This document shows positions 1 through 64,000 of a stretch of 64,000 bases of DNA, one piece after another (position 1 is the stretch's first letter; every line of letters begins with the position of its first letter). Made by a program: the position numbers and the translations under genes. The notes below the pieces were generated by a model. It was not told the origin of the DNA. It searched no databases and saw nothing but the letters and a program-made list of their open reading frames with translations. The stretch covers positions 248,001 to 312,000 of the forward strand of contig JAQSDM010000011.1 in the NCBI GenBank assembly GCA_029945945.1. Direction: 5' to 3'. The stretch is from Algoriphagus sp. GTDB lineage: Bacteria > Bacteroidota > Bacteroidia > Cytophagales > Cyclobacteriaceae.

Positions 1-725
1 AATACATGTGGGCTGCGCTTGGATGTCTGCGCAAAAAGATCCAAATAATGCCTGACAGTACGATAAATCATCATTGGGTAACTCTGCTTTCCTTGATTAC
101 TCACAATAAAATAGTCACTTTGACCAAGTTTTGAAAACCTTTCTTCAAATACTTTTTTATACAGCAATATATTCCGCGACAGCCCTTTTGTGAGTGGGAT
201 TATTCTTTCTTTTTTCCTTTTTCCCAACACTTTTACTGTGTCTTCATTCAGATCTATAGACTCCCATTTCAAGCCGATCAGTTCAGCCAATCGAACTCCG
301 GTGAGATACAAAAACTCAATCACCATCCGATCCCGCTGTCCTTCAAATGAAGGTTCATAAACGCTCTCTTCCAAAACGGCCTCAATGGTGAGTTCTTGTA
401 CAAACTCCGGCAGTTTTTTAGGATTTTTAAGAGACCTCAGTTTATACGTAGGATCTTTTGAAATCATTCTGGATCGGAGGAGAAATTTGTAAAAAGATCT
501 CAAAGTCGCCATTTTTCGGTTAACCGACGTCGTACTCAGCTCTTGCTCAACGAGGTCAATCACCCATGCACGGATTTCGGAGTGACCGGCTTCCGAGATG
601 TCATTCAACTCAAATGAAGTCGTGGCAAACTCCTGAAACTGCTCCAGATCGGTGCGATAAGCAATCACAGTATGCGGACTGCTTTTCTTCTCGTACTCCA
701 GATAATTGATGAAAGATTCGACCAT
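1..725 (-). CDS. xerC: Tyrosine recombinase XerC-like, C-terminus cut by window edge
   Basis: Site-specific tyrosine recombinase of the XerC/XerD type, which resolves chromosome dimers at dif. The ORF track misses it because no stop lies in the window. Translating the minus strand from the ATG at 725 gives about 241 residues: an N-terminal SAM-like core-binding domain (starting MVESFINYLEYEKK) followed by the catalytic domain with TGVRLAEL, which supplies the first catalytic Arg. The reading runs off the edge at SPHV, the start of the His-rich box, so the HxxR and Tyr nucleophile are not visible. It lies directly downstream of rpsU, a common Bacteroidota order that usually continues to raiA and tuf. 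XerC is preferred over a phage integrase because of this context. Confidence 0.88.
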   Translation of the reverse strand, partial: MVESFINYLEYEKKSSPHTVIAYRTDLEQFQEFATTSFELNDISEAGHSEIRAWVIDLVEQELSTTSVNRKMATLRSFYKFLLRSRMISKDPTYKLRSLKNPKKLPEFVQELTIEAVLEESVYEPSFEGQRDRMVIEFLYLTGVRLAELIGLKWESIDLNEDTVKVLGKRKKERIIPLTKGLSRNILLYKKVFEERFSKLGQSDYFIVSNQGKQSYPMMIYRTVRHYLDLFAQTSKRSPHV

Positions 726-788
726 GAGTTTTACTAATCCTCAAATAAGATAGTCCAAAAAATTGGAATTGGTGAGTGCCATTTAGCA

Positions 789-826
789 CAAAAAAAAAGC
801 GCAACTGCTCGTGGCAATTGCGCTTA
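789..826 (-). terminator. Rho-independent terminator after rpsU
   Basis: On the minus strand a 12-bp stem (arms at 797-808 and 814-825) is followed by a run of about ten T. It lies just after the rpsU stop and separates rpsU from xerC, so the small abundant rpsU message probably ends here, with xerC transcribed by readthrough or from its own promoter. Confidence 0.85.
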
Positions 827-846
827 ATATTGTAAATCAAAAATGA

Positions 847-1041
847 TTACTTCATTACTTCTTCCTGAAGTTTTTGCTTGTAAGCAGCTTTGATGACCTG
901 AGCTCTTCTTTTGATGGAAGGTTTGGTAAACGCTTGCCTCGCTCTAAGTTCTCTGACCGCACCGGTCTTGTCAAACTTCTTCTTAAAACGCTTCAGCGCT
1001 TTTTCGATTGATTCGTTCTCTTTTACGTTAACAATGATCAT
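847..1041 (-). CDS. rpsU: 30S ribosomal protein bS21
   Basis: Small basic ribosomal protein (64 residues from MIIVNVKENES), matching the bS21 family in length and in its Lys/Arg-rich sequence with RALKRFKKKF-like and RRAQ segments. bS21 binds the 30S platform near the 3' end of 16S rRNA. The ORF track begins nine codons upstream, but the ATG at 1041 is chosen because a very strong Shine-Dalgarno lies 6 nt before it and the extra codons are part of that leader. The gene precedes xerC and is followed by its own terminator. Expression is probably autoregulated through the leader. Confidence 0.96.
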   Translation of the reverse strand: MIIVNVKENESIEKALKRFKKKFDKTGAVRELRARQAFTKPSIKRRAQVIKAAYKQKLQEEVMK

Positions 1042-1047
1042 AGTATA

Positions 1048-1058
1048 CACCCCCTTTC
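1048..1058 (-). promoter_or_regulatory. Extended Shine-Dalgarno of rpsU
   Basis: Minus-strand GAAAGGGGGTG, 6 nt before the rpsU ATG, can pair over 11 consecutive positions with the 16S 3' tail (one G-U wobble). Most genes in this window have no recognisable SD, as is usual in Bacteroidota. From memory, in Flavobacterium johnsoniae bS21 helps hide the anti-SD and ribosomes lacking bS21 translate rpsU through its strong SD; this leader fits that model. Confidence 0.8.
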
Positions 1059-1335
1059 GTGGCTGCAAAAGTAGGGAATAAATCTGAAAAGCAACACCAA
1101 GACACCAAATATTTGGGGAAATGCAGGATACTTGCTGTAAAATGGATAGGCGAGCAGAAAATCAAAGCTCCGGTTCTGCTGGATGGCGCAAAAAACGAAT
1201 TTTGGAATCAAGCCGGGCAAGTGCCAAATATGTCTGTTCTAGTTTCAGCAGATGGCGTAGTGATTTTTTAAGCAGCCTTGGTTTGAAGGGAAAGAGCTGG
1301 AAGTGGCTATTATTGAAGAAGGAGGTCTATAAACA
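1059..1335. other. Intergenic gap between atpC and rpsU, no supported gene
   Basis: The gap between the rpsU ATG and the atpC stop is about 350 bases. Two short plus-strand ORFs (1059-1271 and 1121-1375) overlap each other, have no family resemblance, and one runs through a terminator hairpin, so neither is annotated. The stretch near 1085-1115 has CACCAAG-like spacing that may be a decayed heptad array. It must also hold the rpsU promoter, which I cannot place with confidence. Confidence 0.6.
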
Positions 1336-1370
1336 AAAAGTCCAACCCGTTTCCGAGTTGGACTTTTCTT
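1336..1370. terminator. Bidirectional terminator after atpC
   Basis: A 10-bp perfect stem (AAAGTCCAAC with GTTGGACTTT) is flanked by T-rich runs on both strands. On the minus strand it lies shortly after the atpC stop and should end the atpD-atpC transcript. Confidence 0.85.
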
Positions 1371-1388
1371 TATGATTACAACTGGCGA

Positions 1389-1634
1389 TTACCCGATTAC
1401 TTTCTCGGCCAATACCACAATTACATTGTCTTTTACTTCAACAACTCCGCCTTCCACAATCATGGACTGCTTGCCCTCCGTAGTGGTAAAGGAAACTGCT
1501 CCTTTGGCCAAAGCTGCGACGATCGGAGCGTGATTATTCAGAACCTGAAAAGATCCTCCTGCACCAGGAAAACTGGCTTCGGACACTTCGCCCTGAAATA
1601 TTTTTTTCTCTGGTGTGACGATTTCTAATTGCAT
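1389..1634 (-). CDS. atpC: ATP synthase F1 subunit epsilon
   Basis: Epsilon subunit of the F1 rotor, which couples proton flow to catalysis and can inhibit ATP hydrolysis. At 81 residues it holds only the N-terminal beta-sandwich (MQLEIVTPEKKIFQGEV, PGAGGSFQVLNNHAPIVA) and lacks the C-terminal helical hairpin of the roughly 135-residue E. coli protein; short epsilon subunits are common in Bacteroidota. It follows atpD after an 89-nt gap filled by a heptad array. The pair is separate from any other ATP synthase genes, as usual in this phylum. Confidence 0.95.
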   Translation of the reverse strand: MQLEIVTPEKKIFQGEVSEASFPGAGGSFQVLNNHAPIVAALAKGAVSFTTTEGKQSMIVEGGVVEVKDNVIVVLAEKVIG

Positions 1635-1646
1635 TCGATAGAATAG

Positions 1647-1723
1647 TTAGTAGTTATTGGTTATTGAGTTATTAGAAGGTCATCCGCTTTGGAGACAATA
1701 ACTAATTCCCAATAACTTTCCCC
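1647..1723. repeat. Heptad array between atpD and atpC
   Basis: Eleven consecutive 7-bp units fill the gap up to the first base of the atpD stop. The left units resemble TTATTGG/TTATTGA and the right units resemble CAATAAC, which is roughly the reverse complement, so the array is an imperfect palindrome with a few less regular units in the middle. It lies inside an operon, so it would be transcribed as an intercistronic stem-loop. Confidence 0.65.
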
Positions 1724-3277
<1,554 letters not shown>

Positions 3278-3383
3278 TTATATCAAGAAAGCCTAATACC
3301 AAAGGATATTTGGAAAATAAAAAACTCCGCTCAAATTATACCAACTGCCTGACAGCTAATTCCCCTTTCAAGCCGAAAGGAAG

Positions 3384-3887
3384 CTATTCCAGGACCCGCT
3401 TGGCAAAAAGAAAAGCATTAGCCCAATACTTGCTGCTGAGATAATCCTCTGTGACACCGAGAGATGTGGAAGAATGAATAAATCGAACCTCACCATCCTG
3501 AACCTCCGTCACAATTCCAGAGTGAGTCACCTGATTTTTCTTCTTGCTTGTCGCAAAAAAAACCAAATCGCCCTGGCGGATATCTTTGACAGGAACTTTC
3601 TCTCCCACTTGACTTTGATCATTGGATGTTCGAGGCATGTTAATTCCGATTGAATAATAGGAGTGAAAGACCAAAGCGGAGCAATCCATGCCTGAGCGGG
3701 TAGTTCCTCCATATTTATAAGGAGTGCCCTGATAGGACTTCGCTGTGGCGATGACTTTGAAAGCGGGATCGTCCTTGGAAATTTTCTTTGACTTACATCC
3801 GCCCAGCGAAAAAACGCCTAATAGCAGGAAAGCGAAACAAACTTGTAGAAATTGTACTTTGAAATAGTTGGCAGAGATGCTCTTCAT
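3384..3887 (-). CDS. NlpC/P60 cell-wall peptidase, lipoprotein
   Basis: Predicted secreted cysteine endopeptidase (C40) that cuts peptidoglycan stem peptides. The start MKSISANYF is chosen because it gives a proper lipoprotein signal ending in FSLGGC; the track start adds 12 residues before it. The mature part has YKYGGTTRSGMDCSALV with the catalytic Cys, THSGIV with the catalytic His, and IHSSTSLGV with the third polar residue. At about 167 residues it is a minimal single-domain enzyme. It stands alone between atpD and the divergent persulfide dioxygenase gene, and its precise substrate cannot be told. Confidence 0.88.
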   Translation of the reverse strand: MKSISANYFKVQFLQVCFAFLLLGVFSLGGCKSKKISKDDPAFKVIATAKSYQGTPYKYGGTTRSGMDCSALVFHSYYSIGINMPRTSNDQSQVGEKVPVKDIRQGDLVFFATSKKKNQVTHSGIVTEVQDGEVRFIHSSTSLGVTEDYLSSKYWANAFLFAKRVLE

Positions 3888-3984
3888 GTCCTCAATTTTA
3901 CCGGAAGATTGGAATGATTCCAACCATTTTCCGGTTTTTGAGATCAGATTGAGTCAAATTAGCTTTCCGGCATCAGAACCTTAA

Positions 3985-3998
3985 GTGATTATGATCAC
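3985..3998. promoter_or_regulatory. Crp/Fnr-type palindrome upstream of persulfide dioxygenase
   Basis: GTGATTATGATCAC has perfect 5-bp arms around 4 bases and fits the GTGA-N6-TCAC layout of Crp/Fnr-family sites. Its centre lies about 42 bp before the start expected from the -7 box at 4022-4029, a classic class II activator position. The assignment is inference. Confidence 0.45.
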
Positions 3999-4021
3999 CA
4001 AGAGCTCCCCGATCAGCCCTT

Positions 4022-4029
4022 TATCTTTG
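4022..4029 (+). promoter_or_regulatory. Bacteroidota -7 box TATCTTTG
   Basis: Exact match to TAnnTTTG, 32 nt before the ATG of the MBL-rhodanese gene. No convincing TTTG -33 element is seen, which would agree with dependence on an activator. Confidence 0.65.
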
Positions 4030-4061
4030 TAGCACTAAATCAGAAACAAAAAAATACAACC

Positions 4062-5408
4062 ATGCATATTCAACAGTTTTATGACGAAGGCTTGGCTCAT
4101 GCAAGCTATGCCATCTTAAGTGAAGGAAAAGTGGCCTTGGTCGATCCGGGAAGAAATCCTCAGGCTTATTATGATTACGCTGAAGCAAATTCCGCAAAAA
4201 TCGTTGCGGTTTTCGAAACGCATCCCCATGCAGATTTCGTGAGTTCTCACCTTGAATTTCACAAAAATGAAAATGCCACCATCTACGTGAGTAAGTTGGT
4301 TGGGGCAGAATATCCGCATACCGCTTTTGATCAGGGAGATTCAGTGCAAATGGGCAAAGTGACTTTCAAGTCTTTGCACACACCGGGTCATTCACCTGAC
4401 AGTATCAGCATCTTGCTGGTGGACGAAAACGGAAAAGATAATGCGCTTTTCTCAGGTGATACACTTTTTATCGGGGATGTCGGAAGACCTGACCTTAGAG
4501 AAAAAGCCGGTAACCTGAAGGCACAGAGAGAAGACCTTGCAAAAATGATGTTCACAACGGTTCAGGAAAAACTGAAGCCTTTGGCAGATGATGTTCTCGT
4601 ATTTCCGGCACACGGAGCGGGTTCACTTTGCGGAAAAAATCTAAGCGATGCTCGTCAAAGCACTATCGGTGAGCAGAGAGCTACCAACTGGGCTTTCGGT
4701 GACATCGATGAAAAAACCTTCGTGGATTCACTTCTTCAGGGTCAGCCATACATTCCAAAATACTTTGGATACGACGTGGACATGAATAAAAAAGGCGCCC
4801 CATCTTACCAGAGATCAATCTCTGCGGTGAGCATGTGGCCGGAAGGCGCAACCCTCCCAGCTGGAGCTTTAATAATCGATGTGAGAAAGCAGGATGCATT
4901 TGCAGCCGGACATATCCCGGGAGCTATCAACATCATGAATGGTGGCAAATTCGAAACCTGGTTGGGATCAATCGTCGGATCGGATGAGAAATTCTTCCTC
5001 GTTGCTGATTCTGAGGCTGAATTGGAAATCGTCATCTTCAAATCTGCAAAAATCGGCTACGAACAATTGATCAAAGGCGCTGTAGTCAATCCCTCGGGAA
5101 TGACCGAAAAAGGAGCATCCTTCGATTTGGAAGCCTTCAAAGAAAATAAAGACGCTTATACAATCGTGGATATCAGAAGTGCGGATGAGGCTAAAAACGA
5201 GCCGATCTTCGCAGGAAGTTTGAATATTCCACTTCAGCAATTGAGAGAAAGAGCTGGTGAAGTTCCTACGGAAAAGCCCGTAGTGGTGCATTGCGCAGGT
5301 GGTTACAGATCAGCTGCAGGAACAAGCATTTTGGCGGCAGCGCTGAAAGGTGCCGAAGTCCTGGACATGAGCGAAGCCATCAAAGAATTTCAATTAGTAG
5401 CACATTAA
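4062..5408 (+). CDS. Metallo-beta-lactamase/rhodanese fusion, CstB-like persulfide dioxygenase
   Basis: Predicted non-haem iron persulfide dioxygenase with sulfurtransferase domains, acting in sulfide/persulfide detoxification in the cytoplasm. Residues 1-240 form the metallo-hydrolase fold: THPHAD at 53-58, HTPGHSPDS near 110, SGDTLFIGDVGRPDL near 130 and FPAHGAGSLCG near 190. The D-F in HAD-F, where ETHE1 has D-H, resembles CstB-type enzymes. Two rhodanese domains follow: the first (about 265-350) has no active-site Cys in the usual loop and is probably structural; the second (about 365-448) has VVHCAGGYRS with the catalytic Cys. A strong terminator follows. It is monocistronic, with a candidate Crp/Fnr site upstream. 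Confidence 0.88.
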   Translation: MHIQQFYDEGLAHASYAILSEGKVALVDPGRNPQAYYDYAEANSAKIVAVFETHPHADFVSSHLEFHKNENATIYVSKLVGAEYPHTAFDQGDSVQMGKVTFKSLHTPGHSPDSISILLVDENGKDNALFSGDTLFIGDVGRPDLREKAGNLKAQREDLAKMMFTTVQEKLKPLADDVLVFPAHGAGSLCGKNLSDARQSTIGEQRATNWAFGDIDEKTFVDSLLQGQPYIPKYFGYDVDMNKKGAPSYQRSISAVSMWPEGATLPAGALIIDVRKQDAFAAGHIPGAINIMNGGKFETWLGSIVGSDEKFFLVADSEAELEIVIFKSAKIGYEQLIKGAVVNPSGMTEKGASFDLEAFKENKDAYTIVDIRSADEAKNEPIFAGSLNIPLQQLRERAGEVPTEKPVVVHCAGGYRSAAGTSILAAALKGAEVLDMSEAIKEFQLVAH

Positions 5409-5427
5409 TTTAGGTTTGTTGAATATT

Positions 5428-5464
5428 CACCCCCGTCCTTGAAAGGGCGGGGGTGTTTTTGTTT
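5428..5464 (+). terminator. Rho-independent terminator after MBL-rhodanese gene
   Basis: GC-rich stem CACCCCCG with CGGGGGTG, a short loop, then TTTTTGTTTTT, 20 nt after the stop. Confidence 0.9.
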
Positions 5465-5565
5465 TTAGGAAAATAGATCCCCTCAAAATCAGCAACCTGA
5501 TCAATTGGCTCAGATTTTTCCGAACCAATTTACTTATATTGATGTCTGTGTTTTGAGAGAAGAAT

Positions 5566-5805
5566 ATGAGCCGGGAAGATTTCATCCAATTGCCAATCCA
5601 TCAAAAAATCAAAACCCTCTACATGGAGGGTTCATTCGTTGTGGCTATCCGATATTATGGACACAAGGTGAATCTCTATTTACTTGAGAATGAATACATC
5701 GAGGTATTCTACAATCATAAGCTGGACAAAATCGACAAGATTGATTTTTTGCCAAGGGACCACACCCGAATGAAGTTTTATTTGGACCAAATCAGGATCG
5801 CATAA
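5566..5805 (+). CDS. Small protein of unknown function, 79 aa
   Basis: Not recognised. The predicted protein is soluble, has no signal peptide or membrane segment, and mixes charged and aromatic residues (MSREDFIQLP, VVAIRYYGHKVNLYLLENEYIEVFYNHKLDKIDKI), which suggests a small alpha/beta fold. It is taken as real because the codon pattern is ordinary, the longer overlapping frame has no merit, and it ends directly on a strong terminator shared with the convergent peptidase gene. It stands alone, so context gives no functional hint. Confidence 0.65.
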   Translation: MSREDFIQLPIHQKIKTLYMEGSFVVAIRYYGHKVNLYLLENEYIEVFYNHKLDKIDKIDFLPRDHTRMKFYLDQIRIA

Positions 5806-5833
5806 AAAAAGCAGGCCAAAAGCCTGCTTTTTC
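5806..5833. terminator. Bidirectional terminator between convergent genes
   Basis: Perfect stem AAAAAGCAGGC with GCCTGCTTTTT around a short loop, T-rich on both strands. It serves the small ORF on the plus strand and the DPP-IV gene on the minus strand. Confidence 0.93.
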
Positions 5834-5835
5834 AT

Positions 5836-8022
5836 TTAAAGTTTTCTCTTCAGAAAATCTGTCATCTGCGTGTACAAATGCCATGTTGTATTTCCACCGG
5901 ATATCCCGTGATTTTTGTTTGGGTAGTAGAATGACTCAAACTGTTTGTCTGCAGCGATCAATGCGTTGACCAGATCCACTGAATTCTGGAAATGAACGTT
6001 GTCATCGCCTGTTCCATGGATCAAAAGCAGGTTTCCCTTCAGCTTATTCACATGTGTAATCGGGCTGTTGTCGTCATATCCGGATGGATTGAGTTGCGGA
6101 GTCTGCAGGAATCGCTCCGTATAGATCGTATCATAATATCTCCATGTCGTCACCGGGGCAACTGCAATTGCTGTTTTGAACACATCATTGCCGATCATCA
6201 ACGCCAGCGATGACATGTAACCACCATAAGACCAACCCCAGATTCCGATTCTCGCCGGATCTACAAAAGGCATTTTAGCAAAATACTTCGCCCCTTCTAT
6301 CTGATCGATCGTTTCAAGTTTTCCAAGATTTGCATAGGTCGAATGTTTGAAGTCCCGTCCGCGTGCTCCTGTACCGCGATTGTCCACACATGCCACGATG
6401 ATTCCCTCTGCTGCCAATTGCTGATGCCAGAAATCACGCGTTCCTCCCCAGCTGTTCAGCACATTTTGCGAACCCGGGCCACCATATACATACATGAGCA
6501 CAGGATATTTTTTGTTCGGATCGAAGTCTGCGGGCTTGATGATGTAGGCATTCAACTCAGTGCCATCCACAGTCGGAAAGGTGAAAAACTCCTTTTTCCC
6601 CAGTGCAAATCCTGTCAATCGATCTTTCAACGCTTGGTTATCCTCCAATACTTTCAGCTCCGTGCCTGATGCCACATTCAAACTCACTCGCACCGGAGTA
6701 TCAGCAGTTGAATAATAATCGATGAAGAATTTATTATCCGGGCTCATGTTAATGGTGTGCGTTCCTTTAGCTGGTGTGAGGACTTTTTTACCTTTTCCGT
6801 CCAGGTTGATCACATAGAAATTTCTTTCCAAAGGAGACATTTCTGTGGACACGAAATAGACCTTCTTTGCTTTTTCATCCACGCCAACCAGCGAACTTAC
6901 TTCCCAGGCTCCCGTGGTAATCTGACGGATTAGTTTTCCGTCTATTGCGTGATGGTAAATATGCTTGAAACCATCTTGCTCGGAAGTTCGGATAAACGAT
7001 TTCCCATCGGAGAGGTATTCTAAGTTATCGTTGTTGTCCAGATCGACATAGGTTTTGGAGACATCGGAAATAATCAAACTGCTCGTGCCGGTACTTGCAT
7101 TTGCATGAAAAAGGTCCATCTGATTTTGAAGACGATTCAGGCGAATGAAGGCCAGCGTATTTGCGTCTTTGGTCCAGTAGATTCTTGGAAGATAAATATC
7201 TGTTTCAGTTCCGGCGTCGATTTTCTGAGTTTTCGCAGTGGCCAAATCATAGACATGAATGCTTACAAGCGCATTTTTCTCTCCGGCTTTTGGATATTTG
7301 AATTTGTAATCCTTCGGATAAAGCGGTCCCCAAAGCTGCATATTAAACTCAGGAACGGCTGATTCATCGAAGCGGATAAAAGAGATTTTCTTTCCGTCTG
7401 GTGCCCATTGGAAAGCCTGCGCCATCGAAAATTCTTCCTCATAAACCCAATCAGCAGAACCGTTGATGACTTTGTTCCATTCCCCGTCTGTTGTGATTTG
7501 GGTTAGTTTGTTATTCGCCAATTCAACCATGTACAGGTTGTTTTCTTTGACAAAAGCTACTTTGTCATTGTCAGGCGAAAGGGTGGCGTAGGAGATTTTC
7601 TCTCCGTTCATCAACTGCTGCTTTTGGCCAGTAGCCATGTCAACCACATAGAAAATCCCTTTCGAAGATCGGCGATAAATCGACTCCACGTCAGATGCTA
7701 TCAGGGCTTTCGTTTCGTCAGGGTTAAAAGAATAGCTTGAAAAATTCACTCCAAGCGCTCTGCCATCCAATAAAACCGCTTCCTCAGCTCCGGTCGAAAT
7801 ATTTATTTTTACTACTACAGGAGCTCCCATTCGATTGATTTGGGAACTGTAATACTGCCCGTCTTTCATCCAATTGATGCCATTGACGGATTTTTGGGCG
7901 AAAGTGCCTTTTTTGAAGACATCCTCGAGCGTCACTTTTTTCAGGGCTTGAGCTTGCAAACTGACAATCATTCCCAAAGCCAGGCTCAATGACAGAGCCA
8001 GCACTTTCCAATTTCTAATCAT
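5836..8022 (-). CDS. Dipeptidyl peptidase IV family serine peptidase (S9B)
   Basis: Exported exopeptidase that removes X-Pro or X-Ala dipeptides from peptides. The start MIRNWKVLALS is preferred to the track start because it begins a clean signal peptide ending near LQAQA. The N-terminal beta-propeller carries DWVYEEEF, the double-Glu motif that binds the substrate amino terminus. The alpha/beta-hydrolase domain holds GWSYGG (nucleophile Ser, about residue 600), HGTGDDNVH (Asp) and KNHGISG (His). Length, about 728 residues, fits the family. A near-consensus -7 box (TATATTCG) lies upstream. It probably feeds on periplasmic peptides. Confidence 0.93.
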   Translation of the reverse strand: MIRNWKVLALSLSLALGMIVSLQAQALKKVTLEDVFKKGTFAQKSVNGINWMKDGQYYSSQINRMGAPVVVKINISTGAEEAVLLDGRALGVNFSSYSFNPDETKALIASDVESIYRRSSKGIFYVVDMATGQKQQLMNGEKISYATLSPDNDKVAFVKENNLYMVELANNKLTQITTDGEWNKVINGSADWVYEEEFSMAQAFQWAPDGKKISFIRFDESAVPEFNMQLWGPLYPKDYKFKYPKAGEKNALVSIHVYDLATAKTQKIDAGTETDIYLPRIYWTKDANTLAFIRLNRLQNQMDLFHANASTGTSSLIISDVSKTYVDLDNNDNLEYLSDGKSFIRTSEQDGFKHIYHHAIDGKLIRQITTGAWEVSSLVGVDEKAKKVYFVSTEMSPLERNFYVINLDGKGKKVLTPAKGTHTINMSPDNKFFIDYYSTADTPVRVSLNVASGTELKVLEDNQALKDRLTGFALGKKEFFTFPTVDGTELNAYIIKPADFDPNKKYPVLMYVYGGPGSQNVLNSWGGTRDFWHQQLAAEGIIVACVDNRGTGARGRDFKHSTYANLGKLETIDQIEGAKYFAKMPFVDPARIGIWGWSYGGYMSSLALMIGNDVFKTAIAVAPVTTWRYYDTIYTERFLQTPQLNPSGYDDNSPITHVNKLKGNLLLIHGTGDDNVHFQNSVDLVNALIAADKQFESFYYPNKNHGISGGNTTWHLYTQMTDFLKRKL

Positions 8023-8064
8023 CTTATTATTAATTTGGGTAAACAAAGCTTGGGTTTAAGGTGG

Positions 8065-8072
8065 CGAATATA
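8065..8072 (-). promoter_or_regulatory. Near-consensus -7 box TATATTCG for the DPP-IV gene
   Basis: One mismatch to TAnnTTTG, about 43 nt before the chosen ATG at 8022. It lies upstream of the track start too, so it supports but does not fix the start. Confidence 0.4.
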
Positions 8073-8231
8073 GAAAAAATGCCAAGTCAGGCTTTCAGGA
8101 ATCTGGTGAACGGTCATTCAAATCCGTGTTTTTAATCCTAAAATATCTAAATCAAGAAAAACTTCCGGGAGCATTCACTTCTCCCTTACCCAAAAAATCA
8201 GCTAATTCGCATACCTAAGCTAGCCCGGCAA

Positions 8232-9218
8232 ATGAATAAAAAAATAGCCCTTGTAACAGGCGGATTCACTGGTGAATCCGTGATTTCTCTGAAGAGTGCC
8301 GCAGTCGTGGAGCGTACCATCGATCGCGAGCGGTACGATGTCTACAAAATCCTCATTTACCCAAATGATTGGCATTATATGAGTGCTTCCGGTGAAAAAA
8401 TTCCGGTGGATCTGAATGATTTCAGCATCAGTCTGGGCGATGAAAAAATCAAATTTGACGGAGTTTTCAATATTCTGCATGGTTCACCCGGTGAGGATGG
8501 AAAGCTTGCAGGCTATTTTGATATGCTGGGAATTCCGTACACAACCTGCGATCAGCTGACTTCCGCTATCACGATGAATAAAGGCTACACCAAAGCAATT
8601 GTGCAGGATATTCCTGAATTGAACGTGGCAAAATCCCTTCAACTTTTTGAAAACACGGTTGAAAACCTGCAAAAAATCGAGTCTGAATTAGTTCTTCCGC
8701 TTTTTATCAAACCGAATAACGGCGGAAGTTCCATCGGAATGACGAAAGTGAAAACATGGGCAGATCTTCCGAAAGCGGTGGACAAAGCTTTCGCAGAAGA
8801 TAAGCAAGTGCTCGTGGAAGAGTTTGTGTCGGGAAGGGAGTTTTCGATCGGCGTTTACAAAGGAAAAGGCGAGATCACCGTACTTCCTGCCACTGAGATT
8901 GTAAGCAGTAAAGAGTTTTTTGACTACGAAGCAAAGTACACTCCCGGCGTGGCGGAGGAAATCACCCCGGGAAGAATGACCGAAGAAGAAAAGTCGCGAG
9001 TCGATCGAATCGTCTATAAAGTCTATGAAAAACTGAACTGCAAAGGAGCTGTGCGAGTGGACTACTTCCTACAACACGAAACTGGAAAATTCTTCTTTAT
9101 CGAAATAAACACTGTTCCCGGACAAACAGAAACCAGCTTGATTTCCCAACAAGTAAAAGTGGCAGGAAAAGATGTGAAAGAGTTTTACTCAGAATTGATT
9201 GAAGAGATGTTTTCTTAA
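8232..9218 (+). CDS. ddl: D-alanine--D-alanine ligase
   Basis: ATP-grasp enzyme joining two D-Ala for peptidoglycan precursors, in the cytoplasm. At 328 residues it has the family length. It begins MNKKIALVTGGFTGESVISLKSA (the GGxSxE-like first motif), has LHGSPGEDGKLAGYFDMLGIPYT near residue 80, FIKPNNGGSSIGMTKV near 155, the loop EEFVSGREFSIGV near 195, and ends with FIEINTVPGQTETSLIS, which binds metal and substrate. The start follows no clear SD. A 70-bp heptad palindrome begins on its stop codon, followed by a bidirectional terminator. Confidence 0.95.
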   Translation: MNKKIALVTGGFTGESVISLKSAAVVERTIDRERYDVYKILIYPNDWHYMSASGEKIPVDLNDFSISLGDEKIKFDGVFNILHGSPGEDGKLAGYFDMLGIPYTTCDQLTSAITMNKGYTKAIVQDIPELNVAKSLQLFENTVENLQKIESELVLPLFIKPNNGGSSIGMTKVKTWADLPKAVDKAFAEDKQVLVEEFVSGREFSIGVYKGKGEITVLPATEIVSSKEFFDYEAKYTPGVAEEITPGRMTEEEKSRVDRIVYKVYEKLNCKGAVRVDYFLQHETGKFFFIEINTVPGQTETSLISQQVKVAGKDVKEFYSELIEEMFS

Positions 9219-9286
9219 GAACCTAGAAAACAGAACCAAGAATCAAGATTTTCCTGTCTCTTGCCTCTTGCTTCTTGCTTCTTGTC
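9217..9286. repeat. 70-bp palindromic heptad array (CAAGAnn family)
   Basis: Ten exact 7-bp units beginning on the last two bases of the ddl stop. The first five resemble AAGAACC/AAGAATC; the last five are TCTTGCC/TCTTGCT-type, the reverse complement of the same CAAGAnn core. It leads directly into the ddl/metK terminator. Confidence 0.75.
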
Positions 9287-9291
9287 TCATA

Positions 9292-9316
9292 AAAAAAGCC
9301 CCTTTCGGGGCTTTTT
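9292..9316. terminator. Bidirectional terminator between ddl and metK
   Basis: AAAAAAGCCCC, a 3-base loop, then GGGGCTTTTT: a symmetrical stem with T-rich flanks on both strands, shared by the two convergent genes. Confidence 0.93.
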
Positions 9317-9318
9317 GC

Positions 9319-10572
9319 TTATAACTCAAATACTGTTTTGATTCGGTCTACAAAGTCCAGCTTTTCCCAGGTGAAGAGCTCAACTTCTTTGGTCACAGGT
9401 GATCTGTAAGGAGAATAGAAAGTCTTGGTTACCAATTCGTTCTTTCTTCCCATGTGACCATAAGCTGCTGTTTCCTCATAGATTGGATTTCTCAGCTTCA
9501 ATCGCTGCTCGATCGCATAAGGACGCATATCGAATAGTTCTTCAATCTTTTTGGCTATTTCTCCATCGTGCATGTCCACGTTGGAAGTACCATAAGTATT
9601 TACATAGATTCCCATTGGCTTGGCAACCCCGATTGCATAGGAGACCTGAACCAGCATTTCGTCAGCAACACCCGCAGCCACCATATTTTTGGCAATATGG
9701 CGAGTTGCGTAAGCTGCAGAGCGGTCAACTTTCGAAGGATCTTTTCCGGAGAAAGCTCCTCCACCGTGAGCACCTTTTCCACCGTACGTATCCACGATGA
9801 TTTTTCTTCCGGTCAAACCTGTATCACCGTGAGGACCACCGATGACGAACTTACCTGTTGGGTTGATGTGATAAACGATTTCGTCCGTGAATAACTTCTG
9901 AAGCTCAGGCTTCAATTGAGCTTTCACTCTTGGAATTAGAATAGTAATGATGTCAGATTTGATCTTTGCAAGCATCACTTCCTCCTGATCAAAATCGTCA
10001 TGCTGGGTAGAAACCACAATTGCGTCGATTCGCTGTGGTACATTCTCATCACTATATTCGATTGTCACCTGAGATTTAGAATCCGGTCTCAGGTAGGTAA
10101 TGTCTTTATTTTCTCTTCTCAAAGCTGCCAATTCCTTCAGGATCATATGTGACAGATCCAATGCAAGCGGCATGTAGTTTTCAGTTTCGTTTGTGGCATA
10201 GCCAAACATCATTCCCTGATCTCCGGCGCCTTGTTCCTCGGGATTCTTGCGCTCCACACCTTGATTGATGTCAGCAGATTGCTCATGAATCGCAGAAAGA
10301 ATCCCGCAGGAATTACCCTCAAACATGTATTCACTCTTGGTGTATCCGATTCTGTTGATTACGTCACGGGCGATTTTCTGAACATCTAAATAAGTGTCAG
10401 ACTTCACCTCACCGGCAAGAAATACCTGCCCGGTGGTTACAAGAGTTTCACAAGCTACTTTGGAATTCGGATCAAATGCCAAAAAGTTATCGATCAGAGC
10501 GTCGGAAATTTGGTCAGCGATTTTATCCGGATGACCTTCAGAAACCGACTCTGAAGTAAATAAATATGCCAT
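9319..10572 (-). CDS. metK: S-adenosylmethionine synthetase
   Basis: Makes SAM from methionine and ATP. The 417 residues match the family (N-terminal [20 protein letters not shown] with the ATP and metal site, [12 protein letters not shown] in the middle, [18 protein letters not shown] for phosphate binding, and a C-terminal domain). It acts in the cytoplasm as a tetramer. A -7 box (TATTTTTG) lies about 37 nt upstream. I looked for a SAM riboswitch in the short leader and saw none. Its product is needed by the methyltransferase cobA about 3 kb away, though the two are not co-transcribed. Confidence 0.97.
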
Positions 10573-10608
10573 AAATATTAATTATTGGTGCGTTTCTGTT
10601 TGGAAGCC

Positions 10609-10616
10609 CAAAAATA
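10609..10616 (-). promoter_or_regulatory. metK -7 box TATTTTTG
   Basis: Exact TAnnTTTG on the minus strand about 37 nt before the metK ATG. A TTTG that could act as the -33 element lies 25 nt further upstream, slightly wider than the usual spacing. Confidence 0.65.
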
Positions 10617-10788
10617 GGTTAACTGGGGGAAATAAAAAACCCAAACGAGATAGATGGTTCGAAATCGAAATTAACTAACAATTGAATTCAACAATTGGAA
10701 AAACGCATCCTCTGATGAAATCCACTGTCTCATTTTGCATGATGTGAGTCAACCTTCTATATTTCTATGAATTATCTCACACCTTCCT

Positions 10789-12441
10789 ATGCGGTCAAAT
10801 TTCCTTTTCCTCCTAAAACTAAGCTGCTTTCTCTTCCTTTGCTTCTTAGGCTTACCCGCCAATTCTTCCCACCTATCTAAAACTCCTTCAACCCACGCAG
10901 ACTTAGTGATCCTTTTTGAAGAATGGAGAAATTTTGAAAATCCTCCATTGCATGAGGGTGCTCCGGACTACAGAAAGGTCACCTTTGATCAGCGGATGGA
11001 GGTATTTAAAACACTTCAGGCTAAACTTCTCAGCATGGATACTGCCGGTTGGTCCATCCCTGAGCAAGTAGATTGGCGGATTGTCCAAGCCGAGATGAAT
11101 GGTTTTGATTTTAACTATCGCATACTCAAACCTTGGGAGAGGGACCCTGCTTTTTACAAATCCATCTGGATGGAGCGAAGCGATGTCCCTGCACACGAAG
11201 GTCCAACTCATCACGGAGTTGCGGAAGTCTGGCAGTTTTCATTCCCTTTGAATGAATCATCAAAGCCTAAGTTTTTGAGAAAAATTCAAGCCATAACTCC
11301 TTTGAACACTCAGGCTAAAGAAAATCTGACAGGGAAAGCCAAAGAACTATGGGCAGCTGGAATTCCAACCATCCAACAACAAGTCGAGGACTTGGAAGCC
11401 ATTTTGGAATTCCCGGGAGTAAAGGAAGATACAGCAATGACCCAGGCAATTCAATCCGCCATCGCTTCCACAGGTGACTTGGTCAAGTGGCTCGAACAGG
11501 AAGCTCCAAAAAAGACTGGCTCCTCAGGAATCGGTAAAGAAAACTATACCTGGTATCTGCAAAATGTTCACCTGGTGCCATTAACTTGGGAGGATGAGGT
11601 GATGATTCTGAAAAGGGAACTTGCCCGAGCATGGACTTCGCTGAAATTAGAAGAACATCAAAACCGAAATCTGCCACCTCTTCAGGAAGCTAATACTGCG
11701 GAAGAATTCGAAAACCTTACAGAAGAATCAATTCAGGAGTTCATGAGGTTTCTTCAAAATCAAGAAATAGTAACTGTAAAGGACTACTTTGAACCTGCAC
11801 TGAGGATGCATCGCGGGGACTTTATCCCAAAAGAAAAGCGAAATTTCTTTACCATAGGGATGCACTTGGATCCTTTACCTCTGTACTCTCATTTCTATCA
11901 TTGGTTCGAGTTGGCCATCATGGACAATGAACCTCATGCCAGCGCTATTCGAAAAGGCCCTTTACTCTACAACATTTTCGACTCCAGAAATGAAGGCACA
12001 GCCACCGCTGTCGAGGAAATGTTTTTGGATGCAGGACTCTATCAAAATTCGCCAAGATCCAGGGAAATCGTGTACATCATGATCGCTCAGCGGGCAGCAA
12101 GAGGATTAGGATCACTTTATGCCCAGGCAAATGAAATGACCATGGTAGAAGCCGGTGGCATTCATTCCGATTACACCCCGAGAGGCTGGATGAAAACAGA
12201 GAAAGAGTTGCTTCTTTTTGAGCAGCATCTATACATGCGTCAGCCGGGCTATGGAAGCAGCTACATTACCGGAAAGTATTTATTGGAAAATGCGCTGGCA
12301 GATTTTGCCCGGATCAAAGAAGTAAAAGGTGAAGAATTTAAGCTGAGAGATTTCTTTGATCATTTGAATGCAATAGGAGGAATTCCAATTTCTCTGGGGC
12401 ATTGGGAAATGACGGGAGTCGATCAGCAAATGAAAAAGTAG
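10789..12441 (+). CDS. Secreted DUF885 family protein
   Basis: Large exported protein assigned to DUF885 (peptidase-like, alpha-helical). A hydrophobic signal peptide ([22 protein letters not shown]) is followed by a helical body. Family-like features are [23 protein letters not shown] near residue 245 and a segment [17 protein letters not shown] near 405, which resembles the HEgw/E region of DUF885 but has N-E in place of H-E. This may mean altered metal binding, so catalysis is not certain. It has 550 residues and stands alone, convergent to the siroheme gene. The function is unknown; peptidase activity is inference from the family. Confidence 0.75.
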
Positions 12442-12517
12442 GATTTGGTCTGCTGCATCCTCTGACGACCTTCGAAGTTTTGAAAAACTCAAAGGACAAA
12501 ATTTCTAATTTTAGCCT

Positions 12518-13099
12518 TCAGCTTTCTGCCTTCTTCACCAATCCTTCAGTAATCTCATTCATCGCTTTGACCTTGAATTCAAAGTCTCCTTTGAGAGTTT
12601 CCCGGTAGGCATTTAGATTTAGTAGAAGGTCGTCGATTTCTTCCGGGAGAACTTCCTCTAAAAGTTGACGAAGTCGCTTGGCTGTGGTTGGGGATTTTCC
12701 ATTGGTGCTGATTGCGATTTTCAGGTTGCCTTTGGTGACAATACCTCCTAAATAAAAGTCGCACAATTCTGGCGTATCGGCAATATTGACTAATAGAAAG
12801 CGCTCTTTGGATTCATCCCGGATTTGCCGATTGACAGCTTTATTGTCAGTTGCACCGATCACAAGATGTTTTCCCCCAAGATACTTTTCATGGTAACTGT
12901 CCTCTATTAAAGTCACCGTATCTGACTTCTCAGCTACTTCCAAAAATTCCGGTCTGAACTCTTTAGAAACGACCGTCACTTGAGCCAATGGGCTGGATTT
13001 GAGCAGAAATTCCAGCTTTTCAGTGGCCACAAAACCTCCACCGACTAGCAGTATGTTAAGCTCGTGAACTTTGAGGAAGATGGGATAGAGATGGTTCAT
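12518..13099 (-). CDS. Precorrin-2 dehydrogenase / sirohydrochlorin ferrochelatase (Met8-type)
   Basis: NAD-dependent enzyme that oxidises precorrin-2 and inserts iron to give sirohaem. The sequence opens with NHLYPIFLKVHELNILLVGGG, a Rossmann dinucleotide site, and continues with GATDNKAVNRQI and LCDFYLGGIVTKGNLKIAISTNGKSPTTAKRLRQ, typical of CysG N-terminal domains. At 193 residues it lacks the methyltransferase half, which is supplied separately by cobA just upstream. It is the last gene of the minus-strand sulfate operon and provides the cofactor for the sulfite reductase encoded in it. The 3' end overlaps a short heptad run (CTTCAGC, TTTCTGC). Confidence 0.9.
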   Translation of the reverse strand: MNHLYPIFLKVHELNILLVGGGFVATEKLEFLLKSSPLAQVTVVSKEFRPEFLEVAEKSDTVTLIEDSYHEKYLGGKHLVIGATDNKAVNRQIRDESKERFLLVNIADTPELCDFYLGGIVTKGNLKIAISTNGKSPTTAKRLRQLLEEVLPEEIDDLLLNLNAYRETLKGDFEFKVKAMNEITEGLVKKAES

Positions 13100-13110
13100 T
13101 TTATGGGAAA

Positions 13111-13260
13111 CAAGATGTTAGAGACAAGAATCAAGATGTAAGTTGGAAATTTATAAGGTAGTAAAGTTAGCTCCAATCCAACAGCTGCTGAAACTGCAAG
13201 CCGCTTCCTGGCTTCTGCTACTGCCAACTGACACTGCAAACTGCTTACTGCCTACTGATC
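13111..13260. repeat. Compound heptad arrays between the Met8-type gene and cobA
   Basis: Three arrays follow each other. From 13111, five CAAGAnn-type units (CAAGATG, CAAGAAT). From 13142, five units ending GTAAAGTT and GCTCC, a tail also found at 16198-16211. From 13191, about ten CTG-phased units (ACTGCTT, ACTGCCT) with two 6-bp steps. The last array runs over the final codons and stop of cobA. Confidence 0.65.
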
Positions 13261-14018
13261 AATACCGCTTCCCTGAAAACCTCCGCCAACTTCGTACTTT
13301 CCCTCACCACTTCCCCCACAATAATTATCGCGGGAGCTTCGGTTTGAGCGTCTTTTGCTTTTTGCTCAATATCTGAAATATAACCTGCCACGATCTTTTC
13401 CTCGCGTGTTGTACCACTTTGGATGATGGCTATCGGCAGATCATTTTTTCCAAACTTCCGATATACTTGTACGATTTCTCCCAGCTTTTTGGTTCCCATC
13501 AAGACGACCACCGTCGCGGTTGATTGCGCAGCCAAAGCCAGATCCTTCGAAAGTTCTCCGGCAGACGTCGTACCTGTCACCACCCAAAAACTCTCAGAAA
13601 TCCCTCTTTTGGTCACAGGAATTCCAGCCGAAGCCGGAACTGCAATCGCCGAAGTAATTCCTGGAACCAATTCAGTCGGGATTCCGAAAGCCTCGATGTA
13701 TTCGATTTCCTCAGCACCCCGACCAAATACAAACGGATCTCCGCCTTTCAGTCGGACCACATGTCCATGCTTTTTGGCAAGGCTGACGCAAAGTTGATTT
13801 GTGTCTTCCTGGGGCTGAGAATGCTTCCCAACTCGCTTTCCGACAAATATTTTCAAGGCCGTTTCCGGCGCGTGTTTCAGCAAAACCGGATCAATCAAGG
13901 CATCATACAACACCACATCCGCTTTGTTCAAGGCAAAAACTGCCTTTAGCGTGATCAGTTCCGGATCTCCCGGGCCCGCTCCAACCAGCGTGACTTTTGG
14001 GTTCACATTATTTCTCAT
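13245..14018 (-). CDS. cobA: Uroporphyrinogen-III C-methyltransferase
   Basis: SUMT transfers two methyl groups from SAM to uroporphyrinogen III, giving precorrin-2. The family signature VTLVGAGPGDPELITLKA opens the protein, YDALIDPVLL follows, then GKRVGKH, VRLKGGDPFVFGRGAEE (SAM binding) and the PGITSAIAVPASAGIPVTKRG region. 257 residues is the usual single-domain length. The ATG overlaps the sulfite reductase stop by 4 nt, implying translational coupling. Here it serves sirohaem for sulfite reduction; no cobalamin genes are seen nearby. Confidence 0.95.
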   Translation of the reverse strand: MRNNVNPKVTLVGAGPGDPELITLKAVFALNKADVVLYDALIDPVLLKHAPETALKIFVGKRVGKHSQPQEDTNQLCVSLAKKHGHVVRLKGGDPFVFGRGAEEIEYIEAFGIPTELVPGITSAIAVPASAGIPVTKRGISESFWVVTGTTSAGELSKDLALAAQSTATVVVLMGTKKLGEIVQVYRKFGKNDLPIAIIQSGTTREEKIVAGYISDIEQKAKDAQTEAPAIIIVGEVVRESTKLAEVFREAVLISRQ

Positions 14019-16114
14019 GCCTCAACCTCCTCTTCCCGATACGTTTTCAGCAAACTGTAAACTTCCATCGCTTGCTTTGCATAGGCATTTGCAAACTCTT
14101 CTGTAGGTTCATGCTTGTTGATTTGGTAGACTTTATCTGCGAAAGTTCCGCCAAGATTGATCTTCGCGCTTGCGACAAACGTCTCGTCAAATTGAGAAAT
14201 GATGTTTGCGTAGGAATTGGTGCTGATGTCTTCACTAAGTAAAAGTGCTTTCGCAGCATTGATCAAGCCTGCATAATGATGGTAAATACTATCTGACCAG
14301 CGACCTTGCTCCAACGCTTCCTGTCCTGAATCAAGTTTCTCCAGTGATTCCAAAAGCAAAGTTGCTACCAGGTCAATCATAGCGCCGGCGCATTCTCCTA
14401 CACCCACTGCCACTTCATAGGCATCATTATGGCCCCAATCGACAGAATCAGATTCTGTCACTGTCGAGGCATCACCCAGTTCTTTTAGCAATTCATAGAA
14501 ATAGATTTGCCCTTTCTGATCGTAATAGCTGAGGAAATCAAGTCCGTTGGCATTCTGAACAAAATCATTGAGCAAAACCCGCAAAGCCTGAGGTCCGCGA
14601 CGACTTGGAACTTTGGTTACTTTGTCTGCAAATCTTCCGTTTCCGTCACCGAGATTTCCTCCGCCAAGCAAAACCTGAAGTGCTGGAATCACCATTTTCC
14701 CGGCTTTCATGGACATCCCCTGAAAACCAATATGAGCCATATTATGCTGGCCACAGGCATTCATACATCCCGAGATTTTAATCACCAACTCCTGATTTTT
14801 CAGGTATTGAGGATATTCCTCCAGAATGATTTTTTCCAATTCATGGGCAATTCCCGTTGAGCTGGCAATCCCGAGATTACAGGTATCGGTTCCTGGACAA
14901 GCGGTGATATCACCAAGGGAATTGTATCCACGCTCACCCAACCCTATTTTTTTGAGTTCCTGATAGAAGAACGGGGCCAAATCTTCTCGTACGTCCCTGA
15001 TCAGGAAGTTTTGGCGAAGGGTAAATCGAACTTCATCATTGGCATACTTCTCCACCAAATCTGCCAACGCTCTGGCTTGATCGATATAAAAATCACCCAA
15101 AGCCACTTTCACTCCAATAGAAACATAGCCGGATTGCTTTTGAGGCAAAATATTGGTCAGTTTCCAAAGTTCGTAATCAAGTCCCGGATCGCTTTCCAGT
15201 TGGAAAGTAGGAGGGTTTGGTAAAGTTTTTCCAGCATCGTAGGTCTCGAAATCCAGCGGATAGCTTGTAAACGGAAGTGCTTTTCTCTCCAATTCTACCA
15301 ATTCCAGGAAAGCTTCCAAACCCAGATCTTTCACCAGAAACTTCATTCTTGCCTTATTTCTTCTGGCTCTTTCTCCATGTCGATCAAAGATCCGAAGGAC
15401 AGATTCGATCAATGGAATCACCTGATCTGTTGCAAGAAACTCTGAAATCAAATCCGCATGACGAGGCTGAGAACCCAGACCGCCACCCAGCAAAACTTTG
15501 AATCCGCGAACTTCCTTTCCATCTACGATTTTCAGTTTTGGGATAAACCCCAGATCGTGCAAATAGCTTAATGCCGTGTCTTCGTCCGAGGAGGAAAAGG
15601 ACATTTTGATCTTGCGACCCATTTCCTGGCAAACAGGATTTCTTAAAAAATAACGATACGTCGCATCCGCATAGGGAGTCACGTCAAATGGCTCATTCGG
15701 ATCAATTCCGGCTGTTTCGGAAGCAGTCACATTTCGAACTGTATTGCCACAGGCTTCACGCAATGTCACATCATCCCGTTCCAGTTCCGCCCAAAGCTCA
15801 GGAGTCCGATCCAAACTCACGTAGTGAATCTGAATGTCCTGGCGAGTAGTGATGTGCAGTCTGCCGGTGGAATATTCCTCGGAAACTTTGCAAATCCTGC
15901 GAAGCTGAGCCGAACTCACGCGCCCGTAAGGAAGCTTGATTCGGATCATCTGAACTCCTTGCTGCCGCTGTCCATAGACACCACGGGCAAGACGAAGACT
16001 TCGAAATTTTTCCTCGTCAATCTTTCCCTCTCGGAAAAGCGCGATTTTCCGCTCAAGCTCGATGATATCGCGCTCTACAATCGGATTTTCTAGTTCGGTT
16101 CTGAAGCTTTGCAT
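14015..16114 (-). CDS. Sirohaem nitrite/sulfite reductase with C-terminal HEPN-like domain
   Basis: Assimilatory reductase giving sulfide from sulfite (or ammonia from nitrite); the operon argues for sulfite. Residues 1-560 show the duplicated ferrite-reductase half domains and 4Fe-4S domains: QQGVQMIRIKLPYGRVS near 50, TRQDIQIHYV near 95, and the cluster/sirohaem ligands TACPGTDTCN and SGCMNACGQHN near 420-465. About 130 extra C-terminal residues (after YDQKGQIYFYELLKELGD) are helical with RWSDSIYHHYAGLINAAKALL, which resembles a HEPN domain. At 699 residues it is longer than CysI or ferredoxin-type enzymes (about 550-570). It overlaps cobA by 4 nt. Confidence 0.88.
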   Translation of the reverse strand: MQSFRTELENPIVERDIIELERKIALFREGKIDEEKFRSLRLARGVYGQRQQGVQMIRIKLPYGRVSSAQLRRICKVSEEYSTGRLHITTRQDIQIHYVSLDRTPELWAELERDDVTLREACGNTVRNVTASETAGIDPNEPFDVTPYADATYRYFLRNPVCQEMGRKIKMSFSSSDEDTALSYLHDLGFIPKLKIVDGKEVRGFKVLLGGGLGSQPRHADLISEFLATDQVIPLIESVLRIFDRHGERARRNKARMKFLVKDLGLEAFLELVELERKALPFTSYPLDFETYDAGKTLPNPPTFQLESDPGLDYELWKLTNILPQKQSGYVSIGVKVALGDFYIDQARALADLVEKYANDEVRFTLRQNFLIRDVREDLAPFFYQELKKIGLGERGYNSLGDITACPGTDTCNLGIASSTGIAHELEKIILEEYPQYLKNQELVIKISGCMNACGQHNMAHIGFQGMSMKAGKMVIPALQVLLGGGNLGDGNGRFADKVTKVPSRRGPQALRVLLNDFVQNANGLDFLSYYDQKGQIYFYELLKELGDASTVTESDSVDWGHNDAYEVAVGVGECAGAMIDLVATLLLESLEKLDSGQEALEQGRWSDSIYHHYAGLINAAKALLLSEDISTNSYANIISQFDETFVASAKINLGGTFADKVYQINKHEPTEEFANAYAKQAMEVYSLLKTYREEEVEA

Positions 16115-16169
16115 TTGCGTAATAGTTTTTCCCTATAGGGAAAGTTAGGTTTGATATATTTTTTTAGGA

Positions 16170-16316
16170 GTTGAAAATTGAAAAGTTGGAAAGTGGTAAA
16201 GTTTGCTCCACTTTCCTTTTTGGTTGAGATCAACCCTTTCCAAGTTCAATTCCTAAAATTTTTGAATTTTAAACTTCGAAGTTTTCAGCCTTCAGCTTTC
16301 AAACTTCATCCTTCAA
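16170..16316. repeat. Split inverted heptad arrays between sulfite reductase and cysN
   Basis: Six heptads at 16170-16211 (GTTGAAA, ATTGAAA, then a tail like that at 13163-13176) are followed after about 70 bp by five heptads at 16282-16316 (CCTTCAG, CTTTCAA, CCTTCAA), which are roughly the reverse complement. The right arm covers the last codons of cysN. Confidence 0.6.
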
Positions 16317-17568
16317 TAAACCCGACACTCACCGTATCAAAACTCCCCTCATCAATCAAAATGAAGGTTCCGTTTGATTTGTTGGTATCGTACGTATCGA
16401 AATGGATAGGCTTGCTCAGACGGAAATGAACCCGACCGATATCGTTTAGCTTGAGTTGATCGACTTCTTCCGTTCCGGTAAAGTCAGTATGAATCCTGGA
16501 TTCTATCTGATCCACTTTTGCCATCACCCGGTTGATTCCGTGCTGAAGGATGTATTTCCCCCCAACTTTTAATGCTTTGTTATTCACCTGGCAAATGGTC
16601 GCCGTGAGTTGCTTTTCGCTTTTCGGCACTTCCGAACTTTTCACCATCATATCGCCTCTGCTCAGATCCACTTCCGTTTCCAGCGTGATTACGATTGAAC
16701 TTCCCGGAGCGGCAGCTTCGATTTCCTTGTCAAAGAAGTGAATGCTTTTGATTTTCGAAGTATTTAAAGAAGGAAGCACTGTGACCTCATCTCCAACTCT
16801 CAAAATTCCTCCGTACAGTTTGCCTGAGAAACCTCTGAAATCGTGAAATGCTTCAGTCTTGGGACGGATTACATATTGCACCGGGAATCGGGCAACTGAG
16901 CTTTCCTGCAAGTCAGACGGCTCCAGTACCTCGAGATGATCCAATAGCGTATTTCCAACATACCAAGGCATCTCTTCAGAATGCCTCGCGATGTTTTCGC
17001 CTTTCAAAGCAGATACCGGAATGAAGGTGATCTGCTCCTGACGGAAATCACTTTTCTCAACCAAAGCGTCGAAGTCAGCCTTTATTTTCAGATAAATATC
17101 TTCGCTGTACCCCACCAAATCCATCTTGTTGATCGCTACCACCACATGGGAAATGCGGAGGAGATTGGCGATGAAAAAGTGGCGATAGGTCTGCTCAATT
17201 ACACCCTTTCGTGCATCGATCAGGATGATGGCCACCTGAGAAGTGGATGCACCTGTCACCATATTTCGCGTATATTCCACATGTCCCGGAGTATCCGCGA
17301 TGATGAAATTGGTCTTGGCGGTAGAAAAATAAATATGCGCCACATCGATGGTGATGCCTTGTTCACGCTCCGCCACCAAACCATCCGTAGCCAGAGAAAA
17401 ATCCAGGTAATCGTATCCTCGCTGCTTGCTGCTTTTCTCGATTGCTTCGATTTTATCCGTCGTGAGTGACTTGGTATCGTAAAGCAATCGACCGATCAGC
17501 GTGCTTTTTCCGTCATCGACAGAGCCGGCAGTTGCGATTTGGATGAGTTTTCTGTTTTGTATGTCCAT
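16306..17568 (-). CDS. cysN: Sulfate adenylyltransferase subunit 1 (GTPase)
   Basis: Regulatory GTPase of ATP sulfurylase, which makes APS from sulfate and ATP. The EF-Tu-like G domain shows GSVDDGKSTLIGR, DTPGHVEYTRNM and NKMDLV; beta-barrel domains follow. The track start adds 33 residues, but those codons are the heptad array at 17583-17666, so the ATG at 17568 (MDIQNRKLIQIATAG) is chosen, giving 420 residues. No APS kinase domain is fused, which agrees with the APS-type reductase encoded by cysH. It is co-transcribed with cysD, its catalytic partner. Confidence 0.94.
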   Translation of the reverse strand: MDIQNRKLIQIATAGSVDDGKSTLIGRLLYDTKSLTTDKIEAIEKSSKQRGYDYLDFSLATDGLVAEREQGITIDVAHIYFSTAKTNFIIADTPGHVEYTRNMVTGASTSQVAIILIDARKGVIEQTYRHFFIANLLRISHVVVAINKMDLVGYSEDIYLKIKADFDALVEKSDFRQEQITFIPVSALKGENIARHSEEMPWYVGNTLLDHLEVLEPSDLQESSVARFPVQYVIRPKTEAFHDFRGFSGKLYGGILRVGDEVTVLPSLNTSKIKSIHFFDKEIEAAAPGSSIVITLETEVDLSRGDMMVKSSEVPKSEKQLTATICQVNNKALKVGGKYILQHGINRVMAKVDQIESRIHTDFTGTEEVDQLKLNDIGRVHFRLSKPIHFDTYDTNKSNGTFILIDEGSFDTVSVGFIEG

Positions 17569-17582
17569 TTTGGTCTTCTTTT

Positions 17583-17666
17583 TAGTCAATAGTCCATAGA
17601 CGATAGTCCATAGAAGATTTGAGTTGAGAGTTACTTGGTACTTTGTACTTCGTACATTGTAAATCA
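17583..17666. repeat. Heptad arrays between cysD and cysN
   Basis: Twelve 7-bp steps in one frame: five TAGTCCA-type units (17583-17617), two less regular units, then TACTTTG/TACTTCG-type units ending on the cysD stop. Two heptad families thus sit side by side within an operon gap of 95 nt. Confidence 0.7.
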
Positions 17667-18563
17667 AAAATATCCCACTTTCTTCCTCGTCTCCATCGCT
17701 GCTTCGGATCGTTTATCATCGATTCGAGCGCCACGCTCAGAGATGGTTGAATCGCGGATTTCTCCGACTACATCATCCAGGGAAACAGCTTCGGAAAGCA
17801 CCGCAGCGGTACAAGTCATATCGCCAACCGTTCTGAAACGTACCATTCGCTCCTCAACAATTTCATGGGATTCCCTGAAAACATGCTCATTGGCTGTCCA
17901 GATCATCCCGTCACGGAAGAAAACTTCTCGCTTATGCGCGAAATAGATCGATGGAATTTCAATGTCTTCGGTTCTGATATATTCCCAGACATCCAGTTCG
18001 GTCCAGTTGGAAATAGGAAAAACACGTACGTTTTGACCTACGTGAATTTTTCCATTCAGCATGTCAAAAAGCTCAGGTCGCTGATTTTTTTCGTCCCACT
18101 GACCGAAGTCATCACGGACGGAAAAGACTCGTTCTTTTGCTCGGGCTTTCTCCTCGTCTCTTCTCGCACCGCCGATACAAGCGTCGAACTTGAATTCTTC
18201 GATCGCATCGAGTAAAGTCGTGGTTTGAAGTGTGTTTCTGCTGGCATAGCGGCCGCGCTCTTCTCGCACTTTTCCCTGATCAATGGAATCCTGAACATTT
18301 CTCACGATCAAGTCCAATCCCAATTCTGCAACCAATTTGTCGCGGAATTCGATGGTCTCCGGGAAGTTGTGTCCGGTGTCTACATGGAGTAGTGGAAAAG
18401 GAATCTTAGCAGGATAAAAAGCCTTTTGAGCTAATCTAACCAGGGTTATTGAATCTTTTCCTCCGGAAAAAAGCAAAACCGGACGCTCAAACTGCGCCGC
18501 CACCTCCCGAAGGATATGGATCGATTCTGCTTCTTTTGGATTTGGTATAAATAGGTTTGACAT
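17664..18563 (-). CDS. cysD: Sulfate adenylyltransferase subunit 2
   Basis: Catalytic ATP pyrophosphatase subunit of ATP sulfurylase. The PP-loop VLLFSGGKDSITLVRLA lies near residue 32; other family marks are PLLHVDTGHNFPETIEFRD and the C-terminal RFRTVGDMTCTAAVLS and ERGARIDDKRSEAAME. 299 residues is the standard length. It pairs with cysN downstream and follows cysH. The start MSNLFIPNPKEAESIHILRE fits the family. Confidence 0.96.
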   Translation of the reverse strand: MSNLFIPNPKEAESIHILREVAAQFERPVLLFSGGKDSITLVRLAQKAFYPAKIPFPLLHVDTGHNFPETIEFRDKLVAELGLDLIVRNVQDSIDQGKVREERGRYASRNTLQTTTLLDAIEEFKFDACIGGARRDEEKARAKERVFSVRDDFGQWDEKNQRPELFDMLNGKIHVGQNVRVFPISNWTELDVWEYIRTEDIEIPSIYFAHKREVFFRDGMIWTANEHVFRESHEIVEERMVRFRTVGDMTCTAAVLSEAVSLDDVVGEIRDSTISERGARIDDKRSEAAMETRKKVGYF

Positions 18564-18605
18564 GTGCTTTTAAAATTTTTGATTTACTACTTACCTTACT
18601 TCGTT

Positions 18606-18675
18606 ATTCAATATTCAGCATTCGGTGTTCGATACTTAAATTTCGAATTCCGAACATCGAATCTCGAATGATGAA
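18606..18675. repeat. 70-bp palindromic heptad array (ATTCGnn family)
   Basis: Ten exact 7-bp units: left units such as ATTCAGC and ATTCGGT, right units such as TTCCGAA and TCTCGAA, approximately the reverse complement. It occupies the gap between cysH and cysD. Confidence 0.72.
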
Positions 18676-18683
18676 GTATAGTG

Positions 18684-18718
18684 TCTTGCTTCCTGTCTCT
18701 TGCTTCTTGCATCTCATT
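18684..18718. repeat. Five-heptad half array at the cysH stop
   Basis: Units TCTTGCT, TCCTGTC, TCTTGCT, TCTTGCA, TCTCATT, the same CAAGAnn family (reverse complement) as the right arm at 9252-9286. It overlaps the cysH stop by a few bases and is separated from the 70-bp palindrome by 8 bp. Confidence 0.68.
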
Positions 18719-19418
18719 TCGCATGCAACCCACATTCTTTCTTTGAATCTTCCCACCACCAGCGACCTGCGCGGGCGTCTTCTCCGGGTTCGATGGCTCG
18801 GGTACAAGGGGCACAACCAATGCTGATAAAACCTTTGTTGTGAAGTGGATTATAGGGAATATTTTTCTCGTTGATGTAGGCGATCATCTGGTCAAAAGTC
18901 CAGTCCAACAACGGATTATATTTGATGATTTGGTTGGCTTCGTCCCATTCGATGCGCTTCATGTCGCTTCGATTGGCACTTTGCTCGGCTCTAAGTCCGG
19001 TGACCCAAACTTCGTTTCCTGCCAATGCCCGCTTCAGAGGTTCAACTTTTCGGACGAAGCAGCAGGATTTGCGATTTTCGACAGAGTCGTAGAAACCGTT
19101 GATCCCTATCTCATTTACCAGCTTTTCAACCGAGGAAGTGGTTGGATAGTAAACCTGAATTTTGGTTTTGTATTTGGCATCTGTACGGGACAACAAATCC
19201 AGCGTCTCTCCGAATAAGCGACCTGTGTCCAGGGAGAAAATGGAAATGGGAAGTGTTTGGGTAGCAATCAGCTGAGTGATCACTTGATCTTCCTGTCCCA
19301 AAGAAGTGGAAAAAACAACTTTCCCCGGGAAAAGCTCCGCAACCAAAGCCAAACCCTCTCCTGCACTCAGGCTATCCAACCGGGATTCAAGATCTGACAA
19401 GTTCAGTTTCTGGCTCAT
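18714..19418 (-). CDS. cysH: Adenylyl-sulfate (APS) reductase, 4Fe-4S type
   Basis: Reduces APS to sulfite. The nucleotide-binding part has VVFSTSLGQEDQVI and FSLDTGRLF; the cluster ligands are all present: SCCFVRK, then IGCAPCTRA near residue 200, and the C-terminal KKECGLH with the redox Cys. The double CC and CxxC pattern marks the 4Fe-4S APS reductase group rather than PAPS-specific CysH, matching the lack of an APS kinase. 234 residues. It overlaps the upstream DUF2061 gene by 32 nt. Confidence 0.94.
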   Translation of the reverse strand: MSQKLNLSDLESRLDSLSAGEGLALVAELFPGKVVFSTSLGQEDQVITQLIATQTLPISIFSLDTGRLFGETLDLLSRTDAKYKTKIQVYYPTTSSVEKLVNEIGINGFYDSVENRKSCCFVRKVEPLKRALAGNEVWVTGLRAEQSANRSDMKRIEWDEANQIIKYNPLLDWTFDQMIAYINEKNIPYNPLHNKGFISIGCAPCTRAIEPGEDARAGRWWWEDSKKECGLHAK

Positions 19419-19665
19419 TGGTTTTTACTTTAGTTGCATTTTCCCAAACCCGCTCGTGCAGGTAATACAGAATGATTTTGGAAACCACCTCCACCGAACC
19501 GATGGAAACAGCCATCACCAATTGGCCCGTGACCAAATAGGAAATGATTATGGTATCGATTGTTCCGACAATTCTCCAGGAAATTGACTTGAGCAAACTC
19601 TTGGCGCTGCTGTCTTTTCCAGGCTTGCTGGCAAATACTTTTTTGAGTGGCTGGTCTAAAATCAT
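19387..19665 (-). CDS. DUF2061 small membrane protein
   Basis: 92-residue protein with a conserved core SLLKSISWRIVGTIDTIIISYLVTGQLVMA and a second hydrophobic segment ending KIILYYLHERVW, giving two membrane helices; this is the DUF2061 pattern. It is the first gene of the cys operon and overlaps cysH by 32 nt, which implies coupled translation. Members often lie beside sulfate assimilation genes in Bacteroidota (family knowledge, from memory), so a role linked to sulfate or sulfite handling at the membrane is possible but unproven. Confidence 0.82.
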   Translation of the reverse strand: MILDQPLKKVFASKPGKDSSAKSLLKSISWRIVGTIDTIIISYLVTGQLVMAVSIGSVEVVSKIILYYLHERVWENATKVKTNEPETELVRS

Positions 19666-19690
19666 ACTTCTGTCAAACGGGGAAGATTGA

Positions 19691-19720
19691 CAAAAGTATA
19701 TAAACCCTATTTATTTTATA
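19691..19720 (-). promoter_or_regulatory. Promoter and candidate Rrf2 operator of the cys operon
   Basis: On the minus strand a TACTTTTG box (19691-19698, exact TAnnTTTG) lies 25 nt before the DUF2061 ATG. Directly upstream is TATAAA-N10-TTTATA (19699-19720), a 22-bp AT-rich dyad. Its position touching the core promoter and beside an Rrf2 gene suggests an operator; the AT-richness makes chance matches fairly likely. Confidence 0.45.
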
Positions 19721-19740
19721 GACTTTATTCCAAAAAAATT

Positions 19741-20157
19741 TTATTCGTTCGTCAAAATGTCTTCCAGGGTCTTGTTTTCCAATATTTTAAGTGTCTCATC
19801 GCGCACTTCAGCCATCACTTTTTTGATCCCGCAAGCAGCCTCACTTTTGCATTCCGCGCAAGGTTCATAGTAGTTGATGCTGACACAGGGAAGCAAGGCA
19901 ATCGGACCGTCGAGCAGACGGATTACTTTAGAAAGTGGAATGTCTTTTGGTTCCTTTATCAGGTAATAGCCGCCACCCTTTCCTTTTTTGCTACCGAGCA
20001 AACCGGCTTTTTTGAGTTCAAGGAGAATATTTTCGAGAAACTTATGGGATATCCCATGCTCCTCAGCGATGTCATGAATCAAAACAGTCTTGGAGTCCCT
20101 ATGCTTGCCCAGATAAGTGAGCGCATGAAGGGCATATTTGGTCTTTTTGGATAGCAT
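19741..20157 (-). CDS. Rrf2 family transcriptional regulator
   Basis: Winged-helix regulator, about 138 residues: MLSKKTKYALHALTYLG opens the HTH domain, HKFLENILLELKKAGLLGSKKGKGGGYYL is the Rrf2 recognition and wing region. Four Cys (PCVS, EPCAEC, AACG) follow a pattern like the IscR cluster ligands, so Fe-S or thiol sensing is plausible. The start at 20157 is chosen over the track start, which is a TTG inside an exact -7 box (20161-20168). It lies upstream of and in the same direction as the sulfate operon, and is the likely regulator, analogous to CymR/IscR-type control. Confidence 0.87.
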   Translation of the reverse strand: MLSKKTKYALHALTYLGKHRDSKTVLIHDIAEEHGISHKFLENILLELKKAGLLGSKKGKGGGYYLIKEPKDIPLSKVIRLLDGPIALLPCVSINYYEPCAECKSEAACGIKKVMAEVRDETLKILENKTLEDILTNE

Positions 20158-20160
20158 ACT

Positions 20161-20168
20161 CAAAAATA
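20161..20168 (-). promoter_or_regulatory. -7 box TATTTTTG of the Rrf2 gene, near-leaderless start
   Basis: Exact TAnnTTTG on the minus strand only 3 nt before the ATG at 20157. Transcription should begin at or next to the start codon, giving a leaderless mRNA. Confidence 0.6.
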
Positions 20169-20206
20169 GAAGAAAATTCTGATTAGCCTAGTTCGGGGGT
20201 GGGGAA

Positions 20207-20238
20207 TGAAAAAATCCCCGACGCTGGCCGGGGATTTA
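20207..20238 (-). terminator. Terminator downstream of htpG
   Basis: Stem AAATCCCCG with CGGGGATTT followed on the minus strand by a T run. It lies about 90 nt after the htpG stop, beyond the 34-bp palindrome, so that palindrome would be in the htpG 3' UTR. Confidence 0.8.
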
Positions 20239-20244
20239 GATTTT

Positions 20245-20297
20245 AACCTTTGGGTGCGCCGCGGCGTACCCGAAGGTTTTAAATTGTACAAAACCTT
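20245..20297. repeat. 34-bp GC-rich palindrome with overlapping second hairpin
   Basis: Bases 20245-20278 pair over 17 consecutive positions as plus-strand RNA (two are G-U), centred on CGCCGCGGCG. Its right arm AAGGTTTT (20273-20280) can instead pair with AAAACCTT (20290-20297), so the two hairpins exclude each other. Much more GC-rich than its surroundings. Confidence 0.7.
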
Positions 20298-20330
20298 CGA
20301 TCCCGAAATCTCTGGATCAAAGATCTCACA

Positions 20331-22217
20331 TTACATCATCTCCACACTTCTCTTCACAAAGGCTGTCAGGTCTTTGCCTGTCAACAGTCCTTGGGAAAGT
20401 AGCGCTAAGTCAAAAGCTTGCTTTGCCAATCGGGTTTTTTCCTCTTCAGTTTCAGCTTTCAAGACTTTATCGACTACCGGGTGATTTCCATTGATCGCGA
20501 CTTTGTAGTGATCCGGAAGCGAACCGTAGAAGCTCATCGCTCCTCCACCTGTCTGCGCCATGTCTTTCATTCTGCGCATGAATTCCTCCATCGTGATCGT
20601 CACCGGCATTTCCTCCGGACTCAATCCTTCCACTTCCACGCTATAATTGGTGTTGGAAATCGCCTTTTCGAAGATCTCCTTTACAGACTTGGATTGCTCT
20701 TCGGTCAGGAGGTTAGCGTAAGTATCGTCTTTTTGGATCAGCTTTTCAGCCACGTCCGCATCCACGCGCTTGAGTTGAGTTTTCTCCAACTTGGACTCAA
20801 GATTCTGGATAAAGTGACTGTCGATCGGTGAATCCATCACCAGCACATCATAGCCTTTCTTATTCGCAGACTGGATAAAGCTGTCCTGCTTATTCAAATC
20901 CGTTGCATACAAGAAGATCGTTTGCTCATTTTTGTCGGTTTGAACCGGCTTCACCTTAGACTGATATTCTTCGATGGTGAAGTACTCGTTATTTGTGTTT
21001 TTCAGCAGGGCGAAATCTTTTCCTTTCTCGTAGAATTTCTCCTCGCTGATCATTCCGTATTTTACGAACAGCCCGATGTCATTCCACTTTTCTTCGTAGG
21101 CTTTTCGGTCTTTTTTGTACAACTCACCCAGCTTGTCAGCCACCTTCTTGGTAATGTAGCTGTTGATTTTCTTCACGTTGCTGTCAGCTTGCAGGAAGCT
21201 TCGGGACACGTTCAGAGGAATATCTGGAGAGTCGATCACTCCATGAAGCAGCATCAAGAATTCCGGAACGATGTCCTTCACTTCGTCGGTGATAAATACC
21301 TGACGGCTGAAAAGCTTGATCTTGTTTCTCTGAAGTTCGAACTCGTTTTTCACCTTGGGAAAATAAAGAACTCCAGTCAGGTTGAAAGGATAATCCACAT
21401 TCAGGTGAATCCAGAAAAGCGGATCCTCGCTCATCGGGTAAAGCTCCTTGTAGAATTTAAGATAGTCTTCATCTGTCAGATCGCTTGGCGACTTGGTCCA
21501 GATGGGAGCTGTGGTGTTGACGATATTGTCAATTTCGACAGACTTCCACTTTTTGTCGCCTTTTTCGTCCACTCCGTCTTCTACGCTTTCGCTCTTGGTG
21601 CCAAACTTGATCGGAACCGGAAGGAATTTGCAGTATTTATCCAGGATTCCCTGAAGCTTCCACTTGTCAAGGAATTCTTCTGAGTCTTTGTTGATATGTA
21701 GGATGATATCAGTTCCGCGGTCTTTGCGCTTGCCTTTGCTGATTTCAAATTCGGTCGAACCGTCGCAAGTCCACTTCGCCGCTTCTGATCCTTCCTGATA
21801 AGAAAGCGTATGGATCTCTACTTTGTCTGCAACCATAAAGGCTGAGTAGAAGCCAAGACCAAACTTTCCGATAATTTCATTGGCGTCTTTGGCATCCTTG
21901 AATTTCTCCACGAACTCCTCTGCACCGGAGAAAGCTACCTGATTGATGTACTTTTTGATTTCCTCAGCCGTCATCCCCAGACCGCGATCCGAGATGGTGA
22001 TGGTTTTCTTTTTCTCGTCGAAAGCAACTTCGACTGTAACATCTCCGAGTTCGCCGGTGTACTGACCTAATGTCGCAAGACGCTTGATTTTCTGCGTCGC
22101 ATCGACAGCATTGGAGACGAGTTCCCGAAGGAAAATCTCATTGTCAGAATAGAGGAATTTCTTGATAATCGGGAAAATGTTCTCGGTATGGATCGAGATC
22201 GTACCTTTTTCCTGCAT
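20331..22217 (-). CDS. htpG: Molecular chaperone HtpG (Hsp90)
   Basis: ATP-dependent dimeric chaperone. The GHKL ATPase domain begins KGTISIHTENIFPIIKKFLYSDNEIFLRELVSNAVDAT and continues with ISDRGLGMT and GKFGLGFYSAFMVADKV; the middle domain has PLFWIHLNVDYPFNLTGVLYFP and VSRSFLQADSNVKKI; a C-terminal dimerisation region ends the 628 residues. Length and motifs are ordinary. It stands alone between the sulfate operon and the divergent ccm genes. The large plus-strand ORFs across it are shadows. Confidence 0.97.
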   Translation of the reverse strand: MQEKGTISIHTENIFPIIKKFLYSDNEIFLRELVSNAVDATQKIKRLATLGQYTGELGDVTVEVAFDEKKKTITISDRGLGMTAEEIKKYINQVAFSGAEEFVEKFKDAKDANEIIGKFGLGFYSAFMVADKVEIHTLSYQEGSEAAKWTCDGSTEFEISKGKRKDRGTDIILHINKDSEEFLDKWKLQGILDKYCKFLPVPIKFGTKSESVEDGVDEKGDKKWKSVEIDNIVNTTAPIWTKSPSDLTDEDYLKFYKELYPMSEDPLFWIHLNVDYPFNLTGVLYFPKVKNEFELQRNKIKLFSRQVFITDEVKDIVPEFLMLLHGVIDSPDIPLNVSRSFLQADSNVKKINSYITKKVADKLGELYKKDRKAYEEKWNDIGLFVKYGMISEEKFYEKGKDFALLKNTNNEYFTIEEYQSKVKPVQTDKNEQTIFLYATDLNKQDSFIQSANKKGYDVLVMDSPIDSHFIQNLESKLEKTQLKRVDADVAEKLIQKDDTYANLLTEEQSKSVKEIFEKAISNTNYSVEVEGLSPEEMPVTITMEEFMRRMKDMAQTGGGAMSFYGSLPDHYKVAINGNHPVVDKVLKAETEEEKTRLAKQAFDLALLSQGLLTGKDLTAFVKRSVEMM

Positions 22218-22311
22218 GGTTATAAATCGGTTTAGTTGAAAACGTGATTACTTACACTCCTCTTATCAAGGGTCGTTCCAGTGTTGTTTGCGGTGCCATT
22301 TTGGCAGTTTG

Positions 22312-22381
22312 GATTTATGATTTATGACCTGGGATGTATGATTTTGGTCAAATCATAGGTCATACATCTTAAATCATAAAT
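22312..22381. repeat. 70-bp palindromic heptad array (GATTTAT family)
   Basis: Ten exact 7-bp units: left half GATTTAT, GATTTAT, GACCTGG, GATGTAT, GATTTTG; right half includes CATACAT and CATAAAT, the reverse complement type. It lies between the divergent htpG and ccmB genes, about 25 bp before the ccmB -7 box. Confidence 0.78.
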
Positions 22382-22405
22382 TTCTGGTTCGAATCCTTAT
22401 TCGTT

Positions 22406-22413
22406 TAACTTTG
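22406..22413 (+). promoter_or_regulatory. ccmB -7 box TAACTTTG
   Basis: Exact TAnnTTTG ending 4 nt before the ccmB ATG, implying an almost leaderless transcript. Confidence 0.65.
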
Positions 22414-22417
22414 CGAA

Positions 22418-23083
22418 ATGTGGAAAGAAATCTCCGTCTTAATTCATAAGGAAATGACGCTGGAATGGCGTCAGAAATATGCGCTGAATGGGATTTTGCT
22501 TTACGTGGTTTCGGCGGTTTTCATCACTTATTTGAGTGTAGGCGCCAAAACCGGCAACCTTTCCATCCCCACCTGGAATGCTCTTTACTGGATCATTATT
22601 CTTTTTTCGGCGGTGAATGCCGTGGCCAAAAGCTTTGTGCAGGAGCATCAGGGACGCCAACTCTATTATTATATGATCGCTTCTCCTGAGGCGATTATCC
22701 TTTCCAAAATGATCTATAATACTGGTTTGACGCTGATTTTGGCTTTGCTGGGTTATGGGGTTTTCTCAGTGATTTTGGGAAATCCGGTTGAGGATCAAGG
22801 ATTGTTTCTTCTGAATCTTGTGCTTGGAGCTATGGGCTTTTCCGCAAGTTTGACCATGGTAAGCGGGATCGCTTCCAAAGCGGGGAACAACGCGACGCTG
22901 ATGGCGATTTTGAGTTTCCCTGTCATCATCCCGATTCTGATGATGGCCATCCGAATCTCCAAAAATGCACTTGACGGATTGGACTGGAGTGTGAGCGTGG
23001 ACAAGCTTTTGACCTTACTCGCCATCAATGCAATAGTAGCAGTAACCGGCTATATTTTGTTTCCTTATTTGTGGAAATCCTGA
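22418..23083 (+). CDS. ccmB: Haem exporter membrane subunit CcmB
   Basis: Integral membrane component of the CcmABCD complex used in cytochrome c maturation. 221 residues with about six membrane helices; it opens WKEISVLIHKEMTLEWRQKYALNGILLY, the CcmB-type N-terminus with an acidic/Arg pair, and contains SFVQEHQGRQLYYYMIASPEAIILSK, the ABC-2-type cytoplasmic loop. First gene of the ccmB-ccmC-ccmD-ccmE-ccmF set. The ATPase ccmA is not seen in the window. A five-heptad array starts on the base after its stop. Confidence 0.92.
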   Translation: MWKEISVLIHKEMTLEWRQKYALNGILLYVVSAVFITYLSVGAKTGNLSIPTWNALYWIIILFSAVNAVAKSFVQEHQGRQLYYYMIASPEAIILSKMIYNTGLTLILALLGYGVFSVILGNPVEDQGLFLLNLVLGAMGFSASLTMVSGIASKAGNNATLMAILSFPVIIPILMMAIRISKNALDGLDWSVSVDKLLTLLAINAIVAVTGYILFPYLWKS

Positions 23084-23118
23084 TTGGAATTCAAGATTTC
23101 AGATTTACGATTTCGGAT
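23084..23118. repeat. Five-heptad array after ccmB
   Basis: TTGGAAT, TCAAGAT, TTCAGAT, TTACGAT, TTCGGAT: 35 bp in strict 7-bp phase starting one base after the ccmB stop. The core TTnnGAT is like half of the longer palindromes. Confidence 0.7.
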
Positions 23119-23230
23119 TTTTCTTGCTCCGGATGAGGACAATTCATTTCCATTTTCAATCTGTTGACACAGCATTCCTGATTACACTGCCTTTTATCAG
23201 AAAAACCACCGGAATCAGGAACTTATGACT

Positions 23231-23238
23231 TATTTTTG
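23231..23238 (+). promoter_or_regulatory. -7 box TATTTTTG before ccmC
   Basis: Exact TAnnTTTG, 24 nt before the ATG at 23263. It covers the TTG proposed as start in the ORF track, so the ATG is the better start and ccmC-ccmF probably have their own promoter. Confidence 0.65.
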
Positions 23239-23262
23239 CGCTTGAAAAAGCAAATAGACCCT

Positions 23263-23937
23263 ATGCGCCAATCCTGGTGGAAAATCCTTGCAATAGCCCT
23301 GCTGCTGTACACACTCATTGCAGGCTTGCTGATGGATGTACCTCGACTTCCAATTCTGAATGAGACCATTCGTGCCCTTCATTTCCATGTCACAATGTGG
23401 TTTGGAATGATCCTGATGCTGGTGATTTCTGTCGTTTACAGCGTTAAATATTTGCGAAGCAATGATCTGAAACACGATGATATTGCAATCGAATTCACCA
23501 ATGCAGCTATTCTATTTGGAGTTCTTGGAATCGTAACCGGAATGCTTTGGGCCAAATTCACTTGGGGAGATTACTGGAGCGGAGATCCCAAGCAGAATGC
23601 CACAGCCATCGGAATCCTAATGTATTTCGCTTATCTGATTTTGAGAAATTCCCTGACGGATTCGCAGCAAAGAGCCCGAATTGGAGCCATTTACAGCATT
23701 TTTGCTTTCGCAGCATTTATCCCCTTGATCTTTGTACTTCCAAGATTGACGGACAGTTTACACCCTGGAAACGGAGGAAACCCAGGTTTCAATGCCTACG
23801 ATATGGATTCAAAACTCAGAATGGTATTCTATCCGGCAGTAATTGGGTGGACTCTTTTTGGAAGTTGGATTGCAACGATAAGAGTGAGAATGCGTAGAGT
23901 GGAAAGAACGCTGGAAGACCAAATAATTAATTCCTGA
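23263..23937 (+). CDS. ccmC: Haem transporter CcmC/CcsA family
   Basis: Six-helix membrane protein that hands haem to CcmE. About 224 residues from MRQSWWKILAIALL. The tryptophan-rich haem-handling loop is WAKFTWGDYWSGDPKQ near residue 105, a variant of the usual WGxxWxWD where W-D is replaced by G-D; His residues near 40 (HFHVTMW) are candidate ligands. The ATG was preferred over the upstream TTG because that codon lies inside a -7 box. Followed 3 nt later by the CcmD-like gene. Confidence 0.88.
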   Translation: MRQSWWKILAIALLLYTLIAGLLMDVPRLPILNETIRALHFHVTMWFGMILMLVISVVYSVKYLRSNDLKHDDIAIEFTNAAILFGVLGIVTGMLWAKFTWGDYWSGDPKQNATAIGILMYFAYLILRNSLTDSQQRARIGAIYSIFAFAAFIPLIFVLPRLTDSLHPGNGGNPGFNAYDMDSKLRMVFYPAVIGWTLFGSWIATIRVRMRRVERTLEDQIINS

Positions 23938-23940
23938 TCG

Positions 23941-24186
23941 ATGAAAAAAATACTTACAATAGCCCTTTTGATTTTCAGCTTGAGTGCTTTTGCACAAGAG
24001 AAAATTCCAGTAACTGAGTCTGATTATTCCAACAATTCTGTAGAAATGGCGGACACCATGAGAGCAGATGGAAAAATTTACGTGTTGGTTGGCATCATCG
24101 CAATCGTTTTTGCCGGAATTACTGTTTACCTGATAAGTACAGATCGCAAGATCAGCAAACTTGAAAAAAATCTTCCTCCTGATTAA
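23941..24186 (+). CDS. CcmD-like small membrane protein
   Basis: 81 residues: a signal-like N-terminus (MKKILTIALLIFSLSAFAQ), a short periplasmic part, one membrane helix (IYVLVGIIAIVFAGITVYLI) and a charged tail (DRKISKLEKN). Sequence similarity to CcmD cannot be judged by eye, but the position between ccmC and ccmE and the single helix with a basic cytoplasmic tail fit CcmD, which holds CcmE to the CcmABC complex. The added signal sequence is longer than classical CcmD (about 60 residues). Confidence 0.72.
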   Translation: MKKILTIALLIFSLSAFAQEKIPVTESDYSNNSVEMADTMRADGKIYVLVGIIAIVFAGITVYLISTDRKISKLEKNLPPD

Positions 24187-24193
24187 ATACACC

Positions 24194-24610
24194 ATGAAAA
24201 AAGGACATATCATCGGATTAGGAATTATTGCCATCGCCATCGTGATTATCATGACTTCGATCGGTGATGCCAGCAGCTACGAAAGCTTTGAAACTGCTTT
24301 GGAGATGAAGCAGGACGGAGAAAATAAAGCCATCCACGTAGTTGGACATCTGAAGAAAGATGCAAAAGGAGAAGTAACCGGTCTTAATGTCCGCGAAGAT
24401 AAAACCTCATTCACCTTTCTTTTGGTGGACAATGACGGAACAGAACAAGAAGTATTTTACAACGAACCAGTACCAGCCGATTTCACCCGATCAGAATCAG
24501 TAGTCGTAATCGGCGCTTATAAAAACGATGAAATCTTCGTAGCAGATAAAATCCTGATGAAGTGCCCATCCAAGTATCAGGAAACAACCGTGCAGGCAGC
24601 AGGAATGTGA
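24194..24610 (+). CDS. ccmE: Cytochrome c-type haem chaperone CcmE, CxxxY variant
   Basis: Periplasmic membrane-anchored OB-fold protein that carries haem covalently to CcmF. 138 residues: N-terminal anchor GHIIGLGIIAIAIVIIM, then strands with HVVGHLKKDAKGEVTG, TSFTFLLVDNDGTEQEVFYNEPVPADF and SVVVIGAYKNDEIFVADKILMKC. The haem-binding site reads CPSKY, a Cys where the usual HxxxY has His; CxxxY forms are known in some other lineages. The track start adds 11 residues overlapping ccmD; the ATG 7 nt after the ccmD stop is preferred. Confidence 0.9.
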   Translation: MKKGHIIGLGIIAIAIVIIMTSIGDASSYESFETALEMKQDGENKAIHVVGHLKKDAKGEVTGLNVREDKTSFTFLLVDNDGTEQEVFYNEPVPADFTRSESVVVIGAYKNDEIFVADKILMKCPSKYQETTVQAAGM

Positions 24611-24638
24611 GAGTGAGCACAGCTAGAAAAACAAATCC

Positions 24639-27158
24639 ATGATTAATACCTTTATCGGTAACCTGGGCCACTTCATGACGATAGTGGCTTTTGTGAGTGC
24701 TTTGGTTACGGCATACGCATACATCCAATATTTCCAAGCAAACGAAATCGAAAAAGCAAGCTGGAAAAGATTCAGCAGAATCAGCTTTTACATTCACGGT
24801 GCATCAAGCGTCATGATTGCTTTTTCTCTGTTTGAGATTATCTACAATCACCGCTTCGAATATTTTTACGCCTATTCTCACAGTTCCAAAGCGCTTCCTG
24901 TTCACTACATGATCTCCAGTTTCTGGGAAGGTCAGGAGGGAGCTTTTATCCTTTGGATTTTCTGGAATGTGGTTTTGGGAGCAATTTTGATCAATACCAA
25001 TAAGTTCTGGGAAGCACCGGTTATGGTAGTTTTTGCCTTGGTGCAAGCCTTCCTTGTTTCCATGATTATGGGTGTGGTGATCGGAGATTTGAAGTTGGGA
25101 AGCTCTCCTTTTATCCTTTTGAGGGATGCGACTGCAGCACCGATTTTCCAGATGAATCCGGACTTTGTGCCTGAAGACGGTACAGGTCTCAACCCACTTT
25201 TGCAAAATATCTGGATGGTGATTCATCCTCCGACGCTCTTCCTTGGCTATGCCTCTACGCTTGTTCCGTTTGCATTTTTGATCGGCGGATTGGTCACCAA
25301 AAAATACTCTGAGTGGATTCGTCCAGCTTTGCCTTGGGCGATTTTCTCTGCGATGATCCTCGGAATGGGAATCATCATGGGTGCCTATTGGGCATATGTG
25401 ACGCTGAACTTTGGAGGATATTGGAACTGGGATCCGGTGGAAAATGCAGTCTACGTTCCATGGCTGATTCTGGTCGCCTCGATCCACACGATGATCACTT
25501 TCAAGAAAAGTAGCACAGCGCTGAAAACCTCGATTGTATTGGTGATCATGACGTTCATCCTGGTCCTTTATGCAACTTTCCTGGTAAGGTCAGGGGTTTT
25601 GGGAGATGCATCTGTGCACTCGTTTACGGATTTGGGACTTTCCGGGCAACTCTTGATCTACATGCTATTCTTCCTGTTCATTGCGATTTTCCTCGCAGCA
25701 AGAGCATGGAAGCATATCCCGACTTCTGAAAAAGAAGCTTCTGTTTACTCTCGTGAATTCTGGGTTTTCATCGGTGCCACTACATTAGCATTAATGGCTT
25801 TCCAGGTGATTCTTCCTACTTCCATTCCTGTTTGGAATGCGCTCGTGGAGAGTTTCGGAGGGATTTCTAACATGGCTCCACCAGCTGATCAGATCGAATT
25901 CTACACCAAGTTTCAACTTTGGTTTGCTGTTGTTCTCGCCTTGCTTACAGCAGTTGGGCAGTTTTTCTGGTGGCAAAAAATTGATAAAAAGGCATTGAAA
26001 GATGCTTTGCTTACCCCGTATATTATTTCTGTTTTGCTATCAGCAGCGATTATCGTTTTCGCCAAAGTCTATGACTGGAAATACATCATCGTGGTCTTGG
26101 CAGGTACATTCACGATCGTTGCCAACTCAGTTATTTTGGCGAAAATCTTAAAGAAATCTACTTTCAAGCTCGCCGGTGGATCCCTGGCACATATTGGTTT
26201 GGGAATGGTCCTGATCGGAATCATGTTCAGCTCGGGCTATTCGGACGTAATCTCGATCAACATGTCAGGGCTTACTTACAGCAACAGCTGGGAAGATGAA
26301 TTGAACAAAGAGCACGTTTTGCTTTGGATCAATAAGCCAACTCAGATGAAAGACTACACGGTAATTTATCGTGGACGTCAGAAGAAGGTGGTCGGAGTGC
26401 CTGAGTACGTTCCTGCAAAAATCCTCGAATCTACAGGCGTTATCAATGAGGCGATTGCATTGGAAGATTACAAAGATCATTTCAAAAAGGGGGAAACTGT
26501 CAAGATTGTCCTGGAGGAAAATGATTACTTCAAGATCGATTACATGCAGAATGAAGTCATGCAGTTCTCCTTGAATCCAATGTCTCAGTTCAACGAGGGA
26601 ATGGGAGGATTGATCTCTTCACCTGATTCAAAAATCTACCTCGACAAAGATTTGTACACCTACGTGGCTGCAATGAATGATCACTCCGATCCTGACTGGA
26701 AAGAAGATGAGATGTATGAAGTCGCTCCCGGGGAACAATTCCACGTAGCTGATTTCGTGACTTACTTCGACGGGGCTGAGGTTTTGAAAGAACTGGAAGG
26801 ATACACACTTCAGGAAGGTGATGTTGCGGTGAAAGCTAAATTGAGAATCCTTGATTACGATGTAGAAAAAGTGATGGAGCCAACCTTCATCATCCGAAAT
26901 AACCAAGTGGGTAAAATGCCTGTCGTGGATGAAGAACTAGGCCTGAAAATCAGTCTGGAGAATATCCTTCCCGAGCAAAACAAGTTTGTCTTCAAAGTCA
27001 ATCAATACCAAAAAGACTACGTGGTGATGAAAGCGATCGTGAAGCCATACATCAACGTGCTTTGGATCGGAACGATCATTATGCTCACCGGATTTACGGT
27101 TGCCATCTTCCGCAGATTCGACGAGTTTAAGAAAATGAGAGATAAAGGCCTTGAGTAA
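24639..27158 (+). CDS. ccmF: Cytochrome c haem lyase CcmF
   Basis: Large multi-helix membrane protein (839 residues) that attaches haem to apocytochromes c. The WWD loop GGYWNWDPVENAVYVPW lies near residue 265; HPPTLFLGYASTLVPFAF near 185 carries the conserved His; LVRSGVLGDASVHSFTD near 320 is the family signature. It is longer than E. coli CcmF (about 650), with an extra C-terminal periplasmic domain (about residues 550-800, charged). No CcmH or CcmI is seen. Last gene of the ccm run, followed by a heptad array and terminator. Confidence 0.94.
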   Translation: MINTFIGNLGHFMTIVAFVSALVTAYAYIQYFQANEIEKASWKRFSRISFYIHGASSVMIAFSLFEIIYNHRFEYFYAYSHSSKALPVHYMISSFWEGQEGAFILWIFWNVVLGAILINTNKFWEAPVMVVFALVQAFLVSMIMGVVIGDLKLGSSPFILLRDATAAPIFQMNPDFVPEDGTGLNPLLQNIWMVIHPPTLFLGYASTLVPFAFLIGGLVTKKYSEWIRPALPWAIFSAMILGMGIIMGAYWAYVTLNFGGYWNWDPVENAVYVPWLILVASIHTMITFKKSSTALKTSIVLVIMTFILVLYATFLVRSGVLGDASVHSFTDLGLSGQLLIYMLFFLFIAIFLAARAWKHIPTSEKEASVYSREFWVFIGATTLALMAFQVILPTSIPVWNALVESFGGISNMAPPADQIEFYTKFQLWFAVVLALLTAVGQFFWWQKIDKKALKDALLTPYIISVLLSAAIIVFAKVYDWKYIIVVLAGTFTIVANSVILAKILKKSTFKLAGGSLAHIGLGMVLIGIMFSSGYSDVISINMSGLTYSNSWEDELNKEHVLLWINKPTQMKDYTVIYRGRQKKVVGVPEYVPAKILESTGVINEAIALEDYKDHFKKGETVKIVLEENDYFKIDYMQNEVMQFSLNPMSQFNEGMGGLISSPDSKIYLDKDLYTYVAAMNDHSDPDWKEDEMYEVAPGEQFHVADFVTYFDGAEVLKELEGYTLQEGDVAVKAKLRILDYDVEKVMEPTFIIRNNQVGKMPVVDEELGLKISLENILPEQNKFVFKVNQYQKDYVVMKAIVKPYINVLWIGTIIMLTGFTVAIFRRFDEFKKMRDKGLE

Positions 27159-27192
27159 GTTTGAAGGATTAAAGCTGAAAGTTGAAAAACAT
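27158..27192. repeat. Five-heptad array on the ccmF stop
   Basis: AGTTTGA, AGGATTA, AAGCTGA, AAGTTGA, AAAACAT: 35 bp in 7-bp phase beginning on the last base of the ccmF stop and ending just before the terminator. Confidence 0.62.
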
Positions 27193-27197
27193 AAAAA

Positions 27198-27224
27198 TAG
27201 CCTGGTGGAAGCCGGGCTTTTTTT
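27198..27224 (+). terminator. Terminator after ccmF
   Basis: Stem AGCCTGG with CCGGGCT (one wobble) followed by TTTTTTT. Confidence 0.8.
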
Positions 27225-27301
27225 ATGGGCGATTTTTGCTTTTGGAGATCAAAGGTGAAATGGGATAAGTCCTGCTTCAGGAGAAACTGGACAACTCTAA
27301 A

Positions 27302-27329
27302 ACAAAAAAGCCCGGCTTAAACCTGGCTC
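27302..27329 (-). terminator. Terminator after pheS
   Basis: Minus-strand stem AGCCAGG with CCGGGCT followed by TTTTTTGTT, about 30 nt beyond the pheS stop. It resembles the ccmF terminator on the opposite strand. Confidence 0.75.
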
Positions 27330-27330
27330 T

Positions 27331-27365
27331 TTCAGACTTCATATTTCTGATTTCAGACTTAAAGC
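27331..27365. repeat. Five-heptad array on the pheS stop
   Basis: TTCAGAC, TTCATAT, TTCTGAT, TTCAGAC, TTAAAGC: 35 bp in 7-bp phase, covering the pheS stop. A close relative (AGACTTCATATTTCTGA) recurs at 29287-29303 beside the stop of the outer-membrane gene. Confidence 0.68.
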
Positions 27366-28387
27366 AAGGGAGTAAACTGCTTCAGGAATCGGACATCATT
27401 CTCGGTAAACAATCTCAAATCTTTGATCTGATACTTCAGCATCGCGATCCGCTCGATTCCCATTCCGAAGGCAAACCCTGTGTATTTCTGAGAATCAATT
27501 CCACAATTCTCCAGCACATTCGGATCAACCATTCCTGACCCTCCGATCTCTACCCAGCCGCTTCCTTTGCAGACATTGCAGCCCTTTCCACCACAGATCA
27601 GGCACGAAATATCAATCTCAGCGCTTGGCTCAGTGAAAGGAAAAAAGGATGGACGGAAGCGCACTTTGGTTTCCTTGCCAAACATCTCCTTGGCAAAGTG
27701 ATAAAGGGTATTCTTCAAATCCGCAAAACCAACATTCTCATCCACATACAAGCCCTCAACCTGATGGAAGATGCAATGCGCACGAGCTGAGATCGCCTCG
27801 TTTCTGTAAACTCTTCCCGGAGAAAGGGTACGAATTGGTGGCTTTTGGTTTTCCATCACTCGCACCTGCACGGATGAAGTATGCGTACGAAGTGCGATAT
27901 CCGGATTTTTCTCAATGAAAAAAGTATCCTGCATTTCCCTTGCCGGGTGATTTTCAGGGAAGTTCAATGCGGTGAAGTTATGCCAGTCATCTTCGATCTC
28001 AGGTCCTTCGGAAAGATTAAAACCAATCCGCTCGAAGATCTCAATGATCCGCTGACGAGTGGCTGTAAGCGGGTGAATCCCACCCAACCCCTGATTGCCA
28101 GGAGGAAGTGTCAAGTCAATTCCGGCAGATTTTGATTTTTTATTCGCCTGAGCGACTTTCTCGATCAGCTCTTGAAACTTCTCCTCCGCGAGTTGCTTCA
28201 CGCTATTAACAACCTGACCATATGCCTTTTTCTCCTCATTTGGAATTTGACCCATGGCCGCAAAAAGCTCCCCTACAACGCTTTTCTTGGAGATAAACTC
28301 CATTCTGTAAGCTTCAAGTTGGTCCGGTGTTTTGGCGTCTGCTGCTGCGATGGAAGCTTTGATCGCTTCAATTTTCTCCTGATACAT
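27359..28387 (-). CDS. pheS: Phenylalanyl-tRNA synthetase alpha subunit
   Basis: Catalytic alpha subunit of the alpha2-beta2 class II enzyme charging tRNA-Phe. An N-terminal coiled coil (about residues 1-90) is followed by the catalytic core: HPLTATRQRIIEIFERIGF, FPENHPAREMQDTFF (motif 2 area), HTSSVQVRVM, RVYRNEAISARAHCIFHQVEG, and motif 3 GMGIERIAMLKYQI. 342 residues is typical. pheT is not adjacent, as is common in Bacteroidota. A TAGCTTTG box lies 22 nt before the ATG. Confidence 0.97.
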   Translation of the reverse strand: MYQEKIEAIKASIAAADAKTPDQLEAYRMEFISKKSVVGELFAAMGQIPNEEKKAYGQVVNSVKQLAEEKFQELIEKVAQANKKSKSAGIDLTLPPGNQGLGGIHPLTATRQRIIEIFERIGFNLSEGPEIEDDWHNFTALNFPENHPAREMQDTFFIEKNPDIALRTHTSSVQVRVMENQKPPIRTLSPGRVYRNEAISARAHCIFHQVEGLYVDENVGFADLKNTLYHFAKEMFGKETKVRFRPSFFPFTEPSAEIDISCLICGGKGCNVCKGSGWVEIGGSGMVDPNVLENCGIDSQKYTGFAFGMGIERIAMLKYQIKDLRLFTENDVRFLKQFTPLL

Positions 28388-28409
28388 GAGATGGAAATTA
28401 TTCGAAACG

Positions 28410-28417
28410 CAAAGCTA
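28410..28417 (-). promoter_or_regulatory. pheS -7 box TAGCTTTG
   Basis: Exact TAnnTTTG on the minus strand, 22 nt before the pheS ATG. Confidence 0.6.
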
Positions 28418-28640
28418 AGAGTTTTGAGGTTTTTTGGGTAAAGAAAAAGCAGGGAATGAATTTGTCTCTTCCGATGAAGTTGATCTGCTTATCCAGAAGC
28501 AGAATTAGGAAAAAAATCTAATCCAGGAAGTTCCGATCCGTTTACCGAAAGTTTCGAACTCTGAAAAAAAAAATCTACTCCACTAAATCCAGTATCTCAA
28601 ACCTCCTCGTATCTCCATCCAAATACAAAACAACAAAACC

Positions 28641-29207
28641 ATGAACGTTAACAATTTCTTCAAAGTGGCTATTGCAGCCTTCATTTTCTTGTCAGCAAAC
28701 GTAGCTTTTGCTCAAATGGAAAAAACAGTAACAGTCGGTGGCGCACCGATGTACCCTTCCAAAAACATCGTGGAAAACGCAGTAAACTCTGCTGATCACA
28801 CGACATTGGTTGCAGCAGTGAAAGCAGCAGGTTTGGTGGAGACACTTCAGTCAAAAGGACCTTTCACCGTATTCGCTCCTGAGAATTCAGCTTTCGCAAA
28901 GCTTCCTGCCGGAACAGTTGAAACTCTTCTGAAGCCTGAAAACAAAGGCCAGTTGACTTCAGTCCTGACTTACCATGTAGTAGCAGGCAGAATGGGATCG
29001 AAAGAAATCGCTGAAGCAATCAAAAAAGGAAATGGCAAAGCTGTGCTGACAACAGTACAAGGCGGAACTCTGACTGCCTGGATGCAGGGAAAAGATCTTT
29101 ACATCACAGATGCAAACGGTGGCAAATCTAAAGTGACAATCGCCGATGTATTCCAGTCTAACGGTGTGATTCACTCTGTTGACACAGTGGTACTTCCTAA
29201 GATGTAA
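28641..29207 (+). CDS. Secreted fasciclin-domain protein
   Basis: 188 residues with a signal peptide (cleavage near NVAFAQ) and one FAS1 domain: residues 45-185 show NSADHTTLVAAVKAAGLVETLQSKGPFTVFAPENSAFAKLP, then LTYHVVAGRM (the conserved YH motif) and SNGVIHSVDTVVLPKM at the end. FAS1 domains mediate adhesion or surface contacts. It is followed by a strong bidirectional terminator, so it is transcribed alone. The ligand is unknown. Confidence 0.93.
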   Translation: MNVNNFFKVAIAAFIFLSANVAFAQMEKTVTVGGAPMYPSKNIVENAVNSADHTTLVAAVKAAGLVETLQSKGPFTVFAPENSAFAKLPAGTVETLLKPENKGQLTSVLTYHVVAGRMGSKEIAEAIKKGNGKAVLTTVQGGTLTAWMQGKDLYITDANGGKSKVTIADVFQSNGVIHSVDTVVLPKM

Positions 29208-29242
29208 TTGGAAGCTTGAAGTCGATAGACCATAGCAGAAAG

Positions 29243-29281
29243 AAAAAAAGAGCTGGCCAATAATGGTCAGCTCTTTTTTTC
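29243..29281. terminator. Bidirectional terminator between fasciclin and outer-membrane genes
   Basis: Eleven-bp stem (AGAGCTGGCCA with TGGTCAGCTCT, one wobble), A-rich before and T-rich after, so it works on both strands for the convergent pair. Confidence 0.93.
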
Positions 29282-29304
29282 TTTTTAGACTTCATATTTC
29301 TGAA

Positions 29305-32184
29305 TTACCAGGTTCTTCCCCCCGGAGGTCTTCCCATTTGCCAAGGCTGCTGCGGTTCCGCTGCCGGCTGTTTGAAGTTGCCGATGATGTAGGTGAAGGT
29401 CAGCATGGCGTAGCGAGTTAGCACATTGGTATAAACGTCCGTCACTGATACATCCGAAATGGTTCTGCTGATGCTGTTGTTTTCATTTAGCAAGTCAAAG
29501 ATCACCACCTTCAGTTCTGCCTTGTTGTTTTTTGCAAAGCGATATCCACCTTCGATATTCCAAAGCCAGAAATTCTGATTGAAGCCTTCAGTCAATCCAG
29601 TATATAACGTGTGATTCAAATTATTTCCGATAAAAAGTTTCCCATTATTCGGAGAGAAATAGAGTCTCAAGTTGGATTCCTGATAGTAATAATTATTGTC
29701 CTGAGTTGTATTCAGACTACTGTTTACAATGTTGTAAGTTCCTGTGCTACTAAGGGTGAAATCAAAGTTCTTGCTCACGTTACTGGTGAAAGTCAGTCCC
29801 TGACTCAAAGCAAGGTTATCATTCAGGTTTTTCTCCCCATTGATGATCCCCGGAATCCTATTGAAATTCACTCGGGAATTTAAATTAAAGTTGGTTTTGA
29901 TCCCTTTGATCGGTGCACCGTAGGTCAGGAAAAAACTGGTTCGGAAATTTCCATCCAGGTTGATCGGCTGAGAGATTTGTCCTCCCGGACGAAGCAGGAT
30001 TTCATCATTGATAAGCGTGTCCTTAGCTGTAATAAACGTATTGCTACCGATGTAATTGCTGGTTCCTGAGTAATTCAGGAACAGGAAAAGCGTTCTGGAT
30101 TTCTCCAGATTTACTTTACTGACGTTTGCGAAAATGTTATGATTGAAGCTTTGTCCAAGATTCGGATTACCCACACTTAGGTTTAGGGGATTTGAGTTAT
30201 TAACTACATTCTGCAATTCTCTCACACTTGGTTCGTCGGTGTCGGTACGATATCTGAATCGATAGCTTAGCCCTGATTCGGTATTTCTGTAATTCACATT
30301 CGCACTTGGCAGGATGTTGTTAAAATCCCTGACAAAGACCCCTTCCGTTGGGAAAAAAGCCTCATTGTCCAATCTCGAGTTTTGGTAATCCAGGTTAAAA
30401 TTCAAATTCCAGCCTGCATTGTTATATGCATATCCTGATCTCAATCGGTGAGTAATAAATTTATTATCGAACTCATTACTCAAGGCAGAGTCAAGTTCGA
30501 AAAGACCCGGAGTTTCACCCAGAACATATACTTTTTGATCAGAAGAAGTTTTATTATTCCCGACCTGATATCCGAATGTTCCAATCGCCTTTTCTCCCAA
30601 TGGTTCGGTCCAGGTCAGATTTACCCGATAATTAAATCCATCCGAAAGCGCGTCAGTTTCCTGAATTGTCGTGTCAAGTCTGACTCTGTTGTAATCGATA
30701 CTGGCAGCCAGAAGATCTGAGAATTGGTCCCGCTTGGTCCAGGCAGTAAATACATCTGTAGAAAGTGTCCTTCCCTTCTTTTCAAATTTGTACCGGTACG
30801 TAAGGTTATTTGAAATATTGTATGACTTGGTCTCAGCATCCGAAACAGATCTCAAAGCACTCAGCGAATCGCCGGTACTTGCTAAAGTCAAGGCATCCCG
30901 GTCACTGAAAGTGTTGTTTGTCTGGAATGAAATATTTGGAGTGACAATGATGGAGTTCTTCGCGTTCAAATCTGCCTCAATTCGGGCATTCACCCGATGA
31001 TTCGAATTATCTGCAGTATTGGTCAGATTTTCCTGATAGATCTGGCTGATGGATTCATTGACAACCGTCTCACGATTGGTGACTTGCTGAAGCGTGTTTG
31101 CAGTATTGTTGAAGAAATAGCTTCCTGAGAAATTCACTTTCTTTCCCCATTTGTCACTATAGTTAAGTCCCAAGGCATTGGTATCGGTGATTCCACCTGA
31201 GTTACCTACGAAGAAATTATTACCTCCTCCACCGCCAAATTGATTACCTCCACCTCCCGGGCGTCTTCCTCCTCCTCCTCCGGCACCGGCAACGGCACTG
31301 ACACCAGCCAGATCCTGGCTTGAGAAATTTTGCTGATTGATATTATTAAACAAACCCAAAATTGAGATTTTCTGATCTCCTTTAAACAGGTTGATGCTTC
31401 CTCCCGCGGAATAGCGATCGTCAGTTCCGTATCCGGCGTAAGCCCTTCCGAATTGACCATTTTTACTGTTTTCTTTCAGAATTATGTTGATGGTTTTGGT
31501 ATAGTTGCCATCATCAAAACCTGTCAATCGGCTTTGATCTGAGCGCTGATCCAATACCTCCACGCGATCAATTGCGTCAGCCGGAAGATTTCGAAGTGCA
31601 ATGCTTGGGTCAGAACCGAAGAATTCACGACCATCAACCAGTATTTTTTGAACTTGCTCTCCCTGAGCTTGAACCTGGCCATTTTGAAAAGTCACACCCG
31701 GTAGCTTTCGTATCAAATCTTCTGCCTGCGCATTTTCCTGAGTTTTAAAAGCGCTTGCATTGAAGGAAGTCGTATCGCCTTTCATTTCTCCCACCGGAGA
31801 TTGTCCTTCAATCACCACTTCACCCAAGAGTTTGGTATCTTCCAACAGGATGAATTCGCCCAGTACTACCGGCTCACGCATTTCATGAATTCTGGTAATG
31901 GTTTGATAGCCAATAAATTTTATCTCAATTTTTACTGAAGGAATATTTGGCCTGACTACTTCAAATTTTCCTTGTGCATCCGTGACGGTCCCAATCAAAA
32001 GCGAGTCTGTGACGGTTTTGATGAGCACATTTGCTCCAATCATTGGAGTTTTGGAAACCCCATCCATTACGGTTCCGGTAAATTTCCGCTCGGGTCGAGC
32101 CTCACCAGCTGGTCTTTGTCCGTAAACTGAAAAAACCAGGAAAAAACTAAAAAACAAAGTTAAAACAGGGTAGATCTTTTTCAT
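29305..32184 (-). CDS. TonB-dependent receptor-like outer-membrane beta-barrel protein
   Basis: 959 residues with a signal peptide (cleaved near VYGQ). Residues 35-125 form a carboxypeptidase-regulatory-like domain (FTGTVMDGVSKTPMIGANVLI). A plug-like domain follows (IRKLPGVTFQNGQVQAQG, VQKILVDGREFFG, IDRVEVLDQRSDQSRLTGFDDGNYTKTINI), then a long barrel rich in alternating aromatic residues. A Gly-rich insert (AGGGGGRRPGGGGNQFGGGGG) near residue 310 and a Pro/Gln/Gly tail are unusual. It matches the Bacteroidota OMP family without a recognised SusD partner nearby, so the substrate is not predictable. Confidence 0.87.
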   Translation of the reverse strand: MKKIYPVLTLFFSFFLVFSVYGQRPAGEARPERKFTGTVMDGVSKTPMIGANVLIKTVTDSLLIGTVTDAQGKFEVVRPNIPSVKIEIKFIGYQTITRIHEMREPVVLGEFILLEDTKLLGEVVIEGQSPVGEMKGDTTSFNASAFKTQENAQAEDLIRKLPGVTFQNGQVQAQGEQVQKILVDGREFFGSDPSIALRNLPADAIDRVEVLDQRSDQSRLTGFDDGNYTKTINIILKENSKNGQFGRAYAGYGTDDRYSAGGSINLFKGDQKISILGLFNNINQQNFSSQDLAGVSAVAGAGGGGGRRPGGGGNQFGGGGGNNFFVGNSGGITDTNALGLNYSDKWGKKVNFSGSYFFNNTANTLQQVTNRETVVNESISQIYQENLTNTADNSNHRVNARIEADLNAKNSIIVTPNISFQTNNTFSDRDALTLASTGDSLSALRSVSDAETKSYNISNNLTYRYKFEKKGRTLSTDVFTAWTKRDQFSDLLAASIDYNRVRLDTTIQETDALSDGFNYRVNLTWTEPLGEKAIGTFGYQVGNNKTSSDQKVYVLGETPGLFELDSALSNEFDNKFITHRLRSGYAYNNAGWNLNFNLDYQNSRLDNEAFFPTEGVFVRDFNNILPSANVNYRNTESGLSYRFRYRTDTDEPSVRELQNVVNNSNPLNLSVGNPNLGQSFNHNIFANVSKVNLEKSRTLFLFLNYSGTSNYIGSNTFITAKDTLINDEILLRPGGQISQPINLDGNFRTSFFLTYGAPIKGIKTNFNLNSRVNFNRIPGIINGEKNLNDNLALSQGLTFTSNVSKNFDFTLSSTGTYNIVNSSLNTTQDNNYYYQESNLRLYFSPNNGKLFIGNNLNHTLYTGLTEGFNQNFWLWNIEGGYRFAKNNKAELKVVIFDLLNENNSISRTISDVSVTDVYTNVLTRYAMLTFTYIIGNFKQPAAEPQQPWQMGRPPGGRTW

Positions 32185-32298
32185 ATCAGTGCAAATGTCT
32201 GATACTTTGACTGATCTCGAAAGTAAAGGTTTATCCTAATCTGACTAAAAATTAGAATGGATAAAGGAACGGATAAATGGTCTGTAACTGATTTAGAA

Positions 32299-32634
32299 TT
32301 AAATCATTGACATGATCTCAGGATAAGAAATTCCATAGTGACTATTGTCGTAGACAGCAGTTCTGTTCTTGATGAGAATTACCTGAGGAGATTCATGAGG
32401 CACTCCAAATTCACTGGCGACTAGGTCGGAAATATCCCGATCGGCAATCAGATCCAGAAAATAGACCGTCACCTTCTCATCATCCCCAACTTTCCAGTTG
32501 CGGCGCACCCGATCCAAAGACATGCTGCTGATAGAGCATCTTGTACTATGCTTGAATATCAATACCGGCCGCTCTTCGCTCACGCTTTTGATTTCTTCAA
32601 TTTGGGATGCCTGAATAAGTTTATTCCAATTCAT
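32299..32634 (-). CDS. ytxJ: Bacillithiol-system redox protein YtxJ
   Basis: Thioredoxin-fold protein of the YtxJ/DUF2847 family, 111 residues. RPVLIFKHSTRCSISSMSLDRVRRNW carries the single active Cys in a TRCSIS context, and VPHESPQVILIKN has the cis-Pro loop. Family members are thought to act as monothiol bacilliredoxins reducing bacillithiolated proteins. Its presence suggests the organism makes bacillithiol, although the biosynthesis genes are not in the window. It is transcribed divergently from the DUF4403 gene. Confidence 0.9.
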   Translation of the reverse strand: MNWNKLIQASQIEEIKSVSEERPVLIFKHSTRCSISSMSLDRVRRNWKVGDDEKVTVYFLDLIADRDISDLVASEFGVPHESPQVILIKNRTAVYDNSHYGISYPEIMSMI

Positions 32635-32706
32635 TTTTGAGATTTTTTACCTTTAGGGCAATAGATCCGGGGACAAATAAGTTCCCTGTCTAACGATTCC
32701 TTTCAA

Positions 32707-34110
32707 ATGATGAAAATACATTTCCTGCACGACTTGAAAAAATACCTGGTTGTCATTCTTTTTTCTCCCTTTCTTATTTCTTCCTGCAAAAGTTTGAACC
32801 CGGCTGTCGTACCGCCGCCGGTGTCAGCGCCTGTTTCCTTTTCGACGGCAAATGTGCCTCTGTCGATTCCAAAACAGACATTAGACAATCTTCTCAACCA
32901 GCAAATCCCCAGAACTCTCCTGGAAGAAAAAGGATTGGATATGGGAAATGGGATTCAGGGGGACCTGACTTTTACCAGAAATGGCGCAGCATCCTGGAGA
33001 AGTTTGGACGGCCAGCAGATTGAAATCACGATTCCTATCAGAATCCAGGGTGAATTGGGACTTAAAAAAGGCGGGCTGGGCAGTTTCTTCCAATCTAAAG
33101 TTCCTCTGGACAAATCCTTTAAACCGGTTTTTGTTGTCAATCCTGAGATTAATTCGGATTGGGGTCTGGAGATCCGTGATTTTGAATTAATCGATTTGGG
33201 CGGAAAAATCGAGTTGAGCGTATTGGGAATGGATCTGGATCTCAGTGGAATCGTGAGGAAAGAAATCCGAAACTGGGCATCGATAAAATTCGGCCCCGGA
33301 AAAACGCTCGCCAGTTTCAAACCTTTCATTAATTCCGCCTGGGATCAGATAGGAAAACCATTTATGGTTGATTTTGGCGCTGGAAAAACTGCATTTTCCA
33401 TTCAGCCGGATTCAATCAAATTGAAAGAGTTTTTTGACTCCAGCCAAAATTATAACCTTTGGCTCGGCCTAAACGGAAAGGTAAATTCTCATCCGGCAGA
33501 GGCTGTACCTTCCCGGGCGTTCCCGCTTCCAGGCTTAAGCCCTAACGAAAATTCTGAAAATAAGCTTGAAATCATTCTTCCGCTGACTTTAAGCTATGCT
33601 CAGCTAAACGAGCTTTTGGGTGAAAATCTGAATGGAAAAACTTTCAAAGTTGACAAGAAGACAAGCCTGACACCGTCCGATATTCAGAGCAGCGCTTTCG
33701 GAGATTTATTGGCAATAAGTATGGATTTTTTTGCAGAGCAGACCGGTGGAAAAAGCCTTAAAGGAAAGCTTTTCGTTGTGGGAAAACCGGCTTACGATCC
33801 CATGACTCAAAGCCTGATTTTACAGGACCTCAATTTCAAAATTGAAAGTGGAAATCTTGGAGCTCAAACCGGCATTGGTCTTAAAAAGGGAAAAATCATT
33901 CGTCAGATTGAGAAGCGGGCAGTTTTCCCAATCGGAAACACCCTTCAGGAAAGCCTGGGAGGAATTCAAAATCGACTTGCCCTGGATACACCTTATGCAA
34001 ATCTCAAAGTCAGAGGAGTTACGATCGTACCCGGGGAATTTTATCCGACGGCAAACGGACTTTTGGTTCAGCTTAAAGCCACCGGAAAAGTTGACGTAAG
34101 CTGGAAATAA
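32707..34110 (+). CDS. DUF4403 family lipoprotein
   Basis: 467-residue predicted lipoprotein: signal FSPFLISSC, then a Pro-rich linker (AVVPPPVSAPVS). The body resembles DUF4403: STANVPLSIPKQTLDNLLNQQIPRTLLEE, later ITIPIRIQGELG and a C-terminal VPGEFYPTANGLLVQLKATGKVDVSW. Long alternating beta patterns suggest repeated lipid-binding-like folds, but that is inference. Whether translation starts at the first or second Met is unclear. It is followed by a bidirectional terminator shared with the HEAT gene. The function is unknown. Confidence 0.8.
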   Translation: MMKIHFLHDLKKYLVVILFSPFLISSCKSLNPAVVPPPVSAPVSFSTANVPLSIPKQTLDNLLNQQIPRTLLEEKGLDMGNGIQGDLTFTRNGAASWRSLDGQQIEITIPIRIQGELGLKKGGLGSFFQSKVPLDKSFKPVFVVNPEINSDWGLEIRDFELIDLGGKIELSVLGMDLDLSGIVRKEIRNWASIKFGPGKTLASFKPFINSAWDQIGKPFMVDFGAGKTAFSIQPDSIKLKEFFDSSQNYNLWLGLNGKVNSHPAEAVPSRAFPLPGLSPNENSENKLEIILPLTLSYAQLNELLGENLNGKTFKVDKKTSLTPSDIQSSAFGDLLAISMDFFAEQTGGKSLKGKLFVVGKPAYDPMTQSLILQDLNFKIESGNLGAQTGIGLKKGKIIRQIEKRAVFPIGNTLQESLGGIQNRLALDTPYANLKVRGVTIVPGEFYPTANGLLVQLKATGKVDVSWK

Positions 34111-34141
34111 AAAAGGACCGTCGATTTGACGATCCTTTTCC
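34111..34141. terminator. Bidirectional terminator after DUF4403 gene
   Basis: AAAAGGACCGTC with GACGATCCTTTT, one mismatch, T-rich on both flanks; shared with the convergent HEAT-repeat gene. Confidence 0.85.
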
Positions 34142-34156
34142 TTCACTTGATTTGGT

Positions 34157-34642
34157 TCACTTGATCTTCTTCAAAACATCCAATGCTGCCGATTTGACTT
34201 CCTCATCAAAAAAGGTCTTGGAAATTTTGTCGATTTTAGGTTGAAGGTTTTTTCCCAGCTTCATCGCTGTTGCCGACCTGAGCGCAAATTTCACCACGGA
34301 TGCATCCGAATCTTCCAAAGATCTTTGGAGGATTCTTTCTGCAACAGCTGCACTTTTCTTTTGAGCTCCGTAGGCTGCTGCAATCCTCACCGGCGCGATT
34401 CCCTGATTAGCTGCTTTTTCCAAAATCGGATTCGCAGCTTCATCATCGATAAAACCCAGAAGATATGCTGCTTTGATGGCGAGATTCTCATCGCTTCCTT
34501 CCACCAACTCCCCCAAAATCGGGATTGCAGCCTTGCCAAACTTGGCAGCGCCGGCCGGGTAGTCTAATTCATCCTGTCTAAGGAAATCCAGGAGATCTTG
34601 TATTTCAAAAGCCTTTGTGGCTGTACTTCTTGATTGTGCCAT
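34157..34642 (-). CDS. HEAT-repeat protein
   Basis: 161 residues, no signal, made of helix pairs of about 30 residues: AAIPILGELVEGSDENLAIKAAYLLGFID, NPILEKAANQGIAPVRIAAAYGA, AERILQRSLEDSDASVVKFALRSA and a final pair. The repeated D/V-x-A-A pattern fits HEAT/PBS-lyase-type scaffolds that bind partner proteins. It lies just downstream of the LGFP-metzincin gene on the same strand (24-nt gap), so the two may be co-transcribed. Confidence 0.82.
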   Translation of the reverse strand: MAQSRSTATKAFEIQDLLDFLRQDELDYPAGAAKFGKAAIPILGELVEGSDENLAIKAAYLLGFIDDEAANPILEKAANQGIAPVRIAAAYGAQKKSAAVAERILQRSLEDSDASVVKFALRSATAMKLGKNLQPKIDKISKTFFDEEVKSAALDVLKKIK

Positions 34643-34666
34643 AATTTTAAAAATTTAGAGTGGACA

Positions 34667-35905
34667 TTATAGGACGGTACTTAGTGCTGATGCTCTCATC
34701 GTACCTGATTCTGTAGATGTCAAATCAGGTGGCGGATTGGTAATGTTAAACGTACCATTTCCTGTCATCAAACGGTTATTATCATTTACGTGACTTAACC
34801 CCAAAACGTGTCCAAACTCATGACCCAATGTCCATCTGCTGGCAGATCTCACCACGACACAGCCCGGCCTTCCGGCAGGGTGAGCCGCACAGCCATTATA
34901 TCCCGGAACTGTGCTTCGTACATAATAGACAACTACATCATTTGCACCGACGAAATTACGCTGGCCAAAAAGGGTGATTTGTTCCGCTGTAACACTTCCC
35001 ATCGTGCAACCTCCAACGTCTACATCATTCAACGACGGGATGGAAAGATTCTCTGTGGTCGCCCAATCCACTCGTATTCCCGCAATAGCATAGACTTCCT
35101 GCATGGCTGCGAATTGTTGATTGAGTGTAAATGAGGTGGGGTTTTCCAGGATTTTCACATGAACCCGAACTCGCTCACGCAATACCCTTACTCCCGCTGT
35201 CGGTGACCAATAAATACTTCCTCTCTGGAAATGGGAAATACGTCCATCTCCTCCGAAAACCACGAGTTCATCCGATATCGGATAACCTAGAATGCTTCTT
35301 TCCCAACCAATAGAAGCCCAATGAGAACGGATCAGTCCATGAACCTCAAATGCACCTGTTCCCGGAGACCAGTAAATACTTCCATGCTGAAAGTGATTAT
35401 ACCGGCCGATTCCGTCAGGAGTGGTCGTTTCATTTGTAAGTGGATAACCCAAAAAACTTCGCTCCCAGCCTAAACTGGAATACTTGCCACGAATAGCACC
35501 GTGAACCTCCCAAGCCCCTGAGGCCGGACTCCAATAAATACTCCCTCCCTGGAAATGATTGTACCTGCCGACGCCATCGGGTGTCGCAGTCTCATCAGTC
35601 AAAGGATAGCCCAAAAAACTTCGCTCCCAACCGAGCGATTGCCAGCGAGCCCGAATCAATCCATGTACCTCATGCGCTCCGGTCGAAGGATGATAGTAAA
35701 TGGAACCATTGACATAATGTTGGTAAGAACCAATATTGTCAGGACACTTGGTAATAGGTGTGATGGCCACACCCAACCAACCGCCTGCACCACCCAGCGC
35801 CCGGTACTTTGCCGTAATCGGATGCTGGTACAACAGGAGATCTTCAATCGAGGCGATGTTGAGATCCCTGCTAACAATTTGGGGGTCAATTTTGAATTTT
35901 GACAT
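34667..35905 (-). CDS. LGFP-repeat protein with C-terminal metzincin peptidase domain
   Basis: About 412 residues. Residues 30-250 hold about five LGFP-like repeats, each with a W-x-S-L/I-GWERS-x-LGYP-type segment and NHFQxGSIYWSP; such repeats are best known from mycobacterial cell-wall proteins. Residues 255-412 are a zinc peptidase: TLGHEFGHVLGLSH supplies HExxHxxGxxH and RLMTGNG the Met-turn. The start MSKFKIDPQ is chosen; the track start adds 12 residues over AT-rich promoter-like DNA. No signal peptide is visible with either start, odd for a wall-binding protease. The HEAT protein lies downstream. Confidence 0.85.
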   Translation of the reverse strand: MSKFKIDPQIVSRDLNIASIEDLLLYQHPITAKYRALGGAGGWLGVAITPITKCPDNIGSYQHYVNGSIYYHPSTGAHEVHGLIRARWQSLGWERSFLGYPLTDETATPDGVGRYNHFQGGSIYWSPASGAWEVHGAIRGKYSSLGWERSFLGYPLTNETTTPDGIGRYNHFQHGSIYWSPGTGAFEVHGLIRSHWASIGWERSILGYPISDELVVFGGDGRISHFQRGSIYWSPTAGVRVLRERVRVHVKILENPTSFTLNQQFAAMQEVYAIAGIRVDWATTENLSIPSLNDVDVGGCTMGSVTAEQITLFGQRNFVGANDVVVYYVRSTVPGYNGCAAHPAGRPGCVVVRSASRWTLGHEFGHVLGLSHVNDNNRLMTGNGTFNITNPPPDLTSTESGTMRASALSTVL

Positions 35906-36045
35906 AGAATAGTAGGTTAAAAATTGTGAGAAAAATATCAAATAAATCTAATCATAAACTACTGAAAACAAGCACTTTATATAGATTTTTTGGCACTTAA
36001 AAAAGTGTATTTCCCATGTAAAAAAATTACAATTATTTTATCCCC

Positions 36046-36723
36046 TTACCAGGGTTTACTCAGGCTGGCGAAATCCTTAATTCCCTTCTTTTTGGCAACA
36101 ACCAATAATTTCAATAACAATTGAGCAGTCAAAAAAGCATCCCCGGCAGCAGTATGCCGATCGTCTTTCGTAATTCCATATCGATCGCAAAGTGAATCCA
36201 GACCATATTCTTCCGATTTAATTTGGTGCCGGTCGGCATTTGGCCCGTGCTCCAGCCGGATTGCCAAATTCATCGTATCGATACATGGATTAGGAAAATC
36301 TTCCAATCCAAATGGCTTGCAGGTCTTTAACAACATCTCAAGATCAAAACCCAAATGATGACCAACCAAAATTGAACTTCCTAAATACGAAAGCAGATTT
36401 GGTACAAAGTCGGCTATCTGAACTGGAGTTTTTGATTCCAACAACCCATGAATTGCGGCTGTAGCTTTTCCATTTTTAGGAGAAACGGGATACCACTCCA
36501 CCGCAGTACTAACCTGAATTGTCATTTGCGAGATTTTGACCGCACCAAAAGACAGGATAAAATCCTCGGCGGGATTTAGACCGGTAGTCTCGGTATCCAG
36601 AACTGTAAAATTCAGTTGGTCAATGGCTCTTATTCCAGGAATGGATGTCTTGGCCAACTCCAGAAACGAGGCGACAAAATCAGCTTTTTCACCTCTGGCT
36701 TTCCAAAATTCCCACCAACTCAT
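36046..36723 (-). CDS. 3'-5' exonuclease, DnaQ-like (DEDDh)
   Basis: 225 residues with the RNase T/DnaQ fold: Exo I FTVLDTETTGLNPAEDFILSFG near residue 40, Exo II VGHHLGFDLEMLL near 120, Exo III DRHTAAGDAFLTAQLLLKL near 190 with the DEDDh His. It overlaps the cNMP/CBS/DUF294 gene by 4 nt and is translationally coupled to it. This pair is a recurrent arrangement and in many bacteria lies near acetate genes, as here. A role in general repair is possible, but the pairing suggests a dedicated substrate. Confidence 0.9.
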   Translation of the reverse strand: MSWWEFWKARGEKADFVASFLELAKTSIPGIRAIDQLNFTVLDTETTGLNPAEDFILSFGAVKISQMTIQVSTAVEWYPVSPKNGKATAAIHGLLESKTPVQIADFVPNLLSYLGSSILVGHHLGFDLEMLLKTCKPFGLEDFPNPCIDTMNLAIRLEHGPNADRHQIKSEEYGLDSLCDRYGITKDDRHTAAGDAFLTAQLLLKLLVVAKKKGIKDFASLSKPW

Positions 36724-38666
36724 TTCCTGAAATAGTCAAGTTGAAACCTGATCCGTACAATTTCCTGAAGTTCAGAAATTGGTGAAAACGCATTTTTAAG
36801 CAATTGCCGTTGAAGTTTTCCCAGGCTTTCCGGACTTATGTACCGACCGCTGTTGTCATGTTGCAAACCTTCCAAAGCCCGCATCCGCATCAGAATCTCA
36901 TACGCTTTTCCAGCTTGAATGAACAAGGCTTCATTTGTCGGTTCCAACTCTGCCAATCTCTCAAATCGCTTGAATGTATTATTCACTCCAACAACTCCAT
37001 GGCTCAGGACCAGCAATCTTGCCAAGTCAGTCAGTGGCATCATTGCCCGGGCTTTGATATCAAATTGGTCCCGATGTTCACCGGATTTTTCCACTACAAA
37101 GTCTCTGAAAAACCCCAAAGGAGCAGGGTTCATCAAGGCATTAAGTGCCAAAAAGTTGAGGAATACTTCTTTGCTTTTGATCTCCTCATAGATATGCATG
37201 CTCAGTTCTTCTGCCAATCCACTGCTACCGGTCACTGGTCGAAAATCAAAAAAGATGGAAGCTTTGAGCAATGCTTCCTGAGTTGGGGTTAGAATCCAAT
37301 GCGAAAAACAGGTTTTCCATTTGCTTAATGGCTGCACCCATTCTGGATTGCTAGCCATGATTTTACCCGGACAGGAAGCAAAACCGCAAGACAAAAGAAC
37401 CTCCACGATTGCAGTCCCGATTTTGAGAAAATACTCAGCTGCTTTTTCTATCAATTCCTCCGGAACATCTTCATAAACCAGCGCATTGTCCTGATCTGTT
37501 CTGAGTAATTGTTCCTCGCGGCCCTCGCTTCCCATAGACAAAAAGCAATAGCGAACCTCAGCCAATTCCGGATAATCTTTGGAATAACTCGCCTCTGCAA
37601 TACGACTTGCCTGTCGGATGATGACATCATTTATCTCCGTCATGACCGAAGCCACAAAATCCATGGCTACTTCATTTTCGAGGTAATAGCGAAGCATTTG
37701 CTCTGCCCGATCCCGGATTGATTTCATTTCCTTTACATCCAGTGTATTCATCAGGCCATGAATCAAAACTGCCGGACTATTTCCCATGGAAAGCAAAATA
37801 TCATGGTCTGAAATAATCCCGGAAACCGGAGTTTGATCGGTTCCATCTTCTGTTAAAATCAAGTGATGGAGCCTATTCTTGATCATGGTGAGGTAGAGGT
37901 CAGAAAATCCGGCAGTCTTCTTTCTGGTAATCACCCTTGGAGTCATAATTTCTTTTACCGATACCTCCGTAGAAATTGATCTGACAATTACCCGAGATCT
38001 GAGGTCTTTGTCCGTAACGATTCCGATTGGCCTGTTTTCCTCATCTACAATGACGATGCTGCTGACCTGAGCTTCAGTCATCTTTTGGGCTGCGGTTCGG
38101 ATACTTTGAGATCCTGAGCAAGTGAGGACTTTTTCAGAGATTTTGATTTCGGATTGATCGGAAAAAATGAGCAGAGAAAGATCCCTGGATTCGCTTCGAA
38201 ATAAACCCCGGGCTTTTTGCCCCTGAGACAAATCCTGCCTGATCACCATTTGACCGGAGGCAAAACCTGCTGCAAAATATAAAGCTACTCTGCTGTTTTG
38301 CTCCAGCATTTGCTCGAAAACAGAAACAGGAATTGCATAGATCAACGAGTTCTCCACGACTTTAGCATTGAGCAAATAGGGTCTTTTTCCAAGTAATGCC
38401 AATACCCCAAACACATCGCCTTCGTCACAATATTCCCGGATTTGTTCGGACTCCTGCTGAGATTCTGTCAATTGGATTGATCCCTCTTTCAATACAAAAA
38501 AATGAGGTTGAGCGTCTTGTCCCTGTCTGAAAAGGACTTCGCCTTTTTCCAGGTAGCGGATTTCCACAGCGGTTGACACCTTCTCCAGATCCTCTTTTGA
38601 AAGGAAGGAAAAAGGCGGAAAACGCTTCAGAAATTCCGCTACTCGGTTGACTATGACATTGGCCAT
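36720..38666 (-). CDS. cNMP-binding/CBS/DUF294 nucleotidyltransferase-like protein
   Basis: About 648 residues from MANVIVNRVAEF. Domains in order: cyclic-nucleotide-binding (about 20-135, FRQGQDAQPHFFVLKEGSIQL), a CBS pair (about 170-300, VSSIVIVDEENRPIGIVTDKDLRSR), DUF294 nucleotidyltransferase (about 330-470, SMGSEGREEQLLRTDQDNALVY with GS and DxD) and a helical C-terminal domain. The chosen ATG avoids a heptad array that would otherwise encode the first residues of the track ORF. The layout suggests adenine-nucleotide sensing coupled to a GlnD-like transferase; the target is unknown. Coupled to the exonuclease. Confidence 0.9.
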   Translation of the reverse strand: MANVIVNRVAEFLKRFPPFSFLSKEDLEKVSTAVEIRYLEKGEVLFRQGQDAQPHFFVLKEGSIQLTESQQESEQIREYCDEGDVFGVLALLGKRPYLLNAKVVENSLIYAIPVSVFEQMLEQNSRVALYFAAGFASGQMVIRQDLSQGQKARGLFRSESRDLSLLIFSDQSEIKISEKVLTCSGSQSIRTAAQKMTEAQVSSIVIVDEENRPIGIVTDKDLRSRVIVRSISTEVSVKEIMTPRVITRKKTAGFSDLYLTMIKNRLHHLILTEDGTDQTPVSGIISDHDILLSMGNSPAVLIHGLMNTLDVKEMKSIRDRAEQMLRYYLENEVAMDFVASVMTEINDVIIRQASRIAEASYSKDYPELAEVRYCFLSMGSEGREEQLLRTDQDNALVYEDVPEELIEKAAEYFLKIGTAIVEVLLSCGFASCPGKIMASNPEWVQPLSKWKTCFSHWILTPTQEALLKASIFFDFRPVTGSSGLAEELSMHIYEEIKSKEVFLNFLALNALMNPAPLGFFRDFVVEKSGEHRDQFDIKARAMMPLTDLARLLVLSHGVVGVNNTFKRFERLAELEPTNEALFIQAGKAYEILMRMRALEGLQHDNSGRYISPESLGKLQRQLLKNAFSPISELQEIVRIRFQLDYFRK

Positions 38667-38672
38667 TTTTTT

Positions 38673-38721
38673 AGAATCAAGATTCAAGACAACAGATTAA
38701 AGCCTTTGCTTTTTGCTCATA
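38673..38721. repeat. Heptad array upstream of the DUF294 gene
   Basis: Seven 7-bp units: AGAATCA, AGATTCA, AGACAAC, AGATTAA, then AGCCTTT, GCTTTTT, GCTCATA. The left units are CAAGAnn-like and the right TTGCT-like, so this is a short version of the 9217-9286 type. It lies before a start codon rather than after a stop. Confidence 0.6.
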
Positions 38722-38811
38722 AAATATAAACCCACACAAAACTCAGTCAATCTGACAGTCTATTTTTTTAGGAATGTAAATTGCTCAATCCAAAAGATTA
38801 AATTCCTGATT

Positions 38812-38985
38812 ATGAAGCTTTTTTTCTCAATTTACAGTCTGCTAAGAAGACTCATTTGGGCCTTGATTGTAGCTTTTATGCTGGGAGTTCATAATTTCTA
38901 CAAGCAAGAAACCAAGTCCCCTCAGGACATCGTCTTCACCATCGAGCAAGATTCTGATGAGGAAAACGCCGCCCCGAAAGACTAA
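38812..38985 (+). CDS. Small single-pass membrane protein, unknown
   Basis: 57 residues from MKLFFSIYSLLRRLIWALIVAFML: one membrane helix with two Arg in the middle of the first segment, then a short acidic tail (EQDSDEENAAPKD). Not recognised. The ATG at 38812 is preferred to the track start, which adds 33 residues of poor composition. It is convergent with acs on the other strand. The acidic tail and small size suggest an accessory membrane peptide, but no function can be assigned. Confidence 0.5.
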   Translation: MKLFFSIYSLLRRLIWALIVAFMLGVHNFYKQETKSPQDIVFTIEQDSDEENAAPKD

Positions 38986-39020
38986 ATCTTGCTACTTAAG
39001 ATTAAGTCTGTTCCTTCAAC

Positions 39021-40913
39021 TTATTTTCTTCCTGCGATAATCTGATCCAACACCTCAGGATCAAGCAAGGTGCTGGTGTCACCCATACTATCAAGGCTTC
39101 CTTCTGCTACTTTGCGAAGGATTCGGCGCATGATCTTTCCTGAACGGGTTTTTGGAAGTCCGGGAACGATTTGAATTTTATCCGGTCTGGCTATTGGTCC
39201 GATGATTTTGGAAACCATTTCTTTGATTTCGTTGATCAGGTTTTCTTCAGTACGATGCGTCATATCACAGATGACATACGCATAGATTCCCTGCCCTTTT
39301 ACTTCGTGAGGATAGCCGACCACCGCAGATTCGATCACCAACGGATGTTCGTTGATCGCATTTTCCACTTCGGCAGTTCCCATTCTATGACCTGAAACGT
39401 TGATCACATCATCCACTCGACCGAGGATTCTATAGTAACCATCGTGGTCACGCTTTACACCGTCACCTGTGAAATACATTCCTTTATAGGTCGAGAAATA
39501 GGTTTGCTTGCAGCGCTCATGATCTCCATATGTTGTCCGGATCATAGATGGCCAAGGGAATTTGATACAAAGATTCCCCTCCACTGAGTTTCCGGTTAGT
39601 TCTTTTCCATCAGCATCAACTATGCAGAGTTGAATTCCAGGTAAGGGCAAAGTGGCATAAGCCGGTTTGGTCGGGGTGATTCCTGCCAAAGGTGACACCA
39701 GGATTCCTCCAGTTTCGGTCTGCCACCAGGTATCTACGATCGGGCATCTTCCTCCACCTATGTGAGTATGGTACCAATGCCAGGCTTCTTCGTTGATTGG
39801 TTCGCCAACTGAGCCAAGTACTTTCAACGAACTCAGATCATGACCCTGGATCGGATCTGTTCCAAACGCCTGCAAAGCTCTAATTGCCGTCGGTGCCGTG
39901 TAAAATACATTCACTTTATGCTTCGCAATCACAGCCCAAAAACGGCTCGGATCCGGATATGTCGGTACTCCCTCAAACATCAAAGTTGTCGCACCCGCTA
40001 AAAGTGGTCCGTAAACTATGTAGGAGTGACCTGTGATCCAGCCAATATCGGCCGTACACCAGAATACATCTCCTGCTGAATATTGGAATACATTATCAAA
40101 AGAATACTTGGTGTAAACCATATAGCCACCAGTTGTGTGAACCACACCTTTTGGCTTGCCCGTAGAGCCTGAGGTATAAAGAATGAAAAGCATATCCTCG
40201 CTGTCCATTTCCTCGGCTACATTGGTATCAGCTTCACCTTCGATGACCTCATGCCACCAGAAATCTCTCCCCGGCTTCATGGTCACTTCCTGATCAGTTC
40301 GCTTATAGACGATTACCGTTTCAACGCTTGACTTTTCCAACGCCTCATCGACCACTGATTTAATTCCGATTTTCTTATTGCCACGGTAGTTTCCGTCTGT
40401 GGTCAAAACAGCTTTTGCATCGCAATCGATGATTCGATCCGCAAGCGAGGTACTCGAAAAACCTGCGAAAACCACAGAATGGATTGCTCCGATTCTGGCG
40501 CAAGCCAGCATTGCAATCGCTGCCTCCGGTACCATCGGCATGTAGATCATCACCCGATCACCTTTTCCGATACCCTTGCTTTTTAATGCATTGGAAAATT
40601 TACAAACGTCGTGATACAATTCCCGATACGTGATGGTCCTTGTTGCCTCATTTGGCTCATTTGGCTCCCAGATGATTGCCGGACGATCGCCAATAGTATA
40701 GAGATGGCTTTCAAAAATATTCTCGGTAATATTCAACTTCGCATTGACAAACCACTTTACATCCGGCTCCTCAAAATTCCATTTCAGGACATTGGTCCAG
40801 CGCTTTCTCCAGTGAAACGAATCAGCAATCCTTGCCCAAAACTCTTCGGGCTGGGCGATGCTTTTTTGATATTCGTACAGGTATCCGCTGAGGGTATGTA
40901 ATCGGTCACTCAT
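39021..40913 (-). CDS. acs: Acetyl-CoA synthetase
   Basis: AMP-forming ligase converting acetate, ATP and CoA to acetyl-CoA. 630 residues with the adenylation motif LYTSGSTGKPKGVVHTTGG near 255, TWWQTETGGILVSPLAG near 400, YFTGDGVKRDHDGYYRILGR near 500 and the catalytic, acetylatable Lys in PKTRSGKIMRR near 600. It sits next to a sodium:solute symporter of the acetate type and DUF4212, forming an uptake-and-activation unit transcribed DUF4212-symporter-acs. Confidence 0.97.
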   Translation of the reverse strand: MSDRLHTLSGYLYEYQKSIAQPEEFWARIADSFHWRKRWTNVLKWNFEEPDVKWFVNAKLNITENIFESHLYTIGDRPAIIWEPNEPNEATRTITYRELYHDVCKFSNALKSKGIGKGDRVMIYMPMVPEAAIAMLACARIGAIHSVVFAGFSSTSLADRIIDCDAKAVLTTDGNYRGNKKIGIKSVVDEALEKSSVETVIVYKRTDQEVTMKPGRDFWWHEVIEGEADTNVAEEMDSEDMLFILYTSGSTGKPKGVVHTTGGYMVYTKYSFDNVFQYSAGDVFWCTADIGWITGHSYIVYGPLLAGATTLMFEGVPTYPDPSRFWAVIAKHKVNVFYTAPTAIRALQAFGTDPIQGHDLSSLKVLGSVGEPINEEAWHWYHTHIGGGRCPIVDTWWQTETGGILVSPLAGITPTKPAYATLPLPGIQLCIVDADGKELTGNSVEGNLCIKFPWPSMIRTTYGDHERCKQTYFSTYKGMYFTGDGVKRDHDGYYRILGRVDDVINVSGHRMGTAEVENAINEHPLVIESAVVGYPHEVKGQGIYAYVICDMTHRTEENLINEIKEMVSKIIGPIARPDKIQIVPGLPKTRSGKIMRRILRKVAEGSLDSMGDTSTLLDPEVLDQIIAGRK

Positions 40914-40932
40914 GATCTTGTTGGTTTATTTT

Positions 40933-40960
40933 AACTGGTAATTATTCGTTATTAGTAATG
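40933..40960. repeat. Four-heptad run between the symporter and acs
   Basis: AACTGGT, AATTATT, CGTTATT, AGTAATG in the 51-nt gap between the symporter stop and the acs ATG; related to the TTATTGG family at 1647-1723. Confidence 0.5.
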
Positions 40961-40964
40961 CCTT

Positions 40965-42650
40965 TTAATGATCATGTGCAGTTCCGGCACCCTTTGGAAT
41001 CCGGATTTCCTGGATCATATCTTGTACATGCTGAGGCGGAGGAGGCGTGGCCATGGATACAAAATAGCATACGACAAAGTTTATCATCATACCTATAGAG
41101 CCGATTCCTTCAGGGGAAATCCCAAACCACCAATGTTCTGCAGAATTCAACTCCGGGCTCATAAGTTTGAAATAGATAATGTAACCCATCGTGAATATCA
41201 ATCCGGAAATCATCCCAGAGATAGCTCCCTCCTTGTTGATTCGTGTGGAAAAGATTCCCATAATGATAACGGGGAAAAAGGAAGCGGCTGCTAGACCAAA
41301 AGCAAAAGCCACCACTTCAGCTACAAAACCGGGAGGATTTACTCCAAAATAACCTGCCAAAACCACCGCTCCTGCAGCAGCCAATCGGGCGATTCGGAGT
41401 TCTTTTTTCTCCGTAATTTCAGGATTGAAGGTCTTTACCAAATCTCTTGAAACTGACGTCGAAATCACTAATAATAACCCCGCAGCGGTCGAAAGTGCAG
41501 CTGCCATTGCTCCGGCAGCGACTAAACCAACAACCCAATTGGGAAGCTTGGCAATCTCAGAACTAGCAAGAACCATAATGTCTTTGTCGATGGTCAATTC
41601 ATTGGTCTCTGGATCCGGAAGATATTGCACCTTTCCGTCACCATTTTTATCATCAACTTTTATCAGATTCGTTTTTTGCCAGTTATTTACCCAGGATGGA
41701 AGCTCAGAAATATTCTTTTCCGAGGTACTGTCGATAGCATTGTAGATTCCAAAAGCTGCTACGGCCGGTGCGGTTGTGTAAAGAATCGCAATAAAAATCA
41801 AGGCATATCCTGCAGAAAGTCGGGCATCTTTCACCTTTGGCACAGTGAAAAATCGGACGATCACGTGGGGTAAACCTGCCGTACCGACCATCAAGGCAAG
41901 GGTAATCATAAACATGTCAGTCATTCCCTTCCTCCCGGAAGTGTACTCAGCAAAACCCAAATCAGACAAGATTCCATCCAACTTGTCCAGCAAACCAGTG
42001 CCATCAGCGACTTCTCCTCCAAGACCCAATTGCGGAATGGGATTGCCGGTCAGCTGCATAGAAACAAAAATCGCAGGAACCATGTAAGCGAAAATCAATA
42101 CGCAATATTGAGCGACCTGAGTGTAAGTAATGCCTTTCATGCCACCCAAAACTGCATAGAAAAACACGATGCACATTCCAATTACCACACCCCACTCGAT
42201 CGGTATTTCCAGATACCTGGAAAAAACAATTCCCACACCGCGCATCTGCCCTGCTACATAAGTGAATGAAATGAAGAGCGCACAAATCACTGCCACAACC
42301 CTTGCTGTATTTGAATAGTAGCGATCTCCCACAAAGTCCGGAACAGTAAACTTCCCGAATTTCCGCAGGTATGGAGCAAGTAAAAGCGCCAGTAAAACGT
42401 ACCCACCAGTCCAGCCCATCAGGTAAACCGATCCGTCATATCCTGAGAAAGAAATAATCCCTGCCATCGAAATAAATGAAGCGGCAGACATCCAGTCAGC
42501 AGCAGTCGCCATGCCGTTGGCCAAAGGAGAAACTCCGCCACCGGCTACATAAAATTCTTTGGTCGAGCCTGCTCGTGTCCAAAAAGCAATTCCAAGATAA
42601 AGCGCAAAAGAAGCGCCGACTAGTATATAGGTCCAGGTAAGAATATCCAT
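40965..42650 (-). CDS. Sodium:solute symporter, acetate-permease type
   Basis: 561 residues and about 13 membrane helices in the SSS fold. GGVSPLANGMATAADWMSAASFISMAG near residue 37 is the conserved sodium-site region (TM1), with YDGSVYLMGWTGGYVLL following and AAGAMAAALSTAAGLLLVISTS near 375. With DUF4212 upstream it matches the two-part transporter set (VC_2705-like) found beside acs, so acetate or a similar monocarboxylate is the likely substrate. The His-rich tail (GAGTAHDH) is short. Confidence 0.92.
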   Translation of the reverse strand: MDILTWTYILVGASFALYLGIAFWTRAGSTKEFYVAGGGVSPLANGMATAADWMSAASFISMAGIISFSGYDGSVYLMGWTGGYVLLALLLAPYLRKFGKFTVPDFVGDRYYSNTARVVAVICALFISFTYVAGQMRGVGIVFSRYLEIPIEWGVVIGMCIVFFYAVLGGMKGITYTQVAQYCVLIFAYMVPAIFVSMQLTGNPIPQLGLGGEVADGTGLLDKLDGILSDLGFAEYTSGRKGMTDMFMITLALMVGTAGLPHVIVRFFTVPKVKDARLSAGYALIFIAILYTTAPAVAAFGIYNAIDSTSEKNISELPSWVNNWQKTNLIKVDDKNGDGKVQYLPDPETNELTIDKDIMVLASSEIAKLPNWVVGLVAAGAMAAALSTAAGLLLVISTSVSRDLVKTFNPEITEKKELRIARLAAAGAVVLAGYFGVNPPGFVAEVVAFAFGLAAASFFPVIIMGIFSTRINKEGAISGMISGLIFTMGYIIYFKLMSPELNSAEHWWFGISPEGIGSIGMMINFVVCYFVSMATPPPPQHVQDMIQEIRIPKGAGTAHDH

Positions 42651-42674
42651 AAGGTATTTTGGGGGTTGGGCGGA

Positions 42675-42938
42675 TTAATCTTCGTTGACGTCAAATTCTT
42701 TGTCCAGCTTGTTCATTCGAACCACATAGACAAATATCAGGATCACAAAAGCGTAGATTGAACCTTGCTGAGCAAACCAAAAACCAAGCTTGTAACCTCC
42801 CAGTCGGAATTCATTGAGTTGCTCAACGAGGAGGATTCCGAATCCGAATGAAACAATGAACCAAATCAGCAAAAGGATCAAAAGAGTCTGGAGATTTTTC
42901 CTCCAATAAGCTTTCATTTTTTCAGGTTGGGAAGGCAT
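42675..42938 (-). CDS. DUF4212 small symporter subunit
   Basis: 87 residues with two membrane helices (LLILLLIWFIVSFGFGILLV and FWFAQQGSIYAFVILIFVYVVRMNKLD); FRLGGYKLGFWFAQQGS is the family signature. Members are always found just upstream of the SSS acetate-type transporter and are thought to be its small partner subunit. First gene of the uptake operon, 24 nt before the symporter start. Confidence 0.93.
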   Translation of the reverse strand: MPSQPEKMKAYWRKNLQTLLILLLIWFIVSFGFGILLVEQLNEFRLGGYKLGFWFAQQGSIYAFVILIFVYVVRMNKLDKEFDVNED

Positions 42939-43125
42939 GGGTTTGTGGATCAGGATGTAAAAAGAGTTCCGGGTATGAAGCTACTTATAGCAAGCTGTAG
43001 AAACCAAGCTGTTTTCCACGAATTAATCAAACTTTTTTGGGAATTGCCCCAAAACACCTCATTATCTTCTGCAATCGACTGATTGAGCAGGAAGAAAATA
43101 CCAAACAGTAAATAGAATTTATTCC

Positions 43126-43878
43126 CTAAAAAAGGTACTCCGAAGCCATCGCCAGACCCGCGGCCGCAAAACTTACGATCAACTTATTCATCTGGAATTT
43201 GTGGTGAGGACTACTCTCAAAAAAGATGGTTGTAGAAATATGCAAAAATCCTCCGGTCACCAATCCGTAGAGAATTCCGACACCCTCTTTCTGAAGGATT
43301 CCCTGCTCAAAAAGAAAAGCACTGGAAAGCATTCCCATCGGGGATGCCAATGCAAAAATCGTCAAAAGTATCAGGGTCCACTTTTTACTCAATGAGGCAG
43401 AAAGAACTGCCGCCAAAGCAAATGCTGCAGGCCCTTTATGAAGAATAATCCCCATTAAAACCGTGTTGTTGTTATGCAAATGGGAGGGATCAACAGCCCC
43501 TTCGGTAATCACACTTCCGTGGGAAAGTAAAGTTCCTTCCAGAAAAGCATGGATAAAAAGACCCAGCATCAAAGTAAAAACTCCCTTGGAAGTTTCGGAT
43601 TGATGTTTGTGAATATGGCCATGCTCCACTCCACTCGACCAAAACTCCAATAACTGCTGAAGCAAAAAGCCTATGAGAATATAAAGTCCCATCCGGCTGC
43701 TGTTGTAGCCGCTGTCAAAAAGCTCCGGGATAATGTGAAGAATCGTGATCGAAAAAAGGTAAGATCCTGCAAAAACAAGAACCATCTTAAAGTACTTATC
43801 CCGGAAATTCGGTGCGAAAAACACCAATAATCCGGAAATAAAAGCTGTAAGAAAAAGAAGGATAAAGTTTATTTGCAT
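43126..43878 (-). CDS. ZIP family metal transporter
   Basis: 250 residues, about eight membrane helices. HIIPELFDSGY near residue 47 and FIHAFLEGTLLSHG near 108 carry the metal-site His and Glu; a His-rich loop EHGHIHKHQSE near 85 is typical of ZIP proteins; GIILHKGPAAFALAA near 145 supplies the second helix motif. Likely imports zinc (or iron/manganese). The upstream region holds a -7 box and a 23-bp tandem duplication that may bind a metal-responsive repressor. Confidence 0.9.
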   Translation of the reverse strand: MQINFILLFLTAFISGLLVFFAPNFRDKYFKMVLVFAGSYLFSITILHIIPELFDSGYNSSRMGLYILIGFLLQQLLEFWSSGVEHGHIHKHQSETSKGVFTLMLGLFIHAFLEGTLLSHGSVITEGAVDPSHLHNNNTVLMGIILHKGPAAFALAAVLSASLSKKWTLILLTIFALASPMGMLSSAFLFEQGILQKEGVGILYGLVTGGFLHISTTIFFESSPHHKFQMNKLIVSFAAAGLAMASEYLF

Positions 43879-43934
43879 GATTTGAACGGGCTTTTCTCTA
43901 CTCTTTTGGGTAAAAGCCTAGAGAAACAACCATG

Positions 43935-43942
43935 CAAAGGTA
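43935..43942 (-). promoter_or_regulatory. ZIP gene -7 box TACCTTTG
   Basis: Exact TAnnTTTG on the minus strand, 56 nt before the ZIP ATG and 3 nt downstream of the duplicated block. Confidence 0.65.
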
Positions 43943-43945
43943 AGA

Positions 43946-43991
43946 AAATTCAATAATGTTGCATTTAGAAATTCAATAATGTTGCATTTAG
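43946..43991 (-). promoter_or_regulatory. Perfect 23-bp tandem duplication, candidate operator
   Basis: Two identical copies of 23 bp (43946-43968 and 43969-43991), directly upstream of the ZIP -7 box. Each contains TGCAACATTATTGAA, a 7-1-7 imperfect dyad (5 of 7 pairs) of the kind bound by Fur-family regulators. The spacing of 23 bp is about two helical turns, so two dimers could bind on one face. The right copy ends 4 bp before the apbE stop. Confidence 0.55.
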
Positions 43992-43995
43992 CTTC

Positions 43996-45060
43996 CTATT
44001 CCTGGACAAAGGACAGGAATGGCTTCAGGCTCTCGCTGGCATAGGTTTTAAATCCGCCAGTTGCATCACTGTAAATCAGAAAAACTTCTATCTCTTTCAA
44101 AGCAGAATCCAACGCAATTCCCTTCTCCGTTCCCATTACCATTATCGCAGTTGCATAAGCATCAGCAGTCATGCAATCTTTGGCCAAAACGGTAGCGCTT
44201 AGCAGATTATGATTGACGGGATAGCCAGTTGCAGGATTGATGGTATGGGAGATTTTCACCGAATCCTTCACATAATAATTGCGGTAATTGCCTGACGTTG
44301 CCATTCCCCGATCCTGAAGGGCGATGATACCGATTAAATCCGTTGCATTGGCTGACTCTACGGGACGATTGACTCCGACTTTCCAGAGTTCGCCTTTTTC
44401 ATTTACCCCACTTGCCACCAATTCACCACCGATTTCTATCAGGAAATTCTCAATTCCTTTGGCTTTCAAAAATTCACCTACTACGTCCACTCCGTAGCCT
44501 TTTGCAATCGCGCTGAAATCGAGGTAAATGCCCGGTACTTTTTTGCGAAGCTGTTTCTCATCAAACTCAATTTTATCAAAACCTACCAGTTTAAGAAGGA
44601 GATTAATATCTGTGCTGTCTTTCAATTCAGGGCCTCCCGGACCAAATCCCCAGACATTGACCAAAGGCCCAACGGTCGGATCAAAAGCCCCTCCTGATTT
44701 CTCAAAGACTGTTTTCGAGGCCTTCAGAACCGGTAAGAAATACGGCAATTTAAAATCGAGTGTATCACCGATATTGAATTTGCTCAATTCCGAATCCGGA
44801 ACGTAGGTAGAAAGGCTTTGATTGAAAACCACCAACAAAGAATCGATTGAAGTCTGGAAATCGCGATTCTCCTCATCCAGGTACACGATATTGTAAGTCG
44901 TGCCCATGGTTTTCCCGGCCAAAGTGAGTTTTCCAGTCGTAACCTCAACTTCCTCCGTTACTGCTTCGCCAGCTTTATTGCTTCTCCAGAAATAAACGGC
45001 CATGATCGCAATCAGAAGAACTGCGGAATAAATAATATTTTTTCGAGCGTTTGTAGTCAT
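43996..45060 (-). CDS. apbE: FAD:protein FMN transferase ApbE
   Basis: Exported flavin transferase that links FMN to Thr residues of partner proteins such as NqrB/C or RnfG. 354 residues: N-terminal anchor IIYSAVLLIAIMAVYFW, LAGKTMGTTYNIVYLD near 48, SGGAFDPTVGPLVNVWGFG near 125, YLDFSAIAKGYGVDVV near 190, IEIGGELVASG near 215 and the metal-binding ATSGNYR and SHTINPATGYPV. All family motifs are present. The flavoprotein target is not in the window. Divergent from ruvB. Confidence 0.93.
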   Translation of the reverse strand: MTTNARKNIIYSAVLLIAIMAVYFWRSNKAGEAVTEEVEVTTGKLTLAGKTMGTTYNIVYLDEENRDFQTSIDSLLVVFNQSLSTYVPDSELSKFNIGDTLDFKLPYFLPVLKASKTVFEKSGGAFDPTVGPLVNVWGFGPGGPELKDSTDINLLLKLVGFDKIEFDEKQLRKKVPGIYLDFSAIAKGYGVDVVGEFLKAKGIENFLIEIGGELVASGVNEKGELWKVGVNRPVESANATDLIGIIALQDRGMATSGNYRNYYVKDSVKISHTINPATGYPVNHNLLSATVLAKDCMTADAYATAIMVMGTEKGIALDSALKEIEVFLIYSDATGGFKTYASESLKPFLSFVQE

Positions 45061-45156
45061 GATCCAATTGATTGATGCGCGAATTTAAAGCTTATTTTTC
45101 GGTTTAAACGGAAACCTGAGTCCTCAAAAATCCGGACGATGGGACAGGTATTTTTC

Positions 45157-45164
45157 TATATTTG
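45157..45164 (+). promoter_or_regulatory. ruvB -7 box TATATTTG
   Basis: Exact TAnnTTTG 18 nt before the ATG at 45183. It overlaps the TTG used as start in the ORF track, which supports the downstream ATG. Confidence 0.65.
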
Positions 45165-45182
45165 TGGGAGCACCCTACCGAT

Positions 45183-46214
45183 ATGAGAGAAGATTACCTG
45201 AAAGGAGACGAAGAAAACCTAAGCCCGAAAGACAAGGAATTTGAGAAGGCTTTGCGCCCCTTGAGCTTTGAGGATTTTACCGGACAGGCCAAGATTCTTG
45301 AAAATCTGCGCGTGTTTGTAATGGCTGCAAAAGGCCGGAATGAACCCTTGGATCACGTCCTTTTGCACGGACCTCCGGGTTTGGGTAAGACTACCCTCAG
45401 CTATATTATCGCCAACGAACTTCAGGCAGGAATCAAAATCACTTCAGGTCCGGTGCTCGATAAGCCATCAGATTTGGCGGGTTTGCTTACAAATCTGGAA
45501 GAAGGCGATGTACTTTTCATCGATGAGATACACCGATTAAATCCGATTGTGGAGGAATATCTCTATTCCGCAATGGAGGATTTCAGGATTGACATCATGC
45601 TGGATTCGGGTCCAAATGCCCGATCCGTACAGATTTCACTCAGTCCTTTTACGTTGATTGGTGCGACTACCCGCTCGGGTTTGCTGACTTCTCCGCTTCG
45701 GGCCAGATTCGGGATCAATTCCCGATTGGAATACTACGATGCCAAGTTGCTTACCGATATCGTCACCCGATCAGCCGGCATTTTGCAAACTCCTATTGAC
45801 GAAGTTGCGGCCTTTGAAATCGCTCGAAGAAGCCGGGGAACACCAAGAATCGCCAATAATTTGCTTCGTCGGACCCGGGATTTTGCTGAGGTAAAAGGAA
45901 ACGGAACGATCACCCTGGAAATAGCCAAAATTGCGTTAAATGCACTTGATGTGGATGAAAACGGGCTGGATGAAATGGACAACAGGATTTTGCTCACTAT
46001 CATCGAGAAATTCAAAGGCGGGCCGGTGGGACTCAGCACAATTGCGACAGCATGCAGTGAAGAATCCGAAACGATAGAGGAAGTGTATGAGCCTTTTCTG
46101 ATTCAGGAAGGATATTTGAAACGCACTGCCCGCGGAAGAATGGCAACGGAACTAGCCTACAAACATCTGAAAATCAAGCCGACTCCAGGAAGCGGCAGCT
46201 TGTTTGATTTATGA
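45183..46214 (+). CDS. ruvB: Holliday junction helicase RuvB
   Basis: AAA+ motor driving branch migration with RuvA and RuvC. 343 residues from [31 protein letters not shown], Walker [15 protein letters not shown], Walker [13 protein letters not shown], sensor [18 protein letters not shown], and the C-terminal winged helix with [12 protein letters not shown] are all present. The ATG is preferred over the TTG in the track because that codon is part of the -7 box. Monocistronic, convergent with the Moco oxidoreductase gene. Confidence 0.96.
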
Positions 46215-46243
46215 GTTGAGTAAAGATCTGGATTTCTCCATTT

Positions 46244-46987
46244 TCAAATCCCTACATACCAAGCCCATCCGGTATCTCCCATGTCTACAAATTCATCGGT
46301 AACAACAATGCGCTGTAGATACTTCATGCTCTTGTAGCCAATTTGAGTTTCTATTCTCAGTCGAACAGGTGCACCATGGGGAATTGGCAGGTCGCGCCCG
46401 TTCATGCCATAAGCGAGAATTGTCTGCGGATGAAAGGCATCAAGCAAATCTATGCTGTCCACATACCCATCATAGGCATAGAAATTCACAAACCGCGCGC
46501 TCGGCAGAATTCCAACACTTTGAAGAATCGTGCTCAGAGGAACTCCGGTCCACTCAGCGATTGCAGTCCAGCCTTCTTCGCACGTGTGCCGGGTAATGTG
46601 AGTCCGAGGCGGGAATTTTTGTAGATCTGAGAGAGAATAAGACCCTGGTCTTGCTACTTTTCCTTCGATTGACAAGCCCCAGTTGGCAAATCCAGCTCTT
46701 TTTAAAATATCATATTCTTCACTGTAAGATTCTAATGAAGTATCAGCAGGATTGACAGTTCCGGTGGCAGGAAATGAAGAAATATCGCTGTGACTGTATT
46801 CTTTGGCAAGTGACTGTCCCGGCAACAATGCCCGATGAGCCACATAGGTAAGGTTATCACCCATCCGCAGAATATTCCCATAAGTTGGAGGCAAAGTCTT
46901 GGAACATCCGGGCAAAAGCAGTCCGCCAATGGCGGCAGCTCCGGTAATTATTGCATTGCGCCTGGTGATGAGTGATTTCTTTTTCAT
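46244..46987 (-). CDS. Molybdopterin-dependent oxidoreductase, sulfite oxidase fold
   Basis: About 247 residues. The N-terminus has a twin-Arg pair and lipobox (ITRRNAIITGAAAIGGLLLPGC), so a Tat-exported, lipid-anchored protein is likely. The sulfite-oxidase-type Moco domain shows WGLSIEGKVARPGSYSL, RHTCEEGWTAIAEWTGVPLSTIL with the Cys ligand of molybdenum, and HGAPVRLRIETQIGYKSMKYLQRI near the end. It is related to MsrP/YedY-like proteins. The upstream cytochrome b gene probably gives its membrane partner; the substrate is not known. Confidence 0.88.
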   Translation of the reverse strand: MKKKSLITRRNAIITGAAAIGGLLLPGCSKTLPPTYGNILRMGDNLTYVAHRALLPGQSLAKEYSHSDISSFPATGTVNPADTSLESYSEEYDILKRAGFANWGLSIEGKVARPGSYSLSDLQKFPPRTHITRHTCEEGWTAIAEWTGVPLSTILQSVGILPSARFVNFYAYDGYVDSIDLLDAFHPQTILAYGMNGRDLPIPHGAPVRLRIETQIGYKSMKYLQRIVVTDEFVDMGDTGWAWYVGI

Positions 46988-47072
46988 GTTAAGGTTCAAT
47001 TTTTTTGGTCATTTGAATGGACTTACTCAACTGTCATCCTAAAGATTGATTGAAGAACTTGCCTATTTCACC

Positions 47073-47831
47073 TTATTTCCCAATGGTCATTCCGCGGATC
47101 TGTTTTTTGAATCCTGACTTGATCACCATCACCAGATGAATAATAAGAAACAAGGACAGCGCAGCTGAAGCAATAAAGTGAATGGTACGGGCGGATTGTG
47201 CTCCAAAGAATATTGTTAAAAGAAATGGGTAGGCTGCGGTAATAGCGGGTGACATTGTGAGCCCGGTCATCACCATCAAAGGCATCAGAAAGAAGATCAC
47301 CATCAGGTAAGTTGATTTTTGAAGGAGACCATAATTCGGTCCATCGGTTGCCAGGGGAATCTGCATTCGTAAATGGCTGATCACGTCACGCATGTACAAT
47401 TTCAGAGAGAACTCCTTTGCCCCAGGTACTAAATTCCTCCGAAAGTGCCCGGTGAAAATACCAGCAAATAGATAAACCAAGCCTGCAATCACAAGGAACC
47501 AACCTCCCAGAAAGTGGAGACTTCGTCCCCAGCCATTCTGATTGAAAATATCAAAAGTCCGACTGGCACTCACTGGCGAACCGGCTTCATCGAAAAAAGG
47601 GACACTTTCATCCCATCCGCCATGCTCGTAGTTTCTGCTTACAGGAAGCTGAAATAGTGCCGGGGTCAGATCATTTCCAACTTCCCCCCAATAAAATCGC
47701 GGATGAACCATCGTCATCTCAATTCCGGTAACGAGGAGCACAAAAAAACTCACCGTGATGATCCAGTGAGAGCTTTTCACCCAGCGCTTATGGTGCGAGT
47801 TTCCCGTTTTCGAAGCAGTGTAAGGAGCCAT
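47073..47831 (-). CDS. Cytochrome b561-like membrane subunit
   Basis: About 252 residues from MAPYTASKTG, with four or five membrane helices. SHHKRWVKSSHWIITVSFFVLLVTGIEM begins the first helix with haem-ligand His; SLHFLGGWFLVIAGLVYLFAGIFTG and HFIASAALSLFLIIHLVMVI hold further His. It resembles the thiosulfate reductase/YedZ-like cytochrome b group. Followed about 85 nt later by the Moco oxidoreductase on the same strand, suggesting electron transfer between quinones and that periplasmic enzyme. Confidence 0.86.
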   Translation of the reverse strand: MAPYTASKTGNSHHKRWVKSSHWIITVSFFVLLVTGIEMTMVHPRFYWGEVGNDLTPALFQLPVSRNYEHGGWDESVPFFDEAGSPVSASRTFDIFNQNGWGRSLHFLGGWFLVIAGLVYLFAGIFTGHFRRNLVPGAKEFSLKLYMRDVISHLRMQIPLATDGPNYGLLQKSTYLMVIFFLMPLMVMTGLTMSPAITAAYPFLLTIFFGAQSARTIHFIASAALSLFLIIHLVMVIKSGFKKQIRGMTIGK

Positions 47832-48119
47832 AATAGGGAGCACGATTAGTTTTTAAAATTGACTTAGCTTCTAAATGTACAATTTTTTTCAAGCGATTTC
47901 CACCTGGATATTATCTCATTTTGTAGGATGAAGCACTGATATCCAAAAAGTTAAAAACTGAAATGGAAGGGAGGAAGACAAGAATCCCTCTGAATAATAA
48001 ATAGGCTTTATCAAGGAAAAATACGAATCCTTGGAATTCGCAAAGACAAAGTGGAGTCGTGGAGATCGGAATTATAGTTACTTCCGGAAATGAGTAATTT
48101 TAAAATCAGTCGGATTAAA

Positions 48120-48623
48120 TCAGCCTACCTTCAGCCTCAACTCACCCTGACGTTTGACAACTTTGAGTTCGAAGTGCTGGTTGATAAATGCTTTGCAGTG
48201 ATTTTCAGCCCATTCGGCACGGGTTTCAGTATCAAAAAGTAAGGTCATTCTGAGCATGGTTTTCACGTATTGCTCGTGGATTCCCAATTCCTGAACATAT
48301 ACAACCAAGGCATCCGACCAGTCTTCCTGAAATTTTTCGAAGTGGGTTCTACCGTCAAAAAGCAATTCCAATTGATTATCTCCATGCTTGTAGCGGTAGA
48401 TACCGCATAGTTGACGATAAATCAGGCGGGCTCTTTCACGAGGAAAATCGTATGTATCCAGAATCTGCGAATAGGTCTGATCCATCAGGCGAAGCGGATT
48501 GTATAAAAAAGTGTAGGATCGCTTCAATTCAAAAACCATCCGGTCGATCATTTCCTCCTCCAGCACTGACTGAGCCTGTCGAAGGATGTAATTTTTGTCA
48601 AGCGGAAATAGCTTTTGAATCAT
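48120..48623 (-). CDS. Protein of unknown function, 167 aa
   Basis: Not recognised. Predicted soluble and helical, with no signal: MIQKLFPLDKNYILRQAQSVLEEEMIDRMVFELKR, an Arg/Tyr-rich centre (FPRERARLIYRQLCGIYRYKHGDN) and a C-terminal basic tail (VVKRQGELRLKVG). The length and codon use are normal for a real gene, and the frame is the only long one here. It lies about 100 nt upstream of no obvious partner; the LOG gene begins beyond it on the same strand, so co-transcription LOG-then-this is possible. Confidence 0.7.
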   Translation of the reverse strand: MIQKLFPLDKNYILRQAQSVLEEEMIDRMVFELKRSYTFLYNPLRLMDQTYSQILDTYDFPRERARLIYRQLCGIYRYKHGDNQLELLFDGRTHFEKFQEDWSDALVVYVQELGIHEQYVKTMLRMTLLFDTETRAEWAENHCKAFINQHFELKVVKRQGELRLKVG

Positions 48624-48690
48624 CAGGGTCTGATTTGATTGTCAAAAGTACGAAAGATATTCTAATCACACTTTTGATCTTTTCTTTTTT

Positions 48691-48725
48691 AGCTTCGGTC
48701 TTCGGATTTCCAACATCCAGCATTT
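48691..48725. repeat. Five-heptad array after the LOG gene
   Basis: AGCTTCG, GTCTTCG, GATTTCC, AACATCC, AGCATTT: 35 bp in 7-bp phase, ending one base before the LOG stop codon. TTCG/GATT-type units as in the 18606 family. Confidence 0.5.
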
Positions 48726-48726
48726 T

Positions 48727-49290
48727 TCACCAATCTGCCGGTCTTCTCGCTTGATAGGCAGCCATTTGATCCAGCAAGTCAACAGGATCGTCTGAGATGA
48801 TCAGCATTTCTTCTTGCTCCGGATAGAGGAACCCTGCTTCCATTGCATGATTCAGAAAATCGATCAGCTTATCAAAATATCCATTCACATTATACAAAGC
48901 GAGTGGTTTTTGAATGTAATGAAGCTGATTTAGTGTCATGATTTCAAAAAGTTCTTCAAGGGTACCGATTCCTCCCGGCATGGCGATGAATCCATCTCCT
49001 CGCTCAGCCATCAGCCATTTGCGATCGCGCATCGTCTCGACTATGATCAGTTCGGTACAGCCTGTATGTGCTACTTCCCGATCAACGAGCTTTTGAGGGA
49101 TAATTCCCAAAACTTCCTTTCCGGCGGAAAGCATCTCATCCGCGATCACGCCCATCAACCCTACTCTTCCGGCACCATAAACAAGAGAATGATCGCGCTT
49201 AATCATCTCCTGAGCTAAAGCTCTTGCCCCTGCTTCGTAGACTCCGGAATTTCCTTTTTTGGAACCGCAATAGATCGTTATTTTTTTCAT
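48727..49290 (-). CDS. LOG family protein (nucleoside 5'-monophosphate phosphoribohydrolase)
   Basis: 187 residues of the TIGR00730/LOG type: ITIYCGSKKGNSGVYEAGARALAQEM, LVYGAGRVGLMGVIADEML near 40, and the signature PGGIGTLEELFEIMTLNQLHYIQKP near 105 with the catalytic Glu. Members cleave AMP-type nucleotides (cytokinin activation in plants) but the bacterial role is often nucleotide housekeeping. The ATG is preceded 6 nt upstream by a TATTTTCG box, a near-consensus promoter. Confidence 0.9.
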   Translation of the reverse strand: MKKITIYCGSKKGNSGVYEAGARALAQEMIKRDHSLVYGAGRVGLMGVIADEMLSAGKEVLGIIPQKLVDREVAHTGCTELIIVETMRDRKWLMAERGDGFIAMPGGIGTLEELFEIMTLNQLHYIQKPLALYNVNGYFDKLIDFLNHAMEAGFLYPEQEEMLIISDDPVDLLDQMAAYQARRPADW

Positions 49291-49506
49291 GATGCCCGAA
49301 AATACAGAAAGAATTTATTTAACTGGAAAGGCCACAAAGGAACAAAAAGAGTTGTCAAACTCATCGATTTCTTCGAAGGATAGATCAAGTTTAATAAGAG
49401 AAAAGAGATTTGATTTTTGATAAAGTCTTTAACGAAACCCCTCAGACTTTACGGTTTTTTCGAACCTACTCTCAATTTACTTGTCCGGAATAAATAACTT
49501 TCCAAC

Positions 49507-50088
49507 ATGAAAATCTGCTTCGCAACTAACAACTCCAAGAAAATCGAAGAAGTGAAAGCCGCTTTGGGTTCGAACTTCGAAATCGTCTCATTACAAGACA
49601 TCGGTTGCCATGAAGAACTTCCCGAAACAGGAAATACTCTGAATCACAATGCCTTTCAGAAAGCACGATTTGTGAAAGAAAACTACGGTGTGGATTGCTT
49701 TGCAGATGATACAGGTTTGGAAGTGGAAACTTTGAATGGAACTCCGGGTGTTTATTCAGGCAGATATGCCGGCGAACCGAGAAGCGATGAGCGGAATATT
49801 GACTTGCTTTTGAAAAATCTAAAAGGAAAAGAAGACAGAAAAGCCCGCTTCCGAACTGTGATTGCGCTGATTTTGGATGGAAAGGAATATGATTTCGAAG
49901 GAATCGCATCCGGAGAAATCATCGAAGAAAAAATTGGCGGGGGTGGTTTTGGTTACGATCCGATTTTCAGACCGGATGGTTTTTCAAGGACTTTTGCGGA
50001 GCTAACCATGGAGGAGAAAAATGAAATCAGCCATCGTGGCAAGGCAGTGAAGGCATTAATTGAGTTTCTGAGCAATAGAAAATTCTGA
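49507..50088 (+). CDS. rdgB: dITP/XTP pyrophosphatase (RdgB/HAM1)
   Basis: Removes non-canonical purine nucleoside triphosphates (ITP, dITP, XTP) to keep them out of DNA and RNA. 193 residues: [36 protein letters not shown] near 38, [25 protein letters not shown] near 65, [14 protein letters not shown] near 145 and [10 protein letters not shown] at the end, all HAM1 signatures. A near-consensus TAACTTTC lies 5 nt before the ATG. Followed after 31 nt by udk. Confidence 0.96.
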
Positions 50089-50107
50089 TTAACGCCCAAA
50101 ATTGCTT

Positions 50108-50115
50108 TAACTTTG
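50108..50115 (+). promoter_or_regulatory. udk -7 box TAACTTTG
   Basis: Exact TAnnTTTG ending 4 nt before the udk ATG, so the transcript would be almost leaderless. Confidence 0.6.
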
Positions 50116-50119
50116 GCTC

Positions 50120-50740
50120 ATGAAGAAACCATTCATCGTCGGGATCACGGGAGGTTCGGCCTCAGGAAAAACCTTATTTTTAGAGCGATTGCTCAGTTCC
50201 TTCGATCCCGGGGAAGTTTGTCTGATTTCTCAGGACAACTATTACAAGCCCAGGCACATGCAGCCGATCGATCCTCAGGGTGTTCTTAATTTTGACACGC
50301 CATTCAGCATCGACTTCGAGCAATACGCTGCTGATATCCGAAAAATCCAGTCGGGGGAAACTGTTTTCAGAGAGGAATACACGTTTAACAACGCTTCAAA
50401 AAAGCCTAAAATGCTGACATTTGCTTCTGCTCCGGTGGTGGTAGTGGAAGGGATTTTTGTTTTGTATTATCCGGAATTGACAGATTTATTGGATTTGAAA
50501 ATTTTCCTCGACGCAAAAGATCATATTAAACTCAAGAGGAGAATCATCCGGGATAAAGTTGAGCGAGGGTATGATCTGGACGATGTCTTATATCGCTACG
50601 AAATGCACGTAATGCCGACTTATGAGAAATACATTGAGCCCTTCAAAAACGAAGCTGATCTGATCATCCCTAATAATCACAACTTTGACAGAGCTTTGGA
50701 TGTGATTCGAACCTATCTGAGAGCCAGATCAGTAAAGTAG
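50120..50740 (+). CDS. udk: Uridine kinase
   Basis: Phosphorylates uridine and cytidine with ATP or GTP in pyrimidine salvage. 206 residues; P-loop VGITGGSASGKTLFLERLL at residue 8, SQDNYYKPRHMQPIDPQGVLNFDTPFSID near 38, VVVEGIFVLYYPELTDLLDLKIFLD near 110, and RRIIRDKVERGYDLDDVLYRY near 140. Matches bacterial Udk in length and motifs. It follows rdgB but has its own promoter box. Confidence 0.93.
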   Translation: MKKPFIVGITGGSASGKTLFLERLLSSFDPGEVCLISQDNYYKPRHMQPIDPQGVLNFDTPFSIDFEQYAADIRKIQSGETVFREEYTFNNASKKPKMLTFASAPVVVVEGIFVLYYPELTDLLDLKIFLDAKDHIKLKRRIIRDKVERGYDLDDVLYRYEMHVMPTYEKYIEPFKNEADLIIPNNHNFDRALDVIRTYLRARSVK

Positions 50741-50785
50741 CTTTTAAAAAATCCTCTCGAAAATGGGTGGATTTCAAATAATATC

Positions 50786-50793
50786 TATATTTG
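50786..50793 (+). promoter_or_regulatory. -7 box TATATTTG before the 118-aa ORF
   Basis: Exact TAnnTTTG, 6 nt before the ATG at 50800; it overlaps the TTG start in the track, so the ATG is preferred. Confidence 0.6.
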
Positions 50794-50799
50794 AGCCGC

Positions 50800-51153
50800 A
50801 TGAAAAGTCAGAAACATACAAGCAATCTCTTCCAGCAGCGTATCACGCTGATGTTGGCGATGTTGCTTTGCCTTTTTGTGTCGAGTCTGGAATACCTTCC
50901 TGAGACCAAATCTCTGAAAGTTGAAAATCAGCAAAATCCGGTTTCAGATGATCAAAACCAAACTTTTTTAGATGTTGCTGTGGACGCTGTTGTCCCGTTT
51001 GTTGTTTCAGTTTCTCACATTGCACTCTATTTCGTTTCTAAAATCTTCCATTTCGAGGGTCGAATATTCAGCCCTGAGACATTTTCATTTTTTTATTCGA
51101 ATCAGCTCATAGAGATTCTCTTTAAACAGATTATTTCCACCAAAGGCCCTTAA
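50800..51153 (+). CDS. Small predicted membrane protein, unknown
   Basis: 117 residues with one clear N-terminal helix (ITLMLAMLLCLFVSSLEYL), a polar linker (VENQQNPVSDDQNQTF) and a second hydrophobic segment (VPFVVSVSHIALYFVSKIF). Not recognised. It has a strong promoter box and lies 92 nt before secDF in the same direction, so a link with the translocase is possible but only positional. The track start was rejected because it is a TTG inside the promoter box. Confidence 0.6.
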   Translation: MKSQKHTSNLFQQRITLMLAMLLCLFVSSLEYLPETKSLKVENQQNPVSDDQNQTFLDVAVDAVVPFVVSVSHIALYFVSKIFHFEGRIFSPETFSFFYSNQLIEILFKQIISTKGP

Positions 51154-51245
51154 TCCCAAAACTTTTTTATTGAAATCAAATCGCTGTTCACATTTGTGAC
51201 CCAGCATACTAATCGTATTTATCAATTAATTAATTCTTAAACCTT

Positions 51246-54212
51246 ATGCAAAACAAAGGTGTCATTGTGTTTTTGACAGTCCTTATTACAGGTCTCTGCC
51301 TGTACTACCTGTCATTCACATTTGTATCAAACAACGTTCAGAAAAAAGCTGATGCTTATGCAACTGACGCAAGCGGCAAAGTCGATTTTGTCAAAAGAAG
51401 AACCTATTTGGACTCTGTCTGGAGACAGCCGGTTTACAACTTCCTTGGAGCCGATTTTACCTATCAGGAAATAAAGGAAACTGAACTGGGTCTTGGTCTT
51501 GACCTTCAGGGCGGGATGCATGTGACGTTGGCTGTTTCTCCTGTGGAAATCGTCAAAGGTCTTGCTGGTAATCCAAAAGACGAAGGCTTTAACAAATCAG
51601 TGGATGAAGCAAAAGAACTTGCCAAGACTTCCAATGATAAGTATGTAAATCTGTTTTACGCTTCCTGGAAGAAAAACAATCCGGGCAAAAACCTGAGCAC
51701 TGTTTTCGCTACGGCAGCTAACAGAGGCAGAATTTCTTTGGAATCTACAGATTCAGAAATCCTCGACATCATCGATACAGAAGTTGAAAATGCCATCGAG
51801 CGTTCATTCAACATCCTGAGAACTCGTATTGACCGTTTCGGAACTTCACAGCCAAACATCCAGAGAATCCAGGGTTCAGGTCGTATTCAGATCGAACTTC
51901 CGGGTGTAGACAATCAGGAGCGTGTAAGAAACTTGCTTCAGGGAGTTGCAAAGCTTCAATTCTGGGAAGTTGCTGAATTGAATGAGATTGGCGGTTCTTT
52001 GGAAGCGATCAATACTGCATGGCTGGCTGAGCAAGCTAATACGCCTGCAGCTGCAGATACTACTTCAACTGAAATCCTTACTACTGAGGATTCTCTAAGA
52101 AATGCCCTTGAGAAGCAGTTGGAACAGATCGATCCTACTAATCCAAATGCAGGAACTTCGCCTATTTTCTCTCTGATCCGATCAGATTACGGTTTGGCTT
52201 ACGATATCAAGGATACTTTGGCAATCAACAGAATCCTTAACAGAGATGATTACAAGGCATTTTTACCAAAAGACATCAAGTTACTTTGGGGTGTTAAGCC
52301 GGTAAAAGCAACCGACGGAGCTGAAATCCTGGAGCTTTATGCTATCAAAACTAACAGAGGAACTGATCAGGCTCCTTTGGAAGGTGATGTAGTGACAGAT
52401 GCTCGTCAGACGTTGGATCAAACTTCTCGACCAGCTGTATCCATGCAAATGAATGCAGAAGGTGCAAGAAAATGGAGAAAACTTACTGCAGACAACACAG
52501 GCCGAAGAATCGCTGTAGTTCTTGATGACTATGTTTACACAGCCCCTGTTGTAAACGGAGAAATCCCTACAGGTCAGTCTGAAATTTCAGGAAACTTCAC
52601 TCTTCTGGAAGCTCAGGATTTGGCCAATATTCTGAAATCAGGTTCACTTCCTGCCCCAACTCAAATCGTAGAAGAAAGCATCATCGGCCCAACTTTGGGT
52701 AAAGAAGCTCAAAGCCAGGGTATCTTTTCCATGATTGCAGGTTTGCTGATCGTGGTAGTATTCATGGTAGCATATTATGCTAAAGGTGGTTTGATCGCTA
52801 CTGCTGCATTGATATTTAACATCTTCTTCATCCTTGGTATTTTGGCCCAGCTGACTACCGCATTGACCTTGCCTGGTATTGCAGGTATCGTATTGACTAT
52901 GGGTATGTCGATTGATGCGAACGTTCTGATTTTCGAACGTATCAGAGAAGAACTTCGAAATGGAATGGGCCTTTTGAATGCCATCCATGCGGGTTATGAC
53001 AGAGCATTCAGTGCGATTTTGGATGGTAACGTGACCACATTCCTGGTAGGTGCGATCTTATTTGCACTAGGTCAGGGTCCTGTCAAGGGCTTTGCGATCG
53101 TATTGATGATCGGTATTGCTTCATCCTTCTTCACAGCGGTATTTATTACAAGAGTAATCTTGTCATGGATGACAGCTAAAAAGGGAGATGCAAGCTCCGT
53201 AAGCTTCGAAACTCCATTTGCAAGAAATGGTCTTAGCTCTTTGAGCATCGATTTCTTGGGAAAAAGAAAAATCGCTTACATAATCTCAACCAGTATTATT
53301 GTAATTGGACTTGCTATTGGCGCAGTCAATGGATTGAAATTCGGTGTAGACTTCACCGGTGGACGTTCCTACATCGTCGCTTTTGACCAGCCTGTAGTTG
53401 CATCCGATCTTAAAGTTGGACTGGACAATGAATTTGAAGGATCCGTGGAAGTGAAAACGTACGGTGGAAACAACGTCATGAAGGTCACTACTTCTTACCT
53501 GATCAATGAAGATGATGATGCGTCCAACAAAGAAGTTGAAGCCAAAGTAAAAGAAGGAATCGCTTCTGTTACCGGTTTTGCATTATCAGAAGACCCGGCA
53601 ACCATAGGTGCAAATCAATTTGCGATCACAGGTTCATCTAAAGTAGGCGCAACCGTGGCAGATGACATAAAGGCGTCTTCATTGGAAGCAATGATTGTAG
53701 CGCTAATTGCCATCTTCTTGTACATCCTTGCGAGATTCAGAAACTGGAGATTCTCTTTGGCCGCCATCGTAGCCTTGGTTCACGATACCTTGTTTGTGGT
53801 TGCAGCGTTTGCGATTGCCAGCTTGTTCGGAGCAAATTTCGAGATCGACCAGGTGTTCATCGCAGCGATATTGACTGTAATCGGTTATTCAATCAATGAC
53901 ACGGTAATCATCTTTGACCGTATCAGAGAAAACATCCAAAACCGAGGAACTCATAAACTGCTAAAAGTATTCAATGATGCAATCAATGAAACATTGAGCA
54001 GAACCCTGATCACATCTTTTACTACATTAATCGTGGTGATTGTATTGTTGTTCTTTGGGGGTGAAGTATTGAGAGGTTTCTCTTTTGCGCTGTTTGTTGG
54101 TATTGGTGTGGGTACTTATTCATCAATCTACATCGCTACACCGATTGTGGTGGATTTGATGAAGAAGGAATTGGAGCACGAAGCTACACTGGTAGCTGAA
54201 GCAAAAAAATAA
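51246..54212 (+). CDS. secDF: Fused protein-export factor SecDF
   Basis: 988-residue fusion of SecD and SecF that uses the proton gradient to help preproteins leave the Sec channel. SecD part: TM1, then GLGLDLQGGMHVTLAV near 85, a periplasmic P1 domain (RFGTSQPNIQRIQGSGRIQIELPGV), and TM2-6 with GIVLTMGMSIDANVLIFERIREE. SecF part: TM7 near 675, GLKFGVDFTGGRSYIVAF and IAAILTVIGYSINDTVIIFDRIRENIQ near 885. The fusion, common in Bacteroidota, is intact and in frame. A strong terminator follows. Confidence 0.97.
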   Translation: MQNKGVIVFLTVLITGLCLYYLSFTFVSNNVQKKADAYATDASGKVDFVKRRTYLDSVWRQPVYNFLGADFTYQEIKETELGLGLDLQGGMHVTLAVSPVEIVKGLAGNPKDEGFNKSVDEAKELAKTSNDKYVNLFYASWKKNNPGKNLSTVFATAANRGRISLESTDSEILDIIDTEVENAIERSFNILRTRIDRFGTSQPNIQRIQGSGRIQIELPGVDNQERVRNLLQGVAKLQFWEVAELNEIGGSLEAINTAWLAEQANTPAAADTTSTEILTTEDSLRNALEKQLEQIDPTNPNAGTSPIFSLIRSDYGLAYDIKDTLAINRILNRDDYKAFLPKDIKLLWGVKPVKATDGAEILELYAIKTNRGTDQAPLEGDVVTDARQTLDQTSRPAVSMQMNAEGARKWRKLTADNTGRRIAVVLDDYVYTAPVVNGEIPTGQSEISGNFTLLEAQDLANILKSGSLPAPTQIVEESIIGPTLGKEAQSQGIFSMIAGLLIVVVFMVAYYAKGGLIATAALIFNIFFILGILAQLTTALTLPGIAGIVLTMGMSIDANVLIFERIREELRNGMGLLNAIHAGYDRAFSAILDGNVTTFLVGAILFALGQGPVKGFAIVLMIGIASSFFTAVFITRVILSWMTAKKGDASSVSFETPFARNGLSSLSIDFLGKRKIAYIISTSIIVIGLAIGAVNGLKFGVDFTGGRSYIVAFDQPVVASDLKVGLDNEFEGSVEVKTYGGNNVMKVTTSYLINEDDDASNKEVEAKVKEGIASVTGFALSEDPATIGANQFAITGSSKVGATVADDIKASSLEAMIVALIAIFLYILARFRNWRFSLAAIVALVHDTLFVVAAFAIASLFGANFEIDQVFIAAILTVIGYSINDTVIIFDRIRENIQNRGTHKLLKVFNDAINETLSRTLITSFTTLIVVIVLLFFGGEVLRGFSFALFVGIGVGTYSSIYIATPIVVDLMKKELEHEATLVAEAKK

Positions 54213-54235
54213 GCTGATCTTTTTCTTAATTATTG

Positions 54236-54270
54236 AAAGAGGCGGGAGTAATCTCGCCTCTTTTTTTTTC
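54236..54270 (+). terminator. Terminator after secDF
   Basis: AGAGGCGGGA, a 4-base loop and TCTCGCCTCT, then nine T: a near-perfect rho-independent terminator 25 nt after the stop. Confidence 0.93.
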
Positions 54271-54347
54271 TGTAATTGGGAAAAAACCTATCTTTTCAGA
54301 CAATACTTAATTTTTAAAATCTCACATTTTAAACCACCTTTTAAAAA

Positions 54348-54722
54348 ATGAAAATCAGCAAGCAAGATTTCCTGGACATGCAGGCCAAGTACATGAAAGA
54401 AGTGAAAAAGGGGAAACCCGGAAAAAACAAAACAACCGATATAACCGATCAGACAGATTGGATTTTTTTTGACCGGGAAACACTCGAAAATATCCTGGCA
54501 CAAGCAGATAAGGATCCAAAAAAAGGAGGAATCAAGTTTTATTTGACGGAGTACACTGAAGAAACAGCCTCCACAATTCACCCTGAAAATCCTGAAACAT
54601 ATGTTGGACGATTGGCCTTGGTACTTTCTCCCGTTACCTCAGAAAGTGTAGAAATCACTGGAGCGGATGGAGATGGAAACTATTACAATAAAGGTGTTGC
54701 TTGCCCGCCAACTTGTCAGTAA
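54348..54722 (+). CDS. Small soluble protein with C-terminal Cys motif, head of a signalling cassette
   Basis: 124 residues, no signal. It opens MKISKQDFLDMQAKYMKEV, a short amphipathic helix, has a Lys/Gly/Thr linker and a folded part (GGIKFYLTEYTEE; YVGRLALVLSPVT), and ends in CPPTCQ. I have seen unnamed small Bacteroidota proteins with a similar start and a CPPxC end, but cannot cite a family. It overlaps the next gene by 22 nt, so it belongs to the cassette and may be its signal-binding or adaptor component. Function unknown. Confidence 0.75.
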   Translation: MKISKQDFLDMQAKYMKEVKKGKPGKNKTTDITDQTDWIFFDRETLENILAQADKDPKKGGIKFYLTEYTEETASTIHPENPETYVGRLALVLSPVTSESVEITGADGDGNYYNKGVACPPTCQ

Positions 54723-55495
54723 ACCGACTGAATGTGCTAATTGAATACTTTCAAAAGACTTTAAATCTTCCTTATTTCATTCTGATAAATCTTTTGGGGA
54801 TTTTGGTTTTGATTGCCTTTCTAGCTTTGCCTAAAGAGAAAAAGAAAAAACCAGAATTCCTTTTAGCTTTTGTATTTGTGATACTTTTAACTTTTTACGA
54901 AAATTTTGCCTATTATCTTATTGTAGATAAAAAGCTCAATGAGTTTTTTCACGGACTGATCACCGATACACCTTTTCAGGGATGGAATCTCTGGGTTTTC
55001 AATCTATTCAACGATCAGCTTTCCAAAATCCTTTTGCTCATGGTTATTTTGGTTAATGTCTACGGAAAGACTCGCAGGCTGGCATTAAAAATAACTATTT
55101 TATTATTCTGCCTATCCTGCTTTTTTCTTCAACTTTTGGGGATAGAGCCCCTTTACAGTTTCCAAACAATAATTTATTTAATTGGGAATTCTGCTTTAAT
55201 TGTGGCTTGTGGATTATACTTCGTCGATCTGCTCTCACATGAGAAGCACCTTGACACTAACCCACTGAAGTCCTGGAGCTTCTGGTCCATTACCCTAATC
55301 CTATTCGAAAGTACGGTGGTTTTCCTGGCTGACATAGCCTATTCCTACCTGGCTTTCAATAATGTGGAATTATATAATTTTTTTAATTTAGTTTCCCAAG
55401 TTCTTTATGTCCTATTGATTATAGTGTTGGTATTTACAATTGTCTCAGAAATATTTTTTGAATTCTTTAAAGCCAAACTAGACCATGACACCTGA
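54701..55495 (+). CDS. Multi-pass membrane protein of the signalling cassette
   Basis: 264 residues beginning at a TTG that overlaps the preceding gene; a downstream start is possible. About seven membrane helices: FILINLLGILVLIAFLAL, FLLAFVFVILLTFYENFAYYLIV, ILLLMVILVNVYG, ITILLFCLSCFFLQLLG and three more, with small charged loops. No kinase motif. It resembles the 7TM sensor modules that pair with separate kinases, and overlaps the kinase gene by 11 nt. It is probably the sensory input or a partner of the kinase. Confidence 0.72.
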   Translation: MPANLSVNRLNVLIEYFQKTLNLPYFILINLLGILVLIAFLALPKEKKKKPEFLLAFVFVILLTFYENFAYYLIVDKKLNEFFHGLITDTPFQGWNLWVFNLFNDQLSKILLLMVILVNVYGKTRRLALKITILLFCLSCFFLQLLGIEPLYSFQTIIYLIGNSALIVACGLYFVDLLSHEKHLDTNPLKSWSFWSITLILFESTVVFLADIAYSYLAFNNVELYNFFNLVSQVLYVLLIIVLVFTIVSEIFFEFFKAKLDHDT

Positions 55496-56240
55496 GGAAA
55501 ACCAAATCACTTTTATTTTATTTGCAGGTGCTTTTTTAGCAGCACTTATGGGGGTATTCGTTGTGGCAATGGTTGTGCTCCATCGTCAACGGCAAATCCA
55601 AAACCGCCAGAAACTGGATCAAATAAAAACCGAACATGAGAAAACCTTGCTCAATATCGAAAATGAAATTCAGCAGGAAACCCTCTCTCACATTGGAAGA
55701 GAACTACATGATAACATTGGCCAATTACTATCGCTTGCCAAATTGAACTTTGGTTCGGCCAAGCCCGAAAAACAATCTGAAGGCAAAGTAATCCTCAATC
55801 AAATCATCAAAGAAGTTCGCGGACTTTCCAAAACACTTAATATCGACTGGGTGGAATCAATCTCCCTCGATGACTTTTTCAATCAGGAATTAGGAAAAAT
55901 ACAAGCTACCGGATTTTGCAAAACCTCTTTGGAAAATAACTTGGAAGATTTCGACCTCACCAAAGATCAAAAACTGGTTTTAATCCGGGTCACTCAGGAA
56001 TGTCTCAATAATGCCCTCAAACACGCTTCTCCTGAAAAGATAGAAGTGAAAATCTACCAGAATGGAAAAGGAAAGGTCATCCGGATAATCGATGACGGAA
56101 AAGGATTTGATCAAACTGTCCAATCAACTGGAAGCGGCATGACAAATCTGAAAAAACGAATGGAAACCATCGGAGGTGAGTTCCAACTGACATCTGTCGT
56201 CGGAAAAGGAACGGATATCAAACTCTTATTGCCAATCTGA
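55485..56240 (+). CDS. Sensor histidine kinase, NarL/UhpB class
   Basis: 251 residues with one N-terminal membrane helix (ILFAGAFLAALMGVFVVAMVVL), a coiled-coil linker and HisKA_3: HIGRELHDNIGQLLSLAKLNF holds the phospho-acceptor His near residue 75. The ATPase part has the N box QECLNNALKHASPEKIEV, the G1 box DDGKGFD and TGSGMTNLKKRMETIGGEF. The sensory part must lie in the neighbouring membrane protein because none is fused. It is 38 nt before the response regulator. Confidence 0.92.
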   Translation: MTPEENQITFILFAGAFLAALMGVFVVAMVVLHRQRQIQNRQKLDQIKTEHEKTLLNIENEIQQETLSHIGRELHDNIGQLLSLAKLNFGSAKPEKQSEGKVILNQIIKEVRGLSKTLNIDWVESISLDDFFNQELGKIQATGFCKTSLENNLEDFDLTKDQKLVLIRVTQECLNNALKHASPEKIEVKIYQNGKGKVIRIIDDGKGFDQTVQSTGSGMTNLKKRMETIGGEFQLTSVVGKGTDIKLLLPI

Positions 56241-56278
56241 TATTTAGCATTTACTTTAGATTTCATTCACCACCTACC

Positions 56279-56905
56279 ATGATCCGAATAGCCCTTGCCG
56301 ATGACCACACCCTTTTTGCAAAAGGCATCGAGGGTATTCTTGAGGAACATGAAGATTTACAGATTCTCGGCCTGTTCCCGAATGGAAAGGAATTAATCGA
56401 TTTCCTGCCAGGAAACGATGTAGATGTGGTCCTGACCGATCTCAATATGCCGATTTTAGATGGTTTTGGGGTTTTGGATACCTGCAAAAAGAATTTCCCC
56501 CAAGTCAAATTAGTCGTGCTTTCTATGTACGATGATGAGAAAATCTACAGGAATTGTCTTCAGAAAGGTGCCGACGCTTTTATCCTTAAAGATGCTGATC
56601 CGGATGAATTAGTCTTTACCATTCATGAAGTTTTCGAAGGAAGGCACGTCCAGAATTTTGCCCGGGTTATTCAGCAAGCCAATCAGGATAATTTTTACGA
56701 TTCTTTCCGGGTCAAATACAAGCTTTCCCGCAGGGAGGTAGAAATCATGCGAATGATCAAGGATGGAATCCTCAACAAAGACATCGCCAAAGAGCTTAGT
56801 CTCAGCATCCAAACGGTGGAAACACACCGAAAAAACATCTACCTTAAATTACAAATCTCTTCCCGCATTGAGCTGGTCAATAAGGCCAATGAAATGAACT
56901 TTTGA
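56279..56905 (+). CDS. LuxR/NarL-type response regulator
   Basis: 208 residues: receiver domain (MIRIALADDHTLFAKGIEGIL with acidic pocket; phospho-acceptor Asp in VVLTDLNMP near residue 56; Lys in AFILKDADPDE) and a C-terminal LuxR helix-turn-helix (KYKLSRREVEIMRMIKDGILNKDIAKELSLSIQTVETHRKNIYLKL). It is the output partner of the kinase upstream and binds DNA; the target is not known. Confidence 0.94.
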   Translation: MIRIALADDHTLFAKGIEGILEEHEDLQILGLFPNGKELIDFLPGNDVDVVLTDLNMPILDGFGVLDTCKKNFPQVKLVVLSMYDDEKIYRNCLQKGADAFILKDADPDELVFTIHEVFEGRHVQNFARVIQQANQDNFYDSFRVKYKLSRREVEIMRMIKDGILNKDIAKELSLSIQTVETHRKNIYLKLQISSRIELVNKANEMNF

Positions 56906-56909
56906 CCCC

Positions 56910-57956
56910 ATGAAAACTCCCATTCGCACCGCGCTCGTAGGCTACGGATCAGTCGCCGAAAAAATGCATGCCCCTTTGATTGATGTTTGTCCGGATCTGG
57001 ATTTTATCGGAGTGGTGGAGCGAAATGGCAATCGCTGTCAGGATAAATATTCGGGCGTCACAACTTTTCGAAGTCTGGATGAATTGCTAGAAGCTGATGT
57101 AGCAGATTTGATTGCCATCACTACGCCAAATGAGTTTCATTTTCCCATGGCAAAGCAATGCCTGCTTGCAGGAAAACACATTGTGGTGGATAAGCCGGTA
57201 ACTATTTTCTCCCGTGAAGCGGAAGAATTGGAATCCTTGGCGAAAGAGAAAAATCTGATCTGTTCGGTATTTCATAATCGGAGATACGATGGCGATATCA
57301 TGACATTGCAGCAACTGATCGCGGAAAACACCCTGGGTGATCTGGTTTATCTCGAGTCGCATTTTGATCGGTTCAGACCAATTGTATCTGAAAACTGGAG
57401 AGAAAAGGAAGTTCCCGGAAATGGGATCACTTACGATCTCGGATCTCATCTGATCGATCAGGTGGTTTTACTTTTTGGTGTGCCCGACTCTATACTGGCA
57501 GACATTCGGAAACAGCGCAAAGGCGCAGTTGCAGACGATCATTTCGATATTATCCTTTTTTATCCCGGGTTCAAGGCGAGATTAACCGCCGGAGTTTTGG
57601 TTAATGCTCCGACTCCGAAGTATTTGCTTTTGGGAGAAAAAGGTTCCTATCAGAAGTTTGGCCTGGATGTACAGGAGCAAGCTTTTAAGGATGGCAAAAG
57701 ACCGGAAGGAGAAAACTGGGGTGTGGAACCTGCGGAAAATTGGGGGAAATTATTCCTCAGTTCTGAGACTGTTCCCTATCCGACTTTGAATGGAGATTAC
57801 CGGATTTTTTATCAAAATGTAGCCGATGCCATTTCAAAAGGCTCTCCGCTCGAGGTTACTATAGATCAGACCATTACCGTTTTGAAGTTGATTGAGGCTG
57901 CATTTCTGAGTAACAAACTGGGGAGAAAAATCCTGAGACCGGAAGGAAATTGGTAA
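56910..57956 (+). CDS. Gfo/Idh/MocA family oxidoreductase
   Basis: 348 residues. N-terminal Rossmann fold: IRTALVGYGSVAEKMHAPLIDV near residue 5, then ITTPNEFHFPMAKQCLLAGKHIVVDKPVT near 70 with the conserved EKP-like DKP motif. The C-terminal substrate domain shows FHNRRYDGDIMTLQQLI and GNGITYDLGSHLIDQVVLLFG with the catalytic Asp/His (LGSHLIDQ). Acts on sugar or sugar-acid NAD(P)-dependent oxidations; the substrate is unknown. Starts 4 nt after the response regulator, so co-transcription is likely. Confidence 0.9.
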   Translation: MKTPIRTALVGYGSVAEKMHAPLIDVCPDLDFIGVVERNGNRCQDKYSGVTTFRSLDELLEADVADLIAITTPNEFHFPMAKQCLLAGKHIVVDKPVTIFSREAEELESLAKEKNLICSVFHNRRYDGDIMTLQQLIAENTLGDLVYLESHFDRFRPIVSENWREKEVPGNGITYDLGSHLIDQVVLLFGVPDSILADIRKQRKGAVADDHFDIILFYPGFKARLTAGVLVNAPTPKYLLLGEKGSYQKFGLDVQEQAFKDGKRPEGENWGVEPAENWGKLFLSSETVPYPTLNGDYRIFYQNVADAISKGSPLEVTIDQTITVLKLIEAAFLSNKLGRKILRPEGNW

Positions 57957-58017
57957 TTCAGGGGAATTCTGGCCTCAGATTTGGTTGGTAATGAGCAAAA
58001 CCAACAAGTTTACTATC

Positions 58018-58458
58018 ATGAAAAAAGTATTATTGATTGCCCTTTTTCTAGTAGGGGGTATAACCGTCTCTCAAGCTCAAGTCAGTGCAGGTATTAATTT
58101 TCAAAATACTCGAACTTTCATCACTGTCGGTACCGATCCGGATAAAGAATTCTTTGGAGAAGGTCGATTGGGTCTAGGAAGCAACATAGGATTGGAATTG
58201 ATGGGTGGATATAATTTTGTCAGGAAGAGTGAAGTCAACGCCTATGTCGGGGCAGCTCTTGGCCTTTTTGGAGACTATAACCGGAATAAAGACTATGACC
58301 ACGATGATGATGTTTATTTTGCAATTCCTTTTGGTGTGCTGATCAAACCTTTCAGTACGAAAAACTTTGGATTTTTGATTGAAGCAGCCCCGGTTTTCGC
58401 CAGTAATCACGATAGCTACCTTCGAGGTGGAATAGGATTTAAGTACACATTCAGGTAA
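58018..58458 (+). CDS. Small outer-membrane beta-barrel protein
   Basis: 146 residues from MKKVLLIALFLVGG, with a signal peptide cut near SQAQ. The mature part alternates aromatic and polar residues in strands (GINFQNTRTFITV, GSNIGLELMGGYNF, AYVGAALGLFG, PFGVLIKPF) and ends GGIGFKYTFR, the closing-Phe pattern of outer-membrane barrels. Roughly eight strands fit the length. The track start adds 11 residues that would disrupt the signal. No partner is evident. Confidence 0.82.
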   Translation: MKKVLLIALFLVGGITVSQAQVSAGINFQNTRTFITVGTDPDKEFFGEGRLGLGSNIGLELMGGYNFVRKSEVNAYVGAALGLFGDYNRNKDYDHDDDVYFAIPFGVLIKPFSTKNFGFLIEAAPVFASNHDSYLRGGIGFKYTFR

Positions 58459-58480
58459 TTCAATACATAAATTATTATCC

Positions 58481-58516
58481 AAGCCATATTTCCTCTCCGG
58501 AAGTATGGCTTTTTTG
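58481..58516 (+). terminator. Terminator after the barrel gene
   Basis: AAGCCATA with TATGGCTT around a 15-base loop, then TTTTTTG. Confidence 0.78.
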
Positions 58517-58588
58517 TTTTCGGATATAAAAGCCCCGATTTTGAATGAATTAGCTATTTTCATTCCCTCTCATATCAATTTGTTTCTT

Positions 58589-58596
58589 TAATTTTG
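58589..58596 (+). promoter_or_regulatory. glyQS -7 box TAATTTTG
   Basis: Exact TAnnTTTG ending 5 nt before the glyQS ATG, again a near-leaderless arrangement. Confidence 0.62.
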
Positions 58597-58601
58597 CCGC
58601 C

Positions 58602-60068
58602 ATGGCAAAAACTGAAACTCCTGCGGAAAACGCGCAACTGAAAGATATTATTTCCCATGCCAAAGAGTATGGCTTTGTGTACCCAAGTTCTGAAATCTAT
58701 GATGGCCTTCAGGCGGTTTATGATTACGGAGCGTATGGCGTAGAATTGAAAAACAACCTCAAGCGTCTTTGGTGGGAAACCATGACTCGCGTACAAGACA
58801 ATATCGTGGGAATAGATGCAGCAATTTTTATGCATCCTACGACGTGGAAAGCGTCAGGGCACGTGGACAGTTTCAACGATCCGATGATCGATAACAAAGA
58901 CAGCAAAAAGCGCTACCGTGCTGATGTATTGGTGGAAGAACACGCTGCAGTTATTGAAAGAGCCGGAGATCTCGAAAGAGCAAAATCCCTGACAGCTGCC
59001 CTTGCCAGAATGTTGGAAGCCGAAGACCTCGATGGCGTTCGCGATCTGATCACCAACGAAGGCATCAAATGCCCGATCAGCGGTACCAGCAACTGGACCG
59101 ATGTACGCCAATTTAACCTCATGTTTTCCACTCAGGTAGGTTCTGTCGCAGAAGATTCCTCCACGATTTACTTGCGCCCTGAGACAGCTCAGGGAATTTT
59201 TGTCAACTTCCTGAATATCCAGAAAACAGCCAGAATGAAGGTTCCTTTCGGAATCGCCCAGATTGGAAAAGCTTTCAGAAATGAAATCGTGGCGCGTCAG
59301 TTTATCTTCAGAATGCGGGAATTTGAACAGATGGAGATGCAATTCTTCATCCGTCCCGGCACTGAGATGGATTGGTATAAGTACTGGTCCGAAACCCGAA
59401 TGAAATGGCACTTGGCGCTGGGAACTCCGCCTGAAAAACTCAGAAAGCACGATCACGAGAAGCTTGCCCATTATGCCAATGCGGCAATGGATATCGAGTT
59501 TGACTTCCCGTTTGGATTCAAAGAAGTGGAAGGAATACACTCCAGAACTGACTTTGACCTAAAAAGCCACCAGGAATTCTCCAAGAAAAAGCAGCAATAC
59601 TTCGATCCGGAGATCAACCAGAATTACATCCCGTATGTAGTCGAGACCTCAATCGGTGCAGATCGTTTGTTCTTATTGACGCTTTGCAACGCATACACTG
59701 TAGAGGAAACTGAAGAGAAAAGCAGAACATTCCTGAAGCTTCACCCGGCAGTAGCCCCTGTGAAAGCTGCCATTCTTCCGATTGTGAAGAAGGACGGCTT
59801 GCCTGAGAAAGCACAGGAGATCGTACAAGCATTGAAGTACGATTTCAACATTATCTACGAAGATTCAGGATCTATCGGAAAGCGATATACCCGTCAGGAT
59901 CTGATCGGAACACCTTTCTGTATTGCAGTTGACCATCAGACGCTTGAAGACAACATGGTGACCATCCGTCACCGGGATACCACAGAGCAAGAGCGAGTTC
60001 CAATTTCAGAACTTCATGGAAGAATCACCGAGGCGACAAGCTTCAGAAGGATTTTCGAAAAGCTTTGA
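58602..60068 (+). CDS. glyQS: Glycyl-tRNA synthetase, alpha2 type (GlyQS)
   Basis: Charges tRNA-Gly. The 488-residue single-chain homodimer type: an N-terminal insert-bearing region (ELKNNLKRLWWETM), motif 1/2 area TAQGIFVNFLNIQKTARMKVPFGIAQIGKAFRNEI and RQFIFRMREFEQMEMQFF, and motif 3 PYVVETSIGADRLFLL near residue 345, then an anticodon-binding domain. This is the bacterial form also found in eukaryotes, unlike the GlyQ+GlyS type. Start ATG lies 5 nt after a promoter box. A terminator hairpin follows about 80 nt after the stop. Confidence 0.97.
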   Translation: MAKTETPAENAQLKDIISHAKEYGFVYPSSEIYDGLQAVYDYGAYGVELKNNLKRLWWETMTRVQDNIVGIDAAIFMHPTTWKASGHVDSFNDPMIDNKDSKKRYRADVLVEEHAAVIERAGDLERAKSLTAALARMLEAEDLDGVRDLITNEGIKCPISGTSNWTDVRQFNLMFSTQVGSVAEDSSTIYLRPETAQGIFVNFLNIQKTARMKVPFGIAQIGKAFRNEIVARQFIFRMREFEQMEMQFFIRPGTEMDWYKYWSETRMKWHLALGTPPEKLRKHDHEKLAHYANAAMDIEFDFPFGFKEVEGIHSRTDFDLKSHQEFSKKKQQYFDPEINQNYIPYVVETSIGADRLFLLTLCNAYTVEETEEKSRTFLKLHPAVAPVKAAILPIVKKDGLPEKAQEIVQALKYDFNIIYEDSGSIGKRYTRQDLIGTPFCIAVDHQTLEDNMVTIRHRDTTEQERVPISELHGRITEATSFRRIFEKL

Positions 60069-60143
60069 TGTTTTAGGTTGGAGGACCGATGTTAGATTCC
60101 TGTAACAATAGAGTAAAATAATTTTCTTTCGAAACCAAAAAAT

Positions 60144-60175
60144 CCAGCCGGAAGCATTCACTGCCGGCTTTTTTA
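60144..60175 (+). terminator. Terminator after glyQS
   Basis: AGCCGG with CCGGCT around an 11-base loop, followed by TTTTTTA. Confidence 0.75.
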
Positions 60176-60195
60176 TGTCTCTTCTCTTCGGGATT

Positions 60196-60296
60196 GGAAA
60201 TCCTACGATATAACCTCGGAATTGCAAATTCCGAGGAGAGGGGTCTTGCTGGCGCACCTGTGACACTGTTATTCAGAATTTGCAATTCCCGCTAGT
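60196..60296. repeat. REP-like palindromes, left cluster
   Basis: A 10-bp perfect stem with a 3-base loop (CCTCGGAATT, GCA, AATTCCGAGG; 60214-60236) sits in a 45-bp block (60196-60240) that recurs on the same strand at 61329-61373. A second, inverted GAATTTGCAATTC copy follows near 60275-60290. This fills most of the 346-base gap before the head-GIN gene; no gene is seen in it. Confidence 0.7.
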
Positions 60297-60414
60297 GAGT
60301 CAAATTTGGTTATGTAAATAAACCACTCCAGTAATAACTCTTATATTTATCCAGTTGCTTCTTAAGTCATATCTCTGAAAGCACTTTAATTTTCAACTCT
60401 AAAACTTCAACTTT

Positions 60415-61140
60415 ATGAAATCACACCCCTTTAATTTCGCCTTTTTAGTCGCCTTAATTTTTCTGATGGGTGCATGCACCATTTCAACAGATAAATCTAC
60501 TAAGGGTGATGACCTTGCAACCGAAGACCGATCCATTTCTGAATTTTCTCAGCTTTCTGTACACGGTGTTTTCAACTTGTACCTGTCTCAGGGAGATAAA
60601 GAATCTCTTCGGATAGAGGCTGATGAACAGACTATGGATAAAATCATCATCAAGAATGTTGGTGAGAAGCTGATCATCGAGCTTGAAGAAGGCGTGGAGC
60701 TTTTTGACAGGGAACAGATTAACATTTATTTGACGATTAAAGACATTGATAGCTTTGAGTTTGAAGGCGTGGGGAATATCAAAACGGAGGAGGTATTGCG
60801 ACTGAATGATCTGGATTTAAAAGGTGATGGTGTGGGAAATACCAAGCTGGAACTTGAAGCGGATCGGATCGATGCTGAGTTTAACATCGTTGGGAATGTG
60901 ACTTTGAGCGGGAAAGTTGAAACGATCGACCTGAAAAACAATGGCTTGGGGAATGTGGATGCCTCAGATCTGAAAACCCAGTATATGACCCTGAACAGCA
61001 ATGGTATTGGCAATGTGGAAGTGTATTGCGAGAAAGAGATTTCTATCACCGCAAACGGTATCGGAAAAGTGACTTATTCCGGAGATCCGGAAGTGAAGAA
61101 ACTGGATCGCAGCGGAATCGGGAAAGTGGAGAAGAAGTAG
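60415..61140 (+). CDS. Head-GIN domain lipoprotein (DUF2807)
   Basis: 241 residues, predicted lipoprotein: signal FAFLVALIFLMGAC. The rest is beta-helix-like, built from repeats with a G-x-G-N motif (GVGNIKTEE, GDGVGNTKLE, IVGNVTLSG, GLGNVDAS, GIGNVEVY, GIGKVTYS, GIGKVEK), the head-GIN/DUF2807 type. DRSISEFSQLSVHGVFNLYLSQGDKESLRIEAD opens the domain. Function unknown; adhesion has been proposed for the family. It is flanked on both sides by REP-like palindromes. Confidence 0.88.
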   Translation: MKSHPFNFAFLVALIFLMGACTISTDKSTKGDDLATEDRSISEFSQLSVHGVFNLYLSQGDKESLRIEADEQTMDKIIIKNVGEKLIIELEEGVELFDREQINIYLTIKDIDSFEFEGVGNIKTEEVLRLNDLDLKGDGVGNTKLELEADRIDAEFNIVGNVTLSGKVETIDLKNNGLGNVDASDLKTQYMTLNSNGIGNVEVYCEKEISITANGIGKVTYSGDPEVKKLDRSGIGKVEKK

Positions 61141-61149
61141 GCTGTTTCA

Positions 61150-61373
61150 AAGGCTGGCGCGCGCGTGTCGCGCGTGACACATTTCAATAGGTTGTTCGGA
61201 ATTTTCAATTCCGAACCCAGATCGTAGGTCGCACCATTGGGATTGAATGCGTTAAATCGCGCCCTTTTTGCGATAACCATCGGAAAATAATGCGCCAAAA
61301 ACCCGAGAATTAATAACAAGTCGGATTTGAAATCCTGCGATAGAACCTCGGAATCGCAAATTCTGAAAAGAGA
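61150..61373. repeat. REP-like palindromes, right cluster
   Basis: Holds a GC-only hairpin of CGCGCG-type arms near 61160-61175, a 10-bp perfect stem with 3-base loop (GTTCGGAATT, TTC, AATTCCGAAC; 61194-61216) and the second copy of the 45-bp block (61329-61373). With the left cluster it brackets the head-GIN gene. Confidence 0.68.
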
Positions 61374-61392
61374 AAAAACCAAAAATAAAAGG

Positions 61393-61427
61393 CAAAAAAA
61401 ATCCCCCGAGGTTGATCTCGGAGGATT
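61393..61427 (-). terminator. Terminator after the large lipoprotein gene
   Basis: Minus-strand stem of ten pairs (ATCCTCCGAG with CTCGGGGGAT, one wobble), then TTTTTTTT; about 25 nt after the stop. Confidence 0.85.
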
Positions 61428-61450
61428 GTATATCAATTTTTTGTATTGAC

Positions 61451-62701
61451 TTATTTTGGACAATCAAACTTAATAATAGGGTTTGTTTCGGAAATATTCT
61501 TTTTAGATATACTATTTACTTTGAAGTCAGTCCAAAGGTTAGCAAAACCACCTTCGTTTTGCTCGCAATCTGGAGTAAATAATAAAGTGAATGTAATCGG
61601 AGTACAGGCAGTAATATCACCAACCCAAGTCGAAACTGTTGGACTTCCTTGACCATTACCAGGATTTACTGCGTAAGTTTTAATATCTCCTGATGTTACC
61701 TCTGTTACCTGTGGACTAGTGAATTTAACTTCAGCTCCTGTGATGTCAACCTCACTTTTATAAGTGAAAGTATATGAACCATCCTGATTCTCAACATAGC
61801 TAAAGCTTTCAGTACAAGCAACTACACAATTAACTGCTTCCACTGTAATGTCAGATGAAACGCTATTATTATAGCCATTGCTTCCTGTACCATCGTAAGC
61901 AGCACGGAATGTATAAGTACCTGATACGGAAGGATCGAATGCATATACAAGAATCCCATCGCCAACAGCTTCTGATGCCACATCTACATATGATACTCCA
62001 TTGAATTGCTGGATTTTGATATTACCACCTGTGAAGGTTCCGAAAGATGTTACTGTGCCTGTCAAATTTACAGTTCCATCTTCAATACAAACAGATGTTT
62101 CAGAATCTTTTGCAATAGTTGTAGTAGTACAAATACCAATTAGGCTATAGGAAACATTTCCCAGTTCAACAGGTGCTCCTCCTCCAGTTTGCCTCCATTG
62201 TTCAGTGATAACTTGACATTTTGTCCATGCTGCTGGCAATGGTCTGGAAACAACTTTTACGACACCTGGTACCAAATCACCAATATTTACCCAAAGTTGT
62301 GTTGCTTCATCAAAATACTGGAGGTTAGAGCCTGGAATACTCCCAAGATTTGAAATAAGAGTAAACCTATATTCAATTGTTGTTAAAGTATTCCACACTT
62401 TTACACTTAGCGTTTTGGAATTATTATTCTGATTTGGCCCACCCCAAGTAACTGGAGCGGAAGTAGTTGTTACAGCAAACTGATCTGCGGAGGTATCAGT
62501 AATACAAGAGTTGTTACAATCCAGCACAATAGCATTCTCATTTCCTCCAGTTCCATAAGGAGTCAGGTTGAATCCGTTTTTAGCAGCGGCTACTTCTTCA
62601 GGAGTTACATCCGCTTGCTCGTACGTGGCCATTTGGCTACATGAAGCCAATACCATCACTGAGAGGGCAAGTCCCAGAAAATTTGTGAATAATTTTTTCA
62701 T
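61451..62701 (-). CDS. Large surface lipoprotein of unknown function
   Basis: 416 residues. Signal LGLALSVMVLASC marks a lipoprotein, followed by a Gln/Asp-rich linker. The rest is beta-rich and Thr/Val/Gly-rich, with several pairs of Cys (DCNNSC, VACTESF, ITACTP, PDCEQ) likely forming disulfides and segments resembling Ig-like sandwiches (SGTYTFRAAYDG, DGSYTFTYKS). I cannot name the family. The chain ends NPIIKFDCPK with no sorting domain. Expressed divergently from the carotenoid desaturase, with the perfect 18-bp inverted repeat upstream. Confidence 0.65.
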   Translation of the reverse strand: MKKLFTNFLGLALSVMVLASCSQMATYEQADVTPEEVAAAKNGFNLTPYGTGGNENAIVLDCNNSCITDTSADQFAVTTTSAPVTWGGPNQNNNSKTLSVKVWNTLTTIEYRFTLISNLGSIPGSNLQYFDEATQLWVNIGDLVPGVVKVVSRPLPAAWTKCQVITEQWRQTGGGAPVELGNVSYSLIGICTTTTIAKDSETSVCIEDGTVNLTGTVTSFGTFTGGNIKIQQFNGVSYVDVASEAVGDGILVYAFDPSVSGTYTFRAAYDGTGSNGYNNSVSSDITVEAVNCVVACTESFSYVENQDGSYTFTYKSEVDITGAEVKFTSPQVTEVTSGDIKTYAVNPGNGQGSPTVSTWVGDITACTPITFTLLFTPDCEQNEGGFANLWTDFKVNSISKKNISETNPIIKFDCPK

Positions 62702-62739
62702 TTTAGTAAAATTTGGTTTAAAATTTCATGTCTAGATTT

Positions 62740-62747
62740 CAAATATA
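62740..62747 (-). promoter_or_regulatory. -7 box TATATTTG of the lipoprotein gene
   Basis: Exact TAnnTTTG on the minus strand, about 38 nt before the ATG at 62701. The 18-bp inverted repeat starts about 17 bp upstream of it. Confidence 0.6.
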
Positions 62748-62764
62748 AAATTGTTTCATTGACA

Positions 62765-62812
62765 AAAAAATGTATTTGAAATTTTTTTTATTGTATTTCA
62801 AATACATTTTTT
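62765..62812. promoter_or_regulatory. Perfect 18-bp inverted repeat with 12-base loop
   Basis: AAAAAATGTATTTGAAAT (62765-62782) is exactly repeated in reverse complement at 62795-62812. It lies just upstream of the lipoprotein promoter and about 150 bp before the carotenoid gene on the other strand. Although AT-rich, an 18-of-18 match is long; operator or RNA hairpin are both possible. Confidence 0.6.
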
Positions 62813-62962
62813 GAAAAATTCCATTTCCATAGATTCATCTCCTCAAATGGTGAAAAAAAATTATCACTTCGGGGAATATAATTTAAAATCGGCCCGAGAT
62901 TTTAAACCATTTGAAATAAAAATCTCTTTTTACCTTAGAAAAATATTTAGACTAAGAGAAAA

Positions 62963-64000
62963 ATGGTCATCATCATCGGCTCCGGAATCGCCGGATTAGC
63001 AGCTTCCATCCGACTTGCATTGAAGGGTCACGCTGTAGAAGTCTTCGAAGCCAATTCCTACCCCGGAGGTAAACTTTCAGAAATCGAAATCAGCGGATAC
63101 CGATTTGACGCAGGGCCTTCCCTGTTTACACTTCCCGAGCAGGTTGAAGAGCTTTTCAGGCTTGCGGGAAGAAATCCTGCCGATCACTTCGAATACCTTC
63201 GCCTTCCAGTGGCTTGTCATTATTTTTGGGAGGACGGAAAGCGCCTGAAAGCCTATTCTGATCTCGATGCTTTTGCAGGTGAAGTCGAATCTGTTTTTGG
63301 TGAACCTTCTTCTCACGTCCGTGAAGCTCTCCGAAAATCGGCATTCATCTACGACCACCTGGCTCCGCTTTTTATGCATCGCTCGCTGCATAAACTTGGC
63401 ACCTGGACCAATCCTCAGGCGTTGGGCTCGTATCTGAAAATGGGAAAACTTGGAATTTTCTCCACTATGAACGGAGCCAACGAATCCCAATTCCGCCACC
63501 CAAAACTAGTTCAGCTTTTCAATCGCTATGCGACTTACAACGGTTCAAATCCCTACGAAACACCGGGTACGCTGAATATCATCCCTCATCTCGAGTTTAA
63601 CATCGGCGCCTTTTTCCCAAAAAAAGGAATGCACGACATCACGCAAAGTCTTTACAAACTCTCCAAGGAACTCGGAGTGAAGTATCATTTTGGGGAAAAA
63701 GTCGATGAAATCCTGGTGGAAAACAGGAAAACGACCGGAATCCGAATCGGCGAGAAAACGTATCCGGCAGATTTGGTCGTCACGAATATGGATATGGTCA
63801 ATGCCTACAAGACCATCCTTCGAAAGCAGAAACAACCTAAGCTGCTTCTCGAACAGCCAAAATCGAGTTCCGCACTTATTTTCTACTGGGGCATCAAGCG
63901 TAACTTTCCCGAACTGGACCTTCACAACATCCTTTTCTCCGACAATTACCTGGAAGAGTTTGAGCATATTTTCAAGAAAGGCACGATCACTCAGGATCCG
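62963..64000 (+). CDS. Carotenoid desaturase of the CrtI/CrtD type, 3' end cut by window edge
   Basis: 346 residues visible without a stop. N-terminal FAD-binding MVIIIGSGIAGLAASIRLALKG and EVFEANSYPGGKLSEIEISGYRFDAGPSLFTLPEQVEELF are diagnostic of phytoene desaturase-like enzymes. FFPKKGMHDITQSLYKLSKELGVKYHF near residue 215 is another family mark. The EANSYPGGKLSE opening is more like hydroxycarotenoid desaturase CrtD than phytoene desaturase CrtI, but the end is missing, so this remains open. Not in the ORF track because it has no stop. Confidence 0.85.
   Translation, partial: MVIIIGSGIAGLAASIRLALKGHAVEVFEANSYPGGKLSEIEISGYRFDAGPSLFTLPEQVEELFRLAGRNPADHFEYLRLPVACHYFWEDGKRLKAYSDLDAFAGEVESVFGEPSSHVREALRKSAFIYDHLAPLFMHRSLHKLGTWTNPQALGSYLKMGKLGIFSTMNGANESQFRHPKLVQLFNRYATYNGSNPYETPGTLNIIPHLEFNIGAFFPKKGMHDITQSLYKLSKELGVKYHFGEKVDEILVENRKTTGIRIGEKTYPADLVVTNMDMVNAYKTILRKQKQPKLLLEQPKSSSALIFYWGIKRNFPELDLHNILFSDNYLEEFEHIFKKGTITQDP

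Follow-up and report, generated by a model that had tools for sequence, protein, structure and literature searches.

We interpret the heptad array directly behind the D-alanine-D-alanine ligase gene (ddl) as one member of a genome-wide population of fast-changing, degenerate heptanucleotide arrays that lie at gene 3' ends in fixed orientation to upstream transcription, and whose units would be added and replaced by direction-sensitive copying. We put the probability of this reading at roughly 0.4. The period of 7, the location, the orientation, the diversity of families, the rapid turnover and a vocabulary held in common without a common order are directly visible in the sequences compared here.

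The window is the whole 64,000-nucleotide stretch of DNA analysed, taken from a 4.84-Mb assembly of 14 contigs. The ddl locus comprises the following features.

8232-9218, plus strand: ddl, D-alanine-D-alanine ligase (ORF list; Pfam Dala_Dala_lig_C 5.9e-52, Dala_Dala_lig_N 1.7e-19).
9217-9251, plus strand: left arm of the array, five degenerate heptads in sense orientation for ddl (sequence; lag-7 score; inverted-heptad score z 6.9).
9252-9286, minus strand: right arm, five heptads whose reverse complement is of CAAGA type (sequence; TRF 9258-9288, period 7; z 5.6).
9292-9316, unstranded: intrinsic terminator-like hairpin AAAAAAGCCCCTTTCGGGGCTTTTT (sequence; 9287-9320 folds at -15.4 kcal/mol).
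9319-10572, minus strand: metK, S-adenosylmethionine synthetase, the convergent neighbour (ORF list; Pfam S-AdoMet_synt domains).

As a preliminary description of this DNA had stated, positions 9217-9286 hold ten heptads: the first five are of AAGA type and the next five, inverted, of TCTTG type, and the run starts inside the ddl stop; the TAA lies at 9216-9218 and is overlapped by the first heptad. The units are AAGAACC, TAGAAAA, CAGAACC, AAGAATC and AAGATTT, then TCCTGTC, TCTTGCC, TCTTGCT, TCTTGCT and TCTTGTC. The units are degenerate: AAGAnnC fits only some of the first five, and TCCTGTC deviates from TCTTGCn. The array is far above chance level: it has 27 of 35 lag-7 matches, where Markov versions of the window reach 19-21 at most, and an inverted-heptad score of z 6.9. 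TRF picks up the right arm only.

Directly 3' of the array is a strong hairpin (AAAAAAGCCCCTTTCGGGGCTTTTT, approximately 9292-9316) with a T run, on which the preliminary description was silent. With the hairpin following immediately, the array is bracketed by stop codon and terminator. From its sequence the hairpin is terminator-like and may be usable in both directions between the convergent ddl and metK genes; our terminator pattern scan did not list it. That the array itself terminates transcription of ddl or metK is highly improbable. It does sit between convergent genes and can fold (sense -13.4, z -1.4; antisense -23.7, z -3.3), but its helices are of 4-5 pairs with internal loops, the fold is weak in the ddl sense, and the G+C-rich stem and immediate T run of an intrinsic terminator are found in the separate hairpin and not in the array. 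A search of Rfam 15 gave no family above the gathering threshold (top match 32.1 bits, cut-off 54).

To describe the wider population, array statistics were drawn from stretches of genome, some of which (L051-L070) had been selected for heptad hits, and genes were taken as the longest ORFs, a crude substitute for annotation. The unbiased sample consists of C5:1-800000 plus the window (864 kb), scanned with a detector whose floor is 4 units; a strict detector based on the lag score lacked sensitivity. Intergenic arrays in this sample number 56 at period 7, compared with 1 at period 6, 6 at period 8 and 0 at period 10. Intergenic clusters at threshold 18 number 35 at lag 7 and 2-9 at lags 6 and 8-13. 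Simple extrapolation from the 864 kb gives an estimated few hundred arrays per genome. In a larger set, which includes stretches picked for heptad hits, recurrences of a 5-mer at a distance of exactly 7 bases number 2668, where 567 are expected (746 at lag 6, 1262 at lag 8). Collecting heptads across the sampled stretches yields many families, with 318 canonical heptads among near-perfect adjacent pairs; GATTT, CAAGA, CTGAA, CGAAT, CAGTA, GGATG, TAGTC and AAGTAGT are prominent types.

The preliminary description had seen in the ddl array, and in a second array at 22312 with a different heptad, one fixed design of 70 bp and 5+5 units. The heptads do differ, the 22312 array being of GATTT type and a separate family. 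The fixed design is rejected because array lengths are continuous. Single-direction arrays run from 4 to 13 units (18 of 4 units, 21 of 5, 9 of 6, 3 of 7 and 5 of 8-13) and fall off smoothly, with no peak at 5 or 10, the very result that had been named as contradicting the design; the mode at 4-5 lies at the detector floor. Once a few long direct arrays are set aside, the palindromic ones show arms of 3-7 units, gaps of 0-12 and spans of 51-85 bp. The 5+5 count behind ddl is a single value within this continuous range.

Palindromic arrangement is also specific to period 7: approximately 1.65 Mb contain 30 palindromic arrays with z of at least 6 at this period, against 0-2 at periods 6, 8, 9 and 10. 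The majority of arrays are one-directional. Other arrays in the window, some of them compared with the relative G055, are as follows.

22312-22381, unstranded: the companion palindromic array, of the GATTT family; the genes on either side of it, htpG-like (minus) and ccmB-like (plus), are divergent (inverted-heptad z 10.2; fold z -4.7; Pfam HSP90, CcmB).
18605-18670, unstranded: palindromic array, ATTCG/CGAAT family, with a one-directional TCTTG array next to it at 18684-18718 (z 10.3).
16261-16317, unstranded: palindromic array, TTGAA/TTCAA family, missing from the G055 ortholog (z 7.4; G055 comparison).
23086-23120, plus strand: one-directional GATTT array immediately behind the ccmB stop, with variable bases changed in G055 (array scan; G055 comparison).
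13230-13257, unstranded: one-directional array ...ACTG, which reads CAGTA on the coding (minus) strand of the gene 13245-14018, at the stop of that gene (array scan; orientation analysis).

The two arms of a palindromic array have a common heptad vocabulary, but the order of units is not common and the arms are not exact copies. Mirrored units are no closer than other units (likeness 0.610, against 0.609 for non-mirrored units; permutation test of unit order, z 1.3), and exact mirror copying of one arm is therefore rejected. Among 56 adjacent array pairs, 30 are non-direct; 20 of these are inverted neighbours of the same family and 10 belong to different families, whereas approximately 28% of array pairs drawn at random match in one orientation. 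The excess of inverted same-family neighbours, together with the loss of unit order, suggests that some local copying links the arms and that unit turnover then scrambles them.

The position of arrays relative to genes is highly uneven. Convergent gaps hold 22 arrays (10.5 expected) and divergent gaps 5 (20.5 expected), and in tandem gaps 17 of 44 arrays fall within the first tenth behind the upstream stop. For orientation, each array was read along the coding direction of its nearest upstream gene, and its heptad was compared, directly and as reverse complement, with arrays at other stops; no base-composition score was involved. The resulting ratios by distance from the upstream stop are 47:2 (-14 to 6 nt), 27:1 (7-30 nt), 12:4 (31-60 nt), 9:10 (61-120 nt) and 6:18 (121-400 nt). 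In other words, orientation is strict near stops and reversed far away. Ascertainment by ORF ends is rejected as its cause, as arrays 7-30 nt past the stop still stand at 27:1. Of the 11 cases in which a terminator was found, 10 have it on the far side of the array.

We also rejected the idea that the arrays are cassettes of stop codons in all frames. Stops are only mildly enriched (per 28 nt, 2.0 in sense, 1.22 in antisense and 1.56 in background), all frames are covered in just 18 of 87 arrays, and CAAGANN cannot hold a stop and still obeys the orientation rule.

The same rule extends beyond the genus. Five TCTTGNN units were sought by pattern scan in a public genome collection, with matches in Bacteroidota, Cyanobacteria, Planctomycetes, Verrucomicrobia, Proteobacteria and others. 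Of the cases outside the genus that lie at most 20 nt from the 3' end of a gene, 24 have CAAGA in the sense direction and 3 have TCTTG (two-sided binomial p 4.9e-5). Since a strict CAAGANN unit cannot hold a stop codon in sense, this bias is not due to where ORFs end. It is conceivable, but we consider it decidedly unlikely, that several phyla share an undescribed process or machine that writes or reads 7-base units at gene 3' ends in fixed orientation to transcription, accepting any heptad and sometimes adding a second complementary arm from the common vocabulary.

Comparison with relatives reveals how quickly the arrays change. In G055, ddl is 96% identical and the flanks are 87-91% identical. 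At 18684, 23093 and 22299 the G055 arrays are kept with their variable bases changed; at 16253 and at loci on C13 and C5 there are other heptad families or no array; in some G055 orthologs the core is retained and neighbouring bases are altered. Behind ddl, a period-7 array (z of at least 4) occurs in 19 of 64 relatives, in several unrelated families, against 2, 0 and 0 at periods 6, 8 and 9. Each genome has between 0 and 75 exact matches to GATTTNNGATTTNNGATTT, and exact arrays of this single counted family are absent from 17 reduced genomes of 2.2-2.8 Mb (for example, G011, G012 and G048) and from several full-size genomes of the genus. G056 and G058 share few alignable arrays, too few for rates.

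Several further observations concern the site behind ddl. Most of the reduced genomes read carry similar array-free sequence there. In L072 (G055:C289, approximately 2540-2600) the array is interrupted by an ORF resembling the start of an insertion-sequence transposase, which comes between the array and metK. In L076 (G033:C2) a perfect 11-base tandem repeat, AGAAATACAGT, stands where relatives have heptads; the site attracts repeats of another period too.

Variable dinucleotides are common to different loci of one genome, such as CG in G016 and G058 and AC/TT in G038, G049 and G060. The within-genome likeness of variable bases has a permutation p of 0.0003 in the listed subset of nine genomes, and base composition could contribute to it. 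Within arrays, variable columns are more clustered and use more letters than under simulated decay, by a small difference. Together with core retention in some orthologs, this pattern hints at constraint. Plain-decay simulations with detection bias come close, however, and a core-plus-linker constraint was therefore rejected as proof of selection and retained as a hint only.

These observations bear on two explanations besides direction-sensitive copying. The main rival is a selected 3'-UTR RNA element, in which the purine-rich heptads that the transcript carries past the stop, alone or together with a complementary arm, would be bound by a protein with a footprint of approximately 7 nt or would fold into a hairpin with regular mismatches and thereby protect or process the end of the mRNA. 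We consider this possible, although somewhat unlikely. It explains the orientation equally well, and strict location and orientation, outside the genus as well, are what it would lead one to expect; strict orientation and position could equally be caused by selection. One precedent is CspB of B. subtilis, which binds heptamers with one protein per unit (PMC4679880). Folding by RNA structure prediction is also in its favour: palindromic arrays fold better than shuffles on average (mean z -3.0 and -2.6), but the ddl array is weak in the ddl sense (z -1.4). Counter to such an element, heptad sequence is unconserved between sister species, most arrays are one-directional, the pairing of mirrored units is lost, many relatives have no array behind ddl, and the 17 reduced and several full-size genomes of the genus have no exact GATTTNNGATTTNNGATTT array, although this counts a single family.

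The second explanation is that these are ordinary simple-sequence repeats: heptamers that polymerase slippage expands anywhere, that persist only where they do no harm and that point mutations erode. Column heterogeneity close to simulated decay would fit, avoidance of divergent promoter regions is consistent with purifying selection, and the known heptamer excess has been attributed to slippage, according to work cited in PMC4692102. Orientation, inverted same-family neighbours and variable bases common to different loci of one genome are all unpredicted, however, and we regard this explanation as unlikely.

Transposition offers another route to many dispersed palindromic copies. In being short, palindromic, intergenic and numerous, the arrays resemble REP/REPIN elements and MITEs, and RAYT-type Y1 transposase domains are present in the genus. 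Nevertheless, a mobile or REP-like/MITE family spread by a transposase is very improbable. Unlike such elements, the arrays have no conserved sequence, ends or length (spans 51-85 bp; 318 canonical heptads, hundreds of them unrelated). Nor is there a link to the number of Y1 (RAYT) transposases: GATTT-array number and Y1_Tnp count are uncorrelated (Spearman rho 0.15, p 0.28; 52 genomes, one heptad family), and some genomes with arrays gave no Y1_Tnp match, while arrays are absent from reduced genomes that have Y1_Tnp.

Other repeats were noticed alongside the arrays. A dispersed intergenic element of approximately 98 bp, ATGAAATCGAGCATGAC...CACATGAAA, occurs in G000 at C5:269173, C5:261327, C5:279797 and C5:708828, at L057 9249 and at L058 2400; its copies are approximately 85-94% identical and unrelated to the heptads, and it is possibly a MITE. 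On G000 contig C9 (L055 14060-16290 and L053 10442-16386), long AATCTCT/AATCTCC/AATCCCT arrays are mixed with 8-base units and interleaved with the dispersed repeat ACAGATTGCTTTGTCGGCTTTTAGCCTCCTCGCAATGACG. The window also contains an exact tandem duplication of 23 bp, AAATTCAATAATGTTGCATTTAG, at 43946-43991.

Among known systems, the GGGAATC-type arrays of Xanthomonas and Nostoc are close, and are the closest known relatives of the present arrays. These GGGAATC / GGGGA(C/T)T heptameric repeats have the unit GGGANTN and are dispersed and intergenic, on average 28 nt behind the upstream ORF, with 70-75 inverted-pair cases, few copies between divergent ORFs, placement on the coding strand downstream of genes, and length and sequence that vary between related species (Rehm et al. 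2015, PMC4692102). Likewise, the present arrays are intergenic, have a 7-base unit with constant and variable positions far above other periods (56 against 0-6), lie close behind the upstream stop (17/44 in the first tenth), are rare between divergent ORFs (5 against 20.5) and frequently form inverted pairs (30 palindromic at z of at least 6; 20 of 56 adjacent pairs inverted and of the same family). In contrast to the one G-rich, G-quadruplex-capable heptad per genome in those organisms, we find many families, mostly without G-tracts, and an orientation rule that holds across families. The ddl locus is therefore related in kind to those arrays but is a different repeat, and it has no need of G-quadruplexes. 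TAACTGA repeats, which are intergenic heptamer direct repeats in Beggiatoaceae, Cyanobacteria and some Bacteroidetes (MacGregor 2015, PMC4679880), are similar as intergenic heptamers occurring in several phyla. They differ in being one exact heptamer, mostly direct and just upstream of start codons, whereas the present arrays are degenerate, multi-family, often inverted and behind stops. The cyanobacterium Calothrix also has tandem heptanucleotide repeats, with three different heptads in one strain, a likeness known through citation in PMC4692102.

Looking across the analysis, the view that architecture rather than sequence is what persists, put forward in the preliminary description, largely stands: there is one period, many families and one orientation, and heptads are swapped between sister species. 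Fixed length is the part that falls away. Turnover of heptad sequence with architecture kept could reflect either selection or a generating mechanism. On the patterns above we favour fast-turnover, transcription-oriented copying, with a selected RNA role in the 3' UTR as the main rival. Under direction-sensitive copying, we infer, units are gained and swapped within the transcribed 3' UTR when replication slips or switches template; R-loops, or single-stranded DNA that depends on transcription, may assist. A palindrome may arise when copying switches to the complementary strand, or when another array of the same family is captured from the other side. Later unit turnover would scramble the order, such that palindromes keep the common core and lose exact complementarity.

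These findings caution against taking such palindromes for conserved regulatory RNAs. Over-representation of heptamers in bacteria was already known, without explanation. The orientation rule, the location at gene ends and the switch of heptad at one site in sister species make the question 'why seven?' testable, as one of transcription-linked mutation or of 3'-UTR function.
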